A DNA stretch of 64,000 nt, taken from assembly GCF_000523235.1 (NCBI RefSeq), contig NZ_CP006850.1, forward strand, positions 2,666,001-2,730,000, read 5' to 3'. The stretch's first letter is position 1. Each line of letters begins with the position of its first letter. Made by a program: the position numbers and the translations under genes. Under the pieces are notes generated by a model that saw only the letters and a list, made by a program, of their open reading frames with translations, was not told the origin of the DNA and made no database searches. Origin of the DNA: Nocardia nova SH22a. Its GTDB lineage: Bacteria; Actinomycetota; Actinomycetes; Mycobacteriales; Mycobacteriaceae. This document shows, piece after piece, positions 1-64,000 of this stretch.

Positions 1-958
<958 letters not shown>

Positions 959-962
<4 letters not shown>

Positions 963-1591
963 GCACATCGGTCGCACTGCTGGACTACGGTTCGGGCAAT
1001 CTGCACTCCGCGGCCCGTGCCCTGGCGCGGACCGGGGCCGAGGTGACGGTGACCTCCGATCCGCAGATCGCGCTGAACGCCGACGGCCTGGTCGTCCCGG
1101 GAGTCGGCGCCTTCGCCGCGTGTATGGCGGGGCTGACGAAGGTGCGCGGCGAGCGGATCATCGGTACCCGGCTCGCCGGCGGCCGCCCGGTGCTCGGGAT
1201 CTGTGTCGGTATGCAGATCATGTTCGAGCGCGGTGTCGAATTCGGCGTCGAGACCGAGGGCTGCGGCCAGTGGCCCGGCACCGTGGAACGGCTTCCGGCG
1301 CAGGTACTTCCGCACATGGGCTGGAACACCGTCACCGCACCCGCCGACAGTGTGCTGTTCGCGGGCATGGATCCGCAGACCCGCTTCTACTTCGTGCACT
1401 CCTACGCCGCGCAGAAATGGGAGTGGGAGGACGAGGGCATCCTCGCCCCGGCGAAACTGATCTGGGCCGAACACGGCGGGCCGTTCCTCGCGGCGGTGGA
1501 GAACGGGCCGCTGTGCGCCACCCAGTTCCATCCGGAGAAGTCCGGCGACGCGGGCGCGCACCTGCTGCGGAACTGGGTCGCCTCGCTGTGA
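959..1591 (+). CDS. hisH: Imidazole glycerol phosphate synthase, glutaminase subunit
   Basis: HisH hydrolyses glutamine and channels ammonia to HisF, which together form imidazole glycerol phosphate and AICAR. The class I glutamine amidotransferase triad is present: nucleophile Cys in LGICVGMQ (about residue 81) and His-x-Glu in QFHPEKSG near the C terminus. The N terminus [11 protein letters not shown] is typical of HisH. The GTG start overlaps the hisB stop by four bases. Its partner hisF lies 2.3 kb downstream, separated by an opposite-strand gene, hisA and impA. Normal length, 210 aa. Confidence 0.95.
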
Positions 1592-1601
1592 TCCGGTCGG
1601 C

Positions 1602-2075
1602 TCAGGACTCCGGGAGCATATCGACCCGCGCGGCGAGCCAGCGTCCGTCGACATGATCGAGGATCACCCGCATCGAGGTGCGCTGCGGTCGCGGCAGCCC
1701 GAGCGTGGCATCGCTGCGGGTGGACTGCTGAACCGTCACCAGCAGCTGCGGATGTTCGGGATCGTCGACATCGGTGCGGCACTCCACCGACATGGCCTCC
1801 GAGCGGGTGTGCGTGCTGGTGGCCTGGGCGCGACGGTCGGGGGCGGAGGCGCTGAACTGGTCGTGGAACGGACCCGTCGACAGATCCAGGATGCGCTGGT
1901 CGTACTCGTCGTAGCCCGCCCAGTCGAAGGTGGTGAGCTGGCGGCCGAAATCGCAGCCCGCCAGCTGAATCGGGTCGGTGGGGGTGGCGGCCGCGGTCGG
2001 GGTCACGGCCAGCGCCGCCCCGACCCCCGCGCACGACAGCGCGATCGTCATGGGCCGCAACGTGATCCGGGACAT
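1602..2075 (-). CDS. Secreted protein of unknown function, resembling Mce-associated proteins
   Basis: A 157-aa protein on the opposite strand, inserted between hisH and hisA. The start at 2075 is chosen because AGAGGA lies about ten bases upstream and the N terminus then forms a clean signal peptide: MSRITLRPM, a hydrophobic core to about residue 22, then an Ala-rich cleavage region. The mature part contains the stretch ILDLSTGPFHDQFSAS, which resembles the helical segment of the NTF2-like domain in Mce-associated proteins of mycobacteria. That resemblance was judged by eye and is weak. No catalytic motif is visible. It is convergent with hisH (10-bp gap) and divergent from hisA. Confidence 0.7.
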   Translation of the reverse strand: MSRITLRPMTIALSCAGVGAALAVTPTAAATPTDPIQLAGCDFGRQLTTFDWAGYDEYDQRILDLSTGPFHDQFSASAPDRRAQATSTHTRSEAMSVECRTDVDDPEHPQLLVTVQQSTRSDATLGLPRPQRTSMRVILDHVDGRWLAARVDMLPES

Positions 2076-2294
2076 GGGTGGAGATCCTCTTCGTCGACAT
2101 CGTGGGCAGTACGTGCCCCCGCCCCAGGGTACGTACGCGGAGACCGCCGGTGAGGACCGCTCGCGCACGGTGACACGCGCATTTTCCGGAATTGCCCGCT
2201 ACTGTCCAGCTCAAACGTGTGAGGTGCGTCCTTGCGGGAGTGACCGGCGTCCCATATGCGACATCCCGGCACCGCGACGCCAACCGGTAGCCAG

Positions 2295-2300
2295 TAGGCT
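2295..2300 (+). promoter_or_regulatory. -10 element of the hisA promoter; predicted leaderless transcript
   Basis: TAGGCT (TANNNT) is followed by exactly six bases and then the GTG start of hisA. Transcription would begin at or next to the start codon, giving a leaderless mRNA. This lets hisA-impA-hisF-hisI be expressed separately from hisB-hisH, which are cut off by the opposite-strand gene between them. Confidence 0.65.
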
Positions 2301-2306
2301 GCACAC

Positions 2307-3038
2307 GTGAGTCTTGTGCTGTTACCCGCCGTCGATGTCGCCAATGGTGAGGCCGTGCGCCTGGTTCAGGGGGAGGCCGGCAGCGAAACCGGCTACGGCG
2401 CGCCCCGCGAGGCCGCGCTGGCCTGGCAGCAGGCGGGTGCCGAATGGGTGCATCTGGTGGATCTGGATGCGGCGTTCGGGCGCGGTTCCAACCGCGAACT
2501 GCTGGCCGAGGTGGTCGGCGAGCTCGATGTGAAGGTGGAACTGTCCGGCGGTATCCGCGACGACGAGTCGCTGAAGGCCGCCATGGCCACCGGCTGCGCG
2601 CGGGTCAACCTCGGTACCGCGGCACTCGAGGATCCGCAGTGGTGCGCGCGGGCGATCGCCGAATACGGCGACCGGGTGGCGGTCGGCCTGGACGTGCGGA
2701 TCATCGACGGGCAGTACCGGTTGCGGGGCCGTGGCTGGGTGAGCGACGGCGGCGATCTGTGGGAGGTGCTCGAGCGCCTCGAACGCGACGGTTGCAGCCG
2801 CTACGTGGTCACCGATGTGAGCAAGGACGGCACCCTGCAGGGCCCCAACCTGGACATCCTGCGGCAGGTGTGCCAGGCCACCGACGCTCCGGTGATCGCC
2901 TCCGGCGGTGTGTCCACACTCGACGACCTGCGCGCCATCTCGGGCCTGGTGCCCGAGGGCGTCGAAGGGGCGATCGTCGGAAAAGCCTTGTACGCCGGGC
3001 GTTTCACCCTGCCCGAGGCGCTGGACGCGGTCCGCTGA
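2307..3038 (+). CDS. priA: Phosphoribosyl isomerase A (HisA, probably also TrpF)
   Basis: A (beta-alpha)8-barrel sugar isomerase of 243 aa, the usual PriA length. It isomerises ProFAR to PRFAR in histidine synthesis. In many actinobacteria the same enzyme isomerises phosphoribosyl anthranilate in tryptophan synthesis. Visible key residues are the catalytic Asp in [17 protein letters not shown] (residue 9) and the second Asp in [11 protein letters not shown] (about residue 173), with phosphate-binding glycines in [11 protein letters not shown]. No trpF lies in the trp operon of this window, which supports the dual role; a trpF elsewhere cannot be excluded. The GTG start is fixed by the leaderless promoter six bases upstream. 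Confidence 0.93.
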
Positions 3039-3039
3039 C

Positions 3040-3897
3040 GTGAGCGCCGCCGCCGACCGGGCCGCGTTGCTCGCCACGGCGAGCGAGGTACTCGACACCG
3101 CCACACCGCGTTTCGTCGAGGGGGTCGGGGCGCCCAGCGCGGTGCAGAAGGGCCGCGGTGATTTCGCCACCGCACTCGACCTGGAGCTGGAGCGCACCCT
3201 GTCGCAGCAGTTGCTGGAGCGCACCGGAATTCCGGTGCACGGTGAGGAATTCGGCGGCCCGGAGCTGAGTTCGGGCACCGCCTGGGTCCTCGACCCGATC
3301 GACGGCACCTTCAACTACTCCGCCGGACATCCGCTGTCGGGCATGCTGCTCGCGCTGGTCGAGGACGGTCAGCCGGTCCTCGGGCTGACCTGGGTGCCGC
3401 TGCTGGAACAGCGCTACGCCGCGGCCGTCGGCGGGCCGCTGCTGCTGAACGGGAAACCGTTGCCGCCCTTGGAATCCGGCCGGCTGGCCGATGCCATGAT
3501 CGGCTTCGGCGCCTTCAACATCGACGCGCACGGCCGGATTCCGGGCCGCTTCCGCTTCGATCTGCTGGGTGCGCTCAGCCGCCTGTCCAGCCGGATGCGC
3601 ATGCACGGCTCCACCGGAATCGACCTGGCCTACACCGCATCCGGGATATTGGGCGGTGCGGTGGTGTTCGGTCACCATCCGTGGGACAACGCCGCCGGGG
3701 TGGCGCTGGTGCGGGCCGCGGGCGGCGTGGTCACCGATCTGCGCGGTGAGCCGTGGTCGATCACCTCGCGCTCGGTGCTGGCCGCAGCGCCCGGCGTGCA
3801 CGAAGAACTGCTGGAGATGATCGACAGCGCGGTCGATCGCGCCGCCGAGCGGGACGACACCGCCGGGCGGGACGAGAATTCGGAAGGGACGCAATGA
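3040..3897 (+). CDS. impA: Inositol monophosphatase family protein (ImpA-like)
   Basis: A 285-aa Mg-dependent phosphatase of the IMPase superfamily. Motif [13 protein letters not shown] is near residues 83-94, the upstream acidic HGEEFGG supplies the third metal ligand, and motif [16 protein letters not shown] is near residue 215. M. tuberculosis has impA (Rv1604) at the same place between hisA and hisF. The substrate cannot be read from sequence: inositol-1-phosphate is possible, and a histidinol-phosphate phosphatase role, known for other members of this superfamily, fits the operon. The GTG at 3040 starts one base after the hisA stop; the frame is open further upstream inside hisA, which is not a credible start. 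Confidence 0.85.
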
Positions 3898-4667
3898 CAC
3901 TCGCGGTACGCGTGATCCCGTGCCTGGACGTCGACGCCGGTCGGGTGGTCAAGGGCGTGAACTTCGAGAACCTGCGCGACGCCGGTGATCCGGTCGAGCT
4001 GGCCGCCGCCTACGACGCGCAGGGCGCCGACGAACTGACCTTCCTCGACGTCACCGCCTCCAGCGGCGACCGCGGCACCATGATCGACGTGGTCACCCGC
4101 ACGGCCGAGCAGATCTTCATCCCGCTCACCGTCGGCGGCGGTGTGCGCACGGTCGAGGATGTGGACCGGCTGCTGCGCGCGGGCGCGGACAAGGTGTCGG
4201 TGAACACCGCCGCCATCGCGAATCCGGAGATCCTGCACGAGATGTCGCAGCGTTTCGGATCCCAGTGCATCGTGCTGTCGGTGGACGCGCGCCGCGTCCC
4301 CGACACCGGCACGCCCACCCCGTCGGGCTGGGAGGTCACCACGCACGGCGGTAAGCGCGGCACCGGCATCGACGCCGTCGAATGGGCGGTGCGCGGCGCG
4401 GAACTGGGCGTGGGCGAGATCCTGCTCAACTCGATGGACGCCGACGGCACCAAGGGCGGTTTCGATCTGCCCATGATCAGCGCGGTGCGCGCCGCGGTGT
4501 CGGTGCCGATCATCGCCAGCGGTGGCGCCGGGCAGGTCGACCATTTCGCACCCGCCGTGGCGACCGGCGCCGACGCGGTGCTCGCCGCGAGCGTCTTCCA
4601 CTTCGGCGATCTGACGATTCCGCAGGTCAAATCCGCGATGCGGGCCGAGGGCATCACCGTCCGCTGA
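3894..4667 (+). CDS. hisF: Imidazole glycerol phosphate synthase, cyclase subunit
   Basis: HisF is the barrel subunit that cyclises PRFAR with ammonia from HisH. Length 257 aa. The catalytic aspartates are visible: [14 protein letters not shown] (residue 11) and [14 protein letters not shown] (about residue 180 here). The Gly-rich phosphate sites [15 protein letters not shown] and [13 protein letters not shown] are intact. The ATG overlaps the impA stop (ATGA), indicating coupling. Confidence 0.96.
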
Positions 4668-4683
4668 TCGAGGAGGTACAACG

Positions 4684-5034
4684 ATGGGCACGAGTCTGGA
4701 TCCCGCCGTGGCCGCCCGGCTCAAGCGCAACGAGGCGGGCCTGATCGCGGCGATCGCACAGGAGCGCGGCACCGGCGATGTGCTGATGATGGCCTGGATG
4801 GACGACGAGGCGCTGGCGCGCACCCTGGCCACCCGCAAGGCCACCTATTATTCCCGGTCCCGGCAGCAGTACTGGGTGAAGGGGGAGACCTCCGGGCACA
4901 CCCAGTACGTGCACGAGGTCCGGCTGGACTGCGATGGTGACGCCCTGCTGCTGATCGTCGATCAGGAGGGCGCGGCCTGCCACACCGGAACCCACACCTG
5001 CTGGGACGGGGACGTGCTGCTCGCCGAGCGGTGA
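4684..5034 (+). CDS. hisI: Phosphoribosyl-AMP cyclohydrolase
   Basis: A single-domain HisI of 116 aa without a fused HisE domain; it opens the purine ring of PR-AMP. Zinc-ligand cysteines are seen in RLDCDGDA and in ACHTGTHTC near the C terminus. The [18 protein letters not shown] segment is a strong family signature. A Shine-Dalgarno GAGGAGG lies about seven bases before the ATG. It is the last gene of the his cluster; it ends seven bases from the convergent marR gene, and no strong terminator hairpin is seen between them. Confidence 0.95.
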
Positions 5035-5041
5035 CCGCGGA

Positions 5042-5560
5042 TCAGTTCGTGGTGCTCGTCGCGGGCTCGGGCGGATCGGGTAATCCGTCCACGCGCCCGA
5101 TACCCCGCGACAGTCCGGTGTCGAGCTGGTCGACCAGCGTCCGGCACAGCGTCAGCAACTGATCGACCTGGCGGTCGTCGATTCCGTCGAACACCAGTCC
5201 GCGCACGGCCTCGAGATAGGCGGGTGTCGCCTCGTCCCATCGGCGGTAACCGGCGTCGGTCAGGACCGCACTCGCCCCGCGGCGGCCGCGCACCGCCTCC
5301 CGTCGCGCCCAGCCCAGCCGTTCCATCTTGGTGATCACATGCGACAGCCGGGATAACGACGCGTTCGCCGCGGCGGCGAGCTCACTGAGTTGCAGCCGGT
5401 GCCCCGGCTGTTCCGACAGCAGCGTCATCAGGAAGTACTCGAAATGCGTCATCCCGGCTTCGCGCTGCAGCTGGGTGTCCATGGCCGCGGGCAGGCGCGT
5501 GGTCAGTGCGACCAGCGCACGCCACGCCCGTTGTTCGGTGGGATCGAGCCATTCCGTCAC
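5042..5560 (-). CDS. MarR-family transcriptional regulator
   Basis: A 172-aa winged-helix regulator. The recognition region reads HRLQLSELAAAANASLSRLSHVITKMERLGWARREAV (roughly residues 55-92), followed by the wing RGRRGASAVLTDAGYRR. The start is GTG at 5560, with GAGAGG six bases upstream. No ligand can be inferred. It faces away from bcpB, with 356 bp of noncoding DNA between; its target may be its own promoter, where AACGACCGTT lies at about 5607-5616 in an imperfect palindrome. Confidence 0.88.
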   Translation of the reverse strand: MTEWLDPTEQRAWRALVALTTRLPAAMDTQLQREAGMTHFEYFLMTLLSEQPGHRLQLSELAAAANASLSRLSHVITKMERLGWARREAVRGRRGASAVLTDAGYRRWDEATPAYLEAVRGLVFDGIDDRQVDQLLTLCRTLVDQLDTGLSRGIGRVDGLPDPPEPATSTTN

Positions 5561-5916
5561 TTCGCGCCTCTCTTGCTGCCCCAGTGACGTAATCGTTCAC
5601 AAAGCTAACGACCGTTGAAACTTCAATTCACCGTCACCCGCGACCAACAAGTTTGCCACGATTTCGCTCGACCGTCAGCCAGGTTATCCGTGACGTGACA
5701 GTGATCACCTATCCCCGCGGTCGTCGAGTAGCTTGTGCGCACATTGATATTGCCTGGTTGTTTCCCATTTACCGAGCGAATGCCCGATGACGAAGTCGTC
5801 TCGGTACCGGGCGGTCCGGTGTGCCGAAATATGGTTTGCGTGACGGTAGCGAATCGATATGAAACGGGCGTCGGCAAGACGCGGCCGGAGATTTCCGGCC
5901 GGATCGAGGGTGTGGG
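5561..5916. other. Intergenic region between marR and bcpB
   Basis: The 356 bp are visibly richer in A+T than the flanking genes. The right end holds the bcpB terminator candidate and the left end the marR promoter. Short open frames on both strands here have no recognisable domain, no good ribosome binding site and unlikely composition. I see no convincing gene. Confidence 0.5.
5883..5900 (-). terminator. Candidate terminator of bcpB
   Basis: A 7-bp perfect stem, GGCCGGA with TCCGGCC, closes a 4-base loop 17 bp downstream of the bcpB stop. There is no T-run, as is usual in high-GC actinomycetes. Confidence 0.45.
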
Positions 5917-6393
5917 TCAGCCGCGGTGCTCGCGCAGGGCGGCCAGCGCCGCGTCGGCGTGGACGTTCGCGCGCAGCTCCCCGGAGATCACCGCCAGGAC
6001 GGTGCGATCGGTATCGATGACGAAGGTCTGCCGCTTGACCGGCATGACACTGCCGAGCAGTCCGCCGATCAGCCCGGACCGCTTCACGCCGAACCGTTCG
6101 GCGACGGCGCCGTCGGTGTCCGACAGCAGCGGATAGCCCAGGCTCTGCGCCTGATCGAAACCGGCCTGGGTGTCGACCGAATCGGTGCTGATGCCGACGC
6201 GGCTCGCGCCGAGGGCGGCGAACTCGCCGGTGAGATCACGGAAATGGCACGCCTCCGCGGTGCACACCGGGGTATTGGCGGCGGGGAAGAAGAACAGGAC
6301 CAGGGGCCCGTCGGCCAGCAGGGAGTCGAGGGATCGGGGGGTGCCGGTCTGATCGGGAAGTTCGAACCCGGGAGCGCGCTGGCCTTTTTTCAC
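5917..6393 (-). CDS. bcpB: Peroxiredoxin of the BCP type
   Basis: A 158-aa thiol peroxidase of the AhpC/BCP family. The peroxidatic Cys sits in [13 protein letters not shown] (about residues 42-54), preceded by the FFFPAA strand. The second Cys five residues on matches the resolving position of atypical two-Cys BCPs. Its position next to trpE matches M. tuberculosis bcpB (Rv1608c). The GTG start is fixed by a -10 element TACTCT ending six bases upstream, which predicts a leaderless mRNA; the codons upstream are in frame but outside the predicted transcript. Confidence 0.9.
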
Positions 6394-6399
6394 AGTGCG

Positions 6400-6405
6400 A
6401 GAGTA
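6400..6405 (-). promoter_or_regulatory. -10 element of bcpB; predicted leaderless transcript
   Basis: On the minus strand TACTCT (TANNNT) is followed by six bases and the GTG start codon of bcpB. Confidence 0.6.
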
Positions 6406-6459
6406 CCGGGCCGCGCCGCCGCGAGCGGGCCCAGGGAATTCCGGTTGCGGCCGACTGGA

Positions 6460-8037
6460 ATGATGTCCGGTATGCACGGCGCCGCATTCGACCGTCCGGA
6501 GACCGCGACCACCACCACCCGTGACCAGTTCCGCGTCCTCGCGGCCGAGCACCGGGTGGTCCCGGTGACCCGCAAGGTGCTGGCGGATTCGGAAACTCCG
6601 TTGTCCACCTACCGCAAACTGGCCGCCGACCGGCCGGGCACCTTCCTGCTCGAGTCGGCGGAGAACGGGCGGTCCTGGTCGCGATGGTCGTTCATCGGCG
6701 CGGGCAGCCCGACCGCGCTCACGGTGGTCGACGGCCAGGCCGCGTGGCTGGGCGCCACCCCCGCCGACGCCCCGTCCGGTGGCGATCCGCTGGAAGCGCT
6801 GCACGACACCCTCGAACTGCTGCGCACCGAGCGGCTGCCCGATCTCCCGCCGCTGACCGGCGGGCTGGTCGGCTATCTGGGCTACGACATCGTGCGCCGC
6901 ATCGAGCGGCTGCCCGAACTGACCACCGACGACCTGCGGGTGCCCGAGATGGTCCTGCTCCTGGCCACCGACCTGGCCGCCTTCGACCACCACGAGGGCG
7001 CGATCACCCTCATCGCCAACGCCGTCAACTGGAACGGCACCGACGAGCGGGTCGACGAGGCCTACGACGACGCCGTGGCCCGGCTGGATCGGATGACCGC
7101 CGCCCTGGCCGCCCCGGCCGATTCCACGGTCTCGGTCTTCGACCGTCCCGAACCCGAGTACATCCGCCGCCGCACGAGCGAGGACTTCGGCGCCGGTGTG
7201 CGGCGGCTGGTCGGCGAGATCGAGGCCGGTGAGGCGTTCCAGGTCGTGCTGTCGCAGCGCTTCGAGATGGACTTCGACGGCGCGCCGCTCGATGTGTACC
7301 GGATGCTGCGCGCCTCCAATCCCAGTCCGTACATGTATCTGATGCACATTCCCGACGGCGCCGGGAACACCGCGTTCTCGATCGTCGGGTCGAGTCCGGA
7401 GGCGCTGGTCACCGTGAAAGACGGTGTGGCGACGACACATCCGATCGCCGGTACCCGCCATCGCGGTCACAGCGAATCCGACGATGTGCTGCTCGAGAAG
7501 GATCTGCTGGCCGATGCCAAGGAGAACGCCGAGCACCTGATGCTCGTCGACCTGGGCCGCAACGATCTGGGCCGGGTGTGCGAACCGGGGTCGGTCCGCG
7601 TCACCCAGTACCGGCAGATCGAGCGCTACAGCCACGTCATGCATCTGGTCTCGACGGTGGTCGGCCGCCTGTCCGCCGGGCGGATCGCCCTCGACGCGGT
7701 GCGGGCCTGTTTCCCGGCCGGGACGCTGTCGGGCGCGCCGAAGGTGCGCGCGATGGAACTGATCGAGGAGAACGAGCCCACCCGCCGCGGTGTGTACGCC
7801 GGAGTGGTCGGCTACCTCGATTTCGCCGGTGACGCCGACACCGCCATCGCGATCCGCACCGCCCTGCTCAAGGACGGTGTCGCCTACGTCCAGGCCGGTG
7901 CCGGTATCGTGGCCGACTCCCAGCCCGACTACGAGGACGAGGAGTCGCGCAACAAGGCGATGGCGGTTCTCAAGGCCGTCGCCGCGGCGCGTACCGTCCG
8001 AACCTTCACCCCCGAACCCGACAACGCGGTGCTATGA
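6460..8037 (+). CDS. trpE: Anthranilate synthase component I
   Basis: A 525-aa chorismate-utilising enzyme that makes anthranilate from chorismate and ammonia or glutamine. The N-terminal feedback domain contains the LLESAENGR element (about residues 64-72), the usual Trp-binding site. The C-terminal catalytic domain shows [48 protein letters not shown] and [15 protein letters not shown]. Several ATGs are possible (6460, 6463, 6472); none has an ideal Shine-Dalgarno, so the first is given. The stop overlaps the next gene (ATGA). I looked for a Trp-rich leader upstream and found none. The glutaminase partner trpG is not in this window. Confidence 0.96.
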
Positions 8038-8870
8038 CCAATTCCGAGACCGATCCCGGGAACGATCCGGAACCCACGTCCGAATCCGAACCGGCCCAGC
8101 AGAATTCGCCCACCGGATCGCGCCCGGCGGCAGGTGTCCCCTGGCCGGACGACGAGGTCGCCGACCCGCCGGTGCCGCCCTCGGGTGGCCGGGCCCGGCC
8201 GGTCTTCCCGGTTCTGCTGCTGGCGCTGGGCGCGCTCGGGCTGTGGGGATCGTCGCGGATGACGTGGGTGACCCTGCAGTCCTCCGACGGGCTCACCGAA
8301 CCGCGCACCCAGCACCTCGACGGCGGGCTCTGGTTCGGGGCGCTGACCCCGCTCGCGCTGGTGCTGGTGGCCTCGATCGCCGCGGTCTTCGCCACCAAGG
8401 GCTGGCTGCGCCGGGTGATAGGCGTGGTGGTGGCGCTGGTCGGCGCGGTGACCGTGATCCCCGGGGCAGCGCTGCTGACCCAGCACGCGAAGATCGCCGA
8501 ACGCGCGGCGACCCTGGCCGAACTGCCCGCCCGCGCCCATGTCGACCAGGCCACCGCCTCGGCGTTCCCGGCGGTGCTCAGCGTCGTCGGCGGTGTCGCG
8601 GCCTTCGTCGCCGGGGTATTGCTGGCCCGGATGCCCGAGACCGCCGCCCGGATGTCGGGCAAGTACGACAATCCGGTGTTCCGCCGCGCCGCGGCCGCCG
8701 AGGAGGTCGCCGGGCGCCGGACCGATGCCGCCGCCGCACCCGGGCAGACGCCGCCGCAGGAGCCGGGGGAACTGTCGCAGCGCGTGCTGTGGGACGCGCT
8801 CGACGCCGGCGCCGACCCGACCGACGACGAGCCGCGTGCCGGGCGCCACACCCCGCCGTCGGCACAGTGA
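8034..8870 (+). CDS. Tryptophan-operon-associated membrane protein (TIGR02234 type)
   Basis: A 278-aa protein between trpE and trpC, the position of M. tuberculosis Rv1610. The first 55 residues are hydrophilic and rich in Glu, Pro and Ser. About four membrane segments follow: around residues 57-75, 103-120, 124-146 and 178-202. The C terminus is polar and Ala/Pro/Asp-rich. No catalytic motif is visible. Its constant linkage to trp genes in actinobacteria suggests a role in tryptophan metabolism or transport, but this has not, to my knowledge, been shown. Start codon overlaps the trpE stop. Confidence 0.85.
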
Positions 8871-8964
8871 ACACCGCCAATTACTCTTTAACAGCATCGG
8901 TGAGACAGCACCTGGGGGGATTCTCAGGTAGCAAGTCCGTCTCCCCAGAAAGGATTCGAGCCAG

Positions 8965-9789
8965 ATGACGGTACTCGACTCGATTCTCGACGGGGTCCGG
9001 GCGGATGTGGCCGCTCGCGAGGCCCTCCTGGATTTCCAGGCCGTCAAGAAGGCCGCCGCCGCGGCGCCCTCGCCGCGGGACGCGCTCGCCGCGCTCCACG
9101 CGGACGGGATCGGAGTCATCGCCGAGGTCAAGCGGGCCAGCCCCTCGAAGGGCGAGCTGGCCGACATCCCCGACCCGGCCCGCCTGGCGAAGGCGTACGA
9201 GGACGGTGGCGCGCGCATCATCAGCGTGCTCACCGAGGGCCGCCGCTTCCACGGCTCACTCGACGACCTGGACGCCGTGCGCGCCGTCGTCGACCTGCCG
9301 ATCCTGCGCAAGGACTTCGTCGTCGGGCCGTATCAGATCCACGAGGCGCGCGCCCACGGCGCCGACGTGATCCTGCTGATCGTCGCCGCCCTGGAACAGG
9401 ATGTGCTGTCCTCGCTGATCGATCGCACCGAATCGCTCGGGATGACCGCGCTGGTCGAGGTGCACACCGAGGAGGAGGCCGATCGCGCGCTCACCGCGGG
9501 CGCCTCGGTCATCGGTGTCAACGCCCGCAATCTCAAGACGCTCGAGGTCGATCGCGACGTCTTCGCCCGGATCGCTCCCGGATTGCCCACCGAGGTCATC
9601 CGCATCGCCGAGTCCGGCGTGAGCGGCACCGCGGATCTGCTCGCCTACGCCGGCGCCGGCGCCGACGCCGTTCTGGTCGGGGAGAGCCTGGTGACCAGCG
9701 GCGATCCGCGTGCGGCCGTCTCCGAGCTGGCCACCGCCGGAACCCATCCCTCCTGCCCGCGCCCGCTGCGCCGGGGTGTCACCCGATGA
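8965..9789 (+). CDS. trpC: Indole-3-glycerol phosphate synthase
   Basis: A 274-aa barrel enzyme that closes the indole ring. Signature segments are [15 protein letters not shown] with the catalytic Lys (about residue 58), [12 protein letters not shown] (about 113-124), and [15 protein letters not shown] (about 181-195), then IAESGVSG. There is no fused TrpF domain. A Shine-Dalgarno AAAGGA lies 11 bases before the ATG. The 94 bp between it and the membrane-protein gene contain no hairpin or leader peptide that I could support. The stop overlaps trpB (ATGA). Confidence 0.96.
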
Positions 9790-11066
9790 CCGAAGTGCGT
9801 GAACCCGCACTGCCACCGGCCAGCGAGGGCGTCGCCGAGCGCAGCCACGAGCCCGATCTCGGCGGCCACTTCGGCGTCTACGGCGGGCGGCACGTCCCCG
9901 AGGCGCTGATGGCGGTGATCGAGGAGGTCTCCGCCGAATACGACAAATGCCGGGTCGACCCGGATTTCCTCGGCGAACTCGACCGGCTGCAACGCGACTA
10001 CGCGGGCCGCCCCTCGCCGGTGTTCGAGTGCACCCGGCTGTCCGAGCACGCCGGTGGCGCTCGCATCCTGCTCAAGCGCGAGGATCTGAACCACACCGGC
10101 TCGCACAAGATCAACAATGTGCTGGGCCAGGCGCTGCTGGCCGCCCGGATGGGCAAGAAGCGCGTCATCGCCGAGACCGGCGCCGGTCAGCACGGCGTGG
10201 CCACCGCGACCGCCTGCGCGCTGCTCGGCCTGGACTGCGTGGTCTACATGGGCGCGGTCGACACCGCCCGCCAGGCCCTCAACGTCGCCCGGATGCGGCT
10301 GCTCGGCGCGAAGGTCGTCTCCGTGACCACCGGCTCGCAGACTTTGAAGGACGCCATCAACGAGGCGCTGCGCGACTGGGTCACCAACGCCTCCGACACC
10401 TACTACTGCTTCGGCACGGCGGCGGGACCGCATCCGTTCCCGCTGATGGTGCGCGATTTCCAGCGCGTCATCGGACTCGAGGCGCGGGTGCAGGTGCGCG
10501 CGCGGACCGGCCGCCTGCCCGACGCCGTCGTGGCCTGCGTGGGTGGCGGATCCAATGCGATCGGCATCTTCCACCCGTTCATCGACGACGAAGGTGTGCG
10601 GCTGGTCGGCTTCGAGGCCGCCGGTGACGGCGTCGAAACCGGCAGGCACGCGGCCACTTTCGCGGGCGGCCGACCGGGCGCCTTCCAGGGCGCCTACTCG
10701 TACCTGCTGCAGGACGAGGACGGGCAGACCATCGAATCGCACTCCATCTCCGCGGGCCTGGACTATCCGGGCGTCGGCCCCGAGCACGCCTACCTCAAGG
10801 ATGTCGGCCGCGCCGAGTACCGGCCGGTGACCGACACCGAGGCGATGGACGCGCTGCTGCTGCTCTCGCGCACCGAGGGCATCATCCCGGCCATCGAATC
10901 CGCGCACGCCGTCGCCGGCGCCCTGCAGCTGGGACGCGAACTGGGCTCGGGCGCAATCATTCTGGTGAATCTGTCCGGACGCGGCGACAAGGACATGGAT
11001 ACCGCGGCACGCTGGTTCGGACTGTTCGACGACAACGGTCCCGCCGCCGAGGAGACACACTCGTGA
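9786..11066 (+). CDS. trpB: Tryptophan synthase beta chain
   Basis: A 426-aa PLP enzyme that joins indole and serine. The PLP lysine is in [18 protein letters not shown] (about residue 107), the active-site Glu in [14 protein letters not shown], and the phosphate loop in [15 protein letters not shown] (about residues 250-264). Full length with normal family features. It overlaps both neighbours by four bases, so trpC, trpB and trpA are translationally coupled. Confidence 0.97.
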
Positions 11067-11854
11067 GCCGTCTGCAATCGACCTTCGATGCCTGCCGCGC
11101 CGAGGGTCGTGCCGCCCTGATCGGCTATCTGCCCGCCGGATATCCGGACCTCGCCGGATCCATCGAGGTGTGCACCGCGATGGTCGAATCCGGTTGCGAC
11201 ATCATCGAAGTAGGCGTCGCCTACTCCGATCCCGTGATGGACGGCCCCACCATCCAGGCCGCCGCCGAACAGGCCCTGCGCGGTGGCGTCCGGGTCCGGG
11301 ACGTGTTCACCGTCGTCGAGGCGATCACCGCCGCCGGAGGCAAGGCCGTGGTGATGACCTACTGGAATCCGGTGCTGCAGTACGGCGTCGATCGTTTCTC
11401 CCGCGATCTGGCGGCGGCCGGTGGCGCGGGCCTGATCACCCCCAACCTGATCCCGGAGGAGGCGGGCGAGTGGTTCGACGCCTCGCGCGCCCACGATCTG
11501 GACCGCATCTTCCTGGTCGCGCCGTCCTCCACCGAGGAGCGGCTGGTCAAGACCATCGAGGCCAGTAGCGGATTCATCTACGCCGCCTCCACCATGGGCG
11601 TGACCGGCGCCCGCGACGCGGTGTCCTCGGCGGCGCCCGAACTGTGTGCCCGGGTGCGGGCGCACTCCGATATCCCGATCGGCGTCGGCCTCGGCGTGCG
11701 CGACGGCGCGCAGGCCGCCGAGATCGCCTCCTACGCGGACGGAGTCATCGTCGGCTCGGCCCTCGTCAGCGCGGCGGGGCAGGGCCTGGCAGAGGTCCGC
11801 GCGCTGACCGCGGAACTGGCCCGGGGCGTCCGCTCGGCAACCGTCGCGGGGTAG
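11063..11854 (+). CDS. trpA: Tryptophan synthase alpha chain
   Basis: A 263-aa barrel that cleaves indole-3-glycerol phosphate and channels indole to TrpB. Catalytic Glu and Asp are in [20 protein letters not shown] (about residues 49-60). Phosphate-binding parts are [11 protein letters not shown] and [13 protein letters not shown]. The GTG start overlaps the trpB stop. A hairpin that could end the operon overlaps its stop codon. Confidence 0.97.
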
Positions 11855-11864
11855 TCGCGACGGT
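11840..11864 (+). terminator. Hairpin at the end of the trp operon
   Basis: A perfect 9-bp stem, ACCGTCGCG with CGCGACGGT, closes a 7-base loop across the trpA stop codon. No T-tract follows. It is a plausible terminator separating the trp operon from lgt. Confidence 0.55.
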
Positions 11865-11914
11865 CGCCCGCCCGTTAGCCCACCCGCGATCCGGTCCGCG
11901 CGCGCGGACTCCGT

Positions 11915-11920
11915 TACGGT
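11915..11920 (+). promoter_or_regulatory. -10 element of lgt; predicted leaderless transcript
   Basis: TACGGT is followed by seven bases and the GTG at 11928. This picks 11928 over the in-frame GTG at 11919, which overlaps the -10 element. Confidence 0.5.
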
Positions 11921-11927
11921 GGGCCCC

Positions 11928-13181
11928 GTGACTTTTCCAGTCCTGGCAGACGGCGTAGATGTGCACGGTGGGGCGGTACTGGCGTATATCCCCAGTCCGC
12001 CGCGCGGGGTGTGGGATGTGGGCCCGTTCCCGCTGCGCGCGTACGCGATCTGCATCATCATCGGCATCATCGTCGCGATCTGGTGGGGGGAGCGGCGCTG
12101 GCGGGAGCGTGGCGGCCAGCCCGGGGCGGTGCTGGACGTGGCGATGTTCGCGGTGCCGTTCGGGCTCGTGGGCGGGCGGCTCTATCACGTGGCCACCGAC
12201 TGGGAGAAGTATTTCGGCGCGGGCGGGCATCCGATCAACGCCCTGAAGATCTGGGAGGGCGGCCTCGGAATCTGGGGCGCGGTCCTGCTCGGCGGCATCG
12301 GCGCCTGGATCGGCTGCCGGGTCTACCGGATCCCGTTGCCCGCCTTCGGCGATGCGATCGCCCCGGCCATCCTGCTCGCGCAGGGCATCGGCCGTCTCGG
12401 CAACTATTTCAACCAGGAACTCTACGGCCGCAAGACCGATCTGCCGTGGGGTCTCGAGATCTATCTGCGATTCGACTCCAACGGTCAGCTCGACATGATG
12501 AACGGTGTCTCCACCGGCGTGGTCGACAAGATCGTGCAGCCGACCTTCCTCTACGAGCTGGTCTGGAATCTGCTCGGGGTCCTGGTCCTGATCATGGTCG
12601 ACCGCCGCTGGCGGGTCGGTCACGGCCGCCTGTTCGCCCTGTACGTGGCGATCTACACCTTCGGCCGGTTCTGGGTGGAGTTGCTGCGCGACGACGAGGC
12701 CACCCACATCTTCGGAATCCGCGTCAACTCCTACACCTCCGCGATCGTATTCCTGTGCGCGCTGGCGTATTTCGCGCTCGCCACCAAGGGGCGTGAGACC
12801 GCCGCGCAACTCGCGTCCGGCGGTGACCGGCCGTGGCCGTGGCAGTGGGGTGCGCTGCGCCGCTTCGGCGCCGCTCCGCAGGAGGCCGAGGCGGCCGCGG
12901 GCGATCGGGACGACGCCGACGCCACCACGGACACCGCCACCGAGACGGATACCGCCGACGACACAGATACCGCCGACGACACGGACGCCGCGACCGACAC
13001 GACGACGGACACCGACACCGGCACGGACGAATCCGAGGACACCGCGGCCGGTCCGGACGATTCCGTCACCGAGGACGGCAACGATCCGGACGCCGCCGCC
13101 GATGACACGGACGCGGCGCAGGGATCGGACCAGAGCACATCATCGCGGACCCGGGGCCGGAAGAAGGCGAAGAAGATCTGA
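11928..13181 (+). CDS. lgt: Prolipoprotein diacylglyceryl transferase with an acidic C-terminal tail
   Basis: Lgt transfers diacylglycerol to the lipobox cysteine of prolipoproteins at the cytoplasmic membrane. The Lgt signature GRLGNYFNQELYGRKTDLPWG is present at about residues 155-175 with its Arg, Asn and Glu residues, and the hydrophobic pattern fits seven membrane segments. The N terminus YIPSPPRGVW matches mycobacterial Lgt. Unusually, the last roughly 90 residues (from about 325) are a low-complexity tail of Asp, Thr, Ala and Glu with DTDTADDTD-like repeats, ending in a basic KKAKK cluster. A long extension is also known in mycobacterial Lgt. The following gene starts 28 bp downstream. 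Confidence 0.93.
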   Translation: MTFPVLADGVDVHGGAVLAYIPSPPRGVWDVGPFPLRAYAICIIIGIIVAIWWGERRWRERGGQPGAVLDVAMFAVPFGLVGGRLYHVATDWEKYFGAGGHPINALKIWEGGLGIWGAVLLGGIGAWIGCRVYRIPLPAFGDAIAPAILLAQGIGRLGNYFNQELYGRKTDLPWGLEIYLRFDSNGQLDMMNGVSTGVVDKIVQPTFLYELVWNLLGVLVLIMVDRRWRVGHGRLFALYVAIYTFGRFWVELLRDDEATHIFGIRVNSYTSAIVFLCALAYFALATKGRETAAQLASGGDRPWPWQWGALRRFGAAPQEAEAAAGDRDDADATTDTATETDTADDTDTADDTDAATDTTTDTDTGTDESEDTAAGPDDSVTEDGNDPDAAADDTDAAQGSDQSTSSRTRGRKKAKKI

Positions 13182-13209
13182 GCGGCCACCGCTCCCGGAG
13201 GAGGACCTC

Positions 13210-13749
13210 GTGACCGACCCCTACCAGCCGCCGTCCGGTTACGGCCCGCAATTCGGTGCGCCCGGCACCGGATCGGGAGCACCCTACGGCCAGCCGGGCT
13301 ACGGTCCGCCGTCCGCTCCGTACAGCGGCCCGCCCTCCGGCCCGTACCCTCACCCGCCGTCGGACCCGTACGGCCATCTGCCCGCCGACCCCTACGCCCA
13401 GCCTCCGGGGTTCGCGCTCGCGATCGGTGACATCGGAATCACCGATCGCACGGTCGTGACCCCCTCCGGCACCTTCACCTTGCGAGGTGCGATCTGGACC
13501 GTGACCGATATGTCGCAGTCATCGGAGCGCATCCCGCCCTGGGCGATCGTCATGGCCATCCTGTTCTTCCCGTTCTGCTTCCTCGGACTGCTGTTCCTGC
13601 TTGTCAAGGAACGGACGCTGACGGGCTTCGTGCAGGTGACCGTGGCGGCCGACGGCAGATTCCACTCGACGATGGTGCCGGTCGTGAACGAGAACACCTT
13701 CATGATGGTCATGCAGCAGGTGAATCACGCACGCTCGCTCAGCGCGTGA
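13210..13749 (+). CDS. Membrane protein with a Pro-Gly-Tyr-rich N terminus
   Basis: A 179-aa protein of unknown function. The first 65 residues are repeats rich in Pro, Gly, Tyr and Ser, as in many actinobacterial membrane proteins. A hydrophobic segment, PPWAIVMAILFFPFCFLGLL, sits at about residues 113-132. The regions on either side (residues 70-105 and 138-179) look like short beta-rich domains. The GTG at 13210 is preceded by GGAGGAGGA, which decides the start, although the frame is open into lgt. It is probably cotranscribed with lgt. Confidence 0.8.
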   Translation: MTDPYQPPSGYGPQFGAPGTGSGAPYGQPGYGPPSAPYSGPPSGPYPHPPSDPYGHLPADPYAQPPGFALAIGDIGITDRTVVTPSGTFTLRGAIWTVTDMSQSSERIPPWAIVMAILFFPFCFLGLLFLLVKERTLTGFVQVTVAADGRFHSTMVPVVNENTFMMVMQQVNHARSLSA

Positions 13750-13797
13750 CCCGGCGGGCGGGGGTGTGCCGACAAGCGCGCCTCCCCCGGGCAGGAC

Positions 13798-13803
13798 TAG
13801 GCT
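13798..13803 (+). promoter_or_regulatory. -10 element of pyk; predicted leaderless transcript
   Basis: TAGGCT is followed by six bases and the GTG at 13810, which is itself followed by an ATG codon. Confidence 0.62.
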
Positions 13804-13809
13804 CGAGCC

Positions 13810-15231
13810 GTGATGCGACGGACAAAGATTGTGTGCACCCTAGGTCCCGCCACGGCGACCGAGGATCGGATCCGCGAACTTGTCGACAGCGGCATGGACG
13901 TGGCCCGGTTGAATTTCAGTCACGGAGAACACGCCGATCACGCCGAGAACTATCACAAGGTGCGGCACGCGGCCGAGCAGATGAGCCGTGCCGTCGGCAT
14001 TCTCGCCGATCTGCAGGGGCCCAAGATCCGCCTCGGCAGATTCGCCGAAGGCCGCACCACGTGGGCGACGGGCGAGGAGGTGCGGATCACGGTCGACGCC
14101 GTGGAAGGCACCCACGATCGCGTCTCCACCACCTACAAACAACTCGCCGAGGACGCGAAGGCCGGTGACCGTCTGCTCGTCGACGACGGCAAGGTCGGCC
14201 TGACGGTGCTCCGTGTCGACGGCAACGATGTCGTCTGCCGGGTCACCGAGGGCGGCCCGGTGTCCAACAACAAGGGAGTCTCGCTGCCCGGTATGGACGT
14301 GTCCGTACCGGCGTTGTCCGAGAAGGACATCGAGGATCTGGAATTCGCGCTGAAGCTCGGGGTCGACTTCATCGCGCTGTCGTTCGTGCGCTCGCCCTCG
14401 GACGTCGAGCTGGTGCACGACATCATGGATCGGGTCGGGCGCCGGGTGCCGGTGATCGGCAAACTCGAAAAGCCCGAAGCCATCGACAATCTCGAGGCGA
14501 TCGTGCTGGCCTTCGACGCGATCATGGTGGCCCGCGGTGATCTCGGCGTGGAACTGCCGCTCGAGCAGGTGCCGCTGGTGCAGAAGCGGTCCATCCAGAT
14601 GGCAAGGGAGAACGCCAAACCCGTCATCGTCGCCACCCAGATGCTGGAGTCGATGATCGGCAACTCCCGCCCGACCCGCGCCGAGGCCTCCGATGTCGCC
14701 AACGCGGTGCTCGACGGCGCCGACGCGGTGATGCTGTCCGGTGAGACCTCGGTCGGCCAGTATCCGATCGAGACGGTGCGCACCATGGCGCGCATCGTGC
14801 ACGCGGTGGAATCCGAATCCTCCACCCGGGTTCCGCCGCTGACCCACGTGCCGCGTACCAAGCGCGGTGTCATCTCCTACGCCGCCCGCGACATCGGCGA
14901 GCGGCTCAACGCCAAGGCACTGGTCGCCTTCACCCAGTCCGGTGACACGGTGCGGCGGCTGGCCCGGCTGCACACCACGCTGCCGCTGCTGGCGTTCACC
15001 CCGCTGCCGGAGGTGCGCAGCCAGCTGGCGCTGACCTGGGGCGTGGAGACGTTCATCGTGCCGCCGGTCGGCACCACCGACGAGATGATCGGCCAGGTCG
15101 ACAAGGAACTGCTGTCGCTCAACCGCTACACCAAGGGCGATCTGGTGGTGATCGTGGCCGGTTCCCCGCCGGGTACCGTCGGGTCCACGAATCTGATCCA
15201 CGTGCACCGCATCGGCGAGGAGGACCACTAG
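13810..15231 (+). CDS. pyk: Pyruvate kinase
   Basis: A 473-aa glycolytic enzyme that makes pyruvate and ATP from phosphoenolpyruvate and ADP. The N-terminal RRTKIVCTLGPAT, the active-site IGKLEKPEAIDNLEAI with the proton-transfer Lys (about residue 219), and the metal-binding MVARGDLGVELP (about 237-248) are all present, followed by TRAEASDVANAVLDGADAVMLSGET. The C-terminal allosteric domain is complete. The start could be GTG 13810 or ATG 13813; the promoter spacing favours 13810. tesB begins directly after the stop codon. Confidence 0.96.
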   Translation: MMRRTKIVCTLGPATATEDRIRELVDSGMDVARLNFSHGEHADHAENYHKVRHAAEQMSRAVGILADLQGPKIRLGRFAEGRTTWATGEEVRITVDAVEGTHDRVSTTYKQLAEDAKAGDRLLVDDGKVGLTVLRVDGNDVVCRVTEGGPVSNNKGVSLPGMDVSVPALSEKDIEDLEFALKLGVDFIALSFVRSPSDVELVHDIMDRVGRRVPVIGKLEKPEAIDNLEAIVLAFDAIMVARGDLGVELPLEQVPLVQKRSIQMARENAKPVIVATQMLESMIGNSRPTRAEASDVANAVLDGADAVMLSGETSVGQYPIETVRTMARIVHAVESESSTRVPPLTHVPRTKRGVISYAARDIGERLNAKALVAFTQSGDTVRRLARLHTTLPLLAFTPLPEVRSQLALTWGVETFIVPPVGTTDEMIGQVDKELLSLNRYTKGDLVVIVAGSPPGTVGSTNLIHVHRIGEEDH

Positions 15232-16143
15232 TTGAGCGCATCACCGGTCGAATCGGCGGTCACCGGCGACGATTCCACGGGCGGCGGTGACCTCGCGGTC
15301 CTGCTCGGCCTGCTGGATCTGCAGGAGATCGGCGAGGACACCTTCCTCGGGCATCACCCGGAGAAGGTGTGGAGCCGCACCTTCGGCGGGCAACTGGTGG
15401 CGCAGGCGATCGTCGCCGCGGGCCGCACGGTCGGGCCGGGGCGCCCGGTGCATGCGGTCAACGCGCATTTCGTGCGCGGCGGCGATGTGCGCAAGCCGAT
15501 CGAATACCGGGTGGAACGGCACCGCGACGGACGCAACTTCGCCAACCGCACGGTGACGGCGTATCAGGACGATCAGGAACTGTTCGTGATGCTGGCGGCG
15601 TTCCAGGACTGGGCCAAGGGCCTGGAACATGCCAGCCCGCAGCCGCAGGTGCCCGATCCGGACGGCCTGCCGCGGGTGGAGGAGTCCTTCTCCGGGTTCG
15701 AGGACAAACTGCAGATGTTCGTCCAGGCGCCGCATCCGATCGATATGCGCTACACCAACGATCCGGCGTGGATCCTCAAGGGGACCGGCGGCACCCTCAA
15801 CCACAATCGGGTGTGGATGAAGGCCGACGGTGAACTGCCCGACGATCCGCTGATCCACGTTGCGACACTGGGATATTCGTCCGATACGACGGTGCTGGAC
15901 TCGATCATCACCACGCACGGATTGTCCTGGGGCCACGACCGGATCGTGGCCGCGACGGTGAACCACTCGATCTGGTTCCACCGTCCGTTCCGGTTCGACG
16001 ACTGGGCGCTGTACGCGACGCAGTCACCGGTGGCGGCCGGTTCGCGCGGCCTGGCCACCGGTCACTTCTATTCACGCGCCGGGGAACTGCTGGCCACCGT
16101 CGTGCAGGAGGGCGTGATCCGGCACTTCCCGGCACGCAAATGA
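15232..16143 (+). CDS. tesB: Acyl-CoA thioesterase II
   Basis: A 303-aa double hot-dog thioesterase that hydrolyses medium- and long-chain acyl-CoA. The Asp of the catalytic triad lies in VLDSIITTHGLSWG (about residue 223). The SRTFGGQLVAQAI segment near residue 45 and the GRGLATGHFY-like C-terminal strand (here SRGLATGHFY) are strong TesB features. It starts with TTG immediately after the pyk stop, so it is probably cotranscribed with pyk. M. tuberculosis tesB1 (Rv1618) also follows pykA. Confidence 0.93.
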   Translation: MSASPVESAVTGDDSTGGGDLAVLLGLLDLQEIGEDTFLGHHPEKVWSRTFGGQLVAQAIVAAGRTVGPGRPVHAVNAHFVRGGDVRKPIEYRVERHRDGRNFANRTVTAYQDDQELFVMLAAFQDWAKGLEHASPQPQVPDPDGLPRVEESFSGFEDKLQMFVQAPHPIDMRYTNDPAWILKGTGGTLNHNRVWMKADGELPDDPLIHVATLGYSSDTTVLDSIITTHGLSWGHDRIVAATVNHSIWFHRPFRFDDWALYATQSPVAAGSRGLATGHFYSRAGELLATVVQEGVIRHFPARK

Positions 16144-16161
16144 CAGCCGTGTGAGCTGGTT

Positions 16162-16566
16162 CTAGAGCCGTTCGCGGTTCTCGTCGAAGTCGTAGCTGTC
16201 GCGGTGCAGCGCCTGGATCGAGTAGGGGACGGCGTCGGAATCGGTGGCGATCCCGAGCAGCAGCCGGTGTTCGAGTGCGGCGAGGCCGGATTCGGTCAGC
16301 TGTTCGGGATCGCCGACCAGGCTGAGCGCGATCTCGTAGGTGCCCCGGGCGCCGGGGTCACGATCGGGATGATCCAGCCGCCACCGGGATTCCAGCAGCG
16401 AATGGGCGGGCTGATCGGTGTCGACGGGAAGGGTGAAGCGCCAAGCGAAGACGTCGTGCTCGGCGAGGTGGTCGTCGACCACGCAGCGCACGGTGTGCAC
16501 GACGCGGTCGAGCGTTTCCGGTGTGACGTAAACATGGAGTGAAACATCCGAAATTCGTTTCGGCAT
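16162..16566 (-). CDS. Conserved-looking cytoplasmic protein of unknown function
   Basis: A 134-aa acidic protein. The start at 16566 is chosen because AGGA lies seven bases upstream and the protein from there (MPKRISDVSLHVYV) begins a likely beta strand; a longer frame to 16656 is Ala/Gly-rich and unlikely. Alternating strands and helices suggest a small alpha-beta fold. No signal peptide, membrane segment or known motif is seen. It converges on tesB with an 18-bp gap. Confidence 0.6.
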   Translation of the reverse strand: MPKRISDVSLHVYVTPETLDRVVHTVRCVVDDHLAEHDVFAWRFTLPVDTDQPAHSLLESRWRLDHPDRDPGARGTYEIALSLVGDPEQLTESGLAALEHRLLLGIATDSDAVPYSIQALHRDSYDFDENRERL

Positions 16567-16685
16567 GTCTGTGTCCTGTTCCGGTGTCGAACCATCGGCG
16601 TCGGCAGTTTCAGCGGGGAGTCTAACCCCGTAACCGGATCGGCGAGTGGCTGGCATGCCCGGCCGGGGTGCGGCGGGCGGATTCG

Positions 16686-17321
16686 TCAGGCGTGTCGGCC
16701 GATTCGCGTGTGCTCGACCGGCGGAGGCGGTTCCTCGACCCGCCCGCCGGGCAGCAACACCAGCCGTGGCCGGCCGCGCGTGCCGGTGCCGGAATCCGTC
16801 CGGCGATGGGCGTGCAGGGCCAGCAGCAGCGGTACCAGAGTCTCGGCGATCCGATCGCCCACGGCACAGTATTTCTCGCTCGACAGGCCCACCGGGTCGG
16901 AGATGTTCTCGCGTCCGACGAGCGCCAGATCGTTACGGGCGCTGTCGATTGCGATGACGGTCCGGGCGCCGGAGACCTTGGCGACACGATAGGCCTCGAG
17001 CAGGGTGAAGGTGCGGGCGCGCGCGGCGGGCTCGAGTTCGGCGATGTGATCGCGGATCTGCTCGGTCATCGTGAGTATCAGGTCGGCGCGCGCGATCATC
17101 TCCGGCTTCAGCTTGCGTGCTGAGAAGTTGCTCGCATCGGCGCCGAGGCCGGTGATGGTTTGTGCCGCAAGCGGTTCGACGCCGAATCCGACCAGGGCCC
17201 GGGTGCCGGCGCTCTCGGCGGTCAGATCGTCGATTCCGTGTTCGGCCGCCACCGCGCGGGTCAGACGTTCGGCGATCACCGAGCGGCAGACGTTGCCGGT
17301 GCAGACGAACAGGACGTGCAT
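16686..17321 (-). CDS. Low-molecular-weight protein tyrosine phosphatase
   Basis: A 211-aa LMW-PTP/arsenate-reductase-fold protein. The P-loop CTGNVCRS, with nucleophile Cys7 and Arg13, is at the very N terminus, and the general-acid Asp is in the late NISDPVGLS motif (about residue 148). The core domain is close to family size; the last 45 residues, rich in Arg and Pro, are an extra tail. Homologues act as secreted or cytosolic tyrosine phosphatases; no signal peptide is seen here. The start at 17321 is fixed by the P-loop and by TACCGT six bases upstream, predicting a leaderless mRNA. Confidence 0.88.
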   Translation of the reverse strand: MHVLFVCTGNVCRSVIAERLTRAVAAEHGIDDLTAESAGTRALVGFGVEPLAAQTITGLGADASNFSARKLKPEMIARADLILTMTEQIRDHIAELEPAARARTFTLLEAYRVAKVSGARTVIAIDSARNDLALVGRENISDPVGLSSEKYCAVGDRIAETLVPLLLALHAHRRTDSGTGTRGRPRLVLLPGGRVEEPPPPVEHTRIGRHA

Positions 17322-17327
17322 ACCGAC

Positions 17328-17333
17328 ACGGTA
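17328..17333 (-). promoter_or_regulatory. -10 element of the phosphatase gene; predicted leaderless transcript
   Basis: On the minus strand TACCGT is followed by six bases and the ATG at 17321. Confidence 0.55.
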
Positions 17334-17466
17334 GGGCGCGCCCGGGTTCGCGAGAAGGCCGAAACGGCCGGAAACCGCTGATTTCGCGGGAAGTTCACCG
17401 GGCTGTCGCGTGTCGGCCGTGATCGTTTGCCAAAACTTCGCTGATCGGTCGTATCCGGGCTCGGAA

Positions 17467-18078
17467 CTACGTCCGTCCGGTCGATTCGGAACCCGCAGGG
17501 CCGGAGCCGGTTTCGCGGTGGCCGGGCGTCGCGCCGCCGGTCGCATAGTAGGCCGTCTCCTCGACCACCGGTGCGAGGGCGGGGTCGCCGTCGAGTCCGT
17601 CGTTGCGGACTCCGGCGCCACCGGCATTGTCGCGCGCACGGCCACGCGCGCCGAACAGGGGCCCGCGCATGGCGCGGGTGGGAGCGATGGCGCCGAGTCC
17701 GGTGGGCGTGCTCATATCGTCGTACATGGTGTCGATGCCGCCGCGCAGGAAGTACGCCTCGTGCCAGAATCCGGTCCCGCCGGAATCCCGCAGAAAACGC
17801 TGCCACCAGTCACGATGGGGTTGTGAGCGGGTCCAGCGCTCGAGACTGTCGAGATCGCGCCAGTACTGGCGGGCGCCCCAGTGCGGCGGCACCAGGGACC
17901 AGATGATGTCCTCGTGCCGCAGCAGCCCGTCCGGCCGATCCTGGTGTGAGCGATACAGTTTCGGACCCAGCCCCAGCAGCCGCAGCATTCCCCGTGGGGT
18001 GCGCACCCGCATCCCCAGATAGATCACCACCAGATCCGGATAGTCCGACAGATCGGCGGTGAGCCGGTTGACCCGCAT
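17467..18078 (-). CDS. DUF4188-family protein
   Basis: A 203-aa protein. The first 135 residues (VIYLGMRV, EDIIWSLVPPHWGARQYWRDLDSLERW, GTGFWHEAYFLRGGIDTMYDDM) resemble DUF4188, a ferredoxin-like-fold family related to fungal monooxygenase-type proteins with a conserved His in the FWHEAY motif. The reaction is unknown. The last 65 residues are Gly/Ala/Thr-rich and look disordered. AGGAGG lies 8-9 bases upstream of the ATG. It borders the integrated element; the attL repeat begins 126 bp upstream of its start. Confidence 0.75.
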   Translation of the reverse strand: MRVNRLTADLSDYPDLVVIYLGMRVRTPRGMLRLLGLGPKLYRSHQDRPDGLLRHEDIIWSLVPPHWGARQYWRDLDSLERWTRSQPHRDWWQRFLRDSGGTGFWHEAYFLRGGIDTMYDDMSTPTGLGAIAPTRAMRGPLFGARGRARDNAGGAGVRNDGLDGDPALAPVVEETAYYATGGATPGHRETGSGPAGSESTGRT

Positions 18079-18203
18079 ATGTGCGACCTCCTGGATCCCG
18101 GGGTCGTGTGATCCACCCTACGCGCGTGAACACGGAACACCCCGCCGCCCGGTTCGATCATCGGGAGCGAAATCCTGGAGTGCGGGGAGCGTAGCCCCGA
18201 GAA

Positions 18204-18259
18204 TGGTGCCGAGTGTGGGACTCGAACCCACACGTCCGTGAGGACAACGGTTTTTGAGA
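18204..18259. repeat. attL: 56-bp copy of the tRNA-Leu 3' part
   Basis: Identical over 56 bp to 29959-30014. It contains, on the minus strand, the tRNA from the anticodon loop through the variable and T arms to the encoded CCA end. The identity stops abruptly on both sides (A against C on the left, T against C on the right). It is an integration footprint, not a functional tRNA gene. Confidence 0.92.
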
Positions 18260-18375
18260 TTGTCGTTCTCGGCGTTTGGCTAGATCGGGTGTCGTTGGCG
18301 GCAATGGGACTGGGGGACTGACCAGCGATTTCGCTCGTTGGGTTCGTTGGTAGGTGTCGGTCGGATTCCGGAACG

Positions 18376-18395
18376 CTGCGGACCAACTGCGGACC
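18376..18395 (+). repeat. Candidate integrase arm-type site, left end
   Basis: A 20-bp sequence identical to 29892-29911 and in the same orientation. It is built as a tandem of CTGCGGACC at 11-bp spacing. It lies about 116 bp inside attL; the partner lies 47 bp inside attR. When the element circularises the two sites flank the attP core, as arm-type integrase or Xis sites do. Confidence 0.6.
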
Positions 18396-18545
18396 ATCGA
18401 TCGAATCGGCGGATAGGGATGCCTGTCTGCCGATTCGTCATGTCTGGACCACGGTTGGCCCTGGTGGTGGTCGGGATGCGTGCATGGGTGGGCTGGCTGC
18501 CGCCTGCCCGATATGGCCTGCCCTTCGCGCGTAGAGGCTCCGGGG

Positions 18546-18595
18546 TCAAGGGTGGACGGAGTCCATCAGCGGAGCTGACGCGGATGCGCCCTTGA
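18546..18595. repeat. Cloverleaf-like element, copy 1
   Basis: A 50-base sequence that pairs completely: outer stem TCAAGGG/CCCTTGA (7 bp), then three arms in a row: TGGAC/GTCCA with loop GGA, TCAGC/GCTGA with loop GGA, and CGC/GCG with loop GGAT. No base is left outside a stem or loop. Copy 2 at 19372-19422 keeps the same fold with a compensatory pair change in arm 1. Confidence 0.7.
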
Positions 18596-18757
18596 GGCTG
18601 GAGGGGCGCGGGATCACAATGCAGGCCGACCACCACCAGGGCCACGTGGCCGAAGGTCACGCACTTCCGCGCGCTCAACGGTTCGATCGGTCGGGAAAGA
18701 GTTCGGCAAAGGGTGACATGAGCAGTCGACCGGGCAGGGCGCCGGGGGGTTTGTGCT

Positions 18758-18807
18758 CGGCTGCGGGAGGCCAGATCGGGGACGGCTGGCGTCGCGCCCA
18801 GCACTGC
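18758..18807. repeat. Direct repeat of about 50 bp, copy 1
   Basis: Closely similar to 19666-19714, both starting CGGCTGCGGGAGG and ending around CCCAGCACT, with a few substitutions and a small gap. It suggests that parts of the left end arose by duplication. Confidence 0.6.
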
Positions 18808-18968
18808 CTCGTCATCGAAAAGTGGTCAGACCGCGGCGAGCACCGTTCTACCCCGTCGCCAGAGCGGCACCCCTCGTCGTGAACGGGCGCGGGATCGGTT
18901 CGGGTCGGGGCTGTCTTCAATAGATAAAAGGCGAATTCGGCAGCAACTCAATCGAAGTGGTGGCGGTC

Positions 18969-19006
18969 GCCCGGTACGGACGGAAAGGACTTCGTCCGTA
19001 CCGGGC
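18969..19006. terminator. Long perfect hairpin downstream of the zinc-ribbon gene
   Basis: A perfect 14-bp stem, GCCCGGTACGGACG with its complement, closes a 10-base loop. It lies 127 bp downstream of the minus-strand zinc-ribbon gene and may terminate it; no T-run follows. It could instead be a replication or transfer structure of the element. Confidence 0.45.
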
Positions 19007-19132
19007 TTCCGATGTCCCCGGATAGCCAGGGTCCGGGGTCTCGCGGCCGGGAGTCGGCATCGTTGGCGACTCGCTGCCCGACGACGGTGGCGGGCGGCCG
19101 GAAGCTGGTGGGGGCCGAAGCCCCCAGGTCGC

Positions 19133-19306
19133 TCAGCCCGCGTACCGCTCGACCCAGTCGAGCATCCGGTAGAACTCGTCGGAGCCGATCGGGTAGTGGT
19201 CCTGGCATTCGGAGCAGAGCTGGTAGTCGGGGGTGAGGTAGGTGGCCTCCTTCTCGCAGATGTCGCAGATGAAGGAGAGCTTTCCGCCGCTTGCGTCGAG
19301 GCTCAT
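19133..19306 (-). CDS. Small zinc-ribbon-like protein (57 aa)
   Basis: The protein has two Cys-x2-Cys knuckles, CDIC (residues 15-18) and CSEC (about 32-35), separated by 13 residues, a spacing that suits a zinc ribbon. A short helical tail, DEFYRMLDWVERYAG, follows. AGGA lies about ten bases before the ATG. Function is unknown; small zinc ribbons often bind nucleic acid or a partner protein. A decayed copy of the same gene lies in inverted orientation at about 19480-19643, which shows that this frame was once used as protein. Confidence 0.6.
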   Translation of the reverse strand: MSLDASGGKLSFICDICEKEATYLTPDYQLCSECQDHYPIGSDEFYRMLDWVERYAG

Positions 19307-19371
19307 GAGGGGTGTCCTTTCCGGTCGTGTTGTTCTGGCTGAGGACGCCTCGATCACGGGCCGGTCGTGGG

Positions 19372-19422
19372 TCAAGGGTGGGCGAATGCCCATCAGCGAA
19401 GCTGACGCGAATGCGCCCTTGA
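19372..19422. repeat. Cloverleaf-like element, copy 2
   Basis: A 51-base sequence that is fully accounted for by an outer 7-bp stem (TCAAGGG/CCCTTGA) and three arms: TGGGC/GCCCA with loop GAAT, TCAGC/GCTGA with loop GAA, and CGC/GCG with loop GAAT. The middle arm contains GCGAAGC, known as an exceptionally stable single-stranded DNA mini-hairpin. Compared with copy 1, one arm-1 base pair is changed on both strands (G-C to A-T). Confidence 0.7.
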
Positions 19423-19479
19423 TCCGCGGCTGGTTCGTGATAGTCCTCGGATAAGCCAGGACAGCGCGACCGGAAAGGA

Positions 19480-19643
19480 CACTGGCGAGCGACACGGGCG
19501 GCGGGAAGATCTCCGACGTGAGATCCGCTGGGACGGGGTCACCGGACTCACCCCCGACTACCAGCTCTGCGGAGGTGACGGCGGCTACCCGATCGGCTCC
19601 GACGAGTTCTCTCGTGGTGACGACCGAGCGGTACGCGGGCTGA
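19480..19643 (+). pseudogene. Decayed inverted copy of the zinc-ribbon gene
   Basis: On the plus strand the frame ending at 19643 reads LTPDYQLC...YPIGSDEF...VRG-stop, matching LTPDYQLC...YPIGSDEF...RYAG-stop of the gene at 19133-19306. The first cysteine pair and the start codon are lost, and the second pair is reduced to a single Cys. Sequence similarity continues upstream to GGAAAGGACAC near the old ribosome binding site. Confidence 0.65.
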
Positions 19644-19665
19644 GTGACCTGGGGGCTTCGGCTCC

Positions 19666-19714
19666 CGGCTGCGGGAGGCAAGTCGGGGACGGCTGACGGC
19701 GTGCCCAGCACTCC
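19666..19714. repeat. Direct repeat of about 50 bp, copy 2
   Basis: Partner of 18758-18807; see there. Here it directly abuts the right arm of the large inverted repeat. Confidence 0.6.
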
Positions 19715-19818
19715 GCGGTGATGCCAGAGTGAGCCAGATCGGAAGTTGCGGCGACGGTTGGCGGGTTGCTGCCGACGCGCCGCCGCGCAGCGAGTTTCGA
19801 GCGAAGTGGCGTAGCGCG

Positions 19819-19847
19819 GCGGCGGCGGCCCGCAGGGCCGTCGCCGC
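19819..19847 (+). terminator. GC-rich hairpin with GCA loop
   Basis: A 13-bp stem with one G-T mismatch, starting GCGGCGGCGG, closes a three-base GCA loop and is followed by TCTT. It looks like an intrinsic terminator in a 450-bp stretch (19643-20090) with no gene that I can support. Confidence 0.45.
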
Positions 19848-20090
19848 TCTTGATCCTGTATGGCTGAATTCGGCAATGGTCCGCACCCCTCGTGCGGGGC
19901 GGACGAAAGCCGGGAACGGCGCATCCGATCGAAGCTGGGGGCCGAATCCGCCAGGCGCTCAGTCCCGGTGTTCCGGGATTGGTTGCGCTCGAACGGGATT
20001 CGGTGGTGCCGTGGCGTAGGGTGGTGACACCTCCTGCCGAGGGGCGGTGGACTTGGTCCACACACCGCGCCCAGGGAGGAGGTGGTGGGG

Positions 20091-20207
20091 ATGGCGAAAC
20101 ATCGCCGGGCAAAGAGCAACGCCCCGGTCGATTACGGCATCATGCTTGCAGGCTGTGCCGTGATCGCCGGGGCGCTCTTGCTGGTCCGCTGGATGTGGAC
20201 TAGGTAA
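20091..20207 (+). CDS. Very small membrane protein (38 aa)
   Basis: The ATG follows a strong Shine-Dalgarno (AGGGAGGAGG, 7-8 bases away). The protein starts with a basic MAKHRRAKS segment, has a single hydrophobic stretch (YGIMLAGCAVIAGALLLV, about residues 15-32), and ends RWMWTR. This basic-hydrophobic-basic pattern fits a one-pass inner-membrane miniprotein. It stands alone between the structured left end and the regulator genes of the element. No family is recognised. Confidence 0.6.
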   Translation: MAKHRRAKSNAPVDYGIMLAGCAVIAGALLLVRWMWTR

Positions 20208-20343
20208 CCCACCAGGTGGGGCGTCGTTGGAGCGGCGTCCCACCGCCAGCATCACTCTCGTGACTCCACCATGGTAGTTGACTTAGAACGTAGTTGATAG
20301 ATAACGCACACGGTAGGGGCGATTGAGTGACCGTACCGGCCGG

Positions 20344-21576
20344 TTAGCGATCGGCTCGAAGTTCCTCGATCGCCGCGGATGCCGCGCGAGAGTGGCGATA
20401 GCGTGAGTCTCGGGTGATCAGGTCGGACAGCTGTGCGATTCGCTTCCTGATCCATGAGATTTGCCGTTCCTCAGGCAAGTTCAGAATTGGTCGTACTGCC
20501 TCCATCGCGCCATCAATCTCTCCGAGTTTGATGAGGGATGTTGCCAGATACACATGCGCCAATGCCTCGTCGTCGAGCGAACGCTGCTCGACAGGTTCGT
20601 GCTCCCAAATAGCGATAGCGTTGGTGGCGCTACGCTCGGCCTCCTTCAATGCAGCAGTGTTCGACAGCCACATCAATGCCGACGCGGTGTAGTACTCCTG
20701 CTTCGCCGGTGAGAATCCGAACAGTCCTTCGACAGAATCGGAGTCGGCATGATCGCGTGCGATCTTGGCTCGTCCGATGTACTCCATTGCCGCGGCTGAG
20801 TCACCAAGATTCGCGGAGCATTGCGCCAGACCACACAGGATCCGAACGGCCGAGGTTCCCTCGCCGATGTACGGCTGCGCGCTGAGCAGTAGGTCGCGGG
20901 CGTGTTCGTAGTTCTGGTCGAACCTTTCAATCAATGATTCGGTTCCGTAGGCCCAAGCGACGAGGCTACGACTTCCGGACAGCGATCCCATCTTGCGTGA
21001 GACCTCGGAGTGAAGCATCGCGGTGTCGGCTTGGCCGAGGTCCAATGCCGCATACGAGAGGACTCCGGAAACCCGCCCTAGGCCGACGTACAGGTCGGCT
21101 CGTTCATTCGGGTGGACTGCTCCCACCTTGAGTCGCCTCACCAGTTCTGAACGGAGAGCAATTGCTTGCTCGAACATCGGTTCAGCTGGACTCGCAAGGT
21201 AGGCGACAGCAAGATCGGCTACGGATTCATTGATGTAGTCGATATCGGTAGTGTCTGGTTCGATCGCAAGGAGGAAGCGAGCTTCGCGCTCGGATTCCTT
21301 GACCGCGTTGCGAATCCGAAGGTCTTCGGAGCGCTGATGGTTCTCACATTCCCAGGCTGAAATTAGGTCCGGTGCATTCAGGGTTGTTTGAGCGCTGAGA
21401 ACCCATTCCCTTTCGGGCCAGCGCCTTCCAGCCTCGACGTTATTGATCCATCCTCGTGACACGTAGGTGTCACGTGCCAGATTCGCAAGAGAGACGTTTC
21501 GTTGCTCGCGGGCCTCCCGAAGAATCTGGCGAAACGTCTTGGGTCCGTTGGGGGTGCAGGGAGACGTGTTCGTCAT
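20344..21576 (-). CDS. XRE-family regulator with a long TPR-like helical domain
   Basis: A 410-aa protein. Residues 14-70 form a helix-turn-helix of the XRE/Cro type (FRQILREAREQRNVSLANLARDTYVSRGWINNVEAGRRWP). The rest is alpha-helical and looks like tetratricopeptide repeats: pairs of helices rich in Ala, Leu and Tyr, for example ADLYVGLGRVSGVLSYAALDLGQADTAM and AVRILCGLAQCSANLGDSAAAMEYIG. Such proteins often sense a peptide or partner protein. Base composition is visibly lower in G+C than the neighbours, indicating separate acquisition. On the minus strand CATACT ends seven bases before the ATG, a possible leaderless promoter. Its role is probably control of the element. Confidence 0.82.
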   Translation of the reverse strand: MTNTSPCTPNGPKTFRQILREAREQRNVSLANLARDTYVSRGWINNVEAGRRWPEREWVLSAQTTLNAPDLISAWECENHQRSEDLRIRNAVKESEREARFLLAIEPDTTDIDYINESVADLAVAYLASPAEPMFEQAIALRSELVRRLKVGAVHPNERADLYVGLGRVSGVLSYAALDLGQADTAMLHSEVSRKMGSLSGSRSLVAWAYGTESLIERFDQNYEHARDLLLSAQPYIGEGTSAVRILCGLAQCSANLGDSAAAMEYIGRAKIARDHADSDSVEGLFGFSPAKQEYYTASALMWLSNTAALKEAERSATNAIAIWEHEPVEQRSLDDEALAHVYLATSLIKLGEIDGAMEAVRPILNLPEERQISWIRKRIAQLSDLITRDSRYRHSRAASAAIEELRADR

Positions 21577-21759
21577 GACAGCGAGTATGCGCAGTTCGGA
21601 GGTGTATCCGCATCCCTACCAGCGTCTCCAATCCAGCGTGGAGGCAATCCGGAGACAGTGACAGGCTCCCGAAAAGTGATGCCGCGTTGGAGAGTTGGCA
21701 TATGCCCAAGACGAGTTGTCATGACCGTCAATCCATGTTCGGCGGATTCAAGTACTGGA

Positions 21760-22101
21760 TCAACGGTCCACCGCGTTTTCGATTCGCTGAACACGCTGAA
21801 CGAGGTCATTCACTACAGACCGCAGGTTGTCGACTTCCTCCTTGAGGGAACCGCTGGATTCCTCCCCGGATGGCAGCGACTCAGCGACAAATGTCCCTGT
21901 TGACGGCACAGAGTATGCCCATCCGTCGTCACACAAGGCTTGCAGGGCCTTCATGGCAGTCATAGGGGCGATTCCGTACTCGTCGGATATCGCCCGTTGC
22001 GACGGGAGCCGTCCACCAAGCGGGTAATGGCCCGATTTGATCTTGGCTCGAATGTCCTGGACCACCTGTTGATACGGCGGATGCGCACCGTTCGCTGTCA
22101 T
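21760..22101 (-). CDS. GntR-family repressor (KorSA-like)
   Basis: A 113-aa regulator. The winged-helix DNA-binding domain covers residues 8-75: PYQQVVQDIRAKIKSGHYPLGGRLPSQRAISDEYGIAPMTAMKALQALCDDGW and then the wing TGTFVAE. A short C-terminal helix with heptad-like spacing (LKEEVDNLRSVVNDLVQRVQRIENAV) suggests coiled-coil dimerisation rather than a ligand-binding domain. In pSAM2, KorSA of this type represses pra. It is divergent from a Pra-like gene with an operator-like palindrome between. The start at 22101 is supported by TATCCT six bases upstream (leaderless). Confidence 0.85.
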   Translation of the reverse strand: MTANGAHPPYQQVVQDIRAKIKSGHYPLGGRLPSQRAISDEYGIAPMTAMKALQALCDDGWAYSVPSTGTFVAESLPSGEESSGSLKEEVDNLRSVVNDLVQRVQRIENAVDR

Positions 22102-22107
22102 TCTCCC

Positions 22108-22113
22108 AGGATA
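22108..22113 (-). promoter_or_regulatory. -10 element of the GntR gene; predicted leaderless transcript
   Basis: On the minus strand TATCCT is followed by six bases and the ATG at 22101. Confidence 0.55.
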
Positions 22114-22159
22114 CCGACCGCTACCAGGGGGATGGCGTAGCTCGGATGCGCCGAAACCG

Positions 22160-22192
22160 TTGACTACCACCCTATGGCAGTATAGGGTGGTA
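22160..22192 (+). promoter_or_regulatory. Promoter of the pra-like operon overlapped by an operator palindrome
   Basis: TTGACT (22160-22165), 17 bases, then TAGGGT (22183-22188) make a near-ideal promoter reading toward the Pra-like gene. A perfect 11-bp inverted repeat, TACCACCCTAT at 22165-22175 and its complement at 22182-22192 with a 6-bp spacer, covers the spacer and the -10 box. Binding of the divergent GntR protein here would block transcription of the replication and transfer genes. Confidence 0.8.
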
Positions 22193-22228
22193 TATATCAG
22201 TTACCCGACATGAGAAGGAGTTCACGCA

Positions 22229-22720
22229 ATGGCGATCAAGAAGAACAACCGGTTCAAGATCGAGCACAGTGAGGCGTTTCCGCAGCGGTTGATGCTGATG
22301 AGCCCGATCACTCCGGCGATCAAGTACAACCCGGACCGCAATGCGCTGCCGGAGCAGATGTTCGACTTCAACCAGAAGACGGGCGAGGGGAGCGGGCTCC
22401 CGTTGTGGACTGCGACGGTCACCGACCCGCACGAGGCTGCCGACGGCAAGGGCAAGCGGGCGTCGTTCGATATCACGTTCATTGCTGAGGTTCAGCCGGT
22501 TCCGGCGGGTGAGCAGGTCGCTCCGGGTACGGATCTGTGGTGGATCGAGCTGGAGGGTCTGACGGCTGAGCCGAAGGTGATGGGTCAGGGCGAGTACAAG
22601 TACCTCGGCTACGTCTACCGCGCGACCGGGATCAAGGGTGACAACTCGGGTTCGAAGCAGGCTCCGGCCGATCCGGGTGCGGCGCGTCCGGCTCGTAACT
22701 CGTCCGACAAGGCTGCGTGA
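22229..22720 (+). CDS. Pra-like activator of replication, integration and excision
   Basis: A 163-aa protein. The central part (MFDFNQKTGEGSGLPLWTATVTDPHEA, FDITFIAEVQPV, LEGLTAEPKVMGQGEYKYLGYVYRATGI) resembles the proteins annotated in AICEs as replication/integration/excision activators after pSAM2 Pra, which switches on rep, xis and int. The last 25 residues are Ala/Pro-rich. GAAGGAG lies seven to eight bases before the ATG. It is the first gene downstream of the promoter-operator at 22160-22192. The name is by resemblance and position. Confidence 0.7.
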   Translation: MAIKKNNRFKIEHSEAFPQRLMLMSPITPAIKYNPDRNALPEQMFDFNQKTGEGSGLPLWTATVTDPHEAADGKGKRASFDITFIAEVQPVPAGEQVAPGTDLWWIELEGLTAEPKVMGQGEYKYLGYVYRATGIKGDNSGSKQAPADPGAARPARNSSDKAA

Positions 22721-22968
22721 TCGCAATGTCGTTCATGCAGGTCAGTGCCAGCAAGTGGGATGGCATCGAGGTGAAGTACCGCGAGGCTTTTCAGTCCAAC
22801 GGCTATTCGATTGCGGCCAGTGTCGATGTGCGACTGGACACCGACCGGAGCGATGCGCGGCTGAGTCTGTCGATCGAGGATGCTCGCACGCTGGCGGAGC
22901 AGTTGCCGCGGATTCTGATGGAGCACGACGCGGCGGAGCGTCTGGCTGCTGAGAAGGCGGTGGCGTGA
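22717..22968 (+). CDS. Small AICE protein of unknown function
   Basis: An 83-aa protein overlapping the Pra-like gene by four bases (GTGA); an ATG at 22726 is an alternative start. It has beta-rich central segments (SIAASVDVRLD, ARLSLSIEDA) and an acidic Ala-rich C-terminal helix. No cysteine motif or membrane segment. It overlaps the next gene as well, so it belongs to the same tightly packed operon. Confidence 0.65.
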   Translation: MIAMSFMQVSASKWDGIEVKYREAFQSNGYSIAASVDVRLDTDRSDARLSLSIEDARTLAEQLPRILMEHDAAERLAAEKAVA

Positions 22969-23168
22969 TGTATCTGCGCGAGAAGTTCGGGTTTCCGCCT
23001 CCGCCGGTGCGGATGGAGGTCGGCTACGACCCGAAGCAGGATGCGGTGTTCCTCAAGATCGGCCGCAAGGGCGTTCAGCTGGTGGGCGGTGAGGTCGAGT
23101 GGCTGATTCATGATCTGCGCGCGGCGGTGGTCGAGCAGATCGCGGCCGGGGGCGTGGAGGGCTTCTGA
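22968..23168 (+). CDS. Small AICE protein of unknown function
   Basis: A 66-aa protein with start ATG 22968 overlapping the upstream stop (a GTG three bases earlier is also possible). Features are a proline run FPPPPV near the N terminus, a VGYDPKQDAVFLKIG strand pair and a C-terminal helix DLRAAVVEQIAAGG. The last base of its stop codon is the first base of the DUF2637 ATG. Function unknown. Confidence 0.6.
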   Translation: MYLREKFGFPPPPVRMEVGYDPKQDAVFLKIGRKGVQLVGGEVEWLIHDLRAAVVEQIAAGGVEGF

Positions 23169-23839
23169 TGTCCACGGTCAAGCCGATGGTGGCGGCGCGG
23201 GTGTTCGCGGTCGTGGTGATCGCGGGTGTCGGCGCTGCCGCCTTCGTCCTGTCGTTCACCACGCTGCGGGATCTGGCGACGCTGGCGCATATTCCGGCGG
23301 GTACGGCGTGGTTGTTCCCACTGATCGTGGACGGCACGATCATTCAGGCCACGCTCGGCTGGCTGGTGCTGGCGAAATCGGCCGAACGCACCTATTTCGT
23401 GTGGGTGCTGGCGGCGGGCTCGCTGGTGTCGGTGGCGGGCAACAGCATTCACGCTGTCGCCAACGGTCATCCGTTGCCGGGCTGGCTGTGCGCAGTGGTC
23501 GCGGCGATCGCCCCGATATCGCTGCTGATCGACACGCACGGTCTCGCGGTGCTGTTCCGGGCCGCTCAAACTGCCTCGACCACCCCGGCACCCTCGACCG
23601 AGGAAGTCTCCGAACCTGTTGCGGCCGTGGAGGATTCCTCGCCTGCGGCTCCCATCCCGGTGTCGGTGCCTGAGGAGCCTGTCACCGATCCGGTTCCCGA
23701 TCCTGCGCCCGTGCCCGCTCCGGTACCGGCTGCGGCTCCTGCTCGTCCTGCGCGGCCGGTTGTTGCGCCCGTGCGTCCTGTCCGTCCTGTGCGACCGGTG
23801 CAGCCGATGCTGCCGATCGCTGTCCCTGCTGGGAGTTGA
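23168..23839 (+). CDS. DUF2637 membrane protein of the transfer module
   Basis: A 223-aa protein. Four hydrophobic segments occur in the first 130 residues (about 8-32, 45-66, 72-92, 102-122), with the DUF2637-type features PLIVDGTIIQATLGWLVLA and LIDTHGLAVLF. The C-terminal 95 residues are Pro/Val/Ala-rich with PVP and RPV repeats and probably cytoplasmic. DUF2637 proteins are regular neighbours of FtsK-like translocases in AICEs and may help mating-pore formation or spread, by analogy with Spd proteins; that role is inferred. Confidence 0.8.
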   Translation: MSTVKPMVAARVFAVVVIAGVGAAAFVLSFTTLRDLATLAHIPAGTAWLFPLIVDGTIIQATLGWLVLAKSAERTYFVWVLAAGSLVSVAGNSIHAVANGHPLPGWLCAVVAAIAPISLLIDTHGLAVLFRAAQTASTTPAPSTEEVSEPVAAVEDSSPAAPIPVSVPEEPVTDPVPDPAPVPAPVPAAAPARPARPVVAPVRPVRPVRPVQPMLPIAVPAGS

Positions 23840-23844
23840 TTCTC

Positions 23845-25119
23845 ATGAGTGTGGTGTCGATGGCGCCCGGGCTGATTGCCGCTGCTGGTACCGCGGCGTT
23901 CGCGGCCCGGATGGCGTACTGGTCGCGGTGCAAACCGGTCCGTTCGCAGGAGTCGGTGGCGGATTGGATCGCCGCGGCTCCGGTCGAGTTGAAGACCTCG
24001 ATTCTGGTGTTCTGCGACCGCTGGCAAGAGCTGATGATGTGGCAGGAGCTGGGTTTCGGCTCGCCGGAGACCGGATTCCCCACCGTGCTCGATGTCCAGT
24101 ACACGCCCTACGGGCTGGATGTGCAGGTGCAGATGCGCGGTGGTCACAAGACCAGCGATTGGACCGACCAGCCGACCTTGGATGCGTTCGCGCAGTACAT
24201 CGGCGTTCCGGAAGTCACGGCGATGTCGGAAGATCCCGGCTTCGTCCGCCTCCAAGTCCGGGTCCTCGACACCCTTGCTACGGCGTCGCCGGTGCCGGTG
24301 CTGATCCCCGAAGACATCGACCTGGAAGCGGTCCCGGCAGGGGTGTTCGAGAACGGCGAGTTGTGGACGGTTCCGGTGCAGGGCCGTCACATCCTCGCGG
24401 CCGGTGGCATGGGTTCGGGCAAGTCGAGCCTGTTGTGGTCGCTGGTCAACGGCATGGGCCCGGCGATCCGCTCCGGCCGTGTCGAACTGCGGGTCATCGA
24501 CCCCAAGGGCGGCATGGAACTCGGTTACCTCGAACCCTTGTGTACCCGGTTCTCCTGCACCACCGCTGATGAGATGGTCGGCCAGCTGGAGGAGACCGTG
24601 GTCGATCTGCAAGCAGCGGCACAGCGCTATCGCGGCAAGGTCCGCAAACCGGTCCCGACGCCGGACAACCCCCTGGTAGTGACGATCATCGATGAGGCGG
24701 CCACGCTGTCGTCGTTCTCCGATCCGAAGCTACAGGCCCGGTTCGAACGCGCGCACGGGTTGTTGTTGTCGCAGGGGCGTGCCCCGTTGTATTCGGTGAT
24801 AGAGACGGTGATCGATCCGTCGAAAGAGAATGTGCCGCAACGGCAACTGTTGCCGTATCGGGTCGGTATGCGGATGGACGAACCCGGGCAGGTCGAGATG
24901 ATCCACGGCCGGGGTGCCCGTAACCGCGGCTCGTACTGCGATCGGATTCCGCATTCGACACCGGGCGTGTGCTTCGTGCAGGAGGACGGCAAGGCCGGTT
25001 TCCGGCGGGCTCGCGCGTTCCAGGTCACCGATGACGACGTGGACCGCATCACCCGCGCCTACAAGCCCGAACCCCGGCCGATCAACCTGGCCGACTTCCC
25101 GGGTGGGCGTGCGGCATGA
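23845..25119 (+). CDS. FtsK/SpoIIIE-type DNA translocase (TraSA/TraB-like)
   Basis: A 424-aa transfer protein. A hydrophobic N-terminal segment (about residues 6-24) anchors it; residues 25-165 form the preceding domain; the ATPase domain has Walker A GGMGSGKSS (about 186-194) and Walker B VTIIDEAA (about 277-284). Proteins of this type hexamerise and pump double-stranded DNA between cells, replacing a type IV secretion system. The ATG at 23845 has GGGAG about nine bases upstream and is preferred to a TTG at 23836. Overlaps the next gene by four bases. Confidence 0.92.
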   Translation: MSVVSMAPGLIAAAGTAAFAARMAYWSRCKPVRSQESVADWIAAAPVELKTSILVFCDRWQELMMWQELGFGSPETGFPTVLDVQYTPYGLDVQVQMRGGHKTSDWTDQPTLDAFAQYIGVPEVTAMSEDPGFVRLQVRVLDTLATASPVPVLIPEDIDLEAVPAGVFENGELWTVPVQGRHILAAGGMGSGKSSLLWSLVNGMGPAIRSGRVELRVIDPKGGMELGYLEPLCTRFSCTTADEMVGQLEETVVDLQAAAQRYRGKVRKPVPTPDNPLVVTIIDEAATLSSFSDPKLQARFERAHGLLLSQGRAPLYSVIETVIDPSKENVPQRQLLPYRVGMRMDEPGQVEMIHGRGARNRGSYCDRIPHSTPGVCFVQEDGKAGFRRARAFQVTDDDVDRITRAYKPEPRPINLADFPGGRAA

Positions 25120-25343
25120 ACAGTCGCGTGCGAATCCGGCTCATCGGCCCGGAGGAGGCGGTCGCGGTCGTGGCCGAAGACCTGCAACTGTCCTACCGCA
25201 CCCTCGACGCTCAGTGCGTGATCGACGGTCGCCGGTATCGGTCCCGCCGCGATCCGGGGTCGGTGCGCGCGTACGGGCACATCTGGTTGCCGTCCTACCT
25301 GTTCGACGGCTCGTTGAACGCCGAGCAGGAGGGCTTGTCGTGA
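25116..25343 (+). CDS. Small AICE protein of unknown function
   Basis: A 75-aa protein coupled to the translocase gene (ATGA overlap). The first half, VRIRLIGPEEAVAVVAEDL, has the beta-alpha-beta look of a small ferredoxin-like domain; the second half is Arg- and Tyr-rich (RRYRSRRDPGSVRAYGHIWLPSY). Similar small proteins beside FtsK-type transfer genes are common in AICEs but uncharacterised as far as I know. Confidence 0.65.
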   Translation: MNSRVRIRLIGPEEAVAVVAEDLQLSYRTLDAQCVIDGRRYRSRRDPGSVRAYGHIWLPSYLFDGSLNAEQEGLS

Positions 25344-25543
25344 GCGGGCGCACGCTGGTGGTCCGTCTCGATGTGACCGGGCTCGGTGATCGTGATGTCG
25401 CTGAGGTGCTGTCGCAGCTGGAGGCGGCCGGATTCACCATCCGCATCACGCGCACAGCCCGGACCGAGGTACCCGGTGTCGGCCCGATCGTGGCTACCAC
25501 AGCGGCCCTGTGGACGGTCACCGATGCGGGGCGGTCGTCATGA
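25340..25543 (+). CDS. Small AICE protein of unknown function
   Basis: A 67-aa protein starting GTG, overlapping both neighbours by four bases. It reads TLVVRLDVTGLGDRDVAEVLSQLEAAGFTIRITRT and ends TTAALWTVTDAGRSS, again a beta-alpha-beta pattern like the previous gene, to which it may be distantly related. The unbroken chain of four-base overlaps supports it as a real gene despite its size. Confidence 0.6.
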   Translation: MSGRTLVVRLDVTGLGDRDVAEVLSQLEAAGFTIRITRTARTEVPGVGPIVATTAALWTVTDAGRSS

Positions 25544-25836
25544 GGTCCGGATTGACCACCGAGGCGCACGTGGTCGTCTACTGCGACGGCTGCGGCGACC
25601 AGTATTCCGAAACCCGCTACGACCGGACGTGTTTCGCGTCGATGGGCGAAGCGATCGCCTACATCGCCGGTCGTGGCGCGGGCGTCGGCTGGGTCTACGA
25701 CGGCGACCGGATTCTCTGCGACGGCTGTATCGCCTCGGCGCGTTGTGCCGACCACGGCCACTGCTTCCCCAACTCCGATGCCCCGGCCTGCTCGGTGTGC
25801 GGCATCTCTGAGACAGAAATCGAGGAATTGTCATGA
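25540..25836 (+). CDS. Small cysteine-rich, zinc-binding-type protein
   Basis: A 98-aa protein with several metal-knuckle-like pairs: CDGC near residue 15, CDGC near residue 65, and a C-terminal group CADHGHC...CSVC. The spacing suggests two zinc sites. Acidic overall, no membrane segment. The ATG overlaps the upstream stop by four bases. Function unknown; a nucleic-acid or protein-binding role within the element is a guess. Confidence 0.65.
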   Translation: MRSGLTTEAHVVVYCDGCGDQYSETRYDRTCFASMGEAIAYIAGRGAGVGWVYDGDRILCDGCIASARCADHGHCFPNSDAPACSVCGISETEIEELS

Positions 25837-26063
25837 ACAGCAACAAGTTCCGTTCGGCTCGTGGCGGCAGGGCTGCGCGTCTGGAGGCCGAGGAGTTGGA
25901 CGCGGTGGTCGATATCCGGGCTCGGCGGCGCTGCCACTACGAGCGGTCCGGGATGGACTCGGTGACCGCGGCGGTGCATCTGTGGGCCGAAACCGGTCAC
26001 GTGCCGGGCTGGGAAGACGGCATCGGTTCCGATGACGACGACGGCGGGGACTGGGCGGCATGA
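25833..26063 (+). CDS. Small AICE protein of unknown function
   Basis: A 76-aa protein: basic N terminus (KFRSARGGRAARLEAEELDAVVDIRARRR), a middle helix (SVTAAVHLWAETG) and a very acidic end with a run of Asp residues. The charge pattern suggests helical packing against nucleic acid or a partner. The ATG overlaps the upstream stop, and its own stop overlaps the next ATG. Confidence 0.6.
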   Translation: MNSNKFRSARGGRAARLEAEELDAVVDIRARRRCHYERSGMDSVTAAVHLWAETGHVPGWEDGIGSDDDDGGDWAA

Positions 26064-26224
26064 GTACCGAACCCGAAGCGCGGCAGGTCAATCCGATCGT
26101 GCAGAAGGCGGCCGATCAGGTCGGCAAGCGGCGGCGCGCGAGGAAGTCCAAGGCGAAGGATCTGCCGCGGTGGGAGTGCCGCGGGCAGCTGTCGCTGTTC
26201 GATTCGACAGGGGACACGCAATGA
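26060..26224 (+). CDS. Small basic AICE protein (54 aa)
   Basis: The ATG overlaps the previous stop and the stop overlaps the next ATG. The protein is strongly basic in the middle (KRRRARKSKAKDLPRWECRGQ) and ends LSLFDSTGDTQ. The C-terminal QLSLFD resembles a sliding-clamp-binding motif (Q-L-[SD]-L-F), known from replication proteins; this is a motif match by eye only. It lies just upstream of the membrane protein and replication initiator genes. Confidence 0.55.
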   Translation: MSTEPEARQVNPIVQKAADQVGKRRRARKSKAKDLPRWECRGQLSLFDSTGDTQ

Positions 26225-26673
26225 TCGTGACGACGGTGGCCGTGGTGGTCGAGGTGTTCGCCGCGGGGATGGTGTTGTGGCGAGTGTCGAGCCCACGGAC
26301 CTTCGAGCGGTGGATCACCCGGTCACCCCGGGCCGGGTTGCTGGGCTGGTGGCGGTATCGGCGGGTCTGGCGGCGACGCATGACCGCGTGTGGCCTGCAT
26401 ATCGTGCACGGTGACGCGGTGCTGATTCCTCGCCTGCGCGCGGTGCGGATCGGTTCGACTTCCGATCGCGTGACGGTGGGGATGCTCCACGGGCAGAGCC
26501 CGCAGCAATACGAGAACCAGGCCTCCGATATCGCCGAAGCGTTCGGGGTGCCCGCGTGCCGGGCCTCGCTGATCGGACCGTCCACGGTGGAAATCGTTGT
26601 ACACCAAACGGATTCGGATGCCGGTCCGTTGGTGCCGGTTCGTGTCGAGTCTCGTTGGAAGGACGCTGCGTGA
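26221..26673 (+). CDS. One-pass membrane protein related to the N-terminal part of the FtsK-like translocase
   Basis: A 150-aa protein with one N-terminal membrane segment (IVTTVAVVVEVFAAGMVLW) and a soluble domain: GLHIVHGDAVLIPRLRAVRIG, DRVTVGMLHGQSP, ASDIAEAFGVPACRASLIGPSTVEIVV. The same arrangement (GLDV..., a DAFAQYIGVPE-like helix, then a VRLQV-like strand) occurs before the ATPase domain of the translocase at 23845. There is no Walker motif. It may be a stand-alone partner of the translocase or a duplicated N-terminal module. It overlaps both neighbours. Confidence 0.65.
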   Translation: MIVTTVAVVVEVFAAGMVLWRVSSPRTFERWITRSPRAGLLGWWRYRRVWRRRMTACGLHIVHGDAVLIPRLRAVRIGSTSDRVTVGMLHGQSPQQYENQASDIAEAFGVPACRASLIGPSTVEIVVHQTDSDAGPLVPVRVESRWKDAA

Positions 26674-28358
26674 TGACCGAGACCGCCGAAGCTGTCCCGG
26701 ACCGCGAGACAGCCGCTCAGCGCCGGGCACAACCCAACCTGATGGACATCGCCGAGGCTGCGGCGGAGAAGTTCGATGTGTGTCGGCGGCCGATCGCGAT
26801 GCGGGTGGAGGACCCGAAGACCGGTGCTGTGACCTATGAGGGTGCTCCGTGTAAGTCCACGATGGAATCGGTGTGTCCGGCGTGCGCGAAAGCCCATCGC
26901 GCCCTGCGGATCGCGCAATGCCGCGAGGGCTGGCATGTCACGGCCGAACCGGTCGAATACAAGCCCGAACCCACCGAAGCACACACCGCGATCATCGCGG
27001 CCCGTGCCGATCTGGCCGAGCAGTACCGGGCCGCGATCGCTGACGGAGACGAAGACTCCGCGGCCGGAATCCGTGAGGTCGTAGCCGATCTCGACCGCGA
27101 ACTCCGGGATCTCGGGGTGCGTGGACGGCTCCCGAGTCTGGACGAGACCGGCACCGATCGTCGTCGGCGCTCGACTCGTCGGCGGCAGGATGTTCCGGAC
27201 CTGCCGCGCCGGAAGGTCGAAAAACGCACCCTGGGCAAGGAAATCGGCGGCTACCTGTCGTCCATGTTCGTCACCCTCACCATGCCCTCCTACGGGCGCA
27301 TCAACGCCGATGGCGCCACCGACGACAAGGGCCTGCCGTGCTCGGACGGTTCCCCGGTGCGGCCGGACACCTACGACTACCAGGCACAGGCCCGCGATGC
27401 GGTGTTCTTCTCCAAGCTGGTCGATCGCTGGATCCAGAACTTGCGGCGTGCGGTCGGCTGGGACGTGCAGTACTTCGCCACGGTGGAACCGCAGAAGCGG
27501 GGCGCTCCGCACCTGCACATCCTGATCCGGGGCGCGATCTCCCGCGAGCTGATCAAGCAGGTCACCGCGGCGACCTATCATCAGGTGTGGTGGCCTCGCT
27601 TCGATCCGGAGAACCGCGTCTACGGCGGTGACTATCAGCCGGTGTGGGACTACCGGCAGGCCACGTTCGTGGATCCGGCCACACATGAGCCGTTGACGTT
27701 CTGGGATGACGCTCTGGACATCCTCGACACTGTGGACGATCTGGAGCCCGCGCATGTGGTCCGGTTCGGGGCGCAGATGGACCGCAAGCACATCAAGGGC
27801 GTGATCGCGGAGAAGGCCGGTAAGACCATCGGCTACGTCACCAAATACCTGGTGAAGTCCATCGCCGAAATCGTCGAGCCACGTTCGGCCCGCTCAGCCG
27901 ATCACTACGACCGGCTCCACGCCGAGCTGCAGAGTGTGCCGTGTTCGCCGCGGTGTCCGGTGTGGCTGGAATACGGCATCGTTCCCCGCGGCGTCACCGA
28001 GAAGACGATCCCCGGCCGGTGCAAGGGCAAAGCCCACCGTCGTGACACTCTCGGCCTGCCCGGTCGCCGGGTGCTGGTGTCTCGTCGCTGGTCCGGCAAG
28101 ACCCTGCCCGATCATCGTGCCGACCGCGCGGAATTCGTTCGGCAACTTCTCGCACAGGTCGGCATCACCAAACCCGACACCTCGCACCTGAAAGTCACCC
28201 CGGTCGAACCGGGCGACAAATCCCAGCCGCTGCGCGAACACCTGATCATGGGCGCGATCTCCCGCCGAACAGCATGGCGGGCGGAATACCTCAGGGCCCG
28301 AATGGCGGCCGAACCGCCAGGGCCACAACACACTTCGGCAACCCAGGATGCGGCATAG
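26673..28358 (+). CDS. Rolling-circle replication initiator (RepSA-like, HUH family)
   Basis: A 561-aa protein. The HUH metal-binding motif HLH is at residues 280-282 (in GAPHLHILIRG), preceded by the SMFVTLTMPSYG motif at about residues 192-203. The candidate catalytic tyrosine is in GYVTKYLVKS (Tyr388 or Tyr392). Before these, a Cys-rich stretch at residues 30-75 (CRRP...CKSTMESVCPAC) suggests a zinc site. It nicks the element's origin after excision and drives rolling-circle replication. ATG 26673 overlaps the upstream stop; GTG 26670 is also possible. Confidence 0.9.
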   Translation: MTETAEAVPDRETAAQRRAQPNLMDIAEAAAEKFDVCRRPIAMRVEDPKTGAVTYEGAPCKSTMESVCPACAKAHRALRIAQCREGWHVTAEPVEYKPEPTEAHTAIIAARADLAEQYRAAIADGDEDSAAGIREVVADLDRELRDLGVRGRLPSLDETGTDRRRRSTRRRQDVPDLPRRKVEKRTLGKEIGGYLSSMFVTLTMPSYGRINADGATDDKGLPCSDGSPVRPDTYDYQAQARDAVFFSKLVDRWIQNLRRAVGWDVQYFATVEPQKRGAPHLHILIRGAISRELIKQVTAATYHQVWWPRFDPENRVYGGDYQPVWDYRQATFVDPATHEPLTFWDDALDILDTVDDLEPAHVVRFGAQMDRKHIKGVIAEKAGKTIGYVTKYLVKSIAEIVEPRSARSADHYDRLHAELQSVPCSPRCPVWLEYGIVPRGVTEKTIPGRCKGKAHRRDTLGLPGRRVLVSRRWSGKTLPDHRADRAEFVRQLLAQVGITKPDTSHLKVTPVEPGDKSQPLREHLIMGAISRRTAWRAEYLRARMAAEPPGPQHTSATQDAA

Positions 28359-28367
28359 GAGGACGTG

Positions 28368-28583
28368 ATGGACGGCGGAGAGCAGGAGATCTATCTACGT
28401 GCCAAGCAGTGCGAGGAGCTGACGGGGATTCCCGAAGCGACCTGGCGTTGGTGGGCGCATGTCGGTTACGGCCCGGAGAGTTTCAAGATGGGTCCGCGGC
28501 GGCGGGTGTGGAAGAAGTCGAAGGTTCTGGCTTGGATCATCGAGCAGGAACGCACTACGGCCCGGGGTGGTGAGGCTGCCTGA
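28368..28583 (+). CDS. xis: Excisionase (AlpA/MerR-like small helix-turn-helix)
   Basis: A 71-aa winged-helix protein: YLRAKQCEELTGIPEATWRWWAHVGYGPESFKMGPRRRVWKKSKVLAWI. This is the usual DNA-binding fold of AICE excisionases, which bend DNA and direct the integrase to excision. GGAGG lies five bases before the ATG. Its stop overlaps the integrase start, so the two are made together. Confidence 0.85.
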   Translation: MDGGEQEIYLRAKQCEELTGIPEATWRWWAHVGYGPESFKMGPRRRVWKKSKVLAWIIEQERTTARGGEAA

Positions 28584-29956
28584 TGGCTGCGACGCGAAGA
28601 AATCCGCGCTCGGGTGTCGAAGATCGCTGGTACAAGACGGTCACGGCGGTCGACTCGGTTACCGGTGAAAAGTCTCGGCAACGGGCGAAGTCGGCGAACT
28701 ACGGATGCCGGAAGCGGTGGCGTGCTCGGTACGTCGATCCGAACGGCGTGGAGCGGGCAGAGTCGTTCGTGACCAAGGCGGAGGCTCAGAAGTTTCTCGA
28801 TGGCGATGTGACGACCAAGGTCGTGACCGGCACGTGGGTCGATCCGGACCGTAGTGGGGTGCTGTTCGAGGTGGTGGCCGAGAAGTGGTACACCACGAAG
28901 AAACTGCGCAAGCCCAAGACGGTCGGGGGATACCGGTCGCTGCTGGACACCCTGGTGCTTCCTCGCTGGGGCACGGTTCCGTTGCGCGATATCGAGTTCG
29001 AGGACATTCAGGAATGGGTGGTGACGCTCTCGGAGTCGGGCAGTGTCCGGTTCGAGGGGCGTGGCCTGTCGGCGTCTCGGGTCAAACAGTCCTATCAGGT
29101 GCTCGGTCAGGTTCTCCGGTTTGCGGTCAAGGCCAAGCGGCTGGCGGTGAATCCGGCCGAGGATATCGAGCTACCGGCCCTGACCCAGAGCGAGAAGGTC
29201 TACCTCACCCATGTGCAGGTGCTGCGGCTGGGAATGGCTGTTGGTCGATTCCGGGCTCTTGTGCTGATCCTGGCCTACACGGGAATTCGGTTCGGCGAGG
29301 CTACCGCCCTGCGGCCGAGGGATTTCGATCTGGATGCCCGCCGGATTCGGATTGTTCGTTCGGCAACGTTCGTGCGGGGCACCGGGACCGTGGTCAGCGA
29401 CACGAAGAACCACACGAATCGATCGGTGCCGATTCCAGTGGTGCTGGTGATAGAACTCGAACGGCTGCTTGCGGGCCTCGATCCGGATGTGCTGGTGTTC
29501 CCCAGCCACAAGGGCGGCTACCTCGAATCGACCGAGTTCCGTTGGGTGTTCGACCAAGCGGCCGAGGCGGTCGGGCTGAACGGCTTTGTGCCGCACTGGC
29601 TTCGCCACACTGCTGCGTCGCTGGCGATCAAGGCAGGCGCGAACATCAAGGTGATTCAGAAGATGCTGGGCCACAAGACAGCGACGATGACCCTCGATCT
29701 CTACGGCCACCTCTACGACGATGACTTGGACGCTGTAGCCGAAAGAATGGATGCGGGTGCGCGGGCCGTGCTGGCCGAACTCATCGAGACCGGCGAAGCG
29801 CCGGAGTTCTACGCGAACATGTCGCCAGCAGAGTTGGCGCGGTCTGCTCAGGGGTGGAAACAGTGGATCGAGGCGGAGCGCGCGCGGACTACTGCGGACC
29901 AACTGCGGACCGGCTCGCCCGCAGAGGGCTCGCAGCAACGGCAGAAGCCTGCCTGA
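28583..29956 (+). CDS. int: Tyrosine-family site-specific integrase
   Basis: A 457-aa phage-type integrase. The N-terminal arm-binding and core-binding (SAM-like) domains cover residues 1-190. The catalytic domain has Arg236 in YTGIRFGEATAL, HWLRH at residues 338-342, GHK at about 363-365, and nucleophile Tyr374 in DLYGHLY. The gene ends two bases before the tRNA-derived repeat, the usual place of an integrase next to its att site. It would recombine attP with the anticodon-loop region of tRNA-Leu. Confidence 0.95.
   Translation: MAATRRNPRSGVEDRWYKTVTAVDSVTGEKSRQRAKSANYGCRKRWRARYVDPNGVERAESFVTKAEAQKFLDGDVTTKVVTGTWVDPDRSGVLFEVVAEKWYTTKKLRKPKTVGGYRSLLDTLVLPRWGTVPLRDIEFEDIQEWVVTLSESGSVRFEGRGLSASRVKQSYQVLGQVLRFAVKAKRLAVNPAEDIELPALTQSEKVYLTHVQVLRLGMAVGRFRALVLILAYTGIRFGEATALRPRDFDLDARRIRIVRSATFVRGTGTVVSDTKNHTNRSVPIPVVLVIELERLLAGLDPDVLVFPSHKGGYLESTEFRWVFDQAAEAVGLNGFVPHWLRHTAASLAIKAGANIKVIQKMLGHKTATMTLDLYGHLYDDDLDAVAERMDAGARAVLAELIETGEAPEFYANMSPAELARSAQGWKQWIEAERARTTADQLRTGSPAEGSQQRQKPA
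29892..29911 (+). repeat. Candidate integrase arm-type site, right end
   Basis: Identical to 18376-18395 over 20 bp. It lies inside the 3' end of the integrase gene, 47 bp from attR, yet the nucleotide identity is perfect, which suggests selection on DNA rather than protein. Confidence 0.6.
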
Positions 29957-29958
29957 CC

Positions 29959-30014
29959 TGGTGCCGAGTGTGGGACTCGAACCCACACGTCCGTGAGGAC
30001 AACGGTTTTTGAGA
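29959..30014. repeat. attR: 56-bp repeat inside the intact tRNA-Leu
   Basis: Perfect match to 18204-18259. It runs from the encoded CCA end to the anticodon loop, so integration rebuilds a complete tRNA here. Confidence 0.92.
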
Positions 30015-30045
30015 CCGTCGCGTCTGCCAGTTCCGCCAACTCGGC
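29959..30045 (-). tRNA. tRNA-Leu (anticodon CAA)
   Basis: On the minus strand the 87-nt gene begins GCCGAGT, pairing with ACTCGGC before the discriminator A and an encoded CCA. The anticodon stem-loop is ACGGT-CTCAAAA-ACCGT, anticodon CAA. There is a long variable arm, as expected for a class II tRNA, and a T arm GTGGG-TTCGAGT-CCCAC. It decodes UUG. It is the integration site of the AICE and remains intact. Confidence 0.95.
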
Positions 30046-30240
30046 GCACCGGGTGGAAATGATAGCCGGTGCGGCCCCGGTAACCGAATCGGCGGGGTCA
30101 CGCGGGGTTCGCGCTGGGTAGATGGGTTGTGAGCGAAGGTGAACGGTACGCTTTAGGACACTCGGTGTTCGCGTGCCGGAACGGCGCGGGGCGGGGCGGA
30201 TCCATCGGGTATCGGCATCGGAATATCGAGGGGTCTGTCT

Positions 30241-30867
30241 ATGGGTACGAATGCAGGGGGCGCGGGCGCGACTCAGGGTGCGCCGGCCGCCGCGAAACGG
30301 GTCGTGGTGGCCGAGGACGAGGCGCTCATCCGGATGGACCTGGTGGAGATGCTCTCCGAGGAGGGCTATCAGGTGGTGGGTGAGGCCGGTGACGGGCAGC
30401 AGGCCGTCGACCTGGCCTCGGAACTGCGGCCGGATCTGGTCATCATGGATGTCAAGATGCCGCGGCGCGACGGGATCGACGCCGCCGCCGAGATCGCGTC
30501 CAAACGTGTTGCGCCCGTGGTGATCCTCACCGCGTTCAGCCAGCGCGACCTGGTGGAGCGGGCGCGCGACGCCGGTGCGATGGCCTATCTGGTGAAGCCG
30601 TTCACGAAGTCCGATCTGGTGCCCGCCATCGAGCTCGCGGCCAGCCGGTTCCACGAGATCTCGGCATTGGAACAGGAGGTCGCGAGCCTGTCCGACCGCC
30701 TGGAGACCCGCAAGCTCGTCGAGCGCGCCAAGGGTGTGCTGATGCAGACCCAGGGGCTGTCGGAACCGCAGGCGTTCAAGTGGATTCAGCGCACCGCGAT
30801 GGACCGCCGGACGACCATGAAGGCGGTCGCCGAGGTGGTTCTGGAGAATCTGACACCGAAGTCCTGA
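30241..30867 (+). CDS. pdtaR: ANTAR-domain response regulator PdtaR
   Basis: A 208-aa two-domain regulator. The receiver domain covers residues 20-140 with Asp-Glu at 25-27, the phosphorylated Asp70 in LVIMDVKMPRRDG, Thr in VVILTAFSQ and Lys in YLVKPFTKSDL. The ANTAR RNA-binding domain covers residues 145-203 (LETRKLVERAKGVLMQTQGLSEPQAFKWIQRTAMDRR). It matches M. tuberculosis Rv1626, which with histidine kinase PdtaS controls antitermination; the kinase is not in this window. GAGGGG lies eight bases before the ATG. Confidence 0.95.
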   Translation: MGTNAGGAGATQGAPAAAKRVVVAEDEALIRMDLVEMLSEEGYQVVGEAGDGQQAVDLASELRPDLVIMDVKMPRRDGIDAAAEIASKRVAPVVILTAFSQRDLVERARDAGAMAYLVKPFTKSDLVPAIELAASRFHEISALEQEVASLSDRLETRKLVERAKGVLMQTQGLSEPQAFKWIQRTAMDRRTTMKAVAEVVLENLTPKS

Positions 30868-30868
30868 C

Positions 30869-30912
30869 CCGCCGCGCCGCTGTCCGGACGCGGGGACCGG
30901 ACGGCGCGGCGG
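30869..30912 (+). terminator. Terminator of pdtaR
   Basis: CCGCCGCGCCG at 30869-30879 pairs with its complement at 30902-30912, and an inner TCCGG/CCGGA extends the stem. It starts one base after the pdtaR stop codon region and separates it from the polA promoter. Confidence 0.65.
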
Positions 30913-30984
30913 AGCGGGCGCGACCCCGGGTGGCGGGGCCGCTCGGGGTGATCGGGCGGGCCCGGCAGCGCCCGGTGCCCGGGG

Positions 30985-31007
30985 ATGTCGGTGCCTGTCC
31001 CTAGACT
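30985..31007 (+). promoter_or_regulatory. PafBC/RecA-NDp-type DNA-damage promoter of polA
   Basis: ATGTCGGTG (30985-30993), exactly eight bases, then TAGACT (31002-31007) matches the mycobacterial LexA-independent damage promoter TTGTCRGTG-N8-TANNNT with one mismatch at the first base. The -10 lies seven bases before the polA GTG, predicting a leaderless mRNA. Confidence 0.7.
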
Positions 31008-31014
31008 CTCTCGG

Positions 31015-33771
31015 GTGACCCCAGCCTCCACCGATCAGCGTCAGGCCAGTGTGTCGTCCACCACCTCGGGTGCGTCCCCCGGTGCCGCCGGTGAGCGGCC
31101 CACCTTGTTGCTGCTGGACGGCCATTCCCTGGCCTATCGCGCGTTCTACGCGCTACCGGCGGAGAATTTCAAGACCGTCACCGGCCAGACCACCAACGCG
31201 GTCTACGGCTTCACCGCCATGCTGATCAACCTGCTGCGCGACGAGAAGCCCACCCATGTCGCGGCCGCCTTCGACGTCAGCCGCAAGACCTTCCGGTCCG
31301 AGGCGTTCCCGGAGTACAAGGCCAACCGCCTGAAGACGCCGGACGAGTTCCGCGGCCAGGTGGAGATCACCCAGGAGGTGCTGGGCGCGCTCGGCATCCC
31401 GGTGATGGCGCTCGAGGGCTACGAGGCCGACGACATCATCGCCACGATCACGACTCAGGCTGTGCCACAAGGGTTCCGGGTGCTGATCGTCACCGGCGAC
31501 CGGGATTCGCTGCAACTGGTCGGGCCGGATGTCACGGTGCTGTACCCGAAGAAGGGCGTCTCCGAACTGACCCGCTTCACCCCCGAGGCGGTCGAAGACA
31601 AATACGGTCTCACCCCCGCGCAGTATCCGGATTTCGCGGCCCTGCGCGGCGACCCGAGCGACAATCTGCCCGGAATCCCAGGGGTGGGGGAGAAGACCGC
31701 CACCAAGTGGATCCGCGAATTCGGCGATCTGTCGAATCTGGTGGAGCGCGTGGACGAGGTGCGCGGCAAGGTCGGCGACGCGCTGCGGGCCAACCTGTCC
31801 AGTGTGGTGTTGAATCGGCAGCTCACCGAGATGGTCAAGGATGTGCCGCTGCCGTACACCCCTGATCAGCTCGCCCAGCAGCCCTGGGATCGCGACAAGA
31901 TCCACCGCCTGTTCGACGACCTCGAGTTCCGGGTGCTGCGCGACCGGCTGTTCGAGACGCTCGCCGCGCCGGTGCCGGAGGCCGAGAGCGGTTTCGAGAT
32001 CAGCGGCGGCCCGGTCGAGCCCGGCGCCGCCGCGGACTGGCTGGCCGAGCACGCGCAGGCGGGAGCGCGCCACGGGGTGTCGATCGTCGGCACCACCACG
32101 CCGGTGCACGGCGACGTGAAGGCGATCGCGGTCGCCGCGGCCGACGGTGAGGGCGGCTATTTCGACGCCGTCGGGCTGACCCCCGAGGACGAGCGGGCAC
32201 TGGGCGCCTGGCTGGGCGACCCCGCCGTCGCCAAGGCGGTGCACGAGGCGAAGGCGGCCGTGCACGCGCTGCGCGGCCGCGGCTGGTCGCTGGCCGGGCT
32301 GACCAGCGATACCGCGCTGGCCGCCTATCTGGTCCGGCCGGGGCAGCGCACCTTCAACCTCGACGATCTGTCGCTGCGCTACCTCTCGCGCGAGCTGCGG
32401 GTGGAGGCCGCCGAGGACAGTCAGCTGTCGCTGCTCGACGACGAGGACCAGGTCGACACCGAACTCGCGCGCGCCGAGATCCTGCGCGCTCGTGCGGTGG
32501 TGGATCTGGCCGAGGCGTTCGACGACGAACTCCAGCGCATCGAGTCGACGGCGCTGCTGTCGGAGATGGAGTTGCCGCTGCTCGCGGTGCTCGCCGATCT
32601 GGAGCAGGCCGGTATCGCGGTCGACACCGCCGAACTCGAGCAGTTGCAGCGCGAATTCGCCGATCGGGTCGCCTCGGCGGCGGAGTCGGCCTACGAGGTG
32701 ATCGGCAAGCAGATCAATCTCGGTTCGCCCAAACAGCTGCAGGTGGTGCTGTTCGACGAACTGGACATGCCCAAGACCAAACGCACCAAGACCGGCTACA
32801 CCACCGACGCGGACGCGCTGGAATCGCTGTTCGAGAAGACCCAGCATCCGTTCCTGGAGCATCTGCTCGCGCACCGCGACGCGACCCGGCTCAAGGTCAC
32901 CGTCGACGGGCTGCTGAAATCCGTCGCCGACGACGGCCGCATCCACACCACCTTCAATCAGACCGTCGCCGCGACCGGCCGGTTGTCCTCGACCGAGCCG
33001 AATCTGCAGAACATCCCGATCCGGACCGACACCGGCCGCCGCATCCGCGACACCTTCGTCGTCGGTCCCGGATACGAATCGCTGATGACCGCGGACTACA
33101 GCCAGATCGAGATGCGCATCATGGCGCACCTGTCGAAGGACGCCGGGCTGATCGAGGCCTTCAACTCCGGTGAGGACCTGCACAATTTCGTCGCCTCCAA
33201 GGCGTTCGACATCCCGATCACCGACGTCAATCCGGAACTGCGCCGCCGCATCAAGGCCATGTCCTACGGTCTGGCCTACGGACTGTCCGCCTACGGCCTG
33301 TCGCAGCAACTGCGGATCAGCGCCGAGGAGGCCAAGGCGCAGATGGAGGTCTACTTCTCCCGCTTCGGCGCGATCCGCGACTATCTGCACGAGGCCGTCG
33401 AACAGGCCCGCAAGGTGGGCTACACCGAAACACTGTTCGGCCGCCGCCGCTACCTGCCGGACCTGGACTCGAGCAACCGCCAGCGCCGCGAGGCCGCCGA
33501 GCGGATGGCACTGAACGCCCCCATCCAGGGCACCGCCGCCGACATCATCAAGGTCGCGATGATCAACGTCCAGTCCGCGATCGCCGCGGCGGGCCTGCGC
33601 TCGCGCATGCTGCTGCAGATCCACGACGAACTCCTCTTCGAAGTGGCGGCCGGTGAACGCGAGGCCCTGGAATCGCTTGCCCGCGAACAGATGTCGAAGG
33701 CGATCGACCTGTCGGTCCCGCTCGAGGTGTCGGTGGGCGTGGGCCGCAGCTGGGATTCGGCCGCGCACTGA
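31015..33771 (+). CDS. polA: DNA polymerase I
   Basis: A 918-aa repair and lagging-strand polymerase. The 5'-3' exonuclease covers about residues 25-320 (LLLLDGHSLAYRAFYAL, GYEADDIIATI, VTGDRDSLQL, GDPSDNLPGIPGVGEKTA). A proofreading-like domain follows but the DxE exonuclease signature is not evident, as in other actinobacterial PolA. The polymerase domain has motif A TADYSQIEMRIMAHL, motif B RRRIKAMSYGLAYG and motif C QIHDELLFE. The GTG at 31015 is set by the promoter seven bases upstream. Confidence 0.97.
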   Translation: MTPASTDQRQASVSSTTSGASPGAAGERPTLLLLDGHSLAYRAFYALPAENFKTVTGQTTNAVYGFTAMLINLLRDEKPTHVAAAFDVSRKTFRSEAFPEYKANRLKTPDEFRGQVEITQEVLGALGIPVMALEGYEADDIIATITTQAVPQGFRVLIVTGDRDSLQLVGPDVTVLYPKKGVSELTRFTPEAVEDKYGLTPAQYPDFAALRGDPSDNLPGIPGVGEKTATKWIREFGDLSNLVERVDEVRGKVGDALRANLSSVVLNRQLTEMVKDVPLPYTPDQLAQQPWDRDKIHRLFDDLEFRVLRDRLFETLAAPVPEAESGFEISGGPVEPGAAADWLAEHAQAGARHGVSIVGTTTPVHGDVKAIAVAAADGEGGYFDAVGLTPEDERALGAWLGDPAVAKAVHEAKAAVHALRGRGWSLAGLTSDTALAAYLVRPGQRTFNLDDLSLRYLSRELRVEAAEDSQLSLLDDEDQVDTELARAEILRARAVVDLAEAFDDELQRIESTALLSEMELPLLAVLADLEQAGIAVDTAELEQLQREFADRVASAAESAYEVIGKQINLGSPKQLQVVLFDELDMPKTKRTKTGYTTDADALESLFEKTQHPFLEHLLAHRDATRLKVTVDGLLKSVADDGRIHTTFNQTVAATGRLSSTEPNLQNIPIRTDTGRRIRDTFVVGPGYESLMTADYSQIEMRIMAHLSKDAGLIEAFNSGEDLHNFVASKAFDIPITDVNPELRRRIKAMSYGLAYGLSAYGLSQQLRISAEEAKAQMEVYFSRFGAIRDYLHEAVEQARKVGYTETLFGRRRYLPDLDSSNRQRREAAERMALNAPIQGTAADIIKVAMINVQSAIAAAGLRSRMLLQIHDELLFEVAAGEREALESLAREQMSKAIDLSVPLEVSVGVGRSWDSAAH

Positions 33772-33927
33772 ACCAGGTACCGCCCTGTGGCGCCGGACAC
33801 CCTGGGTGGCCTGCGGTGATGTCCGCCGTGACCAGCACGGGGCGTTGGTAAACCGTTCACCGGAAAATGTGACGAAGTTACTCGGCGGTTCCGCCGCGAT
33901 ATTGTTGCCTTCGCCGCGGGGAGTCCA
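33772..33927. other. Noncoding DNA after polA
   Basis: About 156 bp, with a relatively A+T-rich stretch around 33855-33905. No gene or strong hairpin seen; it precedes the leader-peptide promoter at 33928. Confidence 0.4.
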
Positions 33928-33933
33928 TATTCT
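33928..33933 (+). promoter_or_regulatory. -10 element of the leader upstream of the LeuA-domain gene
   Basis: TATTCT is followed by seven bases and a GTG at 33941 that opens a 43-codon leader frame. Confidence 0.5.
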
Positions 33934-33940
33934 CGAAGTC

Positions 33941-34072
33941 GTGCCGAATCCCGCCGCGAGCCACAGCGCCACGCGCAACGTCGCCGACCGCGACCGCGTG
34001 GTGCTTCTGCCGCTTACCGCGATGGTGGCTGCGGCGCGACTTCTCGTAGTACCTCGCCGTAGCGGGAGCTGA
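33941..34072 (+). CDS. Putative leader peptide rich in Leu and Val (43 aa)
   Basis: A leaderless-type GTG starts a short frame that contains VVLLPL (residues 20-25) and LLVV (34-37) and stops 98 bp before the LeuA-regulatory-domain gene. Runs of Leu and Val codons just before a leucine-related gene are the mark of ribosome-mediated attenuation leaders. No textbook terminator/antiterminator pair could be drawn with confidence: GGCC/GGCC and GGACC/GGTCC pairings exist after the stop. Could be a chance frame. Confidence 0.45.
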   Translation: MPNPAASHSATRNVADRDRVVLLPLTAMVAAARLLVVPRRSGS

Positions 34073-34170
34073 TTCGGACCGGCCCCCTCGCTGCGGCCGT
34101 AGAAGATTGTTTGCGCTGGTCCCGTCTGTCATCCGACCAACGACAAAACTTCCGGGGAAGACCTAGTCCA

Positions 34171-34605
34171 ATGACTCTGACCATTGATCCACACATGTTC
34201 ATCGCGGCCGCGCCGAAGCGGATGCGCGCCGAATCCGCCGACCTGTCACCATCGGAGTTCTACGACCGGTACTGCGACCACACCGGTCCCATCAAGCTCA
34301 GCGAGTGGACCCCGATCGGGCAGCCGAATACCCCGACCTATGCCGCCACCATCGAACTGGCCGGTCACGCGCGCACCGTGGTGTCCGCGGGCAGCCCGGT
34401 CGCGGCCCTGACCTCCGCTCTCTACGACGAGGGCTATCCGGTCGAGATCCTCTCCTTCCACCAGCGGCACACCGACAACGGCACCGCCACGTTCGTGCAC
34501 TGCGAATGCAACGGCCGGCGCGGCTGGGGCGCGGCCCTGGCCGGTGACGGACCGGAGTCGATCGTGCGGGCCATGATCGCCGGAATCAACAAGCTGGGAA
34601 ACTGA
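34171..34605 (+). CDS. Stand-alone LeuA regulatory (dimerisation) domain protein
   Basis: A 144-aa protein matching only the C-terminal allosteric domain of 2-isopropylmalate synthase: strands around WTPIGQPNTPTYAATIELAGHARTVVSAG, helix PVAALTSALYDEGYPVEI, and then FHQRHTDNGTATFVHCECNGRRGWGAALAGDGPESIVRAMIAGIN. In LeuA this domain binds leucine and shuts down the enzyme. There is no catalytic barrel nearby. It may sense leucine or modulate the full LeuA by mixed dimers; that is inference. GGGGAAG lies 10-11 bases before the ATG at 34171. Confidence 0.8.
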   Translation: MTLTIDPHMFIAAAPKRMRAESADLSPSEFYDRYCDHTGPIKLSEWTPIGQPNTPTYAATIELAGHARTVVSAGSPVAALTSALYDEGYPVEILSFHQRHTDNGTATFVHCECNGRRGWGAALAGDGPESIVRAMIAGINKLGN

Positions 34606-34616
34606 CCGAAACCCAA

Positions 34617-34649
34617 GTGCCGCATCCTGTTTCGCACAGGATGCGGCAC
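34617..34649. terminator. Strong bidirectional terminator
   Basis: A perfect 13-bp stem, GTGCCGCATCCTG with its complement, closes a 7-base loop. It lies between the converging LeuA-domain and thioredoxin genes and can serve both. Confidence 0.8.
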
Positions 34650-34673
34650 CGGTTCGGGTAGAGGGAGCGCGGA

Positions 34674-35054
34674 TCAGTCCTGCTGGGGCTGCTGCTCCTG
34701 CTGCTCGGCGAGCTGCTTGCGCACCTCGTCCATATCGAGGCCCTTCACCTGGGAGACCAGATCCTCCAGGGCGGCCGGCGGCAGCGCGCCCGGCTGGGCG
34801 AACACCAGCACGCCCTCACGGAACGCCATGATCGTGGGGATGGAGCGGATGTTGGCGGCGGCGGCGAGGCTCTGCTCGCTCTCGGTGTCGACCTTGCCGT
34901 GGACGACATCGGGGTGCTGATCCGAGGATGCCTCGAACGTGGGCGCGAACGCCTTACAGGGCCCGCACCAATCGGCCCAGAAGTCGACGAGCACGACGTC
35001 GTTTCCGGTCACGATCTCGTCGAAGTTCTGCGCGGTCAGGGTCTGGGTGGCCAT
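34674..35054 (-). CDS. Thioredoxin
   Basis: A 126-aa thioredoxin. The active site WCGPC is at about residues 29-33 in VLVDFWADWCGPCKAF, and the cis-Pro is in SIPTIMAF. The last 20 residues are a Glu/Gln-rich extension (LAEQQEQQPQQD). AGAGGAA lies just upstream of the ATG at 35054. Cytosolic; it probably reduces disulfides in peroxiredoxins and other targets. Normal size apart from the tail. Confidence 0.93.
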   Translation of the reverse strand: MATQTLTAQNFDEIVTGNDVVLVDFWADWCGPCKAFAPTFEASSDQHPDVVHGKVDTESEQSLAAAANIRSIPTIMAFREGVLVFAQPGALPPAALEDLVSQVKGLDMDEVRKQLAEQQEQQPQQD

Positions 35055-35127
35055 GAGTTCCTCTCGTGTCGTTGTATGCGGTGCAACGTGGGAGACCGCG
35101 GTTATCTTCCTCGGCCCGCCGTCGACC

Positions 35128-35637
35128 TCACCCCCTGGGAGCGATCGGCCACTCGATCCGCCGATCACCGTCCCACCGCCGGATACCCACCACGGTAGCG
35201 GTGGAATCACGGTCGGTGGCCACGGCCTCCATCGCGGCGCCCACCCGATCCGGCTTCAGCCGCCGGGCCAGCGTCACATGCGGGGTCCACGCGCCGGGCC
35301 GCATGGTCGCCGGAACACCCGGGCAGGGCTCCACGATCGCCGCGATCCGCCGCTGCAGTGCGAGCAACTCCTCGGTGGGTACCACCGGCCGGACCAGAAT
35401 CGGATGGCGCGCGCCGAAGATCAACAGTCCGCCGATCCGCACCGGCAGCGGCCGGAACGGATGCTGCGACAGTGCCCGGTCCAGCCGCGGCCAGATCTCG
35501 CGGGCCACCGCGACGGTGATGTGCGGCCGGTGATCCGGTGTGGGACTGGATATTCCGGCCGCCGCGAGCAGCTGCCACTGCCGCCGGATCGCCGCCTCGG
35601 CCGTCTCGTCGAGCAGTAGTTCCACCGATTGCACCAT
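35128..35637 (-). CDS. 2H phosphoesterase (2'-5' RNA ligase-like)
   Basis: A 169-aa protein with two His-x-Thr motifs, HITVAV (about residues 39-44) and HVTLAR (about 118-123), the catalytic pair of the 2H superfamily (LigT, cyclic phosphodiesterases). Substrate unknown: RNA 2',3'-cyclic phosphates or ADP-ribose cyclic phosphate are typical. Upstream codons are in frame but beyond the likely start at 35637. It is read in the same direction as thioredoxin, 73 bp apart. Confidence 0.8.
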   Translation of the reverse strand: MVQSVELLLDETAEAAIRRQWQLLAAAGISSPTPDHRPHITVAVAREIWPRLDRALSQHPFRPLPVRIGGLLIFGARHPILVRPVVPTEELLALQRRIAAIVEPCPGVPATMRPGAWTPHVTLARRLKPDRVGAAMEAVATDRDSTATVVGIRRWDGDRRIEWPIAPRG

Positions 35638-35776
35638 GGTCGGTGCCAACTTACGCGACCCGGTGGTGACGGGCGAGGAAATGGACACGCCTGCCGGGCC
35701 GCGAGCCCGCCCGCACCCATAATGTGAACCGTCGTCCGGATACCGGCCGGACGTGGGTACGAGCAGAGGAGTGCGG

Positions 35777-36865
35777 GTGAGCGCGCAGGCGCGGCAGACG
35801 ATACGGCTCGGTCTGATCGAGGGTGACGGAATCGGGCCGGAGGTGGTCGCGGCGACACGCGCGGTGGTCGAGGAGGCGCTGTCCGCCGCGGGCGCTCCCG
35901 CCGCGGACTGGGTGCGGCTGCCGATCGGCCACGCGGCCATCGCCGAATGCGGCGATCCGCTGCCGGAGACCACCCTGTCGGCACTCGACGATCTCGACGC
36001 CTGGATCATGGGACCGCACGACAACGTGTCCTACGCACCCGAACACCGCAACGGCCCGCCGCCGGGCGGCGCGATCCGCAAACGGTTCGGCCTCTACGCC
36101 AATATCCGCCCGGCCCGGGCGTTTCCGGGCGTGCGGGCCGCGGCGCCGGATATCGACCTGATCATCGTGCGGGAGAACAGCGAGGGCTTCTACGCCGACC
36201 GCAACATGTTCGCCGGATCCGGTGAATTCCGCCCGACCCCGGATGTCGCCATGGCGGTGGGGGTGATCACCCGGGCCGCCTGCGAGCGCATCGCCCGGCA
36301 GGCGTGTGAGCTGGCCGCCGCCCGCCGCGGCCGCCTGACGATCGTGCACAAGGCGAATGTGCTGCCCATGACCATGGGGATGTTCCGCGACGTGTGCGCC
36401 GAGGTGGCACGTGGATATCCGGGCCTCGAGGTCGGCGACGAGCATGTCGACGCCGCGGCGGCGCATCTGGTGCGCGCACCCGCCGACTACGACGTCGTGG
36501 TCACCGAGAACCTGTTCGGCGACATCCTCTCCGACCTCGCGGGCGAACTGAGCGGATCGCTCGGACTGGCCGCCTCGCTGAACTGCTCGGCCGACAAGGC
36601 CATGGCACAGGCGGTGCACGGTGCGGCCCCGGCGCTGGCCGGGCACAACCGGGCGAATCCCGGTGCGCTGCAATTGTCGGCCGCAATGCTGTTGCGCTGG
36701 CTGGGAACTCGCGACGACGACGCCGCACTGCGCGGCGCCGCCGACCGGATCGAACGGGCGGTCGCGGCCACCCTCGCCGCCGGAATCGCCACCGCCGACC
36801 TGGGCGGCATGGCCTCGACCGGCGAATTCACCGAGCAGGTCCGGGCCCGGGTGCATCGGCGCTGA
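35777..36865 (+). CDS. Beta-decarboxylating dehydrogenase (isocitrate/isopropylmalate/tartrate dehydrogenase family)
   Basis: A 362-aa NAD(P)-dependent metal enzyme. Visible parts are the N-terminal IRLGLIEGDGIGPEVV, the substrate region FGLYANIRPARAFPGV, VRENSEGFYADR, catalytic Lys in VHKANVLPMTMGMFRDV, and metal-binding TENLFGDILSDLAGELSGSLGLAAS. The substrate cannot be decided by eye; the loop after AFPG suggests neither classic LeuB nor Icd. GAGGA lies seven bases before the GTG at 35777. It lies upstream of an amino-acid ABC transporter in the same direction. Confidence 0.85.
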   Translation: MSAQARQTIRLGLIEGDGIGPEVVAATRAVVEEALSAAGAPAADWVRLPIGHAAIAECGDPLPETTLSALDDLDAWIMGPHDNVSYAPEHRNGPPPGGAIRKRFGLYANIRPARAFPGVRAAAPDIDLIIVRENSEGFYADRNMFAGSGEFRPTPDVAMAVGVITRAACERIARQACELAAARRGRLTIVHKANVLPMTMGMFRDVCAEVARGYPGLEVGDEHVDAAAAHLVRAPADYDVVVTENLFGDILSDLAGELSGSLGLAASLNCSADKAMAQAVHGAAPALAGHNRANPGALQLSAAMLLRWLGTRDDDAALRGAADRIERAVAATLAAGIATADLGGMASTGEFTEQVRARVHRR

Positions 36866-36967
36866 GTCGGCGTGTACCCGCACGGCGGGTCCCGGCGCAC
36901 ATTAACCTTCGGTAACCGACCGGCGCGACGGGTGGCGATCGCCTAGATTCCGAGTGCCGGAGTGGTG

Positions 36968-37897
36968 ATGGCGAAGACGGAGGGTTGCGTGTCTGCTCGA
37001 CTCGGCCTGCGCGGGTACGTCCTGCGCGCCGCAACGCTGATCGTGGGCGCGGTGGTACTGATCACCGGCTGCGTGGACAACACCGAGGACGAATCCCCGA
37101 AGGTGCCGAAGGTTCCGGTCGCGAAGGTCGAGTCGATCGCCGCGCGGCTGCCGCCGAAGATCGCGCAGTCGGGCCGGTTGGTGGTGGGTGTCAACGTCCC
37201 GTATCAGCCCAACGAATACCGGGACCCGCACACCGGGCAGATCATCGGATTCGACGTCGATCTCATGGACGCGATCGCCGCGGTGCTCGGTGTCCGGGCC
37301 GATTATCAGGAATCGGACTTCGAGAAGATCATCCCCGCCCTCGAGGCGGGCACCGTCGATGTGGGCATGTCCTCGTTCACCGACAATCTGACCCGGCAGA
37401 AGACCGTCGATTTCGTCGACTACTTCTCCGCCGGAATCCAGTGGGCGCAGCGCAAGGGCCATCCGATCGATCCGGACGACGCCTGCGGCAAGAAGGTCGC
37501 CGTCCAGCGCACCACCACCGAGGACATCGACGAGATCCCCGCGAAATCCAAGGCCTGCACCGACGCCGGTAAACCGGCCATCCACAAGATGTCCTACGAC
37601 GAGCAGAGCGCGGCCTCCACCGCCCTGGTCCTCGGGCAGGTCGACGCCATGTCCGCGGATTCCCCGGTCACCGCCTACGCCATCAAACGCAATGCCGACA
37701 CCATCGAACCGGCGGGTCAGCTGTTCGACGCCGCGCCCTACGGCTGGCCGGTGCCCAAGGGGTCGCCGCTGGCCCCGGTGCTGCAGGCCGCACTGCAACA
37801 TCTCATCGACTCGGGCGTCTACCGCACCATCGCGCAGAACTGGGGCGTGGAAGCCGGAACCGTCACCACCGCGGTCATCAACGGCGCGAAAGGGTGA
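36968..37897 (+). CDS. Amino-acid ABC transporter, substrate-binding lipoprotein
   Basis: A 309-aa family 3 solute-binding protein. The signal peptide ends in the lipobox LITGC (Cys35), so it is anchored outside the membrane, using the Lgt encoded at 11.9 kb. The body shows GRLVVGVNVPYQPNEY, IIGFDVDLMDAIAAVLGV, AGTVDVGMSSFTDNLTRQKTVDFVDYF. A Cys pair (DDACGKK and SKACTD) may form a disulfide. The start is uncertain among GTG 36962, ATG 36968 and GTG 36989; GGAG precedes 36968. Coupled to the permease by a four-base overlap. Confidence 0.9.
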   Translation: MAKTEGCVSARLGLRGYVLRAATLIVGAVVLITGCVDNTEDESPKVPKVPVAKVESIAARLPPKIAQSGRLVVGVNVPYQPNEYRDPHTGQIIGFDVDLMDAIAAVLGVRADYQESDFEKIIPALEAGTVDVGMSSFTDNLTRQKTVDFVDYFSAGIQWAQRKGHPIDPDDACGKKVAVQRTTTEDIDEIPAKSKACTDAGKPAIHKMSYDEQSAASTALVLGQVDAMSADSPVTAYAIKRNADTIEPAGQLFDAAPYGWPVPKGSPLAPVLQAALQHLIDSGVYRTIAQNWGVEAGTVTTAVINGAKG

Positions 37898-38814
37898 GTG
37901 CCATGTCCGATCAGCTGCCCGAGACGATCCAGGCGGTGCCGCTGCGGCGACCGGGACGCTGGATCGCCGCCGCGATCCTGCTGATCCTGCTCGGTCTGTT
38001 CGTCTACGGCGCGGCCACCAATCCCGCCTACCGCTGGGACACCTACTGGAAGTATCTGTTCGATCGCCGGATCACCGAAGGCGCGGTGGTCACCCTCGAA
38101 CTGACCGTGCTGTCGATGGCGATCGGCGTGATCCTCGGTGTGCTGCTCGCGGTGATGCGGCTGTCGCCGAATCCGGTGCTGCGCTCGGTGGCGTGGGTGT
38201 ATCTGTGGATCTTCCGCGGCACCCCGGTCTACATCCAGCTGGTGTTCTGGGGCCTGTTCCCGGCGCTGTACAAGTCGATCGAACTCGGAATCCCCTTCGG
38301 CGGCCCGCATTTCGTGCAGTGGGACGTCCAGGACTGGTCGCAGCCGTTCATCTTCGCGATGATCGGCCTGGGCCTGAACGAGGCCGCGTACATGGCCGAG
38401 ATCGTGCGCGCCGGAATCAATTCGGTGGGTGAGGGCCAGCGGGAGGCGTCGATCGCGCTGGGCATGTCGTGGGGCCAGACCATGCGGCGCACGGTCCTGC
38501 CGCAGGCCATGCGGGTGATCATCCCGCCCACCGGCAACGAGCTGATCTCGATGCTGAAGACCACCGCGCTGGTGACGGCGATCCCGCTGACCACCGACCT
38601 GTACGGCCGCGCCCGCGACATCTACGGCATCAACTTCCAGCCGATCCCGCTGCTGCTTGTCAGCGCCACCTGGTACCTGGCGATCACCAGCATCCTGATG
38701 GTCGGCCAGTTCTATCTGGAGCGGTACTACTCGCGCGGCGCCACCCGGAAGCTGACCGGGCGGCAGTTGCGCGCCCTGGCCACCGCCCAGAACGTCACGG
38801 AGGCCGGAAAATGA
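37894..38814 (+). CDS. Amino-acid ABC transporter, permease
   Basis: A 306-aa HisM/GlnP-type permease. Five or so membrane segments are visible: residues 20-42, 65-90, 98-125, 150-175 region and 240-265. The EAA loop reads [37 protein letters not shown] (about residues 178-214), the contact with the ATPase. It overlaps the ATPase gene by four bases. Confidence 0.92.
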
Positions 38815-39593
38815 GCGCCGCACAGACCACCGAGGTGCCGATGATCCGCGCCGAACAGGTGTGCAAGAACTTCGGCGCGCTGCGGGTGCTGCGGGGTGTC
38901 TCGCTCGAGGTCGCCCGCGGCCAGGTGATGTGCCTGATCGGCCCGTCCGGATCCGGGAAATCGACCTTCCTGCGGTGTATCAACCACCTCGAGCAGGTCA
39001 ATGCCGGGCGGCTCCACGTCGACGGCGAACTCGTCGGATACCGCGAGAAGGGCGGCAAGCTCTACGAACTGCATCCGCGCGAATCGGCCCGCCAGCGCCG
39101 CGATATCGGCATGGTGTTCCAGCATTTCAACCTGTTCCCGCATCGCACCGCGCTGGCGAATGTGGTCGAGGCGCCGATCCACGTGAAGAAGATCGCGAAA
39201 TCCGACGCCCTGACCCGGGCCCGGGAACTGCTGGACCGGGTCGGCCTGGCGGACAAGGCCGATGCCTATCCGGCGCAGCTGTCGGGCGGCCAGCAGCAGC
39301 GGGTCGCGATCGCCCGCGCGCTGGCGATGGACCCGAAACTCATGCTGTTCGACGAGCCCACCTCCGCGCTGGATCCGGAACTGGTCGGCGAAGTCCTCAC
39401 GGTGATGCGGGAATTGGCGGAATCCGGCATGACGATGGTGGTCGTCACCCACGAGATGGGTTTCGCCCGCGAGGTCGCCGACCAACTGGTGTTCATGGAC
39501 GAGGGCGTGGTGGTGGAGGCCGGGGATCCGCGCGAGGTACTGGCGAACCCGCGACACGAGCGAACGCGGGCGTTCCTGTCGCGCATCCTCTGA
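38811..39593 (+). CDS. Amino-acid ABC transporter, ATP-binding protein
   Basis: A 260-aa ATPase of the polar amino-acid uptake type (GlnQ/HisP). Walker [11 protein letters not shown]-loop [10 protein letters not shown], signature LSGGQQQR, Walker [13 protein letters not shown] and switch His in VVTHEMGF are all intact. With the lipoprotein and permease it forms a complete three-gene importer; the substrate is probably a polar or charged amino acid, unproven. Confidence 0.95.
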
Positions 39594-39633
39594 CCTCGCC
39601 TCGCCACCGCGGCCGCATCGGACAGGGCACGCT

Positions 39634-39646
39634 CGGCCTTCGGCCG
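39634..39646 (+). terminator. Weak hairpin after the ABC transporter operon
   Basis: CGGCC-TTC-GGCCG, 5 bp, in the gap between the converging transporter and trpS genes. Could be a terminator but short. Confidence 0.3.
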
Positions 39647-39704
39647 CCCCGGAGGGAATTCGGCCCCTGAAAGGTGGAGCGCCGGCCCATATTCCGGTGG
39701 CCGC

Positions 39705-40745
39705 TCAGTACACGGTGCCCATCGCGGCGTGCACCTCGGCGAGGGTGCGGTCGGCTTCTTCGGTGGCACGGCGGTTCCCCTGTCGCAGCACCTCGCGCAC
39801 GTACTCGGGATCGCGGGCGAAATCCTTGCGGCGCAGCCGATGTGGGGCCAGGAACTCGTTGACCGCGTCGGTCGCCACCTTCTTCAGCGCGCCCGCACCG
39901 GCATCGCCGATCTCGGCCGCGAGCCGGTGCTCGTCGGTGCCGGAACACAACGCGGCGGTGGTCAGCAGCGCGGACACACCGGGACGGTGGTCCGGATCGA
40001 AGGTGATGAGGCGCTGCGAATCGGTCGGCGCCCTGCGGATCAGAGCCGCGGTCTCGTCCTCGGACATCGACAGCGCGATCGCGTTGCCGTAGCTCTTGGA
40101 CATCTTCCGCCCGTCGAGACCGGGTACCTCCGGTGCGGAGGTGAGCAGTGGCTCGGGTTCGGTGAACACCGCGCCGTAGCGTTCGTTGAAACGCCGCGCG
40201 ATCACCCGGGTGAGCTCGATGTGCGGGAGGTTGTCCTTGCCCACCGGGACCAGATTTCCCTTGCAGAACAGGATGTCGGCGGCCTGATGGACCGGATAGG
40301 TGAGCAGCAGTCCGCTCAGCGCGCGTCCCGATGCGGCGTGTTCGGCCTTGACCGTCGGGTTGCGATGGAGTTCGGCCTCGGTCACCAGGCTCAGGAACGG
40401 CAGCAGCAGCTGATTCAGCGCCGGAACCGACGAGTGGGTGAAGACGGCCGCCCGGCCGGGGTCGATCCCGGCGGCGAGATAGTCCAGGACCGCGCCGTGG
40501 ACGTTCTCCCGCACCCGGCCCATCGCGTCACGGTCGGTGATGACCTGGTAGTCGGCCAGGACGACGAAGGTGTCCACCCCCAGCTCGTGCAACCGCACCC
40601 GTTCGGCGACGGTCCCGAAGTAGTGCCCCAGATGCAGTGGGCCGGTGGGACGTTCGCCGGTGAGGACGCGATAGCGGCCGGGATTCGCGGCGACGGCGGT
40701 GCGCAGTGTGCCGCTGCGTTCGACAGTGGCGGTGAAGGTGTTCAA
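39705..40745 (-). CDS. trpS: Tryptophanyl-tRNA synthetase, probably an attenuation-controlled copy
   Basis: A 346-aa class I synthetase that charges tRNA-Trp. The HIGH-type motif is PTGPLHLGHYFG (about residues 34-45) and KMSKS is in DGRKMSKSYGNA (about 204-215). The start is TTG at 40745 with GAGGAG seven bases upstream. A Trp-Trp leader peptide and hairpins precede it. In Streptomyces coelicolor an auxiliary, indolmycin-resistant TrpRS is controlled by such attenuation; whether this is the auxiliary or the only TrpRS cannot be told from this window. M. tuberculosis has no trpS at this place. Confidence 0.92.
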   Translation of the reverse strand: MNTFTATVERSGTLRTAVAANPGRYRVLTGERPTGPLHLGHYFGTVAERVRLHELGVDTFVVLADYQVITDRDAMGRVRENVHGAVLDYLAAGIDPGRAAVFTHSSVPALNQLLLPFLSLVTEAELHRNPTVKAEHAASGRALSGLLLTYPVHQAADILFCKGNLVPVGKDNLPHIELTRVIARRFNERYGAVFTEPEPLLTSAPEVPGLDGRKMSKSYGNAIALSMSEDETAALIRRAPTDSQRLITFDPDHRPGVSALLTTAALCSGTDEHRLAAEIGDAGAGALKKVATDAVNEFLAPHRLRRKDFARDPEYVREVLRQGNRRATEEADRTLAEVHAAMGTVY

Positions 40746-40746
40746 C

Positions 40747-40824
40747 GTACAGCTCCTCGGATGGTCGGAGGACTGTACGAACCTCGTTCAGGTCGGATGA
40801 CACACGGGCTGCGTACAGCCCGTG
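40747..40824 (-). promoter_or_regulatory. trpS attenuator: alternative hairpins, one covering the ribosome binding site
   Basis: In the mRNA a 9-bp hairpin with loop TACG (40824 to 40803, CACGGGCTG/CAGCCCGTG) is followed by a second hairpin (40778 to 40747), whose 11-bp stem with a one-base bulge includes the GAGGAG ribosome binding site. A 9-base stretch of the first hairpin (40821 to 40813) can instead pair with 40778 to 40770, which would free the ribosome binding site. Just after the Trp codons, GGCTGCT can pair with AGCAGCC (40854 to 40839), and CAGCC there competes for GGCTG of the first hairpin. No T-tract. Confidence 0.65.
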
Positions 40825-40831
40825 GACATGG

Positions 40832-40882
40832 TCAGTCAGGCTGCTGGAGCAGCCGCCACCATGCCTGTCGGATGTCGATCAC
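40832..40882 (-). CDS. trpS leader peptide with tandem Trp codons (16 aa)
   Basis: GTG at 40882 opens a 16-codon frame, VIDIRQAWWRLLQQPD, ending TGA at 40832. Two adjacent TGG codons are residues 8 and 9. A -10 element ends six bases upstream, so the peptide would be translated from the very 5' end. Slow Trp-tRNA supply would stall the ribosome at 40861-40856 and change the folding downstream. Confidence 0.75.
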   Translation of the reverse strand: MIDIRQAWWRLLQQPD

Positions 40883-40888
40883 CTCGCC

Positions 40889-40894
40889 AGGATA
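40889..40894 (-). promoter_or_regulatory. -10 element of the trpS leader; leaderless
   Basis: On the minus strand TATCCT is followed by six bases and the leader GTG. Confidence 0.6.
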
Positions 40895-40924
40895 GCAATG
40901 CGACCCGGTCGCGGATGCCGTCGC

Positions 40925-41875
40925 CTAGGCGGAGCCGTTCCGGCCCCTGCCGTCGCCGGGGCTGATCGGGTGCCGTGCCTTCCACCGGCCCAGAGCGATC
41001 CGCAGTTGTCCCAGAACGACTTTCGCGGCCGGGGCGAGCGGCCGGTCCGCCCGCCACACCAGCGCCAGGTGCCCGATCAGATCCGGATCGGTGATGTCGG
41101 CCATCCGCACACCGGCCGCGGCGGCCTGATCGGGCTCGAGCGCCGGGACCACGGCGATGCCGAGACCACCGGCGGCCAGCTGGATCAGCAGTGGTGGCGC
41201 CGCCGCCTCGAAATCCACGCGCGGCTCGAATCCCGCTGCCGCGCAGGCATGTTCCAGCACACCGCGGATCCCGGTGCCACGGGGCAGGCAGATCAGGGAT
41301 CGTTCGCGCAGATCCGCCAGTGCGATCCGGTCGCCGAATTCGCGGTTCTCGCGGGCGACGGCGGCCTGTAACCGGGTCTCGAAGACGATGTCCACGCCGA
41401 AGCCCTCGTCGAGCGGGGCGCCGGTCAGGCCGACGAGAGCGATGTCCAGGGCGCCGCGCGCCACCGCCGCGAGCATGCGGTCGGTGGTGTCCTCGGTGAG
41501 GCTGATGCCGATCTGCGGATGATCGTGGTGGAACGCCGACAGCACGGTGGCGACATCGAATTCCTCCGTCGCGGCGCCGGAGATCAGGCCGATCCGGACC
41601 TGCCCGCGCAACAGGCCGGTGAACTCGTCGGCGGTGTGCGAAATCTGCTGTGCCGCAGCCAGTGCGGCCCGCGCGTGCGGCAGGACGGCAGCCCCCGCGG
41701 CGGTGAGGGTCACGGTGCGCCCCGAGCGATCGAGCAGCGGCTGCCCGAGTTCGCGCTCGAGCTGCCGGATCTGCGCGGACAGCCCCGGTTGCGCCAGATG
41801 CAGGCGCTGGGCCGCCCGGGTGAAACCGGCCTCCTCGACCACGGTGACGAAGTAGCGCAACTGCCGTAGCTCCAT
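40925..41875 (-). CDS. LysR-family transcriptional regulator
   Basis: A 316-aa regulator: N-terminal winged helix (MELRQLRYFVTVVEEAGFTRAAQRLHLAQPGLSAQIRQLERELG) and a periplasmic-binding-protein-like effector domain from about residue 90. ATG at 41875 is chosen over an in-frame upstream start, with TAGAAT eight bases before it. It is divergent from the FAD oxidoreductase gene, 70 bp apart, and so very likely controls it; AGTT-N8-AACT in the gap is a possible binding site. Inducer unknown. Confidence 0.9.
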   Translation of the reverse strand: MELRQLRYFVTVVEEAGFTRAAQRLHLAQPGLSAQIRQLERELGQPLLDRSGRTVTLTAAGAAVLPHARAALAAAQQISHTADEFTGLLRGQVRIGLISGAATEEFDVATVLSAFHHDHPQIGISLTEDTTDRMLAAVARGALDIALVGLTGAPLDEGFGVDIVFETRLQAAVARENREFGDRIALADLRERSLICLPRGTGIRGVLEHACAAAGFEPRVDFEAAAPPLLIQLAAGGLGIAVVPALEPDQAAAAGVRMADITDPDLIGHLALVWRADRPLAPAAKVVLGQLRIALGRWKARHPISPGDGRGRNGSA

Positions 41876-41945
41876 AACTTTTGATTCTAGTTGCAAGAAG
41901 AACTATCTGTTTTACTTCTGGTTCCAGCGGCGGCAGGGTCGGGAT

Positions 41946-43310
41946 ATGACGAATTCGACCTTCCCCAGCGACCTGCCCCCGATCACCGGCCCGGTCTTCC
42001 GGCCGGGCGACGACGGTTTCGACGCCGAGATCGCGGGATTCCAGACCGCCTACCGCCACCGTCCCGATCTGGCGGTGGGCGCCGCCCACGCCGGAGACGT
42101 CCGGGCCGCGGTGGAATTCGCGGCCCGGCACGGCCTGCCGATCGCGGTCCAGGCGACCGGGCACGGCCTGTCGGTGCCCGCCGACCACGGTGTGCTGATC
42201 AGTACGCGGCGCATGACCGGGGTGCGGGTGGACCCCGGGACGCGCACCGCGTGGGTCGGCGCCGGGGTGCGGGCGCAGGCCCTGATCGCGGCGGCGGTCG
42301 CGCACGGCCTGGCCCCGTTGAACGGCTCGTCGCCCTCGGTCGGCGTGGTCGGCTATCACCTGGGCGGCGGCCTCGGCATCCTGGGCCGCACCTTCGGATA
42401 CGCCGCCGACCGGGTCCGGGCGCTGGAACTGGTGACCGCCGACGGCCGCCTGCGCCGCCTCACGCCCGGCGACGAATTGTTCGGCGCCACACTGGGTTCC
42501 GGCGGCAACTTCGGCATCGTGACCGGTATGGAGATCGAACTGGTCCCGGTCACCGAGGTGTTCGGCGGCTCGCTGACCTTCGACACCGCGCTGGTGGAAC
42601 CCGCCCTGGAGGCGTGGCGGCAGTGGACCGCCGACGTGCCCGAGGAGATGACCTCGGCGATCACCATGATGACCATGCCCGATATCGCGCAGATCCCGGA
42701 ACCGCTGCGCGGACGCTACGTCGCCACCGTCGCCGTCGCGTTCACCGGTCCCGAAGCCGAGGGGCGGCGGCTGGTCGAACCGCTGCGCGCGGTCGGTGCC
42801 GGGCTCACGGACACCCTGCGGACGATGCCCTACCTCGACACCGGCAGCATCCACAGCGATCCGCCGTTCCCGCACGCCTACACCGCGACCAATGCGCTGC
42901 TGCCGGATCTGACCGCCGACGCCGCCGCGGCCTTCCTGGACGCCACCGGACCCGATGCGCCGCTGCCCGCGGTCGCCGGATTCCGGCACCTGGGCGGTGC
43001 GCTGCGGCGCCCCGGGCCGGGCGCGATCGCGATGGATCACCGCGCGGCGGAGTACAACGCCCGCGTCATCACCATGCCCGGCGACACGGACGTCGATGCC
43101 CGCGCCTACCACGATCTCGTCGCGAAGACGTTGGCGCCGTGGACGATCGGCCACAACCTGAACTTCCTCTACGGCGCGGGGAACTGGGCGGACGAGGCCC
43201 AGACCCGGGCCGGATACGCGCCCTCGACCTATGCCCGCCTGCAGACGCTGAAGGCCGTCCACGACCCCGCCAACCTGTTCCGGTTCAACCGCAACATCCG
43301 TCCGGCCTGA
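41946..43310 (+). CDS. FAD-linked oxidoreductase of the berberine-bridge-enzyme type
   Basis: A 454-aa flavoenzyme. The PCMH-type FAD domain covers about residues 35-210, with the flavinylation His in VQATGHGLS (about residue 78). Where two-link enzymes have a Cys, this protein reads SSPSVGVVGYHLGGGLG, so FAD is probably held by the single His link. The C-terminal BBE segment HDPANLFRFNRNI is present. No signal peptide. Substrate unknown (sugar, polyketide or alkaloid-like alcohols are typical). Under likely control of the divergent LysR gene. Confidence 0.88.
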   Translation: MTNSTFPSDLPPITGPVFRPGDDGFDAEIAGFQTAYRHRPDLAVGAAHAGDVRAAVEFAARHGLPIAVQATGHGLSVPADHGVLISTRRMTGVRVDPGTRTAWVGAGVRAQALIAAAVAHGLAPLNGSSPSVGVVGYHLGGGLGILGRTFGYAADRVRALELVTADGRLRRLTPGDELFGATLGSGGNFGIVTGMEIELVPVTEVFGGSLTFDTALVEPALEAWRQWTADVPEEMTSAITMMTMPDIAQIPEPLRGRYVATVAVAFTGPEAEGRRLVEPLRAVGAGLTDTLRTMPYLDTGSIHSDPPFPHAYTATNALLPDLTADAAAAFLDATGPDAPLPAVAGFRHLGGALRRPGPGAIAMDHRAAEYNARVITMPGDTDVDARAYHDLVAKTLAPWTIGHNLNFLYGAGNWADEAQTRAGYAPSTYARLQTLKAVHDPANLFRFNRNIRPA

Positions 43311-43381
43311 CCGGCTCCACTGGACTTCCGGAATATCTTCGCGCTATTGTCGTGATATCACTTAGATATTGGGAGGATGTC

Positions 43382-44323
43382 ATGACGCTGCGTCCCGCGT
43401 TCCGTCTGAACGGGTTCGTGATGCTGCTGGTGCTGTTCGTGGTGGGCGCCGCCGGATTGATCGGCGGCATCGCCGCGTCCGCCGCGGCCGGATCCGGCGG
43501 CGGCGCCGGTGCGGGGGCGGGAGCCGCTGCCGGATACGTGATCGCGGGCCTGGCGGTGATCCTGCTGACCGGGCTCACCACCGTGGGCCCCAACGAGGCC
43601 AGGGTGCTGCAGTTCTTCGGCCGCTACATCGGATCGGTGAGCGAGGCCGGATTCTTCTGGGTCGTCCCGCTGACGACCAAGCGCCGGATCTCGTTGCGGG
43701 TGAGCAACTTCGAAACCCAGAAGCTGAAGGTCAACGACTTCGACGGCAATCCGGTGGAGATCGCCGCGGTGGTCGTCTACCGCGTCGTCGACAGCTTCAA
43801 ATCCGCGTTCGCCGTGGACGACTACGAGGAATACGTGCAGACGCAGTCCGAGGCCGCCGTCCGCCACCTGGCCACCGTGCATCCCTACGACGCCGCGCCG
43901 GACGCCGTCCACGCGGGACCCGCCGCCGCGGCCCAGACGGCTTCGGCGGCAGCCGATCCGGCGCCCACCAGCCTGCGCAACGGCACCGAGGTCGCCGAGG
44001 AGCTGAACACCGAACTGCGTGAGCGCACCGCCCTGGCCGGGGTGGAGATCCTCGAGGCCCGCATCACCCACCTGGCCTACGCGCCGGAGATCGCGCAGGC
44101 GATGCTGGTCCGGCAGCAGGCCGCACAGGTGGTGGCCGCGCGCAGCCGGATCGTCGAGGGCGCGGTCGGCATGGTCGGCATGGCACTGCAGCGCCTCACC
44201 GACGAGGGCATGGTCGAACTCGACGAGGAGCGCCGGGCGACGATGGTGTCGAATCTGCTCGTGGTCCTGTGCGGTGATCGTTCCGCGCAGCCCGTCGTCA
44301 ACACCGGCTCCCTCTACTCCTGA
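43382..44323 (+). CDS. SPFH/Band-7 domain membrane protein
   Basis: A 313-aa protein. Two hydrophobic segments lie at residues 10-35 and 48-65, with a Gly/Ala-rich linker between. The SPFH domain follows: VGPNEARVLQFFGRYIGSVSEAGFFWVVPL, then ISLRVSNFETQKLKVNDFDGNPVEIAAVVVYRVVD, and later LAGVEILEARITHLAYAPEIAQAMLVRQQAAQVV. SPFH proteins build membrane scaffolds and often modulate proteases or membrane fluidity. GGGAGG lies six bases before the ATG. It overlaps a ribbon-helix-helix gene by one base. Confidence 0.9.
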   Translation: MTLRPAFRLNGFVMLLVLFVVGAAGLIGGIAASAAAGSGGGAGAGAGAAAGYVIAGLAVILLTGLTTVGPNEARVLQFFGRYIGSVSEAGFFWVVPLTTKRRISLRVSNFETQKLKVNDFDGNPVEIAAVVVYRVVDSFKSAFAVDDYEEYVQTQSEAAVRHLATVHPYDAAPDAVHAGPAAAAQTASAAADPAPTSLRNGTEVAEELNTELRERTALAGVEILEARITHLAYAPEIAQAMLVRQQAAQVVAARSRIVEGAVGMVGMALQRLTDEGMVELDEERRATMVSNLLVVLCGDRSAQPVVNTGSLYS

Positions 44324-44514
44324 TGGTCAAGCGCGAGCCGAAGAAGGTGCTCGTACGGCTCGACCCGGCCGTCCACGAGGCGATCGCCAAGTGGGCGGCC
44401 GACGACCTGCGCAGCATCAACGCCCAGATCGAGTACGCGCTGCGGATGGCATTGGACCAGGTCGGACGGGGTCCCCGGCGTCAGGGGGACACCCCCGAAC
44501 CGAAACAAACCTGA
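44323..44514 (+). CDS. Small ribbon-helix-helix (Arc/HicB-like) DNA-binding protein
   Basis: A 63-aa protein: KKVLVRLDPAVHEAIAKWAADDLRSINAQIEYALRMAL (residues 7-44) is a ribbon-helix-helix fold, beta strand plus two helices. The tail is polar. Its ATG shares a base with the stop of the SPFH gene (TGATG), so translation is coupled. It probably regulates the SPFH operon or acts with that protein at the membrane; no toxin gene is adjacent. Confidence 0.8.
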   Translation: MVKREPKKVLVRLDPAVHEAIAKWAADDLRSINAQIEYALRMALDQVGRGPRRQGDTPEPKQT

Positions 44515-44599
44515 CACCCGGTCTGTCCGATATTTATTACCGGCTGATCACGCGTTGAACACAAAACGCCCCAGGAAGTGCGAAAAGGTCACGGATGGG

Positions 44600-44605
44600 T
44601 AGCTT
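44600..44605 (+). promoter_or_regulatory. -10 element; predicted leaderless transcript
   Basis: TAGCTT is followed by six bases and the GTG at 44612. Confidence 0.55.
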
Positions 44606-44611
44606 GGTTGG

Positions 44612-45382
44612 GTGCCAATCGTGTTCGAAACCGGGGGACTGCAGCAGCTCGACCAGACCACGTGGGGGAATCCGGCCACCCGCGACATCATCACCCTGAG
44701 TTATATCGATCTGGAACCGGACTTACCCGCTGCCCTGTCCGATATCGACACGTTGCGCCGTCGTCTCACCGAACTGCAGGCCGAGTTCGGCTGTCTGATC
44801 GAGGCCCACGCCATCACCGTGGACTCGCAACCGGCACTGTTGCGGCTGGAGAAGTTCCCGCTGGCCGATCAGGCGACCGGGCTCGGATTCACGGCGGGCA
44901 TCGTGGTTCCGAAGGCCGGGTGCAGCGCGATCCTCAAGATCATGTGCCCGGAGACCGGACGGTCCGGTGTGCGCGAGGCCGCGGTGGTGCCGAAGGTCGG
45001 ATTCACGAACATGTTCCCGCCGCATCCCTACGCCCCGGAGATCAAGGGCAAGCTGCCCTACAACGTGGCCGACGACGCGCGCTGGGATCCGCAGTTCCCG
45101 GACCATCCGCTGACCCGGGCACGGCGGTGGATCACCCACATCAGCCGGACCGCGCGCATCGATCCCCGGTTCGCGGCGCTGCCGCCGTTCACCGGTCCGG
45201 GTGCGGTGCGCGAATCCGAAGCGCCCGAGCCCGCCGGGGACGAGGCCGCGACGGTGGCGAAGAAACCGGATCCGGGCGAGACCACCCCGATCCCCGCGCA
45301 GCAGCCGGTCGCAGACGGTAGCCCCATGACCCCACCGTTGCCGCGGGCCGCCCGGGCTAACGCCGCGTCGGCTTCTCGGTGA
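44612..45382 (+). CDS. Protein of unknown function
   Basis: A 256-aa protein without signal peptide or membrane segment. Residues 1-190 look folded (FETGGLQQLDQTTWGNPATRDIITLSYIDLEPDLPAAL, LGFTAGIVVPKAGCSAILKIMCPE, TNMFPPHPYAPEIKGKLPYNVADDARWD). The last 60 are Pro/Ala/Glu-rich and probably disordered. No motif recognised. The GTG start is supported by the -10 element six bases upstream. It overlaps the convergent methyltransferase gene by 26 bp at the 3' ends. Confidence 0.7.
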   Translation: MPIVFETGGLQQLDQTTWGNPATRDIITLSYIDLEPDLPAALSDIDTLRRRLTELQAEFGCLIEAHAITVDSQPALLRLEKFPLADQATGLGFTAGIVVPKAGCSAILKIMCPETGRSGVREAAVVPKVGFTNMFPPHPYAPEIKGKLPYNVADDARWDPQFPDHPLTRARRWITHISRTARIDPRFAALPPFTGPGAVRESEAPEPAGDEAATVAKKPDPGETTPIPAQQPVADGSPMTPPLPRAARANAASASR

Positions 45383-46232
45383 CGAAGATGGCCGTCCCGG
45401 GGAAGATCTCGCCGCGCAGCGGACTCCACTGACCCCACTCCCGCTCCAGCCACTCCGGCCATTCGGGCTCGACGATGTCGAGCAGGATCAGGCCCGCGCC
45501 GACGATGTCGCGGACCCGATCACCGATCGTGCGATGGTGCTCGACGTAGATCGGCTCCTCGTCGGCGTCGACCTCGACATAGGGCGTGCGATCGAAATAC
45601 GGGATCGTCGCGCGCAGTCCGTCCGGTCCCGGATCGTCGGGGAAGATCCAGCGCATCGGATGGTTGACCGAGAACACCCAGCGGCCGCCGGGGCGCAGTA
45701 CCCGCGCCACCTCCCGCATCACCCGGGCGGAATCGGCGACGAACGGGACCGCGCCGAAGGCCGAGCACGCCAGATCGAACGATTCCGCCGCGAACGGCAG
45801 CGCCTCGGCCCCGGCCTGCACCAGCGGCACCTGCGGTCCGCCGCGTGCCATCGCCGCCCGCCCGTGCTCGAGCATGCCCCGGGAGACGTCCAGGCCGACC
45901 GGATACGCGCCCTGGGCGGCCAGCCACCGCGAACACGGCGCCGACCCGCACCCGATCTCGAGGATCCGGCGGCCCGCCACCTCGCCGAGCAGATGCCAGT
46001 CGCCCTCGTGCAGCCCCTCGGGGCACCAGACGAACTCGCCGGAGTCCGAATCGACGCCCAGGAAATCGGCGTGGGTGTCGTGGTACTGGACGGCGTCGGC
46101 ATCCCACCAGCGCCGGTTGGCCCGTTCGCTGGCGGCCGTTCCGACCGCCGCCCGGGTCACCCCCGCCGTGCCGAGCAGTGCGTTGGCCTGGGCATGGCGG
46201 TCGGCGGGTTCCGGAGGGTGGTCGTCGGACAT
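45357..46232 (-). CDS. SAM-dependent methyltransferase
   Basis: A 291-aa class I methyltransferase. SAM motif I RILEIGCGSAPCSRWLAAQG is at about residues 89-108, motif II VGLDVSRGMLEHG at about 112-124, motif IV/V SFDLACSAFGAVPFV and RVLRPGGRWVFSVNHPMRW follow. The N-terminal 50 residues with RRWWDADAVQYHDTHADFLG are typical of a group of actinobacterial methyltransferases of unknown substrate. ATG at 46232 has TACGCT seven bases upstream. Confidence 0.88.
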   Translation of the reverse strand: MSDDHPPEPADRHAQANALLGTAGVTRAAVGTAASERANRRWWDADAVQYHDTHADFLGVDSDSGEFVWCPEGLHEGDWHLLGEVAGRRILEIGCGSAPCSRWLAAQGAYPVGLDVSRGMLEHGRAAMARGGPQVPLVQAGAEALPFAAESFDLACSAFGAVPFVADSARVMREVARVLRPGGRWVFSVNHPMRWIFPDDPGPDGLRATIPYFDRTPYVEVDADEEPIYVEHHRTIGDRVRDIVGAGLILLDIVEPEWPEWLEREWGQWSPLRGEIFPGTAIFVTEKPTRR

Positions 46233-46239
46233 GGATCGC

Positions 46240-46245
46240 AGCGTA
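46240..46245 (-). promoter_or_regulatory. -10 element of the methyltransferase gene; predicted leaderless transcript
   Basis: On the minus strand TACGCT is followed by seven bases and the ATG. Confidence 0.55.
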
Positions 46246-46696
46246 TGGCACCGATCGGGGGCTCACGACAGCGGTGTGATTACCACCCGCCCGTGACGGG
46301 TACCACAGTGTGCGGGAACGCAGTTCGGTGCCGGGACCGGTCGGTACGCATGGGGGTGGGGACCCGTTTGCTTGGTGTAACTCACGTCGCGTACGCTGTT
46401 TCCCGCGAGTGTCTTCGGCATTTGTGTAACCGCTCTCGGTACTGTAGCGCTCGGTACCGCGGATCCAACGGTGCAAGTCGGCCATTGGTGTTGCGAGGCG
46501 CCGGCGTTGTGGAGTGTCGCGGCAGGGGTTACCGAGTTCGGAAGTCGCCCGCGGGCTGTGTCGCACAGTCGGTGCTGTGGGTTTCTGCAGTCAGCACGGC
46601 TGGCTGTCACCGTAGTTCCACCGCTGTGAGTTCACAGCACAACCGAGAGTTCCAATGTCCACTACCGACCACAATCCGTCCGGAGCAACCCAACAT
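46246..46696. other. Long upstream region of rpsA
   Basis: About 450 bp with no convincing gene. It must contain the rpsA promoter. Around 46436-46461 GGTAC repeats could form a small hairpin. A long 5' leader before rpsA would fit autoregulation by protein S1 binding its own mRNA, but I cannot point to a specific structure. Confidence 0.4.
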
Positions 46697-48172
46697 ATGC
46701 CCACCACCGTCACCTCGCCGCAGGTAGCCGTCAACGACATCGGCTCCGCCGAGGACTTCCTCGCCGCCATCGACAAGACGATCAAGTACTTCAACGACGG
46801 CGATATCGTCGAAGGCACCATCGTCAAGGTCGATCGCGACGAGGTCCTGCTCGACATCGGTTACAAGACCGAAGGCGTCATCCCTTCCCGTGAGCTGTCC
46901 ATCAAACACGATGTCGACCCCAACGAGGTCGTTTCCGTGGGTGATGAGGTCGAGGCCCTCGTTCTCACCAAGGAGGACAAGGAAGGCCGCCTGATCCTGT
47001 CGAAGAAGCGCGCCCAGTACGAGCGGGCGTGGGGCACGATCGAGGAGCTCAAGGAGAAGGACGAGGCCGTCAAGGGCACCGTCATCGAGGTCGTCAAGGG
47101 TGGTCTGATCCTGGACATCGGCCTGCGCGGCTTCCTGCCCGCCTCCCTGGTCGAGATGCGCCGGGTCCGCGATCTGCAGCCGTACGTCGGCAAGGAGATC
47201 GAGGCCAAGATCATCGAGCTCGACAAGAACCGCAACAACGTGGTTCTGTCGCGTCGCGCCTGGCTGGAGCAGACCCAGTCCGAGGTCCGCAGCGAGTTCC
47301 TGCACCAGCTGCAGAAGGGCCAGGTCCGCAAGGGCGTCGTGTCCTCGATCGTCAACTTCGGTGCGTTCGTCGATCTCGGCGGCGTCGACGGTCTGGTGCA
47401 CGTCTCCGAGCTGTCCTGGAAGCACATCGACCACCCGTCCGAGGTCGTCGAGGTCGGCATGGAGGTCACCGTCGAGGTTCTCGACGTCGACCTGGACCGC
47501 GAGCGGGTTTCGCTGTCGCTCAAGGCGACTCAGGAAGACCCGTGGCGTCAGTTCGCCCGCACCCACGCCATCGGCCAGATCGTGCCCGGCAAGGTCACCA
47601 AGCTGGTTCCGTTCGGTGCGTTCGTGCGCGTCGAAGAGGGCATCGAGGGCCTGGTGCACATCTCCGAGCTGGCCGAGCGCCACGTCGAGGTGCCGGACCA
47701 GGTTGTCGCCGTCGGCGACGACGCGATGGTCAAGGTCATCGACATCGACCTGGAGCGTCGCCGGATCTCGCTGTCGCTGAAGCAGGCCAACGAGGACTAC
47801 CACGCCGAGTTCGACCCGTCGAAGTACGGCATGGCCGACAGCTACGACGAGCAGGGCAACTACATCTTCCCCGAGGGCTTCGATCCTGAGACCAACGAAT
47901 GGCTCGAGGGCTTCGACAAGCAGCGGGAAGAGTGGGAAGGCCGCTACGCCGAGGCCGAGCGTCGCCACAAGATGCACACCGCTCAGATGGAGAAGATGGC
48001 GGCCGACGCCGCCGCCGAGGCCGCCAATGGTGGTGGCGCCGGCAACTACTCCTCCGAGAGTGGCGCGCAGGCCAGCAGCTCGTCCTCCAGCTCCTCCGAG
48101 TCGGCCGGCGGTTCGCTGGCCAGCGACGCGCAGCTCGCCGCGCTGCGCGAGAAGCTGTCCGGCAACGCCTGA
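46697..48172 (+). CDS. rpsA: 30S ribosomal protein S1
   Basis: A 491-aa mRNA-binding ribosomal protein with four S1 (OB-fold) repeats, beginning at about residues 35 (GDIVEGTIVKVDRDEVLLDIGYKTEGVIP), 120, 205 (GQVRKGVVSSIVNFGAFVDLGGVDGLVH) and 290 (GQIVPGKVTKLVPFGAFVRVEEGIEGLVH). The C-terminal 100 residues are helical, then Ser/Ala/Gly-rich. ATG 46697 (PTTVTSPQVAVNDIG) matches the mycobacterial start; an ATG at 46655 with GAGAG upstream would add 14 residues. Confidence 0.97.
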   Translation: MPTTVTSPQVAVNDIGSAEDFLAAIDKTIKYFNDGDIVEGTIVKVDRDEVLLDIGYKTEGVIPSRELSIKHDVDPNEVVSVGDEVEALVLTKEDKEGRLILSKKRAQYERAWGTIEELKEKDEAVKGTVIEVVKGGLILDIGLRGFLPASLVEMRRVRDLQPYVGKEIEAKIIELDKNRNNVVLSRRAWLEQTQSEVRSEFLHQLQKGQVRKGVVSSIVNFGAFVDLGGVDGLVHVSELSWKHIDHPSEVVEVGMEVTVEVLDVDLDRERVSLSLKATQEDPWRQFARTHAIGQIVPGKVTKLVPFGAFVRVEEGIEGLVHISELAERHVEVPDQVVAVGDDAMVKVIDIDLERRRISLSLKQANEDYHAEFDPSKYGMADSYDEQGNYIFPEGFDPETNEWLEGFDKQREEWEGRYAEAERRHKMHTAQMEKMAADAAAEAANGGGAGNYSSESGAQASSSSSSSSESAGGSLASDAQLAALREKLSGNA

Positions 48173-48189
48173 TTCGCTCAGCTGAACTG

Positions 48190-48223
48190 ACAGGGCCCCG
48201 GTTCTTCGGAACCGGGGCCCTGT
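48190..48223 (+). terminator. Strong terminator of rpsA with UUCG loop
   Basis: A perfect 15-bp GC-rich stem closes a TTCG tetraloop with C-G closing pair, 17 bases after the rpsA stop. Extremely stable hairpin. Confidence 0.85.
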
Positions 48224-48407
48224 CGTCTGTTCGGCGGATGCGACCGCGGCCGAGTTGCCACCGGACACCGGTCACTCGTGCCAGGATGGGCCTGCCCGGC
48301 ACGTGATTGTCCTCCGCGCCACCGGGCCGTCACCGCCGGTCCACTATTGTCGGCGAGGATCTTGGAACTGTCCTTTTTCACACTAGGCGGAAGGTCTCGG
48401 CACCGGC

Positions 48408-49937
48408 ATGGGTCTGTTCGACGGCATCAATCGGCGTGATTTCCTGGCGAAGGCCCTGGCGGTGGGCGGGGCCGGTGCGCTTGCCTCCCTGGCGAATCCG
48501 ATCATCGAGCGGGCCTACGCCGCCGACCCCGCCGGAATGGGCGGACTGGGCGATATCGAACACTTCGTCCTGCTCATGCAGGAGAACCGCTCCTTCGACC
48601 ACTACTTCGGAACCCTGTCCGGGGTACGAGGATTCGACGACGCGTCACCGGCCTGGCAGCAGCGCGGCTACGCACCCGGCGTCGGTCCGTCCGCCGACGG
48701 ATACATCGTCCCGTTCCGGCTCGACACCACCCGCGGCGCGACACTCGACGGCGAATGCATCAACGACCCCGATCACAGCTGGCACGGGATGCACGAGGCG
48801 TGGAACGGCGGGCGCAACGACCGCTGGATGCCGATGTCGATCGCCAGCGTGGGCCCCGGCAACGGCCCGGCGGCCATGGGCTACTACACCCGCGCCGACA
48901 TCCCGGTCCACCACGATCTCGCCGACGCGTTCACCCTGTGCGACCACTACCACTGTTCGGTGCTCGGCCCCACCGACCCGAACCGCCTGTACTGGGTGTC
49001 GGCGACCATCGATCCCGACGGCCTCGCCGGTGGCCCGCTGGTCGAAACCCCCACGCTGATACCGCAGAACGCGTACAGCTGGCGCACCTATCCGGAGAAC
49101 CTGTCCGAGGCCGGGGTGAGCTGGAAGATCTACAACAACCGCGATATCGGCCCGATCTCCTCGGTGATCCTCGACGGAATGATGGGCTGTTTCACGCAGG
49201 CCGCCGATCCGAATTCCGAACTGGCCAAACGGGGTAAGGCGCCGGTGTACCCGCAGGATTTCGCCGCCGATGTGGCGGCGGACCGGCTGCCGTCGGTGTC
49301 GTGGGTGATTCCCCCGCTGTTCAACTGTGAGCATCCGGCACTGCCACCGGCGCTCGGCGCGGTCGGCATCATGCAGGTTCTCGACATCCTCACCTCGAAT
49401 CCGCGGGTCTGGGAGAAGACCGCGCTCATCGTCAGCTACGACGAGAACGGCGGATTCTTCGATCACGTCACGCCGCCGACCGCGCCCCCGGGCACCCCCG
49501 GCGAGTACCTCACGGTCGATCTGAACCGGGTGTCCGCGGCGAAGGGGATCGCGGGCCCGATCGGATTGGGTTATCGCGTACCGTGTTTCGTCATCTCGCC
49601 CTATTCGCGCGGCGGCCTGGTCGCCTCGGAGACCTTCGATCACACGTCCCAATTGCGTTTGCTGGAGCGGCGTTTCGGTGTCGACGTCCCGAATCTGACC
49701 GCATGGCGTCGCAGTGTGACCGGCGATATGAGTTCGGCCTTCGATTTCGCGTCCGCCGCCGACGCCGTGCCGCCCCGGATCACCGATCCGAAGCCGAAAG
49801 CCGATGCGGCATTGGCGCAGTGCGGCCCGAATATCGGCCTCGGTACCGCCGGAGCCGGAATTCCCTACCCGGTACCCCCGAACGCCATGCCGGTCCAGGA
49901 ACCCGGAACCCGGCGTCGCCCGAGCGGAACTGTCTGA
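48408..49937 (+). CDS. Tat-exported phospholipase C / phosphoesterase
   Basis: A 509-aa enzyme of the bacterial phospholipase C (phosphoesterase) family, like mycobacterial PlcA-D. The Tat signal [20 protein letters not shown] is at residues 8-27, with likely cleavage near AYA (about residue 43). The catalytic stretch [25 protein letters not shown] follows, then [55 protein letters not shown], and [15 protein letters not shown]. All are family signatures. Probably cleaves phosphatidylcholine or sphingomyelin outside the cell. M. tuberculosis does not have it here. Confidence 0.92.
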
Positions 49938-49949
49938 AATCCGAGGTGT

Positions 49950-49975
49950 CACGCCCCGGCCCCGGCCGGGGCGTG
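49950..49975 (+). terminator. Terminator after the phospholipase gene
   Basis: A perfect 10-bp stem, CACGCCCCGG/CCGGGGCGTG, closes a 6-base loop 13 bp after the stop. Confidence 0.7.
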
Positions 49976-49979
49976 CTGC

Positions 49980-50186
49980 TCAGCTCGCCGTGGCCGGGAC
50001 CCAGCGGGTCATACCGCCGCGGCTGCGCATGGCGGCGAAGCTGTGCCGCGCGGGACTGAGAAGTGCGGTGAACCAGGAACGGCGATGTTCGGCCAATGCC
50101 GTGGCAACGGCGGGAATCCGAATGCAGTGCACGGTGCCTGCGGTACCCAGCCGGTGGCGACCCGACTGGATGATTGTGGTGCGCAA
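49980..50186 (-). CDS. Possible small protein (68 aa)
   Basis: TTG start at 50186 with AAGGA seven bases upstream. The protein is basic (MRTTIIQSGRHRLGTAGTVHCIRIPAVATALAEHRRSW ... RSRGGMTRWVPATAS). No domain recognised. The ribosome binding site and a natural-looking composition speak for it; its small size and lack of context speak against. Confidence 0.4.
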   Translation of the reverse strand: MRTTIIQSGRHRLGTAGTVHCIRIPAVATALAEHRRSWFTALLSPARHSFAAMRSRGGMTRWVPATAS

Positions 50187-50469
50187 TGATTGTCCTTCGT
50201 TAGCTCGGATGGCCTGGATCGCCTGCGGCGAAACATTAGCGGAACAAAAGTGTGGGGCAGCGGATTTTGCGTGACTTCAAACCCGGCGTGTCGGAAAGTT
50301 GCCGACTATTGGTCGGTATCAAGAGAATAATGTTGCGAATTGATATCGCAGTCGTCACGGAATGAGTAATACGACGCGGCGGACGTGAGAATTACTGCCC
50401 CGCTGGGTATTCAGCTCGATCGGCGGGGTGCGGATGCGGTCGTTCGCCGGGGGATGCGAGACTGATCGA
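50187..50469. other. Intergenic region before coaE
   Basis: About 280 bp, A+T-rich in the middle (50270-50400). It should hold the coaE promoter and that of the small minus-strand frame. No RNA gene recognised. Confidence 0.4.
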
Positions 50470-51657
50470 ATGTTGCGTATCGGTCTCACCGGAGGCATGG
50501 GAGCGGGTAAGTCGACGGTGGCACGGCTGCTGGTGGATCGCGGGGCGGTGCTGGTCGACAGCGACGCCATCGCGCGCGAGGTCGTCGAGCCCGGCACCGA
50601 GGGGCTGGCCGCGCTGGTGGCGGCCTTCGGATCGGGAATTCTCGCCGAGGACGGCAGCCTGAACCGCCCGGCGCTCGCGGCGGTGGCCTTCGCGGACGAG
50701 GAGTCGCGCCAGACCCTCAATTCGATCACCCATCCGCTGGTCGGCCGCCGCACCACCGAGCTGATCGCCGCGGCCCCCGCGGACGCCGTTGTGGTGCAGG
50801 ATGTTCCGCTGCTGGTGGAGAACGGCCTGGGAGCCATGATGAATCTCGTCGTGATCGTGATGGCCGATCAGGAACTGCGGGTGCATCGGCTCGAACAGTT
50901 CCGCGGGGTGGGCCGGGACGACGCGCTGGCCCGGATCAAGGCGCAGGCCACCGACGACCAGCGGCGCGCGGCCGCGGATGTGCTGCTGGACAACAACTCC
51001 GGCGCCGATGAGCTGGCTCCGCAGGTGCACGAGCTGTGGGAGCGACGGCTGGTGCCCTTCGAGCACAATCTGCGTACGCGGACCGCGGCGCGGCGCACCG
51101 GTGCCATCGAGGTGACGGACCACGATCCGGCCTGGGCGCAGCAGGCGCAGCGCCTGATCGCGCGATTGTGGCTCGCCTGCGGCGCCGACGCGCGCGCGAT
51201 CGACCACATCGGGTCCACGGCGGTTCCGGGACTTCCGGCCCAGGACGTCCTCGATATCCAGATCACGGTGGCGGATCTCGACGCCGCCGACGGATTGCGA
51301 GATCGACTGGCCGCGGCCGGTTTTCCGCTTCTGGACGAAAATGCGGGCGACACGCCGACATCCGCCCCGGGAGATCTGTCTGGTGCGGGTACGGCGCAGC
51401 GGTTGCACGGCAATGCCGATCCGGCCCGGCTCGCGCACATCCATCTGCGCCCGGAGGGATCACCCGGACAGCGGTTCGCCCTGGATTTCCGGGACCGGCT
51501 GCGGGGCGACGCCGCGGCGCGAGCGGAGTATCTGGAGATCGAGCACCGGGGCGCCGCCGCGGCCGCGGGGCTGGTCGGTGCCGAGGCCGACGCGGCCTAT
51601 CGGGCGGTCGAGGAACCGTGGCTCGACAGTGTGTACGAACGGGTCCCGCGGGGCTGA
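50470..51657 (+). CDS. coaE: Dephospho-CoA kinase fused to a GrpB/UPF0157 domain
   Basis: A 395-aa two-domain protein. CoaE (residues 1-200) phosphorylates dephospho-CoA in the last step of CoA synthesis: P-loop LTGGMGAGKSTVA (residues 6-18), DSDAIAREVVEPG, and lid VGRDDALARIKAQ. The GrpB-like domain (about 215-390) has VTDHDPAWAQQAQRLI and AIDHIGSTAVPGLPAQDVLDIQI, a nucleotidyltransferase-like fold. The same fusion exists in mycobacteria. The ATG at 50470 is chosen because the P-loop follows at once; upstream in-frame codons are not needed. Confidence 0.95.
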   Translation: MLRIGLTGGMGAGKSTVARLLVDRGAVLVDSDAIAREVVEPGTEGLAALVAAFGSGILAEDGSLNRPALAAVAFADEESRQTLNSITHPLVGRRTTELIAAAPADAVVVQDVPLLVENGLGAMMNLVVIVMADQELRVHRLEQFRGVGRDDALARIKAQATDDQRRAAADVLLDNNSGADELAPQVHELWERRLVPFEHNLRTRTAARRTGAIEVTDHDPAWAQQAQRLIARLWLACGADARAIDHIGSTAVPGLPAQDVLDIQITVADLDAADGLRDRLAAAGFPLLDENAGDTPTSAPGDLSGAGTAQRLHGNADPARLAHIHLRPEGSPGQRFALDFRDRLRGDAAARAEYLEIEHRGAAAAAGLVGAEADAAYRAVEEPWLDSVYERVPRG

Positions 51658-51664
51658 CCGCTGC

Positions 51665-52189
51665 TCACCGCCAGCCGAGGGTGATGCCGCGCGAGCGCAG
51701 CCAGGCCTCGAAGTCGTAACCGTGCGAGGCGATGCCGTCGATGGCGACGGTGGCCGCCTCGACCGCCCGCTGCGCCTGCGCCGCGGTGAGGTATCCGGCG
51801 GCGTGTGCCGCCAGGAGTTCGTCCACGTCGAGCAGGACGGCCTCGCGCGCGCGGCGGACCACGATGTCGAGGTAGTGGTCGACCGAGGTCCAGGTGTGCG
51901 GACCGGACGGGCCGAAATCGCCGATGTCGAGGTAGTAGTCCTGGTCCCGGTCGATGGCGGGGCGGAAGTGGAAGATCGAGGCGCGCAACGACAATTCGGG
52001 CAGCAGCCAGGATTCGAGGTAGTGGAATTCCGGATGGTCGGCGGTGCGGGCCATGTAGAGGCCCCACGGCTCGACGTGGAAGGTCTCCACCGGCCGGACG
52101 AAACCCTTGGGGTCGGTATTGGTCGATTCGGCCAGATCGAAGTACTCGACTTTGGGTCGATGCAGATCGACCGTGTGCCCCTGCGTCAT
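51665..52189 (-). CDS. DUF402-family protein, copy 1
   Basis: A 174-aa protein. Segments VEYFDLAESTNTDPKGFVRPVETFHVEPWGLYMAR, SWTSVDHYLDIVV-like WTSVDHYLDIVVRR and DVDELLAAHAAGYLTAAQAQRAVEAATVAIDGIASHGYDFEAWLRSRGI fit DUF402 (FomD/Ntdp-like) proteins, some of which hydrolyse nucleoside phosphates with metal bound by Asp residues. The ATG at 52189 has TACATT six bases upstream. It converges on coaE with a 7-bp gap. Rv1632c lies at the same place in M. tuberculosis. Confidence 0.8.
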   Translation of the reverse strand: MTQGHTVDLHRPKVEYFDLAESTNTDPKGFVRPVETFHVEPWGLYMARTADHPEFHYLESWLLPELSLRASIFHFRPAIDRDQDYYLDIGDFGPSGPHTWTSVDHYLDIVVRRAREAVLLDVDELLAAHAAGYLTAAQAQRAVEAATVAIDGIASHGYDFEAWLRSRGITLGWR

Positions 52190-52195
52190 GGTCCG

Positions 52196-52201
52196 AATGT
52201 A
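52196..52201 (-). promoter_or_regulatory. -10 element of DUF402 copy 1; predicted leaderless transcript
   Basis: On the minus strand TACATT is followed by six bases and the ATG at 52189. Confidence 0.55.
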
Positions 52202-52259
52202 CCGTCGCGGGCCCGCCCGCTCGCGCCGGATTCGGCGCGGCGCGAGCGGGTGGTGTGGC

Positions 52260-52823
52260 TCAGAGCCAGTGCAGTGCGATGCCCTGGGCCGACATCCAGC
52301 GATCGAAGTTGTGATCGTGCGAGGCGATGCCGTCGACGACCGCGGTGGCCTGTTCGAACGCGTGCTGTGCGGTGCCGGGGGTGACGTGCCCGGCCGCGTG
52401 GGCGGCGAACAGTTCGTCGACTCCGCGCAGTTCGGGAACGTGGCCGTTGCGGGCGACCACATCGATGTAGTGGTACTCGGCCCGCCAGCGTTTGGGTTCG
52501 ATCCGGTCGAACTTGCCGATGTAGATGTGATAGATCGGATCCCGGTCGTGTGCGGCGTTGACGTGGTGCATGGTCACCCGGATCGACGGTGCCGGTAGCA
52601 GCCAGGTCTCGGTGTAGCGATAGGGCGGGGTATCGGCGGCGCGGACCAGATACAGTCCCCACGGTTCGGCGTGATAACTGTCCACGGAATGGACGAAACC
52701 GCGGGAATCGGTTCTGGTGAGATCGGCGATATCGAAATATTCCACCTGCGGTCTGTGCGCGGTGCTCGGTGGCTGTGTGGATTGGGATTTCCGGCCCGAT
52801 GGAAAAAGGTGATTCGACGACAT
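52260..52823 (-). CDS. DUF402-family protein, copy 2 (tandem paralogue)
   Basis: A 187-aa protein clearly related to its downstream neighbour: VEYFDIADLTRTDSRGFVHSVDSYHAEPWGLYLVRAAD, YHYIDVVARNGHVPELRGVDELFAAHAAGHVTPGTAQHAFEQATAVVDGIASHDHNFDRWMSAQGI align along the full length. It has about 25 extra N-terminal residues. ATG at 52823 is preceded by GGAG eight bases away. A 70-bp gap separates the copies. The pair arose by tandem duplication and has diverged considerably, suggesting different substrates. Confidence 0.8.
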   Translation of the reverse strand: MSSNHLFPSGRKSQSTQPPSTAHRPQVEYFDIADLTRTDSRGFVHSVDSYHAEPWGLYLVRAADTPPYRYTETWLLPAPSIRVTMHHVNAAHDRDPIYHIYIGKFDRIEPKRWRAEYHYIDVVARNGHVPELRGVDELFAAHAAGHVTPGTAQHAFEQATAVVDGIASHDHNFDRWMSAQGIALHWL

Positions 52824-53559
52824 CAGATTGACTCCATTGGGCGCGACGGTACGCAGACTCCGTGTGACACGTTCAGCGAGGAAACCGGCCATAGCGCTTG
52901 CCCTTCTCGAACTCCGACCGGATCAGCGTACACCCGGGCAACCGTCGCGGGAGGGGTGAAAACGGCACGGAATCCGGCTGATTCGGTGGTGCCGTTATCG
53001 GCGAGGTGCGCTGGTACGACGGACATTTCGGACAATATGGTCGACCTGCCGGTGAGGTCCGGCCGGTTGCCCGCGTGCTGCTCCCGGCTCGTCCCGAGCA
53101 AACTCCGGGCCGGAGGTGGCGGGCATCCGGCGGGTGTGCCGGAGCCGGGGCCGCGCGAAATTGCCGGGGTATTCGCTGCCGCCGGGTATTCGTGTCGTCG
53201 CCCGGAAAAGAATATGAGCCGTGCGAATTATTCGGAAAGTCCGGATATTTGCCTCGCAGGCCCGGCCGGTCCCGATCGGAAATGTGCGGAACTGTTGAGA
53301 TACAAGGTATTACGAACCGACCGGTTCCGGTGTCCGGGGGTGGCGGTACGAATGCGGCGACCGATGCCGCCCGCGGACCCGGGTTCGCCGGAGCGGCCCC
53401 ACCCGCATTGCCCGCCGGTAGCCGCGTCCGGTTCGATCCGGGCATCCGGCCGGAGGTCCGGTGCGGCCCGCTCGGAGCTGCCCGAGGCGGGGACCGATAT
53501 GGAGTCGTGGCCGAAATATGATCCGGGCCGCGGTCCGGTGACGCCGCCGCGTCGGAAAC
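52824..53559. other. Long noncoding interval upstream of uvrB
   Basis: About 735 bp without a gene I can support. Open frames exist on both strands but are rich in Arg, Gly and Pro, without ribosome binding sites or domains. Base composition varies, with A+T-rich pockets near 53200-53310. It ends with the uvrB damage promoter. It may carry a decayed gene or a long regulatory region. Confidence 0.5.
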
Positions 53560-53582
53560 TTGTCGGTACCGCGGCCTACCCT
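53560..53582 (+). promoter_or_regulatory. PafBC/RecA-NDp-type DNA-damage promoter of uvrB
   Basis: TTGTCGGTA (53560-53568), eight bases, then TACCCT (53577-53582), one mismatch to TTGTCRGTG-N8-TANNNT. The -10 lies seven bases before the uvrB ATG. Confidence 0.75.
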
Positions 53583-53589
53583 GGTGACC

Positions 53590-55773
53590 ATGGCTTTCGC
53601 AACGGAGATCCCCGCGGATTCGGACGCGGCCGGTGAGCAGCCGCTGGCGCATTCGGAGTTCCGGCCGATCGGGGCGATCGAGCGCTCCGACGCCCGGTTC
53701 GAGGTGGTCAGCGAATACGAACCGGCGGGTGATCAGCCCGCCGCGATCGCGGAGCTGGAAAGGCGGCTGCGGGGCGGTGAGAAGGACGTCGTCCTGCTCG
53801 GCGCCACCGGTACCGGTAAATCGGCCACCGCCGCGTGGCTGATCGAGAAGGTGCAGCGCCCCACCCTGCTCATGGCGCCGAACAAGACCCTGGCCGCCCA
53901 GCTGGCCAACGAACTGCGCGAGATGCTGCCGAACAACGCGGTGGAGTACTTCGTCTCCTATTACGACTACTACCAGCCCGAGGCGTACATCGCGCAGACC
54001 GATACCTATATCGAGAAGGACTCCTCGATCAACGACGATGTGGAGCGGCTGCGCCATTCGGCGACCTCGAGCCTGCTGTCACGCCGTGACGTGGTGGTGG
54101 TCGCGTCGGTGTCGTGCATCTACGGCCTGGGCACGCCGCAGTCCTATCTGGATCGTTCGGTCCAGCTCGAGGTGGGCGCCGAGGTCGATCGGGACCGGCT
54201 GCTGCGGCTGCTGGTCGATGTCCAGTACACCCGCAACGACATGGCCTTCACCCGCGGCTCGTTCCGGGTGCGCGGCGACACCGTAGAGATCATCCCCTCC
54301 TACGAGGAACTCGCGGTGCGCATCGAGTTCTTCGGTGACGAGATCGAGGCGCTGTACTACCTGCATCCGCTCACCGGCGATGTGGTCCGCCAGGTCGATA
54401 CGCTGCGGATCTTCCCCGCCACCCACTATGTGGCCGGGCCCGATCGGATGGAGCGGGCCGTCGTCGACATCGAGACCGAGCTCGAAGGGCGGCTCGCCGA
54501 TCTGGAGCGGCAGGGCAAACTGCTCGAGGCCCAGCGGCTGCGCATGCGCACCCAGTACGACCTGGAGATGATCCGCCAGGTCGGCTTCTGCTCCGGTATC
54601 GAGAACTATTCGCGGCATATCGACGGCCGCCCGGCGGGGTCGGCGCCCGCGACGTTGCTGGACTACTTCCCCGAGGACTTCCTGCTGATCATCGACGAGT
54701 CACACGTGACCGTCCCGCAGATCGGCGGCATGTACGAAGGCGACATGTCGCGCAAGCGCAATCTCGTCGAATACGGCTTCCGGCTGCCTTCCGCGGTGGA
54801 CAACCGTCCGCTCACCTGGGAGGAGTTCGCCGAGCGCATCGGCCAGACGGTGTACATGTCGGCGACTCCCGGACCGTACGAACTGGGCAGCACCGGCGGC
54901 GAATTCGTCGAGCAGGTCATCCGCCCGACCGGTCTGGTGGATCCGCACGTCGAGGTCAAACCGACCAAGGGCCAGATCGACGATCTGCTGCACGAGATCC
55001 GCACCCGCACCGAACGTGACGAACGGGTGCTGGTCACCACGCTCACCAAGAAGATGGCCGAGGATCTCACCGACTATCTGCTCGGTTTGGGAGTGCGGGT
55101 CCGGTACCTGCACTCGGAGATCGACACCCTGCGCCGGGTGGAACTGCTGCGCCAGCTGCGGCTGGGCGAATACGACGTGCTGGTCGGCATCAACCTGCTG
55201 CGGGAGGGCCTGGACCTGCCGGAGGTGTCCCTGGTGGCCATCCTCGACGCCGACAAGGAGGGGTTCCTGCGCAGTACCACCAGCCTCATCCAGACCATCG
55301 GCCGTGCCGCGCGCAATGTCTCCGGCGAAGTGCACATGTACGCCGACAAGGTCACCGATTCGATGCGCCAGGCCATCGAGGAGACCGAACGCCGCCGGGC
55401 CAAGCAGGTCGCCTACAACGAGGCCAACGGCATCGACCCCACGCCGCTGCGCAAGAAGATCGCCGACATCCTCGACCAGGTCTACCGGGAGGCCGACGAG
55501 ACCGAGGTCGAGATCGGCGGGTCCGGCCGCAATGCCAGCCGCGGCCGCCGCGCACAGGGCGAGCCGGGCCGCGCGGTCAGCGCCGGTGTGTACGAGGGCC
55601 GCGATGTGAAGAACATGCCGCGCGCGGAACTGGCCGATCTGGTCTCCCAGCTCACCGATCAGATGATGAACGCCGCGCGGGAGTTGCAGTTCGAGCTGGC
55701 CGGGCGGCTGCGCGACGAGATCGCCGATCTGAAGAAGGAGCTGCGGGGTATGGATGCCGCCGGGCTGAAATGA
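53590..55773 (+). CDS. uvrB: UvrABC excinuclease subunit B
   Basis: A 727-aa nucleotide-excision-repair helicase. Walker [13 protein letters not shown] (about residues 77-88), the beta-hairpin region [23 protein letters not shown] (about 125-147), DEAD-like IIDESHVT, helicase motifs [17 protein letters not shown] and QTIGRAARN, and the C-terminal UVR motif ([33 protein letters not shown]) are present. The ATG at 53590 (MAFATE) matches mycobacterial UvrB and lies seven bases after the -10 box; a GTG six bases earlier would lie before the transcript start. Confidence 0.98.
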
Positions 55774-56708
55774 TCTCTCGGACAAGGCTTCCGAGGACGG
55801 TCGTGACCGACGGTGACGGTGCGGCGGAAGCCGATGCGCTGCGGCCGGTTCCGGTCCCGCCGCCGGAGGTCACCAAGGGCATCCTGCATCCGCGCGAACA
55901 GGAGCGCCATCGCCTGCTGAGCCGCCTGGCGGCCGGGCCGGACACCTCCGGATACGTCGAGTGGTACTGGTCGGTGTCCTGGGATCTGCGGGGCCGGGAG
56001 CCCTATCAGGCGCAGGTGCTGCCGTTTCCGTCGATCAATGTGAGTTTCGAGCGCAGCGAGACGCGGACCGGGGGATTCGTGAACGGCGTGACCACCGGTA
56101 AATTCGTGCGCGAACTGTCCGGGGCGGGGGAGACCTTCGCGGCGAAGTTCCGCCCGGGCGGATTCGGCGCCTTCACCGGAATCGATGTGGGATCCCTGCG
56201 CGACACCTCGGTGGCGCTGACCGAGGTGCTGCCGCAGTCCGCCGGGCTCGCCGAACGCGTCCTCGACGCCACCGACATCGAGGAACGCCGCGATATCGTC
56301 GACGCCCACTTCGCCCGCGCCCTGCGCGACCGCGCCCCCGACGAGTCCTATCTGCTGGTGCTGCGGGTGATCGCGGCGATGGAATCCGATCCCGATCTGA
56401 CCAGGGTCGACCAGGTAACCGACCGCTTCGGCGTGCCCGTCCGGACACTGCAGCGCTTGTTCCGGCGCTATGTCGGCGCCGGTCCGAAATGGGTGCTGCG
56501 CCGCTATCGGCTGCAGGACGGCGCACAACTGCTCGCCCAGGGCCGCAGCGCCGATCTGGCCGCGCTGGCCCTCGAACTCGGCTATTTCGATCAGGCCCAT
56601 TTCAACCGGGAATTCGCCCGCGAGATCGGAATGGCGCCGCTGGAATACGCGCGCGCGTCGCTACTGTCACAACACGCCGTATCGCCGGAACGGGCCGCGG
56701 ATCACTGA
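55770..56708 (+). CDS. AraC-family transcriptional regulator
   Basis: A 312-aa regulator. The N-terminal domain (about residues 25-185) resembles the DUF6597-type sensor region found before AraC domains. The C-terminal AraC helix-turn-helix pair covers about residues 205-300: [39 protein letters not shown], then [31 protein letters not shown]. The start overlaps the uvrB stop (ATGA), so it may be transcribed with uvrB. It probably acts on the following DoxX gene; this is inference. Confidence 0.9.
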
Positions 56709-56816
56709 TCCGGCGGGCCCGATCCGGTCGGGAAACAAAAGCATCGACGAGACACGATGCGCGGCCTCTCGTCGGTGCGACCGGTGCGGGTGTCCCGCAG
56801 AATCGAGGAGTTCGCG

Positions 56817-57233
56817 ATGAGTCTGGTGGTGCTGATCGGTCGCATTCTGTTCGTCATATTGTTCGCCAGTTCGGCGATCGGGCATCTGACCCAGGCCGAG
56901 GCCATGGCGGGTTACGTGCGCAGCAAGGGACTTCCGCTGCCGAAGGAATCGGTGCTGGCCTCGGGAGTGCTGCTGCTGCTCGGTGCGCTGAGCGTGCTGC
57001 TCGGGGTGTGGGCCGATCTGGGTTGCCTGCTGCTGCTCGTATTCCTGCTCCCCACCGCATTTCTCATGCATCCGTTCTGGAAGGAATCCGACGCCCAGGC
57101 CAGGCAGGCGGAGATGGTGCATTTCAACAAGGATGTGGCATTGGCCGGCGCCGCCCTGATGCTGTTCGCCTTCTTCGCTCACGTCGACGATCTCGGGGCG
57201 ACAATCACCGGGCCGTTATTCCACCTCGGCTGA
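56817..57233 (+). CDS. DoxX-family membrane protein
   Basis: A 138-aa protein with four hydrophobic segments: residues 1-22, 45-62, 64-82 and 105-122. Typical DoxX features are RILFVILFASSAIGHL and GVLLLLGALSVLLGVWADLGCLLLLVFLLPTAFLMHPFW. Some members take part in redox stress or quinone-linked functions. GAGGAG lies six bases before the ATG at 56817. It follows the AraC gene by 108 bp. Confidence 0.82.
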   Translation: MSLVVLIGRILFVILFASSAIGHLTQAEAMAGYVRSKGLPLPKESVLASGVLLLLGALSVLLGVWADLGCLLLLVFLLPTAFLMHPFWKESDAQARQAEMVHFNKDVALAGAALMLFAFFAHVDDLGATITGPLFHLG

Positions 57234-57671
57234 ACGCGGTACCCGACGGCATTCGAATTTCCGGTAATCGCCGGGCATATCCGGTGTCCGGGGATTCGGT
57301 TCCCGGCCGGTCCGCAATTGTGAGTTCTCACGAAACCGCGCACCGTCGCCGGGGCGCCCGGGAAATGTGGCGCAGATCATCGGAGAATGTGGTCGCTGTG
57401 ATGAAAATCCCAGGGCCGCAAGCGAGTTCGACGATGCGATACCCATCGCATCCGGCCGCCCCCGCGGGGTCGATCTGCGCTGGTGACGTGGGTCGCGCGG
57501 GCATCCGCACGACGAATGTGCCCGGGTCATCGAAGGGTGCGCCAGTGTGATGTGTTGCGATTTAGGATGATTCCGGCCCGATAACGGTTATGGTCTAGCG
57601 CAGTTGCCTGCGCGCGATTTCCGCCCGGAATTGCGGGCAGACATCCGCCCACTCGTACATTTGGAGGAAAG
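57234..57671. other. Intergenic region before the universal stress gene
   Basis: About 438 bp. TATGGT at 57589-57594 could be a -10 box, giving a leader of roughly 70 bases for the stress gene. No gene, RNA or repeat recognised. Confidence 0.4.
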
Positions 57672-58124
57672 ATGACCGCCTACCGGTCCATTGTCGTCGG
57701 TACCGATGGCTCGGACTCGTCGTATGTCGCCGTGGAGAAGGCTGCCGCCTTGGCCGGTGACGCGGGCGCCACCCTGTACGTCGCGTGCGCGTACTACCCG
57801 ACCGACGACCGGGACGTGGCCGCGGCGGCCGACGTTCTCAAGGACGAGGCCTACCAGGTGCGCGGGTCGGCGCCGACCAACGAGATTCTGCGGATCGCCC
57901 GGGACAAGGCCACCGCGGCCGGTGCGGTGAACATCGTCGAGCGCGCCGTCGTCGGCGAGCCGGTCGAGTCGCTGCTGAACCTGGTCAAGGAGGTCGAGGC
58001 CGATCTGCTGGTCGTCGGTAACCGCGGGCTGAACACCCTCACCGGGCGGTTGCTCGGCTCGGTGCCCTCGGACGTGGCCCGCAAGTCGCGCAGCGACGTC
58101 CTCATCGTCCACACCGTTCGCTGA
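57672..58124 (+). CDS. Universal stress protein (TB15.3/Rv1636 type)
   Basis: A 150-aa single USP domain. The N-terminal IVVGTDGSDSSYVAVEKAA and the nucleotide-binding VVGNRGLNTLTGRLLGSVPSDV (G-x2-G-x9-G-S) are intact, so it should bind ATP or, like mycobacterial Rv1636, cAMP. It lies in the same place as Rv1636 upstream of uvrA. GGAGGAAAG lies directly before the ATG. Cytosolic dimer by analogy. Confidence 0.93.
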   Translation: MTAYRSIVVGTDGSDSSYVAVEKAAALAGDAGATLYVACAYYPTDDRDVAAAADVLKDEAYQVRGSAPTNEILRIARDKATAAGAVNIVERAVVGEPVESLLNLVKEVEADLLVVGNRGLNTLTGRLLGSVPSDVARKSRSDVLIVHTVR

Positions 58125-58148
58125 GCACGCCGGTGGCCGCCCGGGGCC

Positions 58149-60521
58149 TCAGCGCAGAGCGCGGAGGACCTCGGGCAGGGCGCCGGTGTGCACCACCGAT
58201 AATCGCTGGGTGGCGCGGGTGAGGGCGACGTAGAGATCGTTGAGCCCGCGCGGCGATTCGTCCAGGATCGCCTGCGGTTCCACCAGCACGACCGCGTCGA
58301 ACTCCAGGCCCTTCACCTCGGCCACCGTCAGCACGCGCACCGAATCGCCTGCCAGCGCCGCGAATTCCCCCACGATGGCGTGCGGTGCGAGCACGGCGGT
58401 GATGCCCGGCCGTTGCGCCTCGTCGGCCACCAGATCCGTCACCGCCGCCAGCGACCCGCCCGCCGGAACCCGCAGGGCCCGTGGCGGATGGCCCGATTCG
58501 CGCACCGAGCGCGGGATGGTCGCCCCCGGATCGATCGCCGTCAGCACATCGGCCGCGACCGCCATGATCTCGGCCGGGGTGCGGTAGTTGACCGTCAGCT
58601 CGGTCAGTTTCCAGCGTTTGGCGACATACGGTTCCAGCATCCGCTGCCACGACGAGGCGCCCGCCGGATCGCCGGTCTGGGCGACATCGCCGACCACCGT
58701 GATCCAGCGATTGGGGATGCGCCGCATGACCATCCGCCACGCCATCTCCGACAGTTCCTGCGCCTCGTCGATGATCACGTGCCCGTAGGTCCAGTTCCGG
58801 TCGCCCGCCGCCCGTTCGGCGGTGGTCTGGCGGTTGCGGACGTTCTGGCGTTCGGCCAGCTGACCGGCGTCGATCAGGTCGTAGGCCATCAGGATCTCCG
58901 GGTCCAGATCGTCCTCGAGATCCTGCGGCGCCGAGCCGGTGAGGATGTCGAGGGCCTCCTGCGCCTCGGCCAGCTGGGCACGCCAGCGCCGCCGTGAGCG
59001 CTCCCGTTCCTCGGCGTCGTCGATGCCCAGCAGTTCGGCGAGTTCGTCGAGCAGCGGTGCGTCGGCCGCGGAGAACGCGGGGCCCGCCGGATCCAGGGCG
59101 CGGAACAATTCCTTGCGGTCCTCGGCGCTGTGCTTGTCCGCGGCGCGGGCCAGCCGATCGGGTTCGGCCCACAGCTCGGCCAGGACCTGCTGCGGGGTCA
59201 GGATCGGCCACAGCTGGGTGATGGCCCGCTGGATTCCCGCGTCGGCCCGCATCTCGTCACGGATCTCGGTGAGATCGGCCTGGCTCAGCAGATTGCGCGC
59301 GGCGGCACTCGAGGGCCGCCGCCCCGCGGCCGCGTCGGCCTCGTCGACGGTGTCGGCGAACTGGTCGCGGCCGATGATCTGCGCCAGCTGATCGGTGAGC
59401 GCGTCGACCACCGAGGCCGCGAACACCGGGCGGGCCAGGTTGTGCGCCCGCCGCGACGAGCGGGCCCGGCCGCGGGCCCGGGTGACGATCTTGCGATCGA
59501 GGGTCAGTTCGTAGCCGTCGAAATCCAGGCGGATGGGATCGCGGGGCACCTCCTGGCGGTCGCGGACCGCCTTCTTCAGCACTTCGAGCATGTCGAGTGA
59601 GCCCTTGAGCTCGCCTCCGCGCAGCGAATCCTCCAGTGTGGCACGCACTCCCGGATACAGGTCGCCGATCGTGGACAGCAGCACCCCGGTCTCGCCCAGC
59701 GACGGCAGCACCTGGCCGATGTAGTCGAGGAAGGTCGAATTCGGGCCGATGATCAGCACTCCGGCCTTGTCGAGCTGCTGACGGTAGGTGTAGAGCAGGT
59801 ACGCCGCGCGGTGCAGCGCCACCGCGGTCTTGCCGGTTCCCGGACCGCCCTGAACCACCAGCACGCTGCGATGTTCCGAGCGGATGATCGCGTCCTGCTC
59901 GCTCTGGATCGTTTCGACGATGTCGGTCATGTGCCCGGTGCGGGCGGCGTTGAGGGCGGTCAGCAGGGCGCTCTCACTGCCCACGCCGCCGTCGTCGGCC
60001 TCGATCGCGCCCGCCCGCCGGGCGGTGTCGAGATCGAGGTATTCGTCGCTGATTCCGGTGACCGCGCGGTTGCGCGAGCGGATGTGGCGACGGCGGGTGA
60101 CCCCGTCGGGGGCGGCGGTGGTGGCCAGGTAGAACGGCCGGGCCAGGGGAGCGCGCCAGTCCAGGAGCAGGGTGGCGTAGTCGTCGTCCTCGTCGAGGAT
60201 GCCCAGGCGTCCGATGTAGCGGTGTTCGGGCTCGTCGCCGGTGTCCTCGGTGGGTGCCAGATCGATCCGGCCGAAGCACAGGCCGTTCTCCGCGGCGTCG
60301 TATTTGGCCAGATCCTCCGAGTAGAGCTGGGTGAACGATTCGCGCTCACTGCGGGCCTGCGGGGTGCCGCCGGTTTCCAGCAGCACCGTCCGCAGCCGGC
60401 GCTGGGCGTATTCGCGCATACCGTCGAGCCGTTCGTAGAGCCGGCCGAGGTAGGTCTGCTCGTGTTCCAGTTCGGCCGTGCGGTCGGTGGCCGTGCGGTC
60501 CTCGGAGAGGCGGTCGGGCAA
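58149..60521 (-). CDS. helD: HelD, RNA-polymerase-recycling helicase-like ATPase
   Basis: A 790-aa superfamily 1 ATPase. The N-terminal region has the HelD-type coiled coil (ELEHEQTYLGRLYERLDGMREYAQRRL) that enters the RNA polymerase channel. Walker A VVQGGPGTGKTAVALHRAAYLLY (about residues 225-247), Walker B HVIIDEAQELSEMAW (about 580-594), and helicase motifs VNYRTPAEIM, VKGLEFDAVVLVEP and LYVALTRATQRL follow. HelD frees stalled polymerase; related HelR proteins give rifamycin tolerance. TTG at 60521 is chosen because AAGGAG lies six bases upstream. M. tuberculosis has no HelD at this place. Confidence 0.9.
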   Translation of the reverse strand: MPDRLSEDRTATDRTAELEHEQTYLGRLYERLDGMREYAQRRLRTVLLETGGTPQARSERESFTQLYSEDLAKYDAAENGLCFGRIDLAPTEDTGDEPEHRYIGRLGILDEDDDYATLLLDWRAPLARPFYLATTAAPDGVTRRRHIRSRNRAVTGISDEYLDLDTARRAGAIEADDGGVGSESALLTALNAARTGHMTDIVETIQSEQDAIIRSEHRSVLVVQGGPGTGKTAVALHRAAYLLYTYRQQLDKAGVLIIGPNSTFLDYIGQVLPSLGETGVLLSTIGDLYPGVRATLEDSLRGGELKGSLDMLEVLKKAVRDRQEVPRDPIRLDFDGYELTLDRKIVTRARGRARSSRRAHNLARPVFAASVVDALTDQLAQIIGRDQFADTVDEADAAAGRRPSSAAARNLLSQADLTEIRDEMRADAGIQRAITQLWPILTPQQVLAELWAEPDRLARAADKHSAEDRKELFRALDPAGPAFSAADAPLLDELAELLGIDDAEERERSRRRWRAQLAEAQEALDILTGSAPQDLEDDLDPEILMAYDLIDAGQLAERQNVRNRQTTAERAAGDRNWTYGHVIIDEAQELSEMAWRMVMRRIPNRWITVVGDVAQTGDPAGASSWQRMLEPYVAKRWKLTELTVNYRTPAEIMAVAADVLTAIDPGATIPRSVRESGHPPRALRVPAGGSLAAVTDLVADEAQRPGITAVLAPHAIVGEFAALAGDSVRVLTVAEVKGLEFDAVVLVEPQAILDESPRGLNDLYVALTRATQRLSVVHTGALPEVLRALR

Positions 60522-60582
60522 AACGGAACTCCTTGTCACCACTGGGCCGTGCGGGCCGCACGCGAAGGAAACGGAATCGTCG

Positions 60583-60588
60583 AGTCTA
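60583..60588 (-). promoter_or_regulatory. -10 element upstream of helD
   Basis: TAGACT on the minus strand, overlapping the stop of the preceding gene; leader of about 55 bases. No rifamycin-associated inverted repeat and no damage-type upstream box could be seen. Confidence 0.4.
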
Positions 60589-60921
60589 GTTCGGCTCGGC
60601 CGGACTCGCCGTAGTCGCAGGTGAACACGTTGCGAACACGGTAGTGAAATGTTGCACCACCGGGAACGGATCGTAGAAATGATGCAGCATCCGCTTCCAT
60701 TCCGCGTACGCCGCGGAGCCGCGGAATCCCTCGGTGTGGTCGCTGAGCCGTTCCCACCGCACCAGCAGCAGATAGGTGTTCGGTTCCTCCTCCGATTTCG
60801 ACAGCGTCAGCCCGCGGAATCCGGGTGACCGCGCGATGACGGCGCGCGCCCGGTCGAAGGCCTCCTCGAATTCCGCGGTGCGATCGGGCAGGACGGGAAG
60901 CAGTGCGTGTTCGAGGATCAT
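60586..60921 (-). CDS. Antibiotic-biosynthesis-monooxygenase (ABM) fold protein
   Basis: A 111-aa ferredoxin-like protein: MILEHALLPVLPDRTAEFEEAFDRARAVIARSPGFRGLTLSKSEEEPNTYLLLVRWERLSDHTEGFRGSAAYAEWKRMLHHF, a complete ABM domain. Members oxidise quinols or degrade haem; a single substrate cannot be named. It follows the diguanylate cyclase gene by 11 bp in the same direction and is probably cotranscribed. Confidence 0.85.
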   Translation of the reverse strand: MILEHALLPVLPDRTAEFEEAFDRARAVIARSPGFRGLTLSKSEEEPNTYLLLVRWERLSDHTEGFRGSAAYAEWKRMLHHFYDPFPVVQHFTTVFATCSPATTASPAEPN

Positions 60922-60932
60922 CGGCCGGTCTT

Positions 60933-62321
60933 TCAGGAGGCGTGGGAGTCGTTCGGCCGCCGCCCCAGGGTGCCGTCGGGCGTGGCCGGTTTGGCACGGT
61001 ACATCGCCAGATCGGCATCGTGCAGCACGGCTTCGGGGCTGCGCGCGTCGCCGGGGTGCAGCGCGGTGACCCCGATGGACGCCTCGACGTGGATGCGGTG
61101 CCCGCGCGCGATGATCGGCTCGGCCATCGACCGGCGCAGCCGGGTGATGAGCGTGTCGAGATCCCCGGCCCGGGTGTGCCCGGACAGCAGGACCAGGAAT
61201 TCGTCGCCGCCGATCCGCCCGACCACATCGTCGGCGCGCAGACTGCGCTGCAATCGCTGGGCCACGATCTGCAGGACCGTGTCGCCGATCGCGTGGCCGA
61301 GGGTGTCGTTGATCGCCTTGAAACCGTCGAGATCGATGAACAGCACATTCGACACCGGTGACTGCTCGTCGACACCCAGCGCGGTCGCCAGCCGGGACAG
61401 CACGAGGGACCGGTTGGCCAGTCCGGTGAGCGGATCGTGGGTGGCCTGATATTCCAATTGCCTTCGGCTGGCGCGGAATTCGGTGACATCGTTGAACGAG
61501 GACACCGCCGGGGAGTCGGGCGCGCCGGGATTGAGCAACCGGCTCGACCCCGACAGCCAGCGGCGCTGACCGTCCTGCCGGTCCACGCCGAAGACATAGC
61601 GGGAGACGGTCTCGCCGGTGGCGAGGGTGCGGGCGACCGGGTGCTGGGAGGGAGCCAGCGGCTGGGCATTGGAGTCCAGCAGCGACAGCGGCAGCGAATC
61701 GATGCGGCGGCCGATCAGATTGTCGCCCTCGTGGCCGAAGATGCGCAGTGCCGCCGGATTGATCGATTCGATGCGGCCGTCGCGGTCGATGACCACCACA
61801 CCTTCCTCGAGTTGCGACACCACCGCGGTGAAGTGCTGTTCGGCGCGGCGCTGGGCGGCCTCGGCGCGGCGCTGGGCGGTGAGGTCGTGGATGACCACCT
61901 GATACGCGAGCCGGTTCTGCCAGACGGTCAGCACCGCGACCGTCTCGACCTCGACCGCCTGGCCGTCGCAGCGGACCAGCGTCATCTCCGCGGTCTCGGA
62001 GGCGTCGCCGGAGCGGTTCAGCCGGGCGATGCGATCGAGCATCGCGGGAAGATCCCGATACGCCACGAACTGCGTGACCGGCTTCCCGACCACCTCGTCC
62101 ACTCCGGTGGCGTCGAGCAGCCGGACGATGGCCCGATTCGCGTACACGACGATGCCGTCCTCGTGGACGATCACGCCGTCGGGACTGTGCTCGACGAGGG
62201 TGCGGTACCGCTGGGCGAGCACCTCGGCATCGATGACGGCGTCGGGCCGATCCTCACCTGCCTCAACCACAGGTAACCCCCTGATCATGGACTGTTCAGG
62301 TCGTTCGGTGCACGGAATCAC
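60933..62321 (-). CDS. PAS-PAS-GGDEF diguanylate cyclase
   Basis: A 462-aa soluble signalling protein. Two PAS sensor domains lie at about residues 38-155 (YRTLVEHSPDGVIVHEDGIVVYANRA) and 165-290 (FTAVVSQLEEGVVVIDRDGRIESINPAALRIFG). The GGDEF domain (about 295-450) has an intact active site GGDEF (371-375) and an intact product-inhibition site RADD (362-365), so it should make c-di-GMP and be feedback-controlled. There is no EAL domain. ATG 62321 or 62288 are both possible starts. Confidence 0.93.
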   Translation of the reverse strand: MIPCTERPEQSMIRGLPVVEAGEDRPDAVIDAEVLAQRYRTLVEHSPDGVIVHEDGIVVYANRAIVRLLDATGVDEVVGKPVTQFVAYRDLPAMLDRIARLNRSGDASETAEMTLVRCDGQAVEVETVAVLTVWQNRLAYQVVIHDLTAQRRAEAAQRRAEQHFTAVVSQLEEGVVVIDRDGRIESINPAALRIFGHEGDNLIGRRIDSLPLSLLDSNAQPLAPSQHPVARTLATGETVSRYVFGVDRQDGQRRWLSGSSRLLNPGAPDSPAVSSFNDVTEFRASRRQLEYQATHDPLTGLANRSLVLSRLATALGVDEQSPVSNVLFIDLDGFKAINDTLGHAIGDTVLQIVAQRLQRSLRADDVVGRIGGDEFLVLLSGHTRAGDLDTLITRLRRSMAEPIIARGHRIHVEASIGVTALHPGDARSPEAVLHDADLAMYRAKPATPDGTLGRRPNDSHAS

Positions 62322-62639
62322 TCTGATCGTGCCCCATGGGGCGACGCGGTATCAGTATGCGTCCGGTCACAATTCCGGTCGTGTCTCGGTCCTGTGAGTG
62401 ATCATGGCAGGTTGGGTTCCATGCGTCGCGGGCGGACGGTGTAACGGTCCGGTATGTGGTCACGGCTGGGGGCGCGAAGCCCTGTGATGCCGCTCGACCA
62501 GCGGTGAGACGGGGCAGCGCGGTATCCCGGACGCGGCTTCGGTCGCGACCGAAGCGCGTGGGTGGCGCGCTGCCGGGCGACCGTCGTCAGGCCGGTCGGG
62601 CGCCGCCGGAGACGGTGTCGTATCGGAGTCGTATCGAAC
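62322..62639. other. Intergenic region upstream of uvrA
   Basis: About 318 bp between divergent genes. No gene recognised; contains the promoter of the diguanylate cyclase somewhere at its left end and ends in the uvrA promoter. Confidence 0.4.
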
Positions 62640-62662
62640 TTGTCGGTGGGTGTGCCTAGCAT
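62640..62662 (+). promoter_or_regulatory. PafBC/RecA-NDp-type DNA-damage promoter of uvrA
   Basis: TTGTCGGTG (62640-62648), eight bases, TAGCAT (62657-62662): a perfect match to TTGTCRGTG-N8-TANNNT. The leader to the uvrA GTG is about 45 bases. Confidence 0.85.
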
Positions 62663-62713
62663 GGCGGCTGGGGAGGGTCTGGACGCGGAATTTCGATGGA
62701 GAAGGGACAACCG

Positions 62714-64000
62714 GTGGCGGATCTGTTGACCGTGCGCGGAGCTCGGGAGCACAACCTGAAGGGAGTGGATCTCGACCTGCCACGTGACAGCCTCATCGTG
62801 TTCACCGGGCTGTCCGGGTCCGGCAAATCCAGCCTCGCGTTCGACACTATCTTCGCCGAGGGGCAGCGCCGCTACGTCGAATCGCTGTCGGCGTACGCGC
62901 GCCAGTTCCTCGGCCAGATGGACAAGCCGGATGTGGACTTCATCGAGGGGCTGTCCCCGGCGGTGTCCATCGACCAGAAATCCACCAACCGCAATCCGCG
63001 GTCCACGGTCGGCACCATCACCGAGGTGTACGACTATCTGCGGCTGCTCTACGCCCGCGCCGGTACTCCGCACTGCCCGGTCTGCGGTGAACTGATCGCC
63101 AAGCAGACGCCGCAGCAGATCGTCGACCAGGTGCTCGAGATGGAGGCGGGTGTCCGCTTCCAGGTGCTCGCGCCGGTGGTGCGGACCCGCAAGGGGGAGT
63201 TCGTCGATCTGTTCGACCAGCTCAACACCCAGGGCTATGCCCGGGTGCGCGTCGACGGGGTGGTGTATCCGCTCACCGATCCGCCGAAGCTGAAGAAGCA
63301 GGAGAAGCACGATATCGAGGTGGTCGTCGACCGCCTCGCGGTGAAGCCGAGTTCCAAACAGCGGCTGACCGACTCGATCGAGACGGCCCTGCGCCTGGCC
63401 GACGGCATCGTCGTGCTCGACTTCGTCGACCGGGACGAGAACGCGCACGATCGTGAGCGCCGCTTCTCCGAGAAGCTGGCCTGCCCCAACGGTCATCCGC
63501 TCGACATCGAGGATCTGGAACCCCGGTCGTTCTCGTTCAACTCGCCCTACGGCGCCTGCCCGGACTGCGTGGGCCTGGGCATCCGCAAGGAGGTCGATCC
63601 GGATCTGGTGGTGCCGGATCCGGAGTTGAGCCTCGGCGACGGCGCCATCGCGCCGTGGTCGCGGGGACAGACCGCCGAATACTTCAACCGGCTGCTGTCG
63701 GGCCTGTCGGAGGCCATCGGATTCTCGATGGACGCGCCGTGGAACACGTTGCCGCCCAAGGCCCGCAAGGCCGTGCTCGAGGGCAGCTCCGATCAGGTGC
63801 ACGTGTCCTACACCAACCGCTACGGCCGCAAGCGTTCCTATTACGCCGATTTCGAAGGTGTGATGCCGTTCCTGCAGCGGCGGCTGGAGAGCACCGAATC
63901 CGAGCAGATGAAGGAGCACTACGACGGGTACATGCGTGACGTGCCGTGCCCGGTGTGCCGCGGTGCGCGGCTGCGCCCGGAGATCCTGGCGGTCACCCTC
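62714..64000 (+). CDS. uvrA: UvrABC excinuclease subunit A, N-terminal 429 residues (runs off the window)
   Basis: The damage-recognition ATPase of nucleotide excision repair. Walker A is in [25 protein letters not shown] (about residues 30-40), followed by [12 protein letters not shown] and [20 protein letters not shown] cysteine pair near residue 120 and the insertion and signature regions up to about residue 429 are in frame to the last base. GTG 62714 has GAGAAGGGA upstream and matches the mycobacterial start ([16 protein letters not shown]); ATG 62696 would add six residues. Confidence 0.97.

Follow-up and report, generated by a model that had tools for sequence, protein, structure and literature searches.

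To our knowledge, the conversion of single-stranded to double-stranded DNA in actinobacterial plasmids and AICEs has been worked out for few cases (sti of pIJ101, and pSN22). As a general rule, the sense strand of rep is the displaced strand in rolling-circle plasmids; ssoA carries the RSB and CS-6 motifs, and the single-stranded promoters Frpo/ssi were reportedly described by Masai and Arai in 1997. In PMC11541004, Frpo/ssi of F and related plasmids is presented as a hairpin of single-stranded DNA (ssDNA) which mimics a double-stranded promoter with its -35 and -10, and is associated with early genes, among them ssb and genes for anti-restriction. Two further articles deal with the RNA-polymerase-dependent single-strand origins (sso) of Gram-positive rolling-circle plasmids and sso1 of ICEBs1 (PMC4595007), and with sti, the single-strand origin of pIJ101, a rolling-circle plasmid of Streptomyces (PMC4170104). 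The terms sso, secondary structure and palindrom are absent from the consulted part of an AICE survey (PMC3218068).

The element analysed here is present in two copies in an AICE, each of which we consider probable (at roughly 0.7) to be a single-strand origin of the ssDNA-promoter type, like Frpo or ssoA in mechanism. Its likeness to Frpo/ssi is one of anatomy and proposed mechanism, judged from their description; unlike Frpo, it is actinobacterial, has a three-arm cap, GNA-type loops, a TTGA stem base and GC-rich arms, and also occurs on rolling-circle plasmids and AICEs. With the ssoA type and sso1 of ICEBs1 it would share a folded site on the displaced strand, interchangeability among Rep families and a primer from a hairpin promoter, whereas its fold and sequence look different from those of the ssoA type. 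With sti it would share the role of a single-strand origin on rolling-circle plasmids of Streptomyces; in pIJ101 itself, the covariance model (filters off) gave no comparable match, the best partial one (15.4 bits) being without the TCAAGGG stem, and the family copies listed as elements score 38.9-72.3 bits.

The window is the whole 64-kb stretch of DNA analysed (Table 1). The assignment of its element-bearing region to an AICE in the earlier note holds: a perfect repeat at a tRNA-Leu is accompanied by RepSA and FtsK/SpoIIIE (PF01580) domains, and we read the ORF at 28583-29956 from its translation as a putative tyrosine integrase. The RepSA ORF is on the folding strand of both copies (+).

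Table 1. Coordinates of the AICE features and of the two element copies in the window.
Feature	Position	Strand	Evidence or remark
att repeat, AICE left end	18204..18259		perfect 56-bp repeat
att repeat, AICE right end, in tRNA-Leu	29959..30014		perfect 56-bp repeat
RepSA rolling-circle initiator ORF of the AICE (predicted start)	26556..28358	+	PF20199, 331 bits
Copy 1, cloverleaf cap	18546..18595	+	outer 7-bp stem, three mini-hairpins; GNA-type loops on +
Copy 2, cloverleaf cap	19372..19422	+	same fold
Copy 1, entire predicted hairpin with lower stem and bubble	18514..18631	+	minimum-energy DNA fold, 60-nt flanks
Copy 1, -35-like TTGAGG at cap base	18592..18597	+	sequence and family test
Copy 1, -10-like CACAAT, spacer 17	18615..18620	+	sequence; unpaired in predicted fold
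Copy 2, -35-like TTGATC	19419..19424	+	sequence
Copy 2, weak -10-like GATAGT (spacer 14) or TAGTCC (spacer 16)	19439..19446	+	sequence
Imperfect inverted repeat centred on copy 2, 72% identity	19110..19666		about 560 bp
Small Cys-rich ORF, 57 aa, start 65 bp left of copy 2	19133..19306	-	

The fold proposed earlier for both copies, with a 7-bp outer stem and three hairpins with loops of 3-4 nt, was better than all of 200 dinucleotide shuffles in each case (DNA fold of copy 1, -15.4 kcal/mol, z = -4.63; copy 2, -17.7 kcal/mol, z = -5.13). The loops are GGA, GGA and GGAT in copy 1 and GAAT, GAA and GAAT in copy 2, and the compensatory difference claimed for arm 1 is borne out by the sequence (A-T in copy 1, G-C in copy 2). 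Either DNA strand of both cloverleaves can adopt this fold. In addition to what the earlier note described, each cloverleaf sits at the end of a longer hairpin with imperfect pairing. The pattern TCAAGGG-N30-45-CCCTTGA has three matches in total in the host genome (8.35 Mb, one contig), the third at C1:229128. The small Cys-rich ORF beside copy 2 is encoded in the direction in which the predicted folded promoter would read; its Pfam matches are weak, sub-threshold and zinc-ribbon-like only. The right arm of the copy 2 palindrome (19541-19636) contains a degenerate inverted copy of part of this ORF.

The element, a candidate answer to the question of second-strand synthesis, has relatives in 81 of the 296 genomes (31 of the 114 genera) of a class-wide sample, as detected at E <= 1e-4 with a covariance model (R1) that was built from four plasmid copies; the further copies for which the earlier note had proposed such a search thus exist in many genera. 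Blastn searches with the copy 2 region gave plasmid-borne relatives in Gulosibacter, Mycobacterium and Streptomyces, and further queries extended the list to Micromonospora, Kocuria, Glutamicibacter, Nocardia, Rhodococcus, Pseudonocardia, Curtobacterium and others. When one genome of each species was scanned with a pattern, at least 116 stretches were obtained (106 from Actinomycetota and 10 from elsewhere among those listed, by title), and 80 of the 116 listed stretches were scored with the covariance model; the strict patterns match far fewer genomes (4 of 396 in a phylum sample and 3 of 151 in a family sample). Neither an exact 20-mer searched in viral contigs nor blastn of the core against phages gave a match, and a looser pattern found seven stretches in viral contigs, four of which (L150, L151, L153, L154) reach E 1e-3 with the covariance model, their scores being weak or two-stranded. 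A blastn search of plasmids with an E limit of 10 gave many E. coli cysteine-hydrolase matches at E = 2, which were taken as chance. Shorter TCAAGGG...CCCTTGA palindromes with similar letters were seen in alphaproteobacterial MAG contigs of Maricaulis and Marinicaulis (L108, position 7070; L120, position 238) and in the viral contig L150 (position 1852); these are perhaps distant relatives, perhaps chance. No actinobacterial element with such a fold was recognised among the top-ranked matches of a literature search that covered few subscription journals, which is weak evidence of absence.

Three gap-free alignments, corresponding to three size classes (10 of 11, 10 of 10 and 10 of 10 unique cores; L091 was left out) and each with ten distinct cores, were used for the analysis of covariation. 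Paired cells amounted to 99.5, 98.9 and 98.6%, percentages that are conditioned on the selection since a core was admitted to a size class only with arms able to pair (no more than one unpaired position in each arm). Double-sided changes affect 4, 6 and 2 pairs, the number in the third alignment being unremarkable (136 of the 500 shuffles). For each of the three alignments, none of the 500 shuffles attained the covariation score itself, which was at least four times that of the best slid control. The stems covary in all three family alignments. The alignment A1 was not structure-consistent and was left out of the model. A lack of further copies, broken stems and a lack of excess compensatory changes, any of which the earlier note had named as speaking against its proposal, were all looked for, and none was observed. 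Identity merely through the surrounding duplication is ruled out by the relatives in many genera with compensatory changes. Note that the discovery patterns contained TCAAGGG and CCCTTGA, and thus the constant outer stem and TTGA in the discovery sets are partly there by construction.

Three hairpins were predicted in 88 of 109 unique cores. Among the predicted loops, 237 of 296 are GNA triloops or tetraloops of the classes cGNNAg, cGNABg, cCNNGg and gCNNGc, compared with 8 of 296 for the reverse strand, a contrast that is partly conditioned because the candidates had been filtered (141 of 165 kept) for the presence of one or more GNA or TNC triloop hairpins, with GNA not fewer than TNC; before the filter, GNA was present in 142 and TNC in 12 of the 165 candidates. 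Nakano and colleagues (2002) reportedly described the four tetraloop classes as exceptionally stable in DNA, for which our literature search gave no confirmation. Since the GNA loops are on one strand, the folding strand is the GNA strand, which is + in the window. The middle arm of most copies contains GCGNAGC, the reverse complement of GCTXCGC, and the latter is named as a motif of the telomere palindromes of actinobacterial linear replicons (PMC7276702). Unlike those telomeres, the family element is internal and is found on circular plasmids too, and the mini-hairpin common to both may reflect only its stability.

The orientation of the element relative to rep was examined in 40 held-out regions, which we chose from the class-wide model matches. 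A RepSA match (65-611 aligned positions) was on the GNA strand in 14 of the 15 loci having one, the exception being L254, where a RepSA fragment of 50 aa lies on the opposite strand; L254 also has three same-orientation copies of the element within 7 kb (3812, 7794, 10766). In the earlier loci (the window, L038, L065, L167, L168, L175) rep was on the GNA strand in 6 of 6; L151, whose orientation is unclear, and a match of 45 aa in L039 were left out of this count, and both are on the same strand. FtsK matches (13 of 13 held-out loci having one) and integrases (15 of 15) were likewise on the GNA strand; because these genes are usually co-oriented in AICEs, the agreement of rep, tra and int does not represent three independent facts. 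A common order was seen in L241, L246, L249, L250, L261, L270 and L278, with tra (~3.2-3.7 kb) and rep (~1.6-2.2 kb) left of the element and int (~0.8-1.2 kb) right of it, and rep was right of the element in five other held-out loci. Three unrelated Rep families accompany the element, RepSA, Rep_1 (pPA43082) and, weakly, Rep_trans (21.9 bits, below the Pfam cut-off of 29.6), the last on a plasmid of 1,579 bp for which just one gene, CopG-like, is annotated. Two traits of a single-strand origin, namely fixed orientation relative to the rep sense strand and independence of the Rep family, were thereby found; a module kept across Rep families on the expected displaced strand fits such an origin, since a nick site should follow its Rep.

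The genes on the side toward which the predicted promoter would read were less regular. In the larger plasmids of the discovery loci, ArdC (3 of 3) and SSB (2 of 2) were on the predicted side and strand, and in the held-out L269 SSB was on the opposite side. Relaxase genes are right of the element on the same strand in L004, L008, L171, L207 and L277, and MobF is left of it on the opposite strand in L176. By our count, 17 of the 27 annotated plasmid loci have their nearest left gene on the strand that would be read out, and with a crude gene caller the numbers were 40 versus 35 (not significant); a consistent, dedicated promoter for the left gene is not supported in general by these counts. 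Because of this inconsistent direction and of the SSB in L269, second-strand priming was put first and early expression second.

The promoter-like anatomy was analysed in predicted folds of 56 cluster representatives with 60-nt flanks; four of the 60 representatives (L108, L120, L151, L153) were left out of the fold and GATA counts and kept in the -10 test. The arms were mostly paired up to ~18 nt from the cap, open at ~19-30 nt and paired again at ~31-45 nt, and in the held-out loci the bubble was again seen at 19-24 nt from the cap (0.48 unpaired). The stem base ends in TTGA, which is readable on both arms, and the -10 is on the 3' arm alone. With a -10 matrix whose weights and base background were set by hand, the mean score at spacers 15-19 was 2.27 on the 3' arm versus -2.73 for the 5' arm read as its reverse complement, and the 3' arm was higher in 55 of 60 clusters (p = 9e-9; the clusters were built by flank identity and are not fully independent), as it was in 20 of the 24 new clusters of the held-out set (p = 4e-4). 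At spacers 5-9, 10-14, 20-24, 30-34 and 35-39, no significant difference in -10 score between the arms was found in the 60 clusters; at spacers 25-29 the 5' arm scored higher (p = 1e-3), again in 22 of the 24 held-out clusters. The -10 hexamer was unpaired at 0.55 versus 0.20 for the spacer, and since the hexamer was picked within a range overlapping the bubble, it is the bubble itself that constitutes the independent fact. TTGA was present in 20 of the 24 held-out clusters, and the four without it speak against the promoter reading. A hairpin promoter, whose arms are nearly complementary, requires a -10 confined to one of them; here the 3' arm would be the non-template and the 5' arm the template strand. 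A long one-strand hairpin with -35 and -10 on one arm, a trait of ssDNA promoters, was found, although the -35 letters are largely fixed by the patterns. The signature is shown well by copy 1 and poorly by copy 2. A GATA-like motif on the 5' (template) arm, ~30-34 nt from the cap and close to the predicted start, was seen in 13 of 56 clusters (TATC on the 3' arm, 2 of 56) and, more weakly, in 3 of 24 held-out clusters (0 of 24); this motif is suggestive only.

For the AICE copies, the following course of events is proposed. The AICE would excise and replicate by rolling circle, and the rep-sense strand, taken from the general rule as the displaced one, would be released as ssDNA and would fold into the long hairpin, at whose tip three mini-hairpins carry highly stable DNA loops. 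The stem would then offer a double-stranded -35 (TTGA, at the cap base) and a -10 in the bubble, 15-19 nt along the 3' arm, where host RNA polymerase would presumably bind and start with the 5' arm as template, reading leftward off the hairpin. The resulting RNA would prime the complementary strand, and the same RNA may express the left genes before the DNA becomes double-stranded. Against this reading stand two Nocardia contigs with one element per strand and Streptomyces cassettes with inverted pairs. Of the interpretations listed in the earlier note, the single-strand origin is the one favoured by the DNA-type loops confined to one strand, the polarity relative to rep, the strand-specific promoter signature and the occurrence on small rolling-circle plasmids; for a packaging site no support was found.

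The fold might instead be the recognition site of a single-strand origin to which primase or a primosome, and not RNA polymerase, is recruited, the resemblance to -35 and -10 having another cause. The polarity and the family evidence fit such an origin equally well, and it is kept alive because conversion of the single strand without RNA polymerase is reported for pSN22 of Streptomyces in PMC4170104; we regard it as unlikely, however, since an arm-specific -10 at the right spacing, repeated in the held-out set, and a bubble at that place would not be expected. Early gene expression in the recipient after conjugation could also be the main job, with priming secondary, in which case the element would be a leading-region ssDNA promoter. 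The anatomy is the same as that of Frpo, ArdC and SSB in the discovery loci lie in the predicted direction, and several leftward genes form a run on some plasmids, but the left-gene direction is inconsistent, and the element is found on a 1,579-bp plasmid with few genes and on AICEs with an FtsK/SpoIIIE protein. FtsK/SpoIIIE-type AICE transfer is regarded as moving double-stranded DNA. Early expression as the main role is judged to be quite unlikely.

That one strand encodes a structured RNA, an interpretation of the earlier note, or a terminator is disfavoured. Any covarying fold could act as RNA; yet the loops GAAT, GCCA, GTCA and GATA are not GNRA loops of RNA, the conserved loops are on one strand alone, the nearest genes are in all orientations, and a search of the 64-kb window at the Rfam gathering threshold returned tRNA alone, with no match at the elements, so that we hold this very unlikely. 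A double-strand origin, an oriT or a recombination or transposition end is scarcely probable at all: rep or relaxase genes are near in several elements, and the module bounds dispersed cassettes in some Streptomyces, but one and the same module is found with RepSA, Rep_1, Rep_trans, MobA/VirD2-type and MobF proteins, for which different nick sites would be expected. The mobile unit of a transposase acting in trans, also put forward in the earlier note, is unlikely for the AICE copies, though it is echoed by the inverted-pair cassettes of Streptomyces.

In the proposed model, the stems, the loops, the -35, the -10 and the bubble are each open to mutation. The element would also help to recognise, in sequence data, elements that are rolling-circle or ssDNA-transferred, and is a candidate early-expression switch for anti-restriction genes in the actinobacterial phylum.

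The element is also found in dispersed cassettes. In Streptomyces sp. NBC_00249 (G352), with 25 strict-pattern matches, eight pairs were observed in minus-then-plus order, ~1-3.7 kb apart and flanking cargo such as a putative NUDIX-like ORF (cargo gene names are our reading of the translations). Ten two-match loci were among the matches listed, nine of them minus-then-plus and one (L092) with both matches on one strand. The pairs are ~0.73-0.85 kb apart in related genomes, and one relative is without ~1.6 kb at the L025 site, where ~45 bp lie between the flanks. In nearly all of the Streptomyces and Actinomadura pairs observed, each cassette strand has an element near its own 3' end. It is conceivable, although rather unlikely, that these dispersed cassettes have captured, as their end module, an ssDNA promoter/origin that is phylum-wide and independent of Rep, and would be a new class of ssDNA-borne gene cassette; an ssDNA cassette of either polarity could then be transcribed and made double-stranded on arrival. 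Such minus-then-plus pairs occur at dispersed chromosomal sites in Streptomyces and Actinomadura, and the module bounds short cassettes or near-empty inverted pairs at L024, L025, L026, L030 and other G352 sites, at L180-L186, and at L070 and L096. In two Nocardia loci, L196 (8893, 9633) and L197 (8756, 9486), the copies are ~0.74 kb apart in plus-then-minus order, the reverse of the Streptomyces arrangement.
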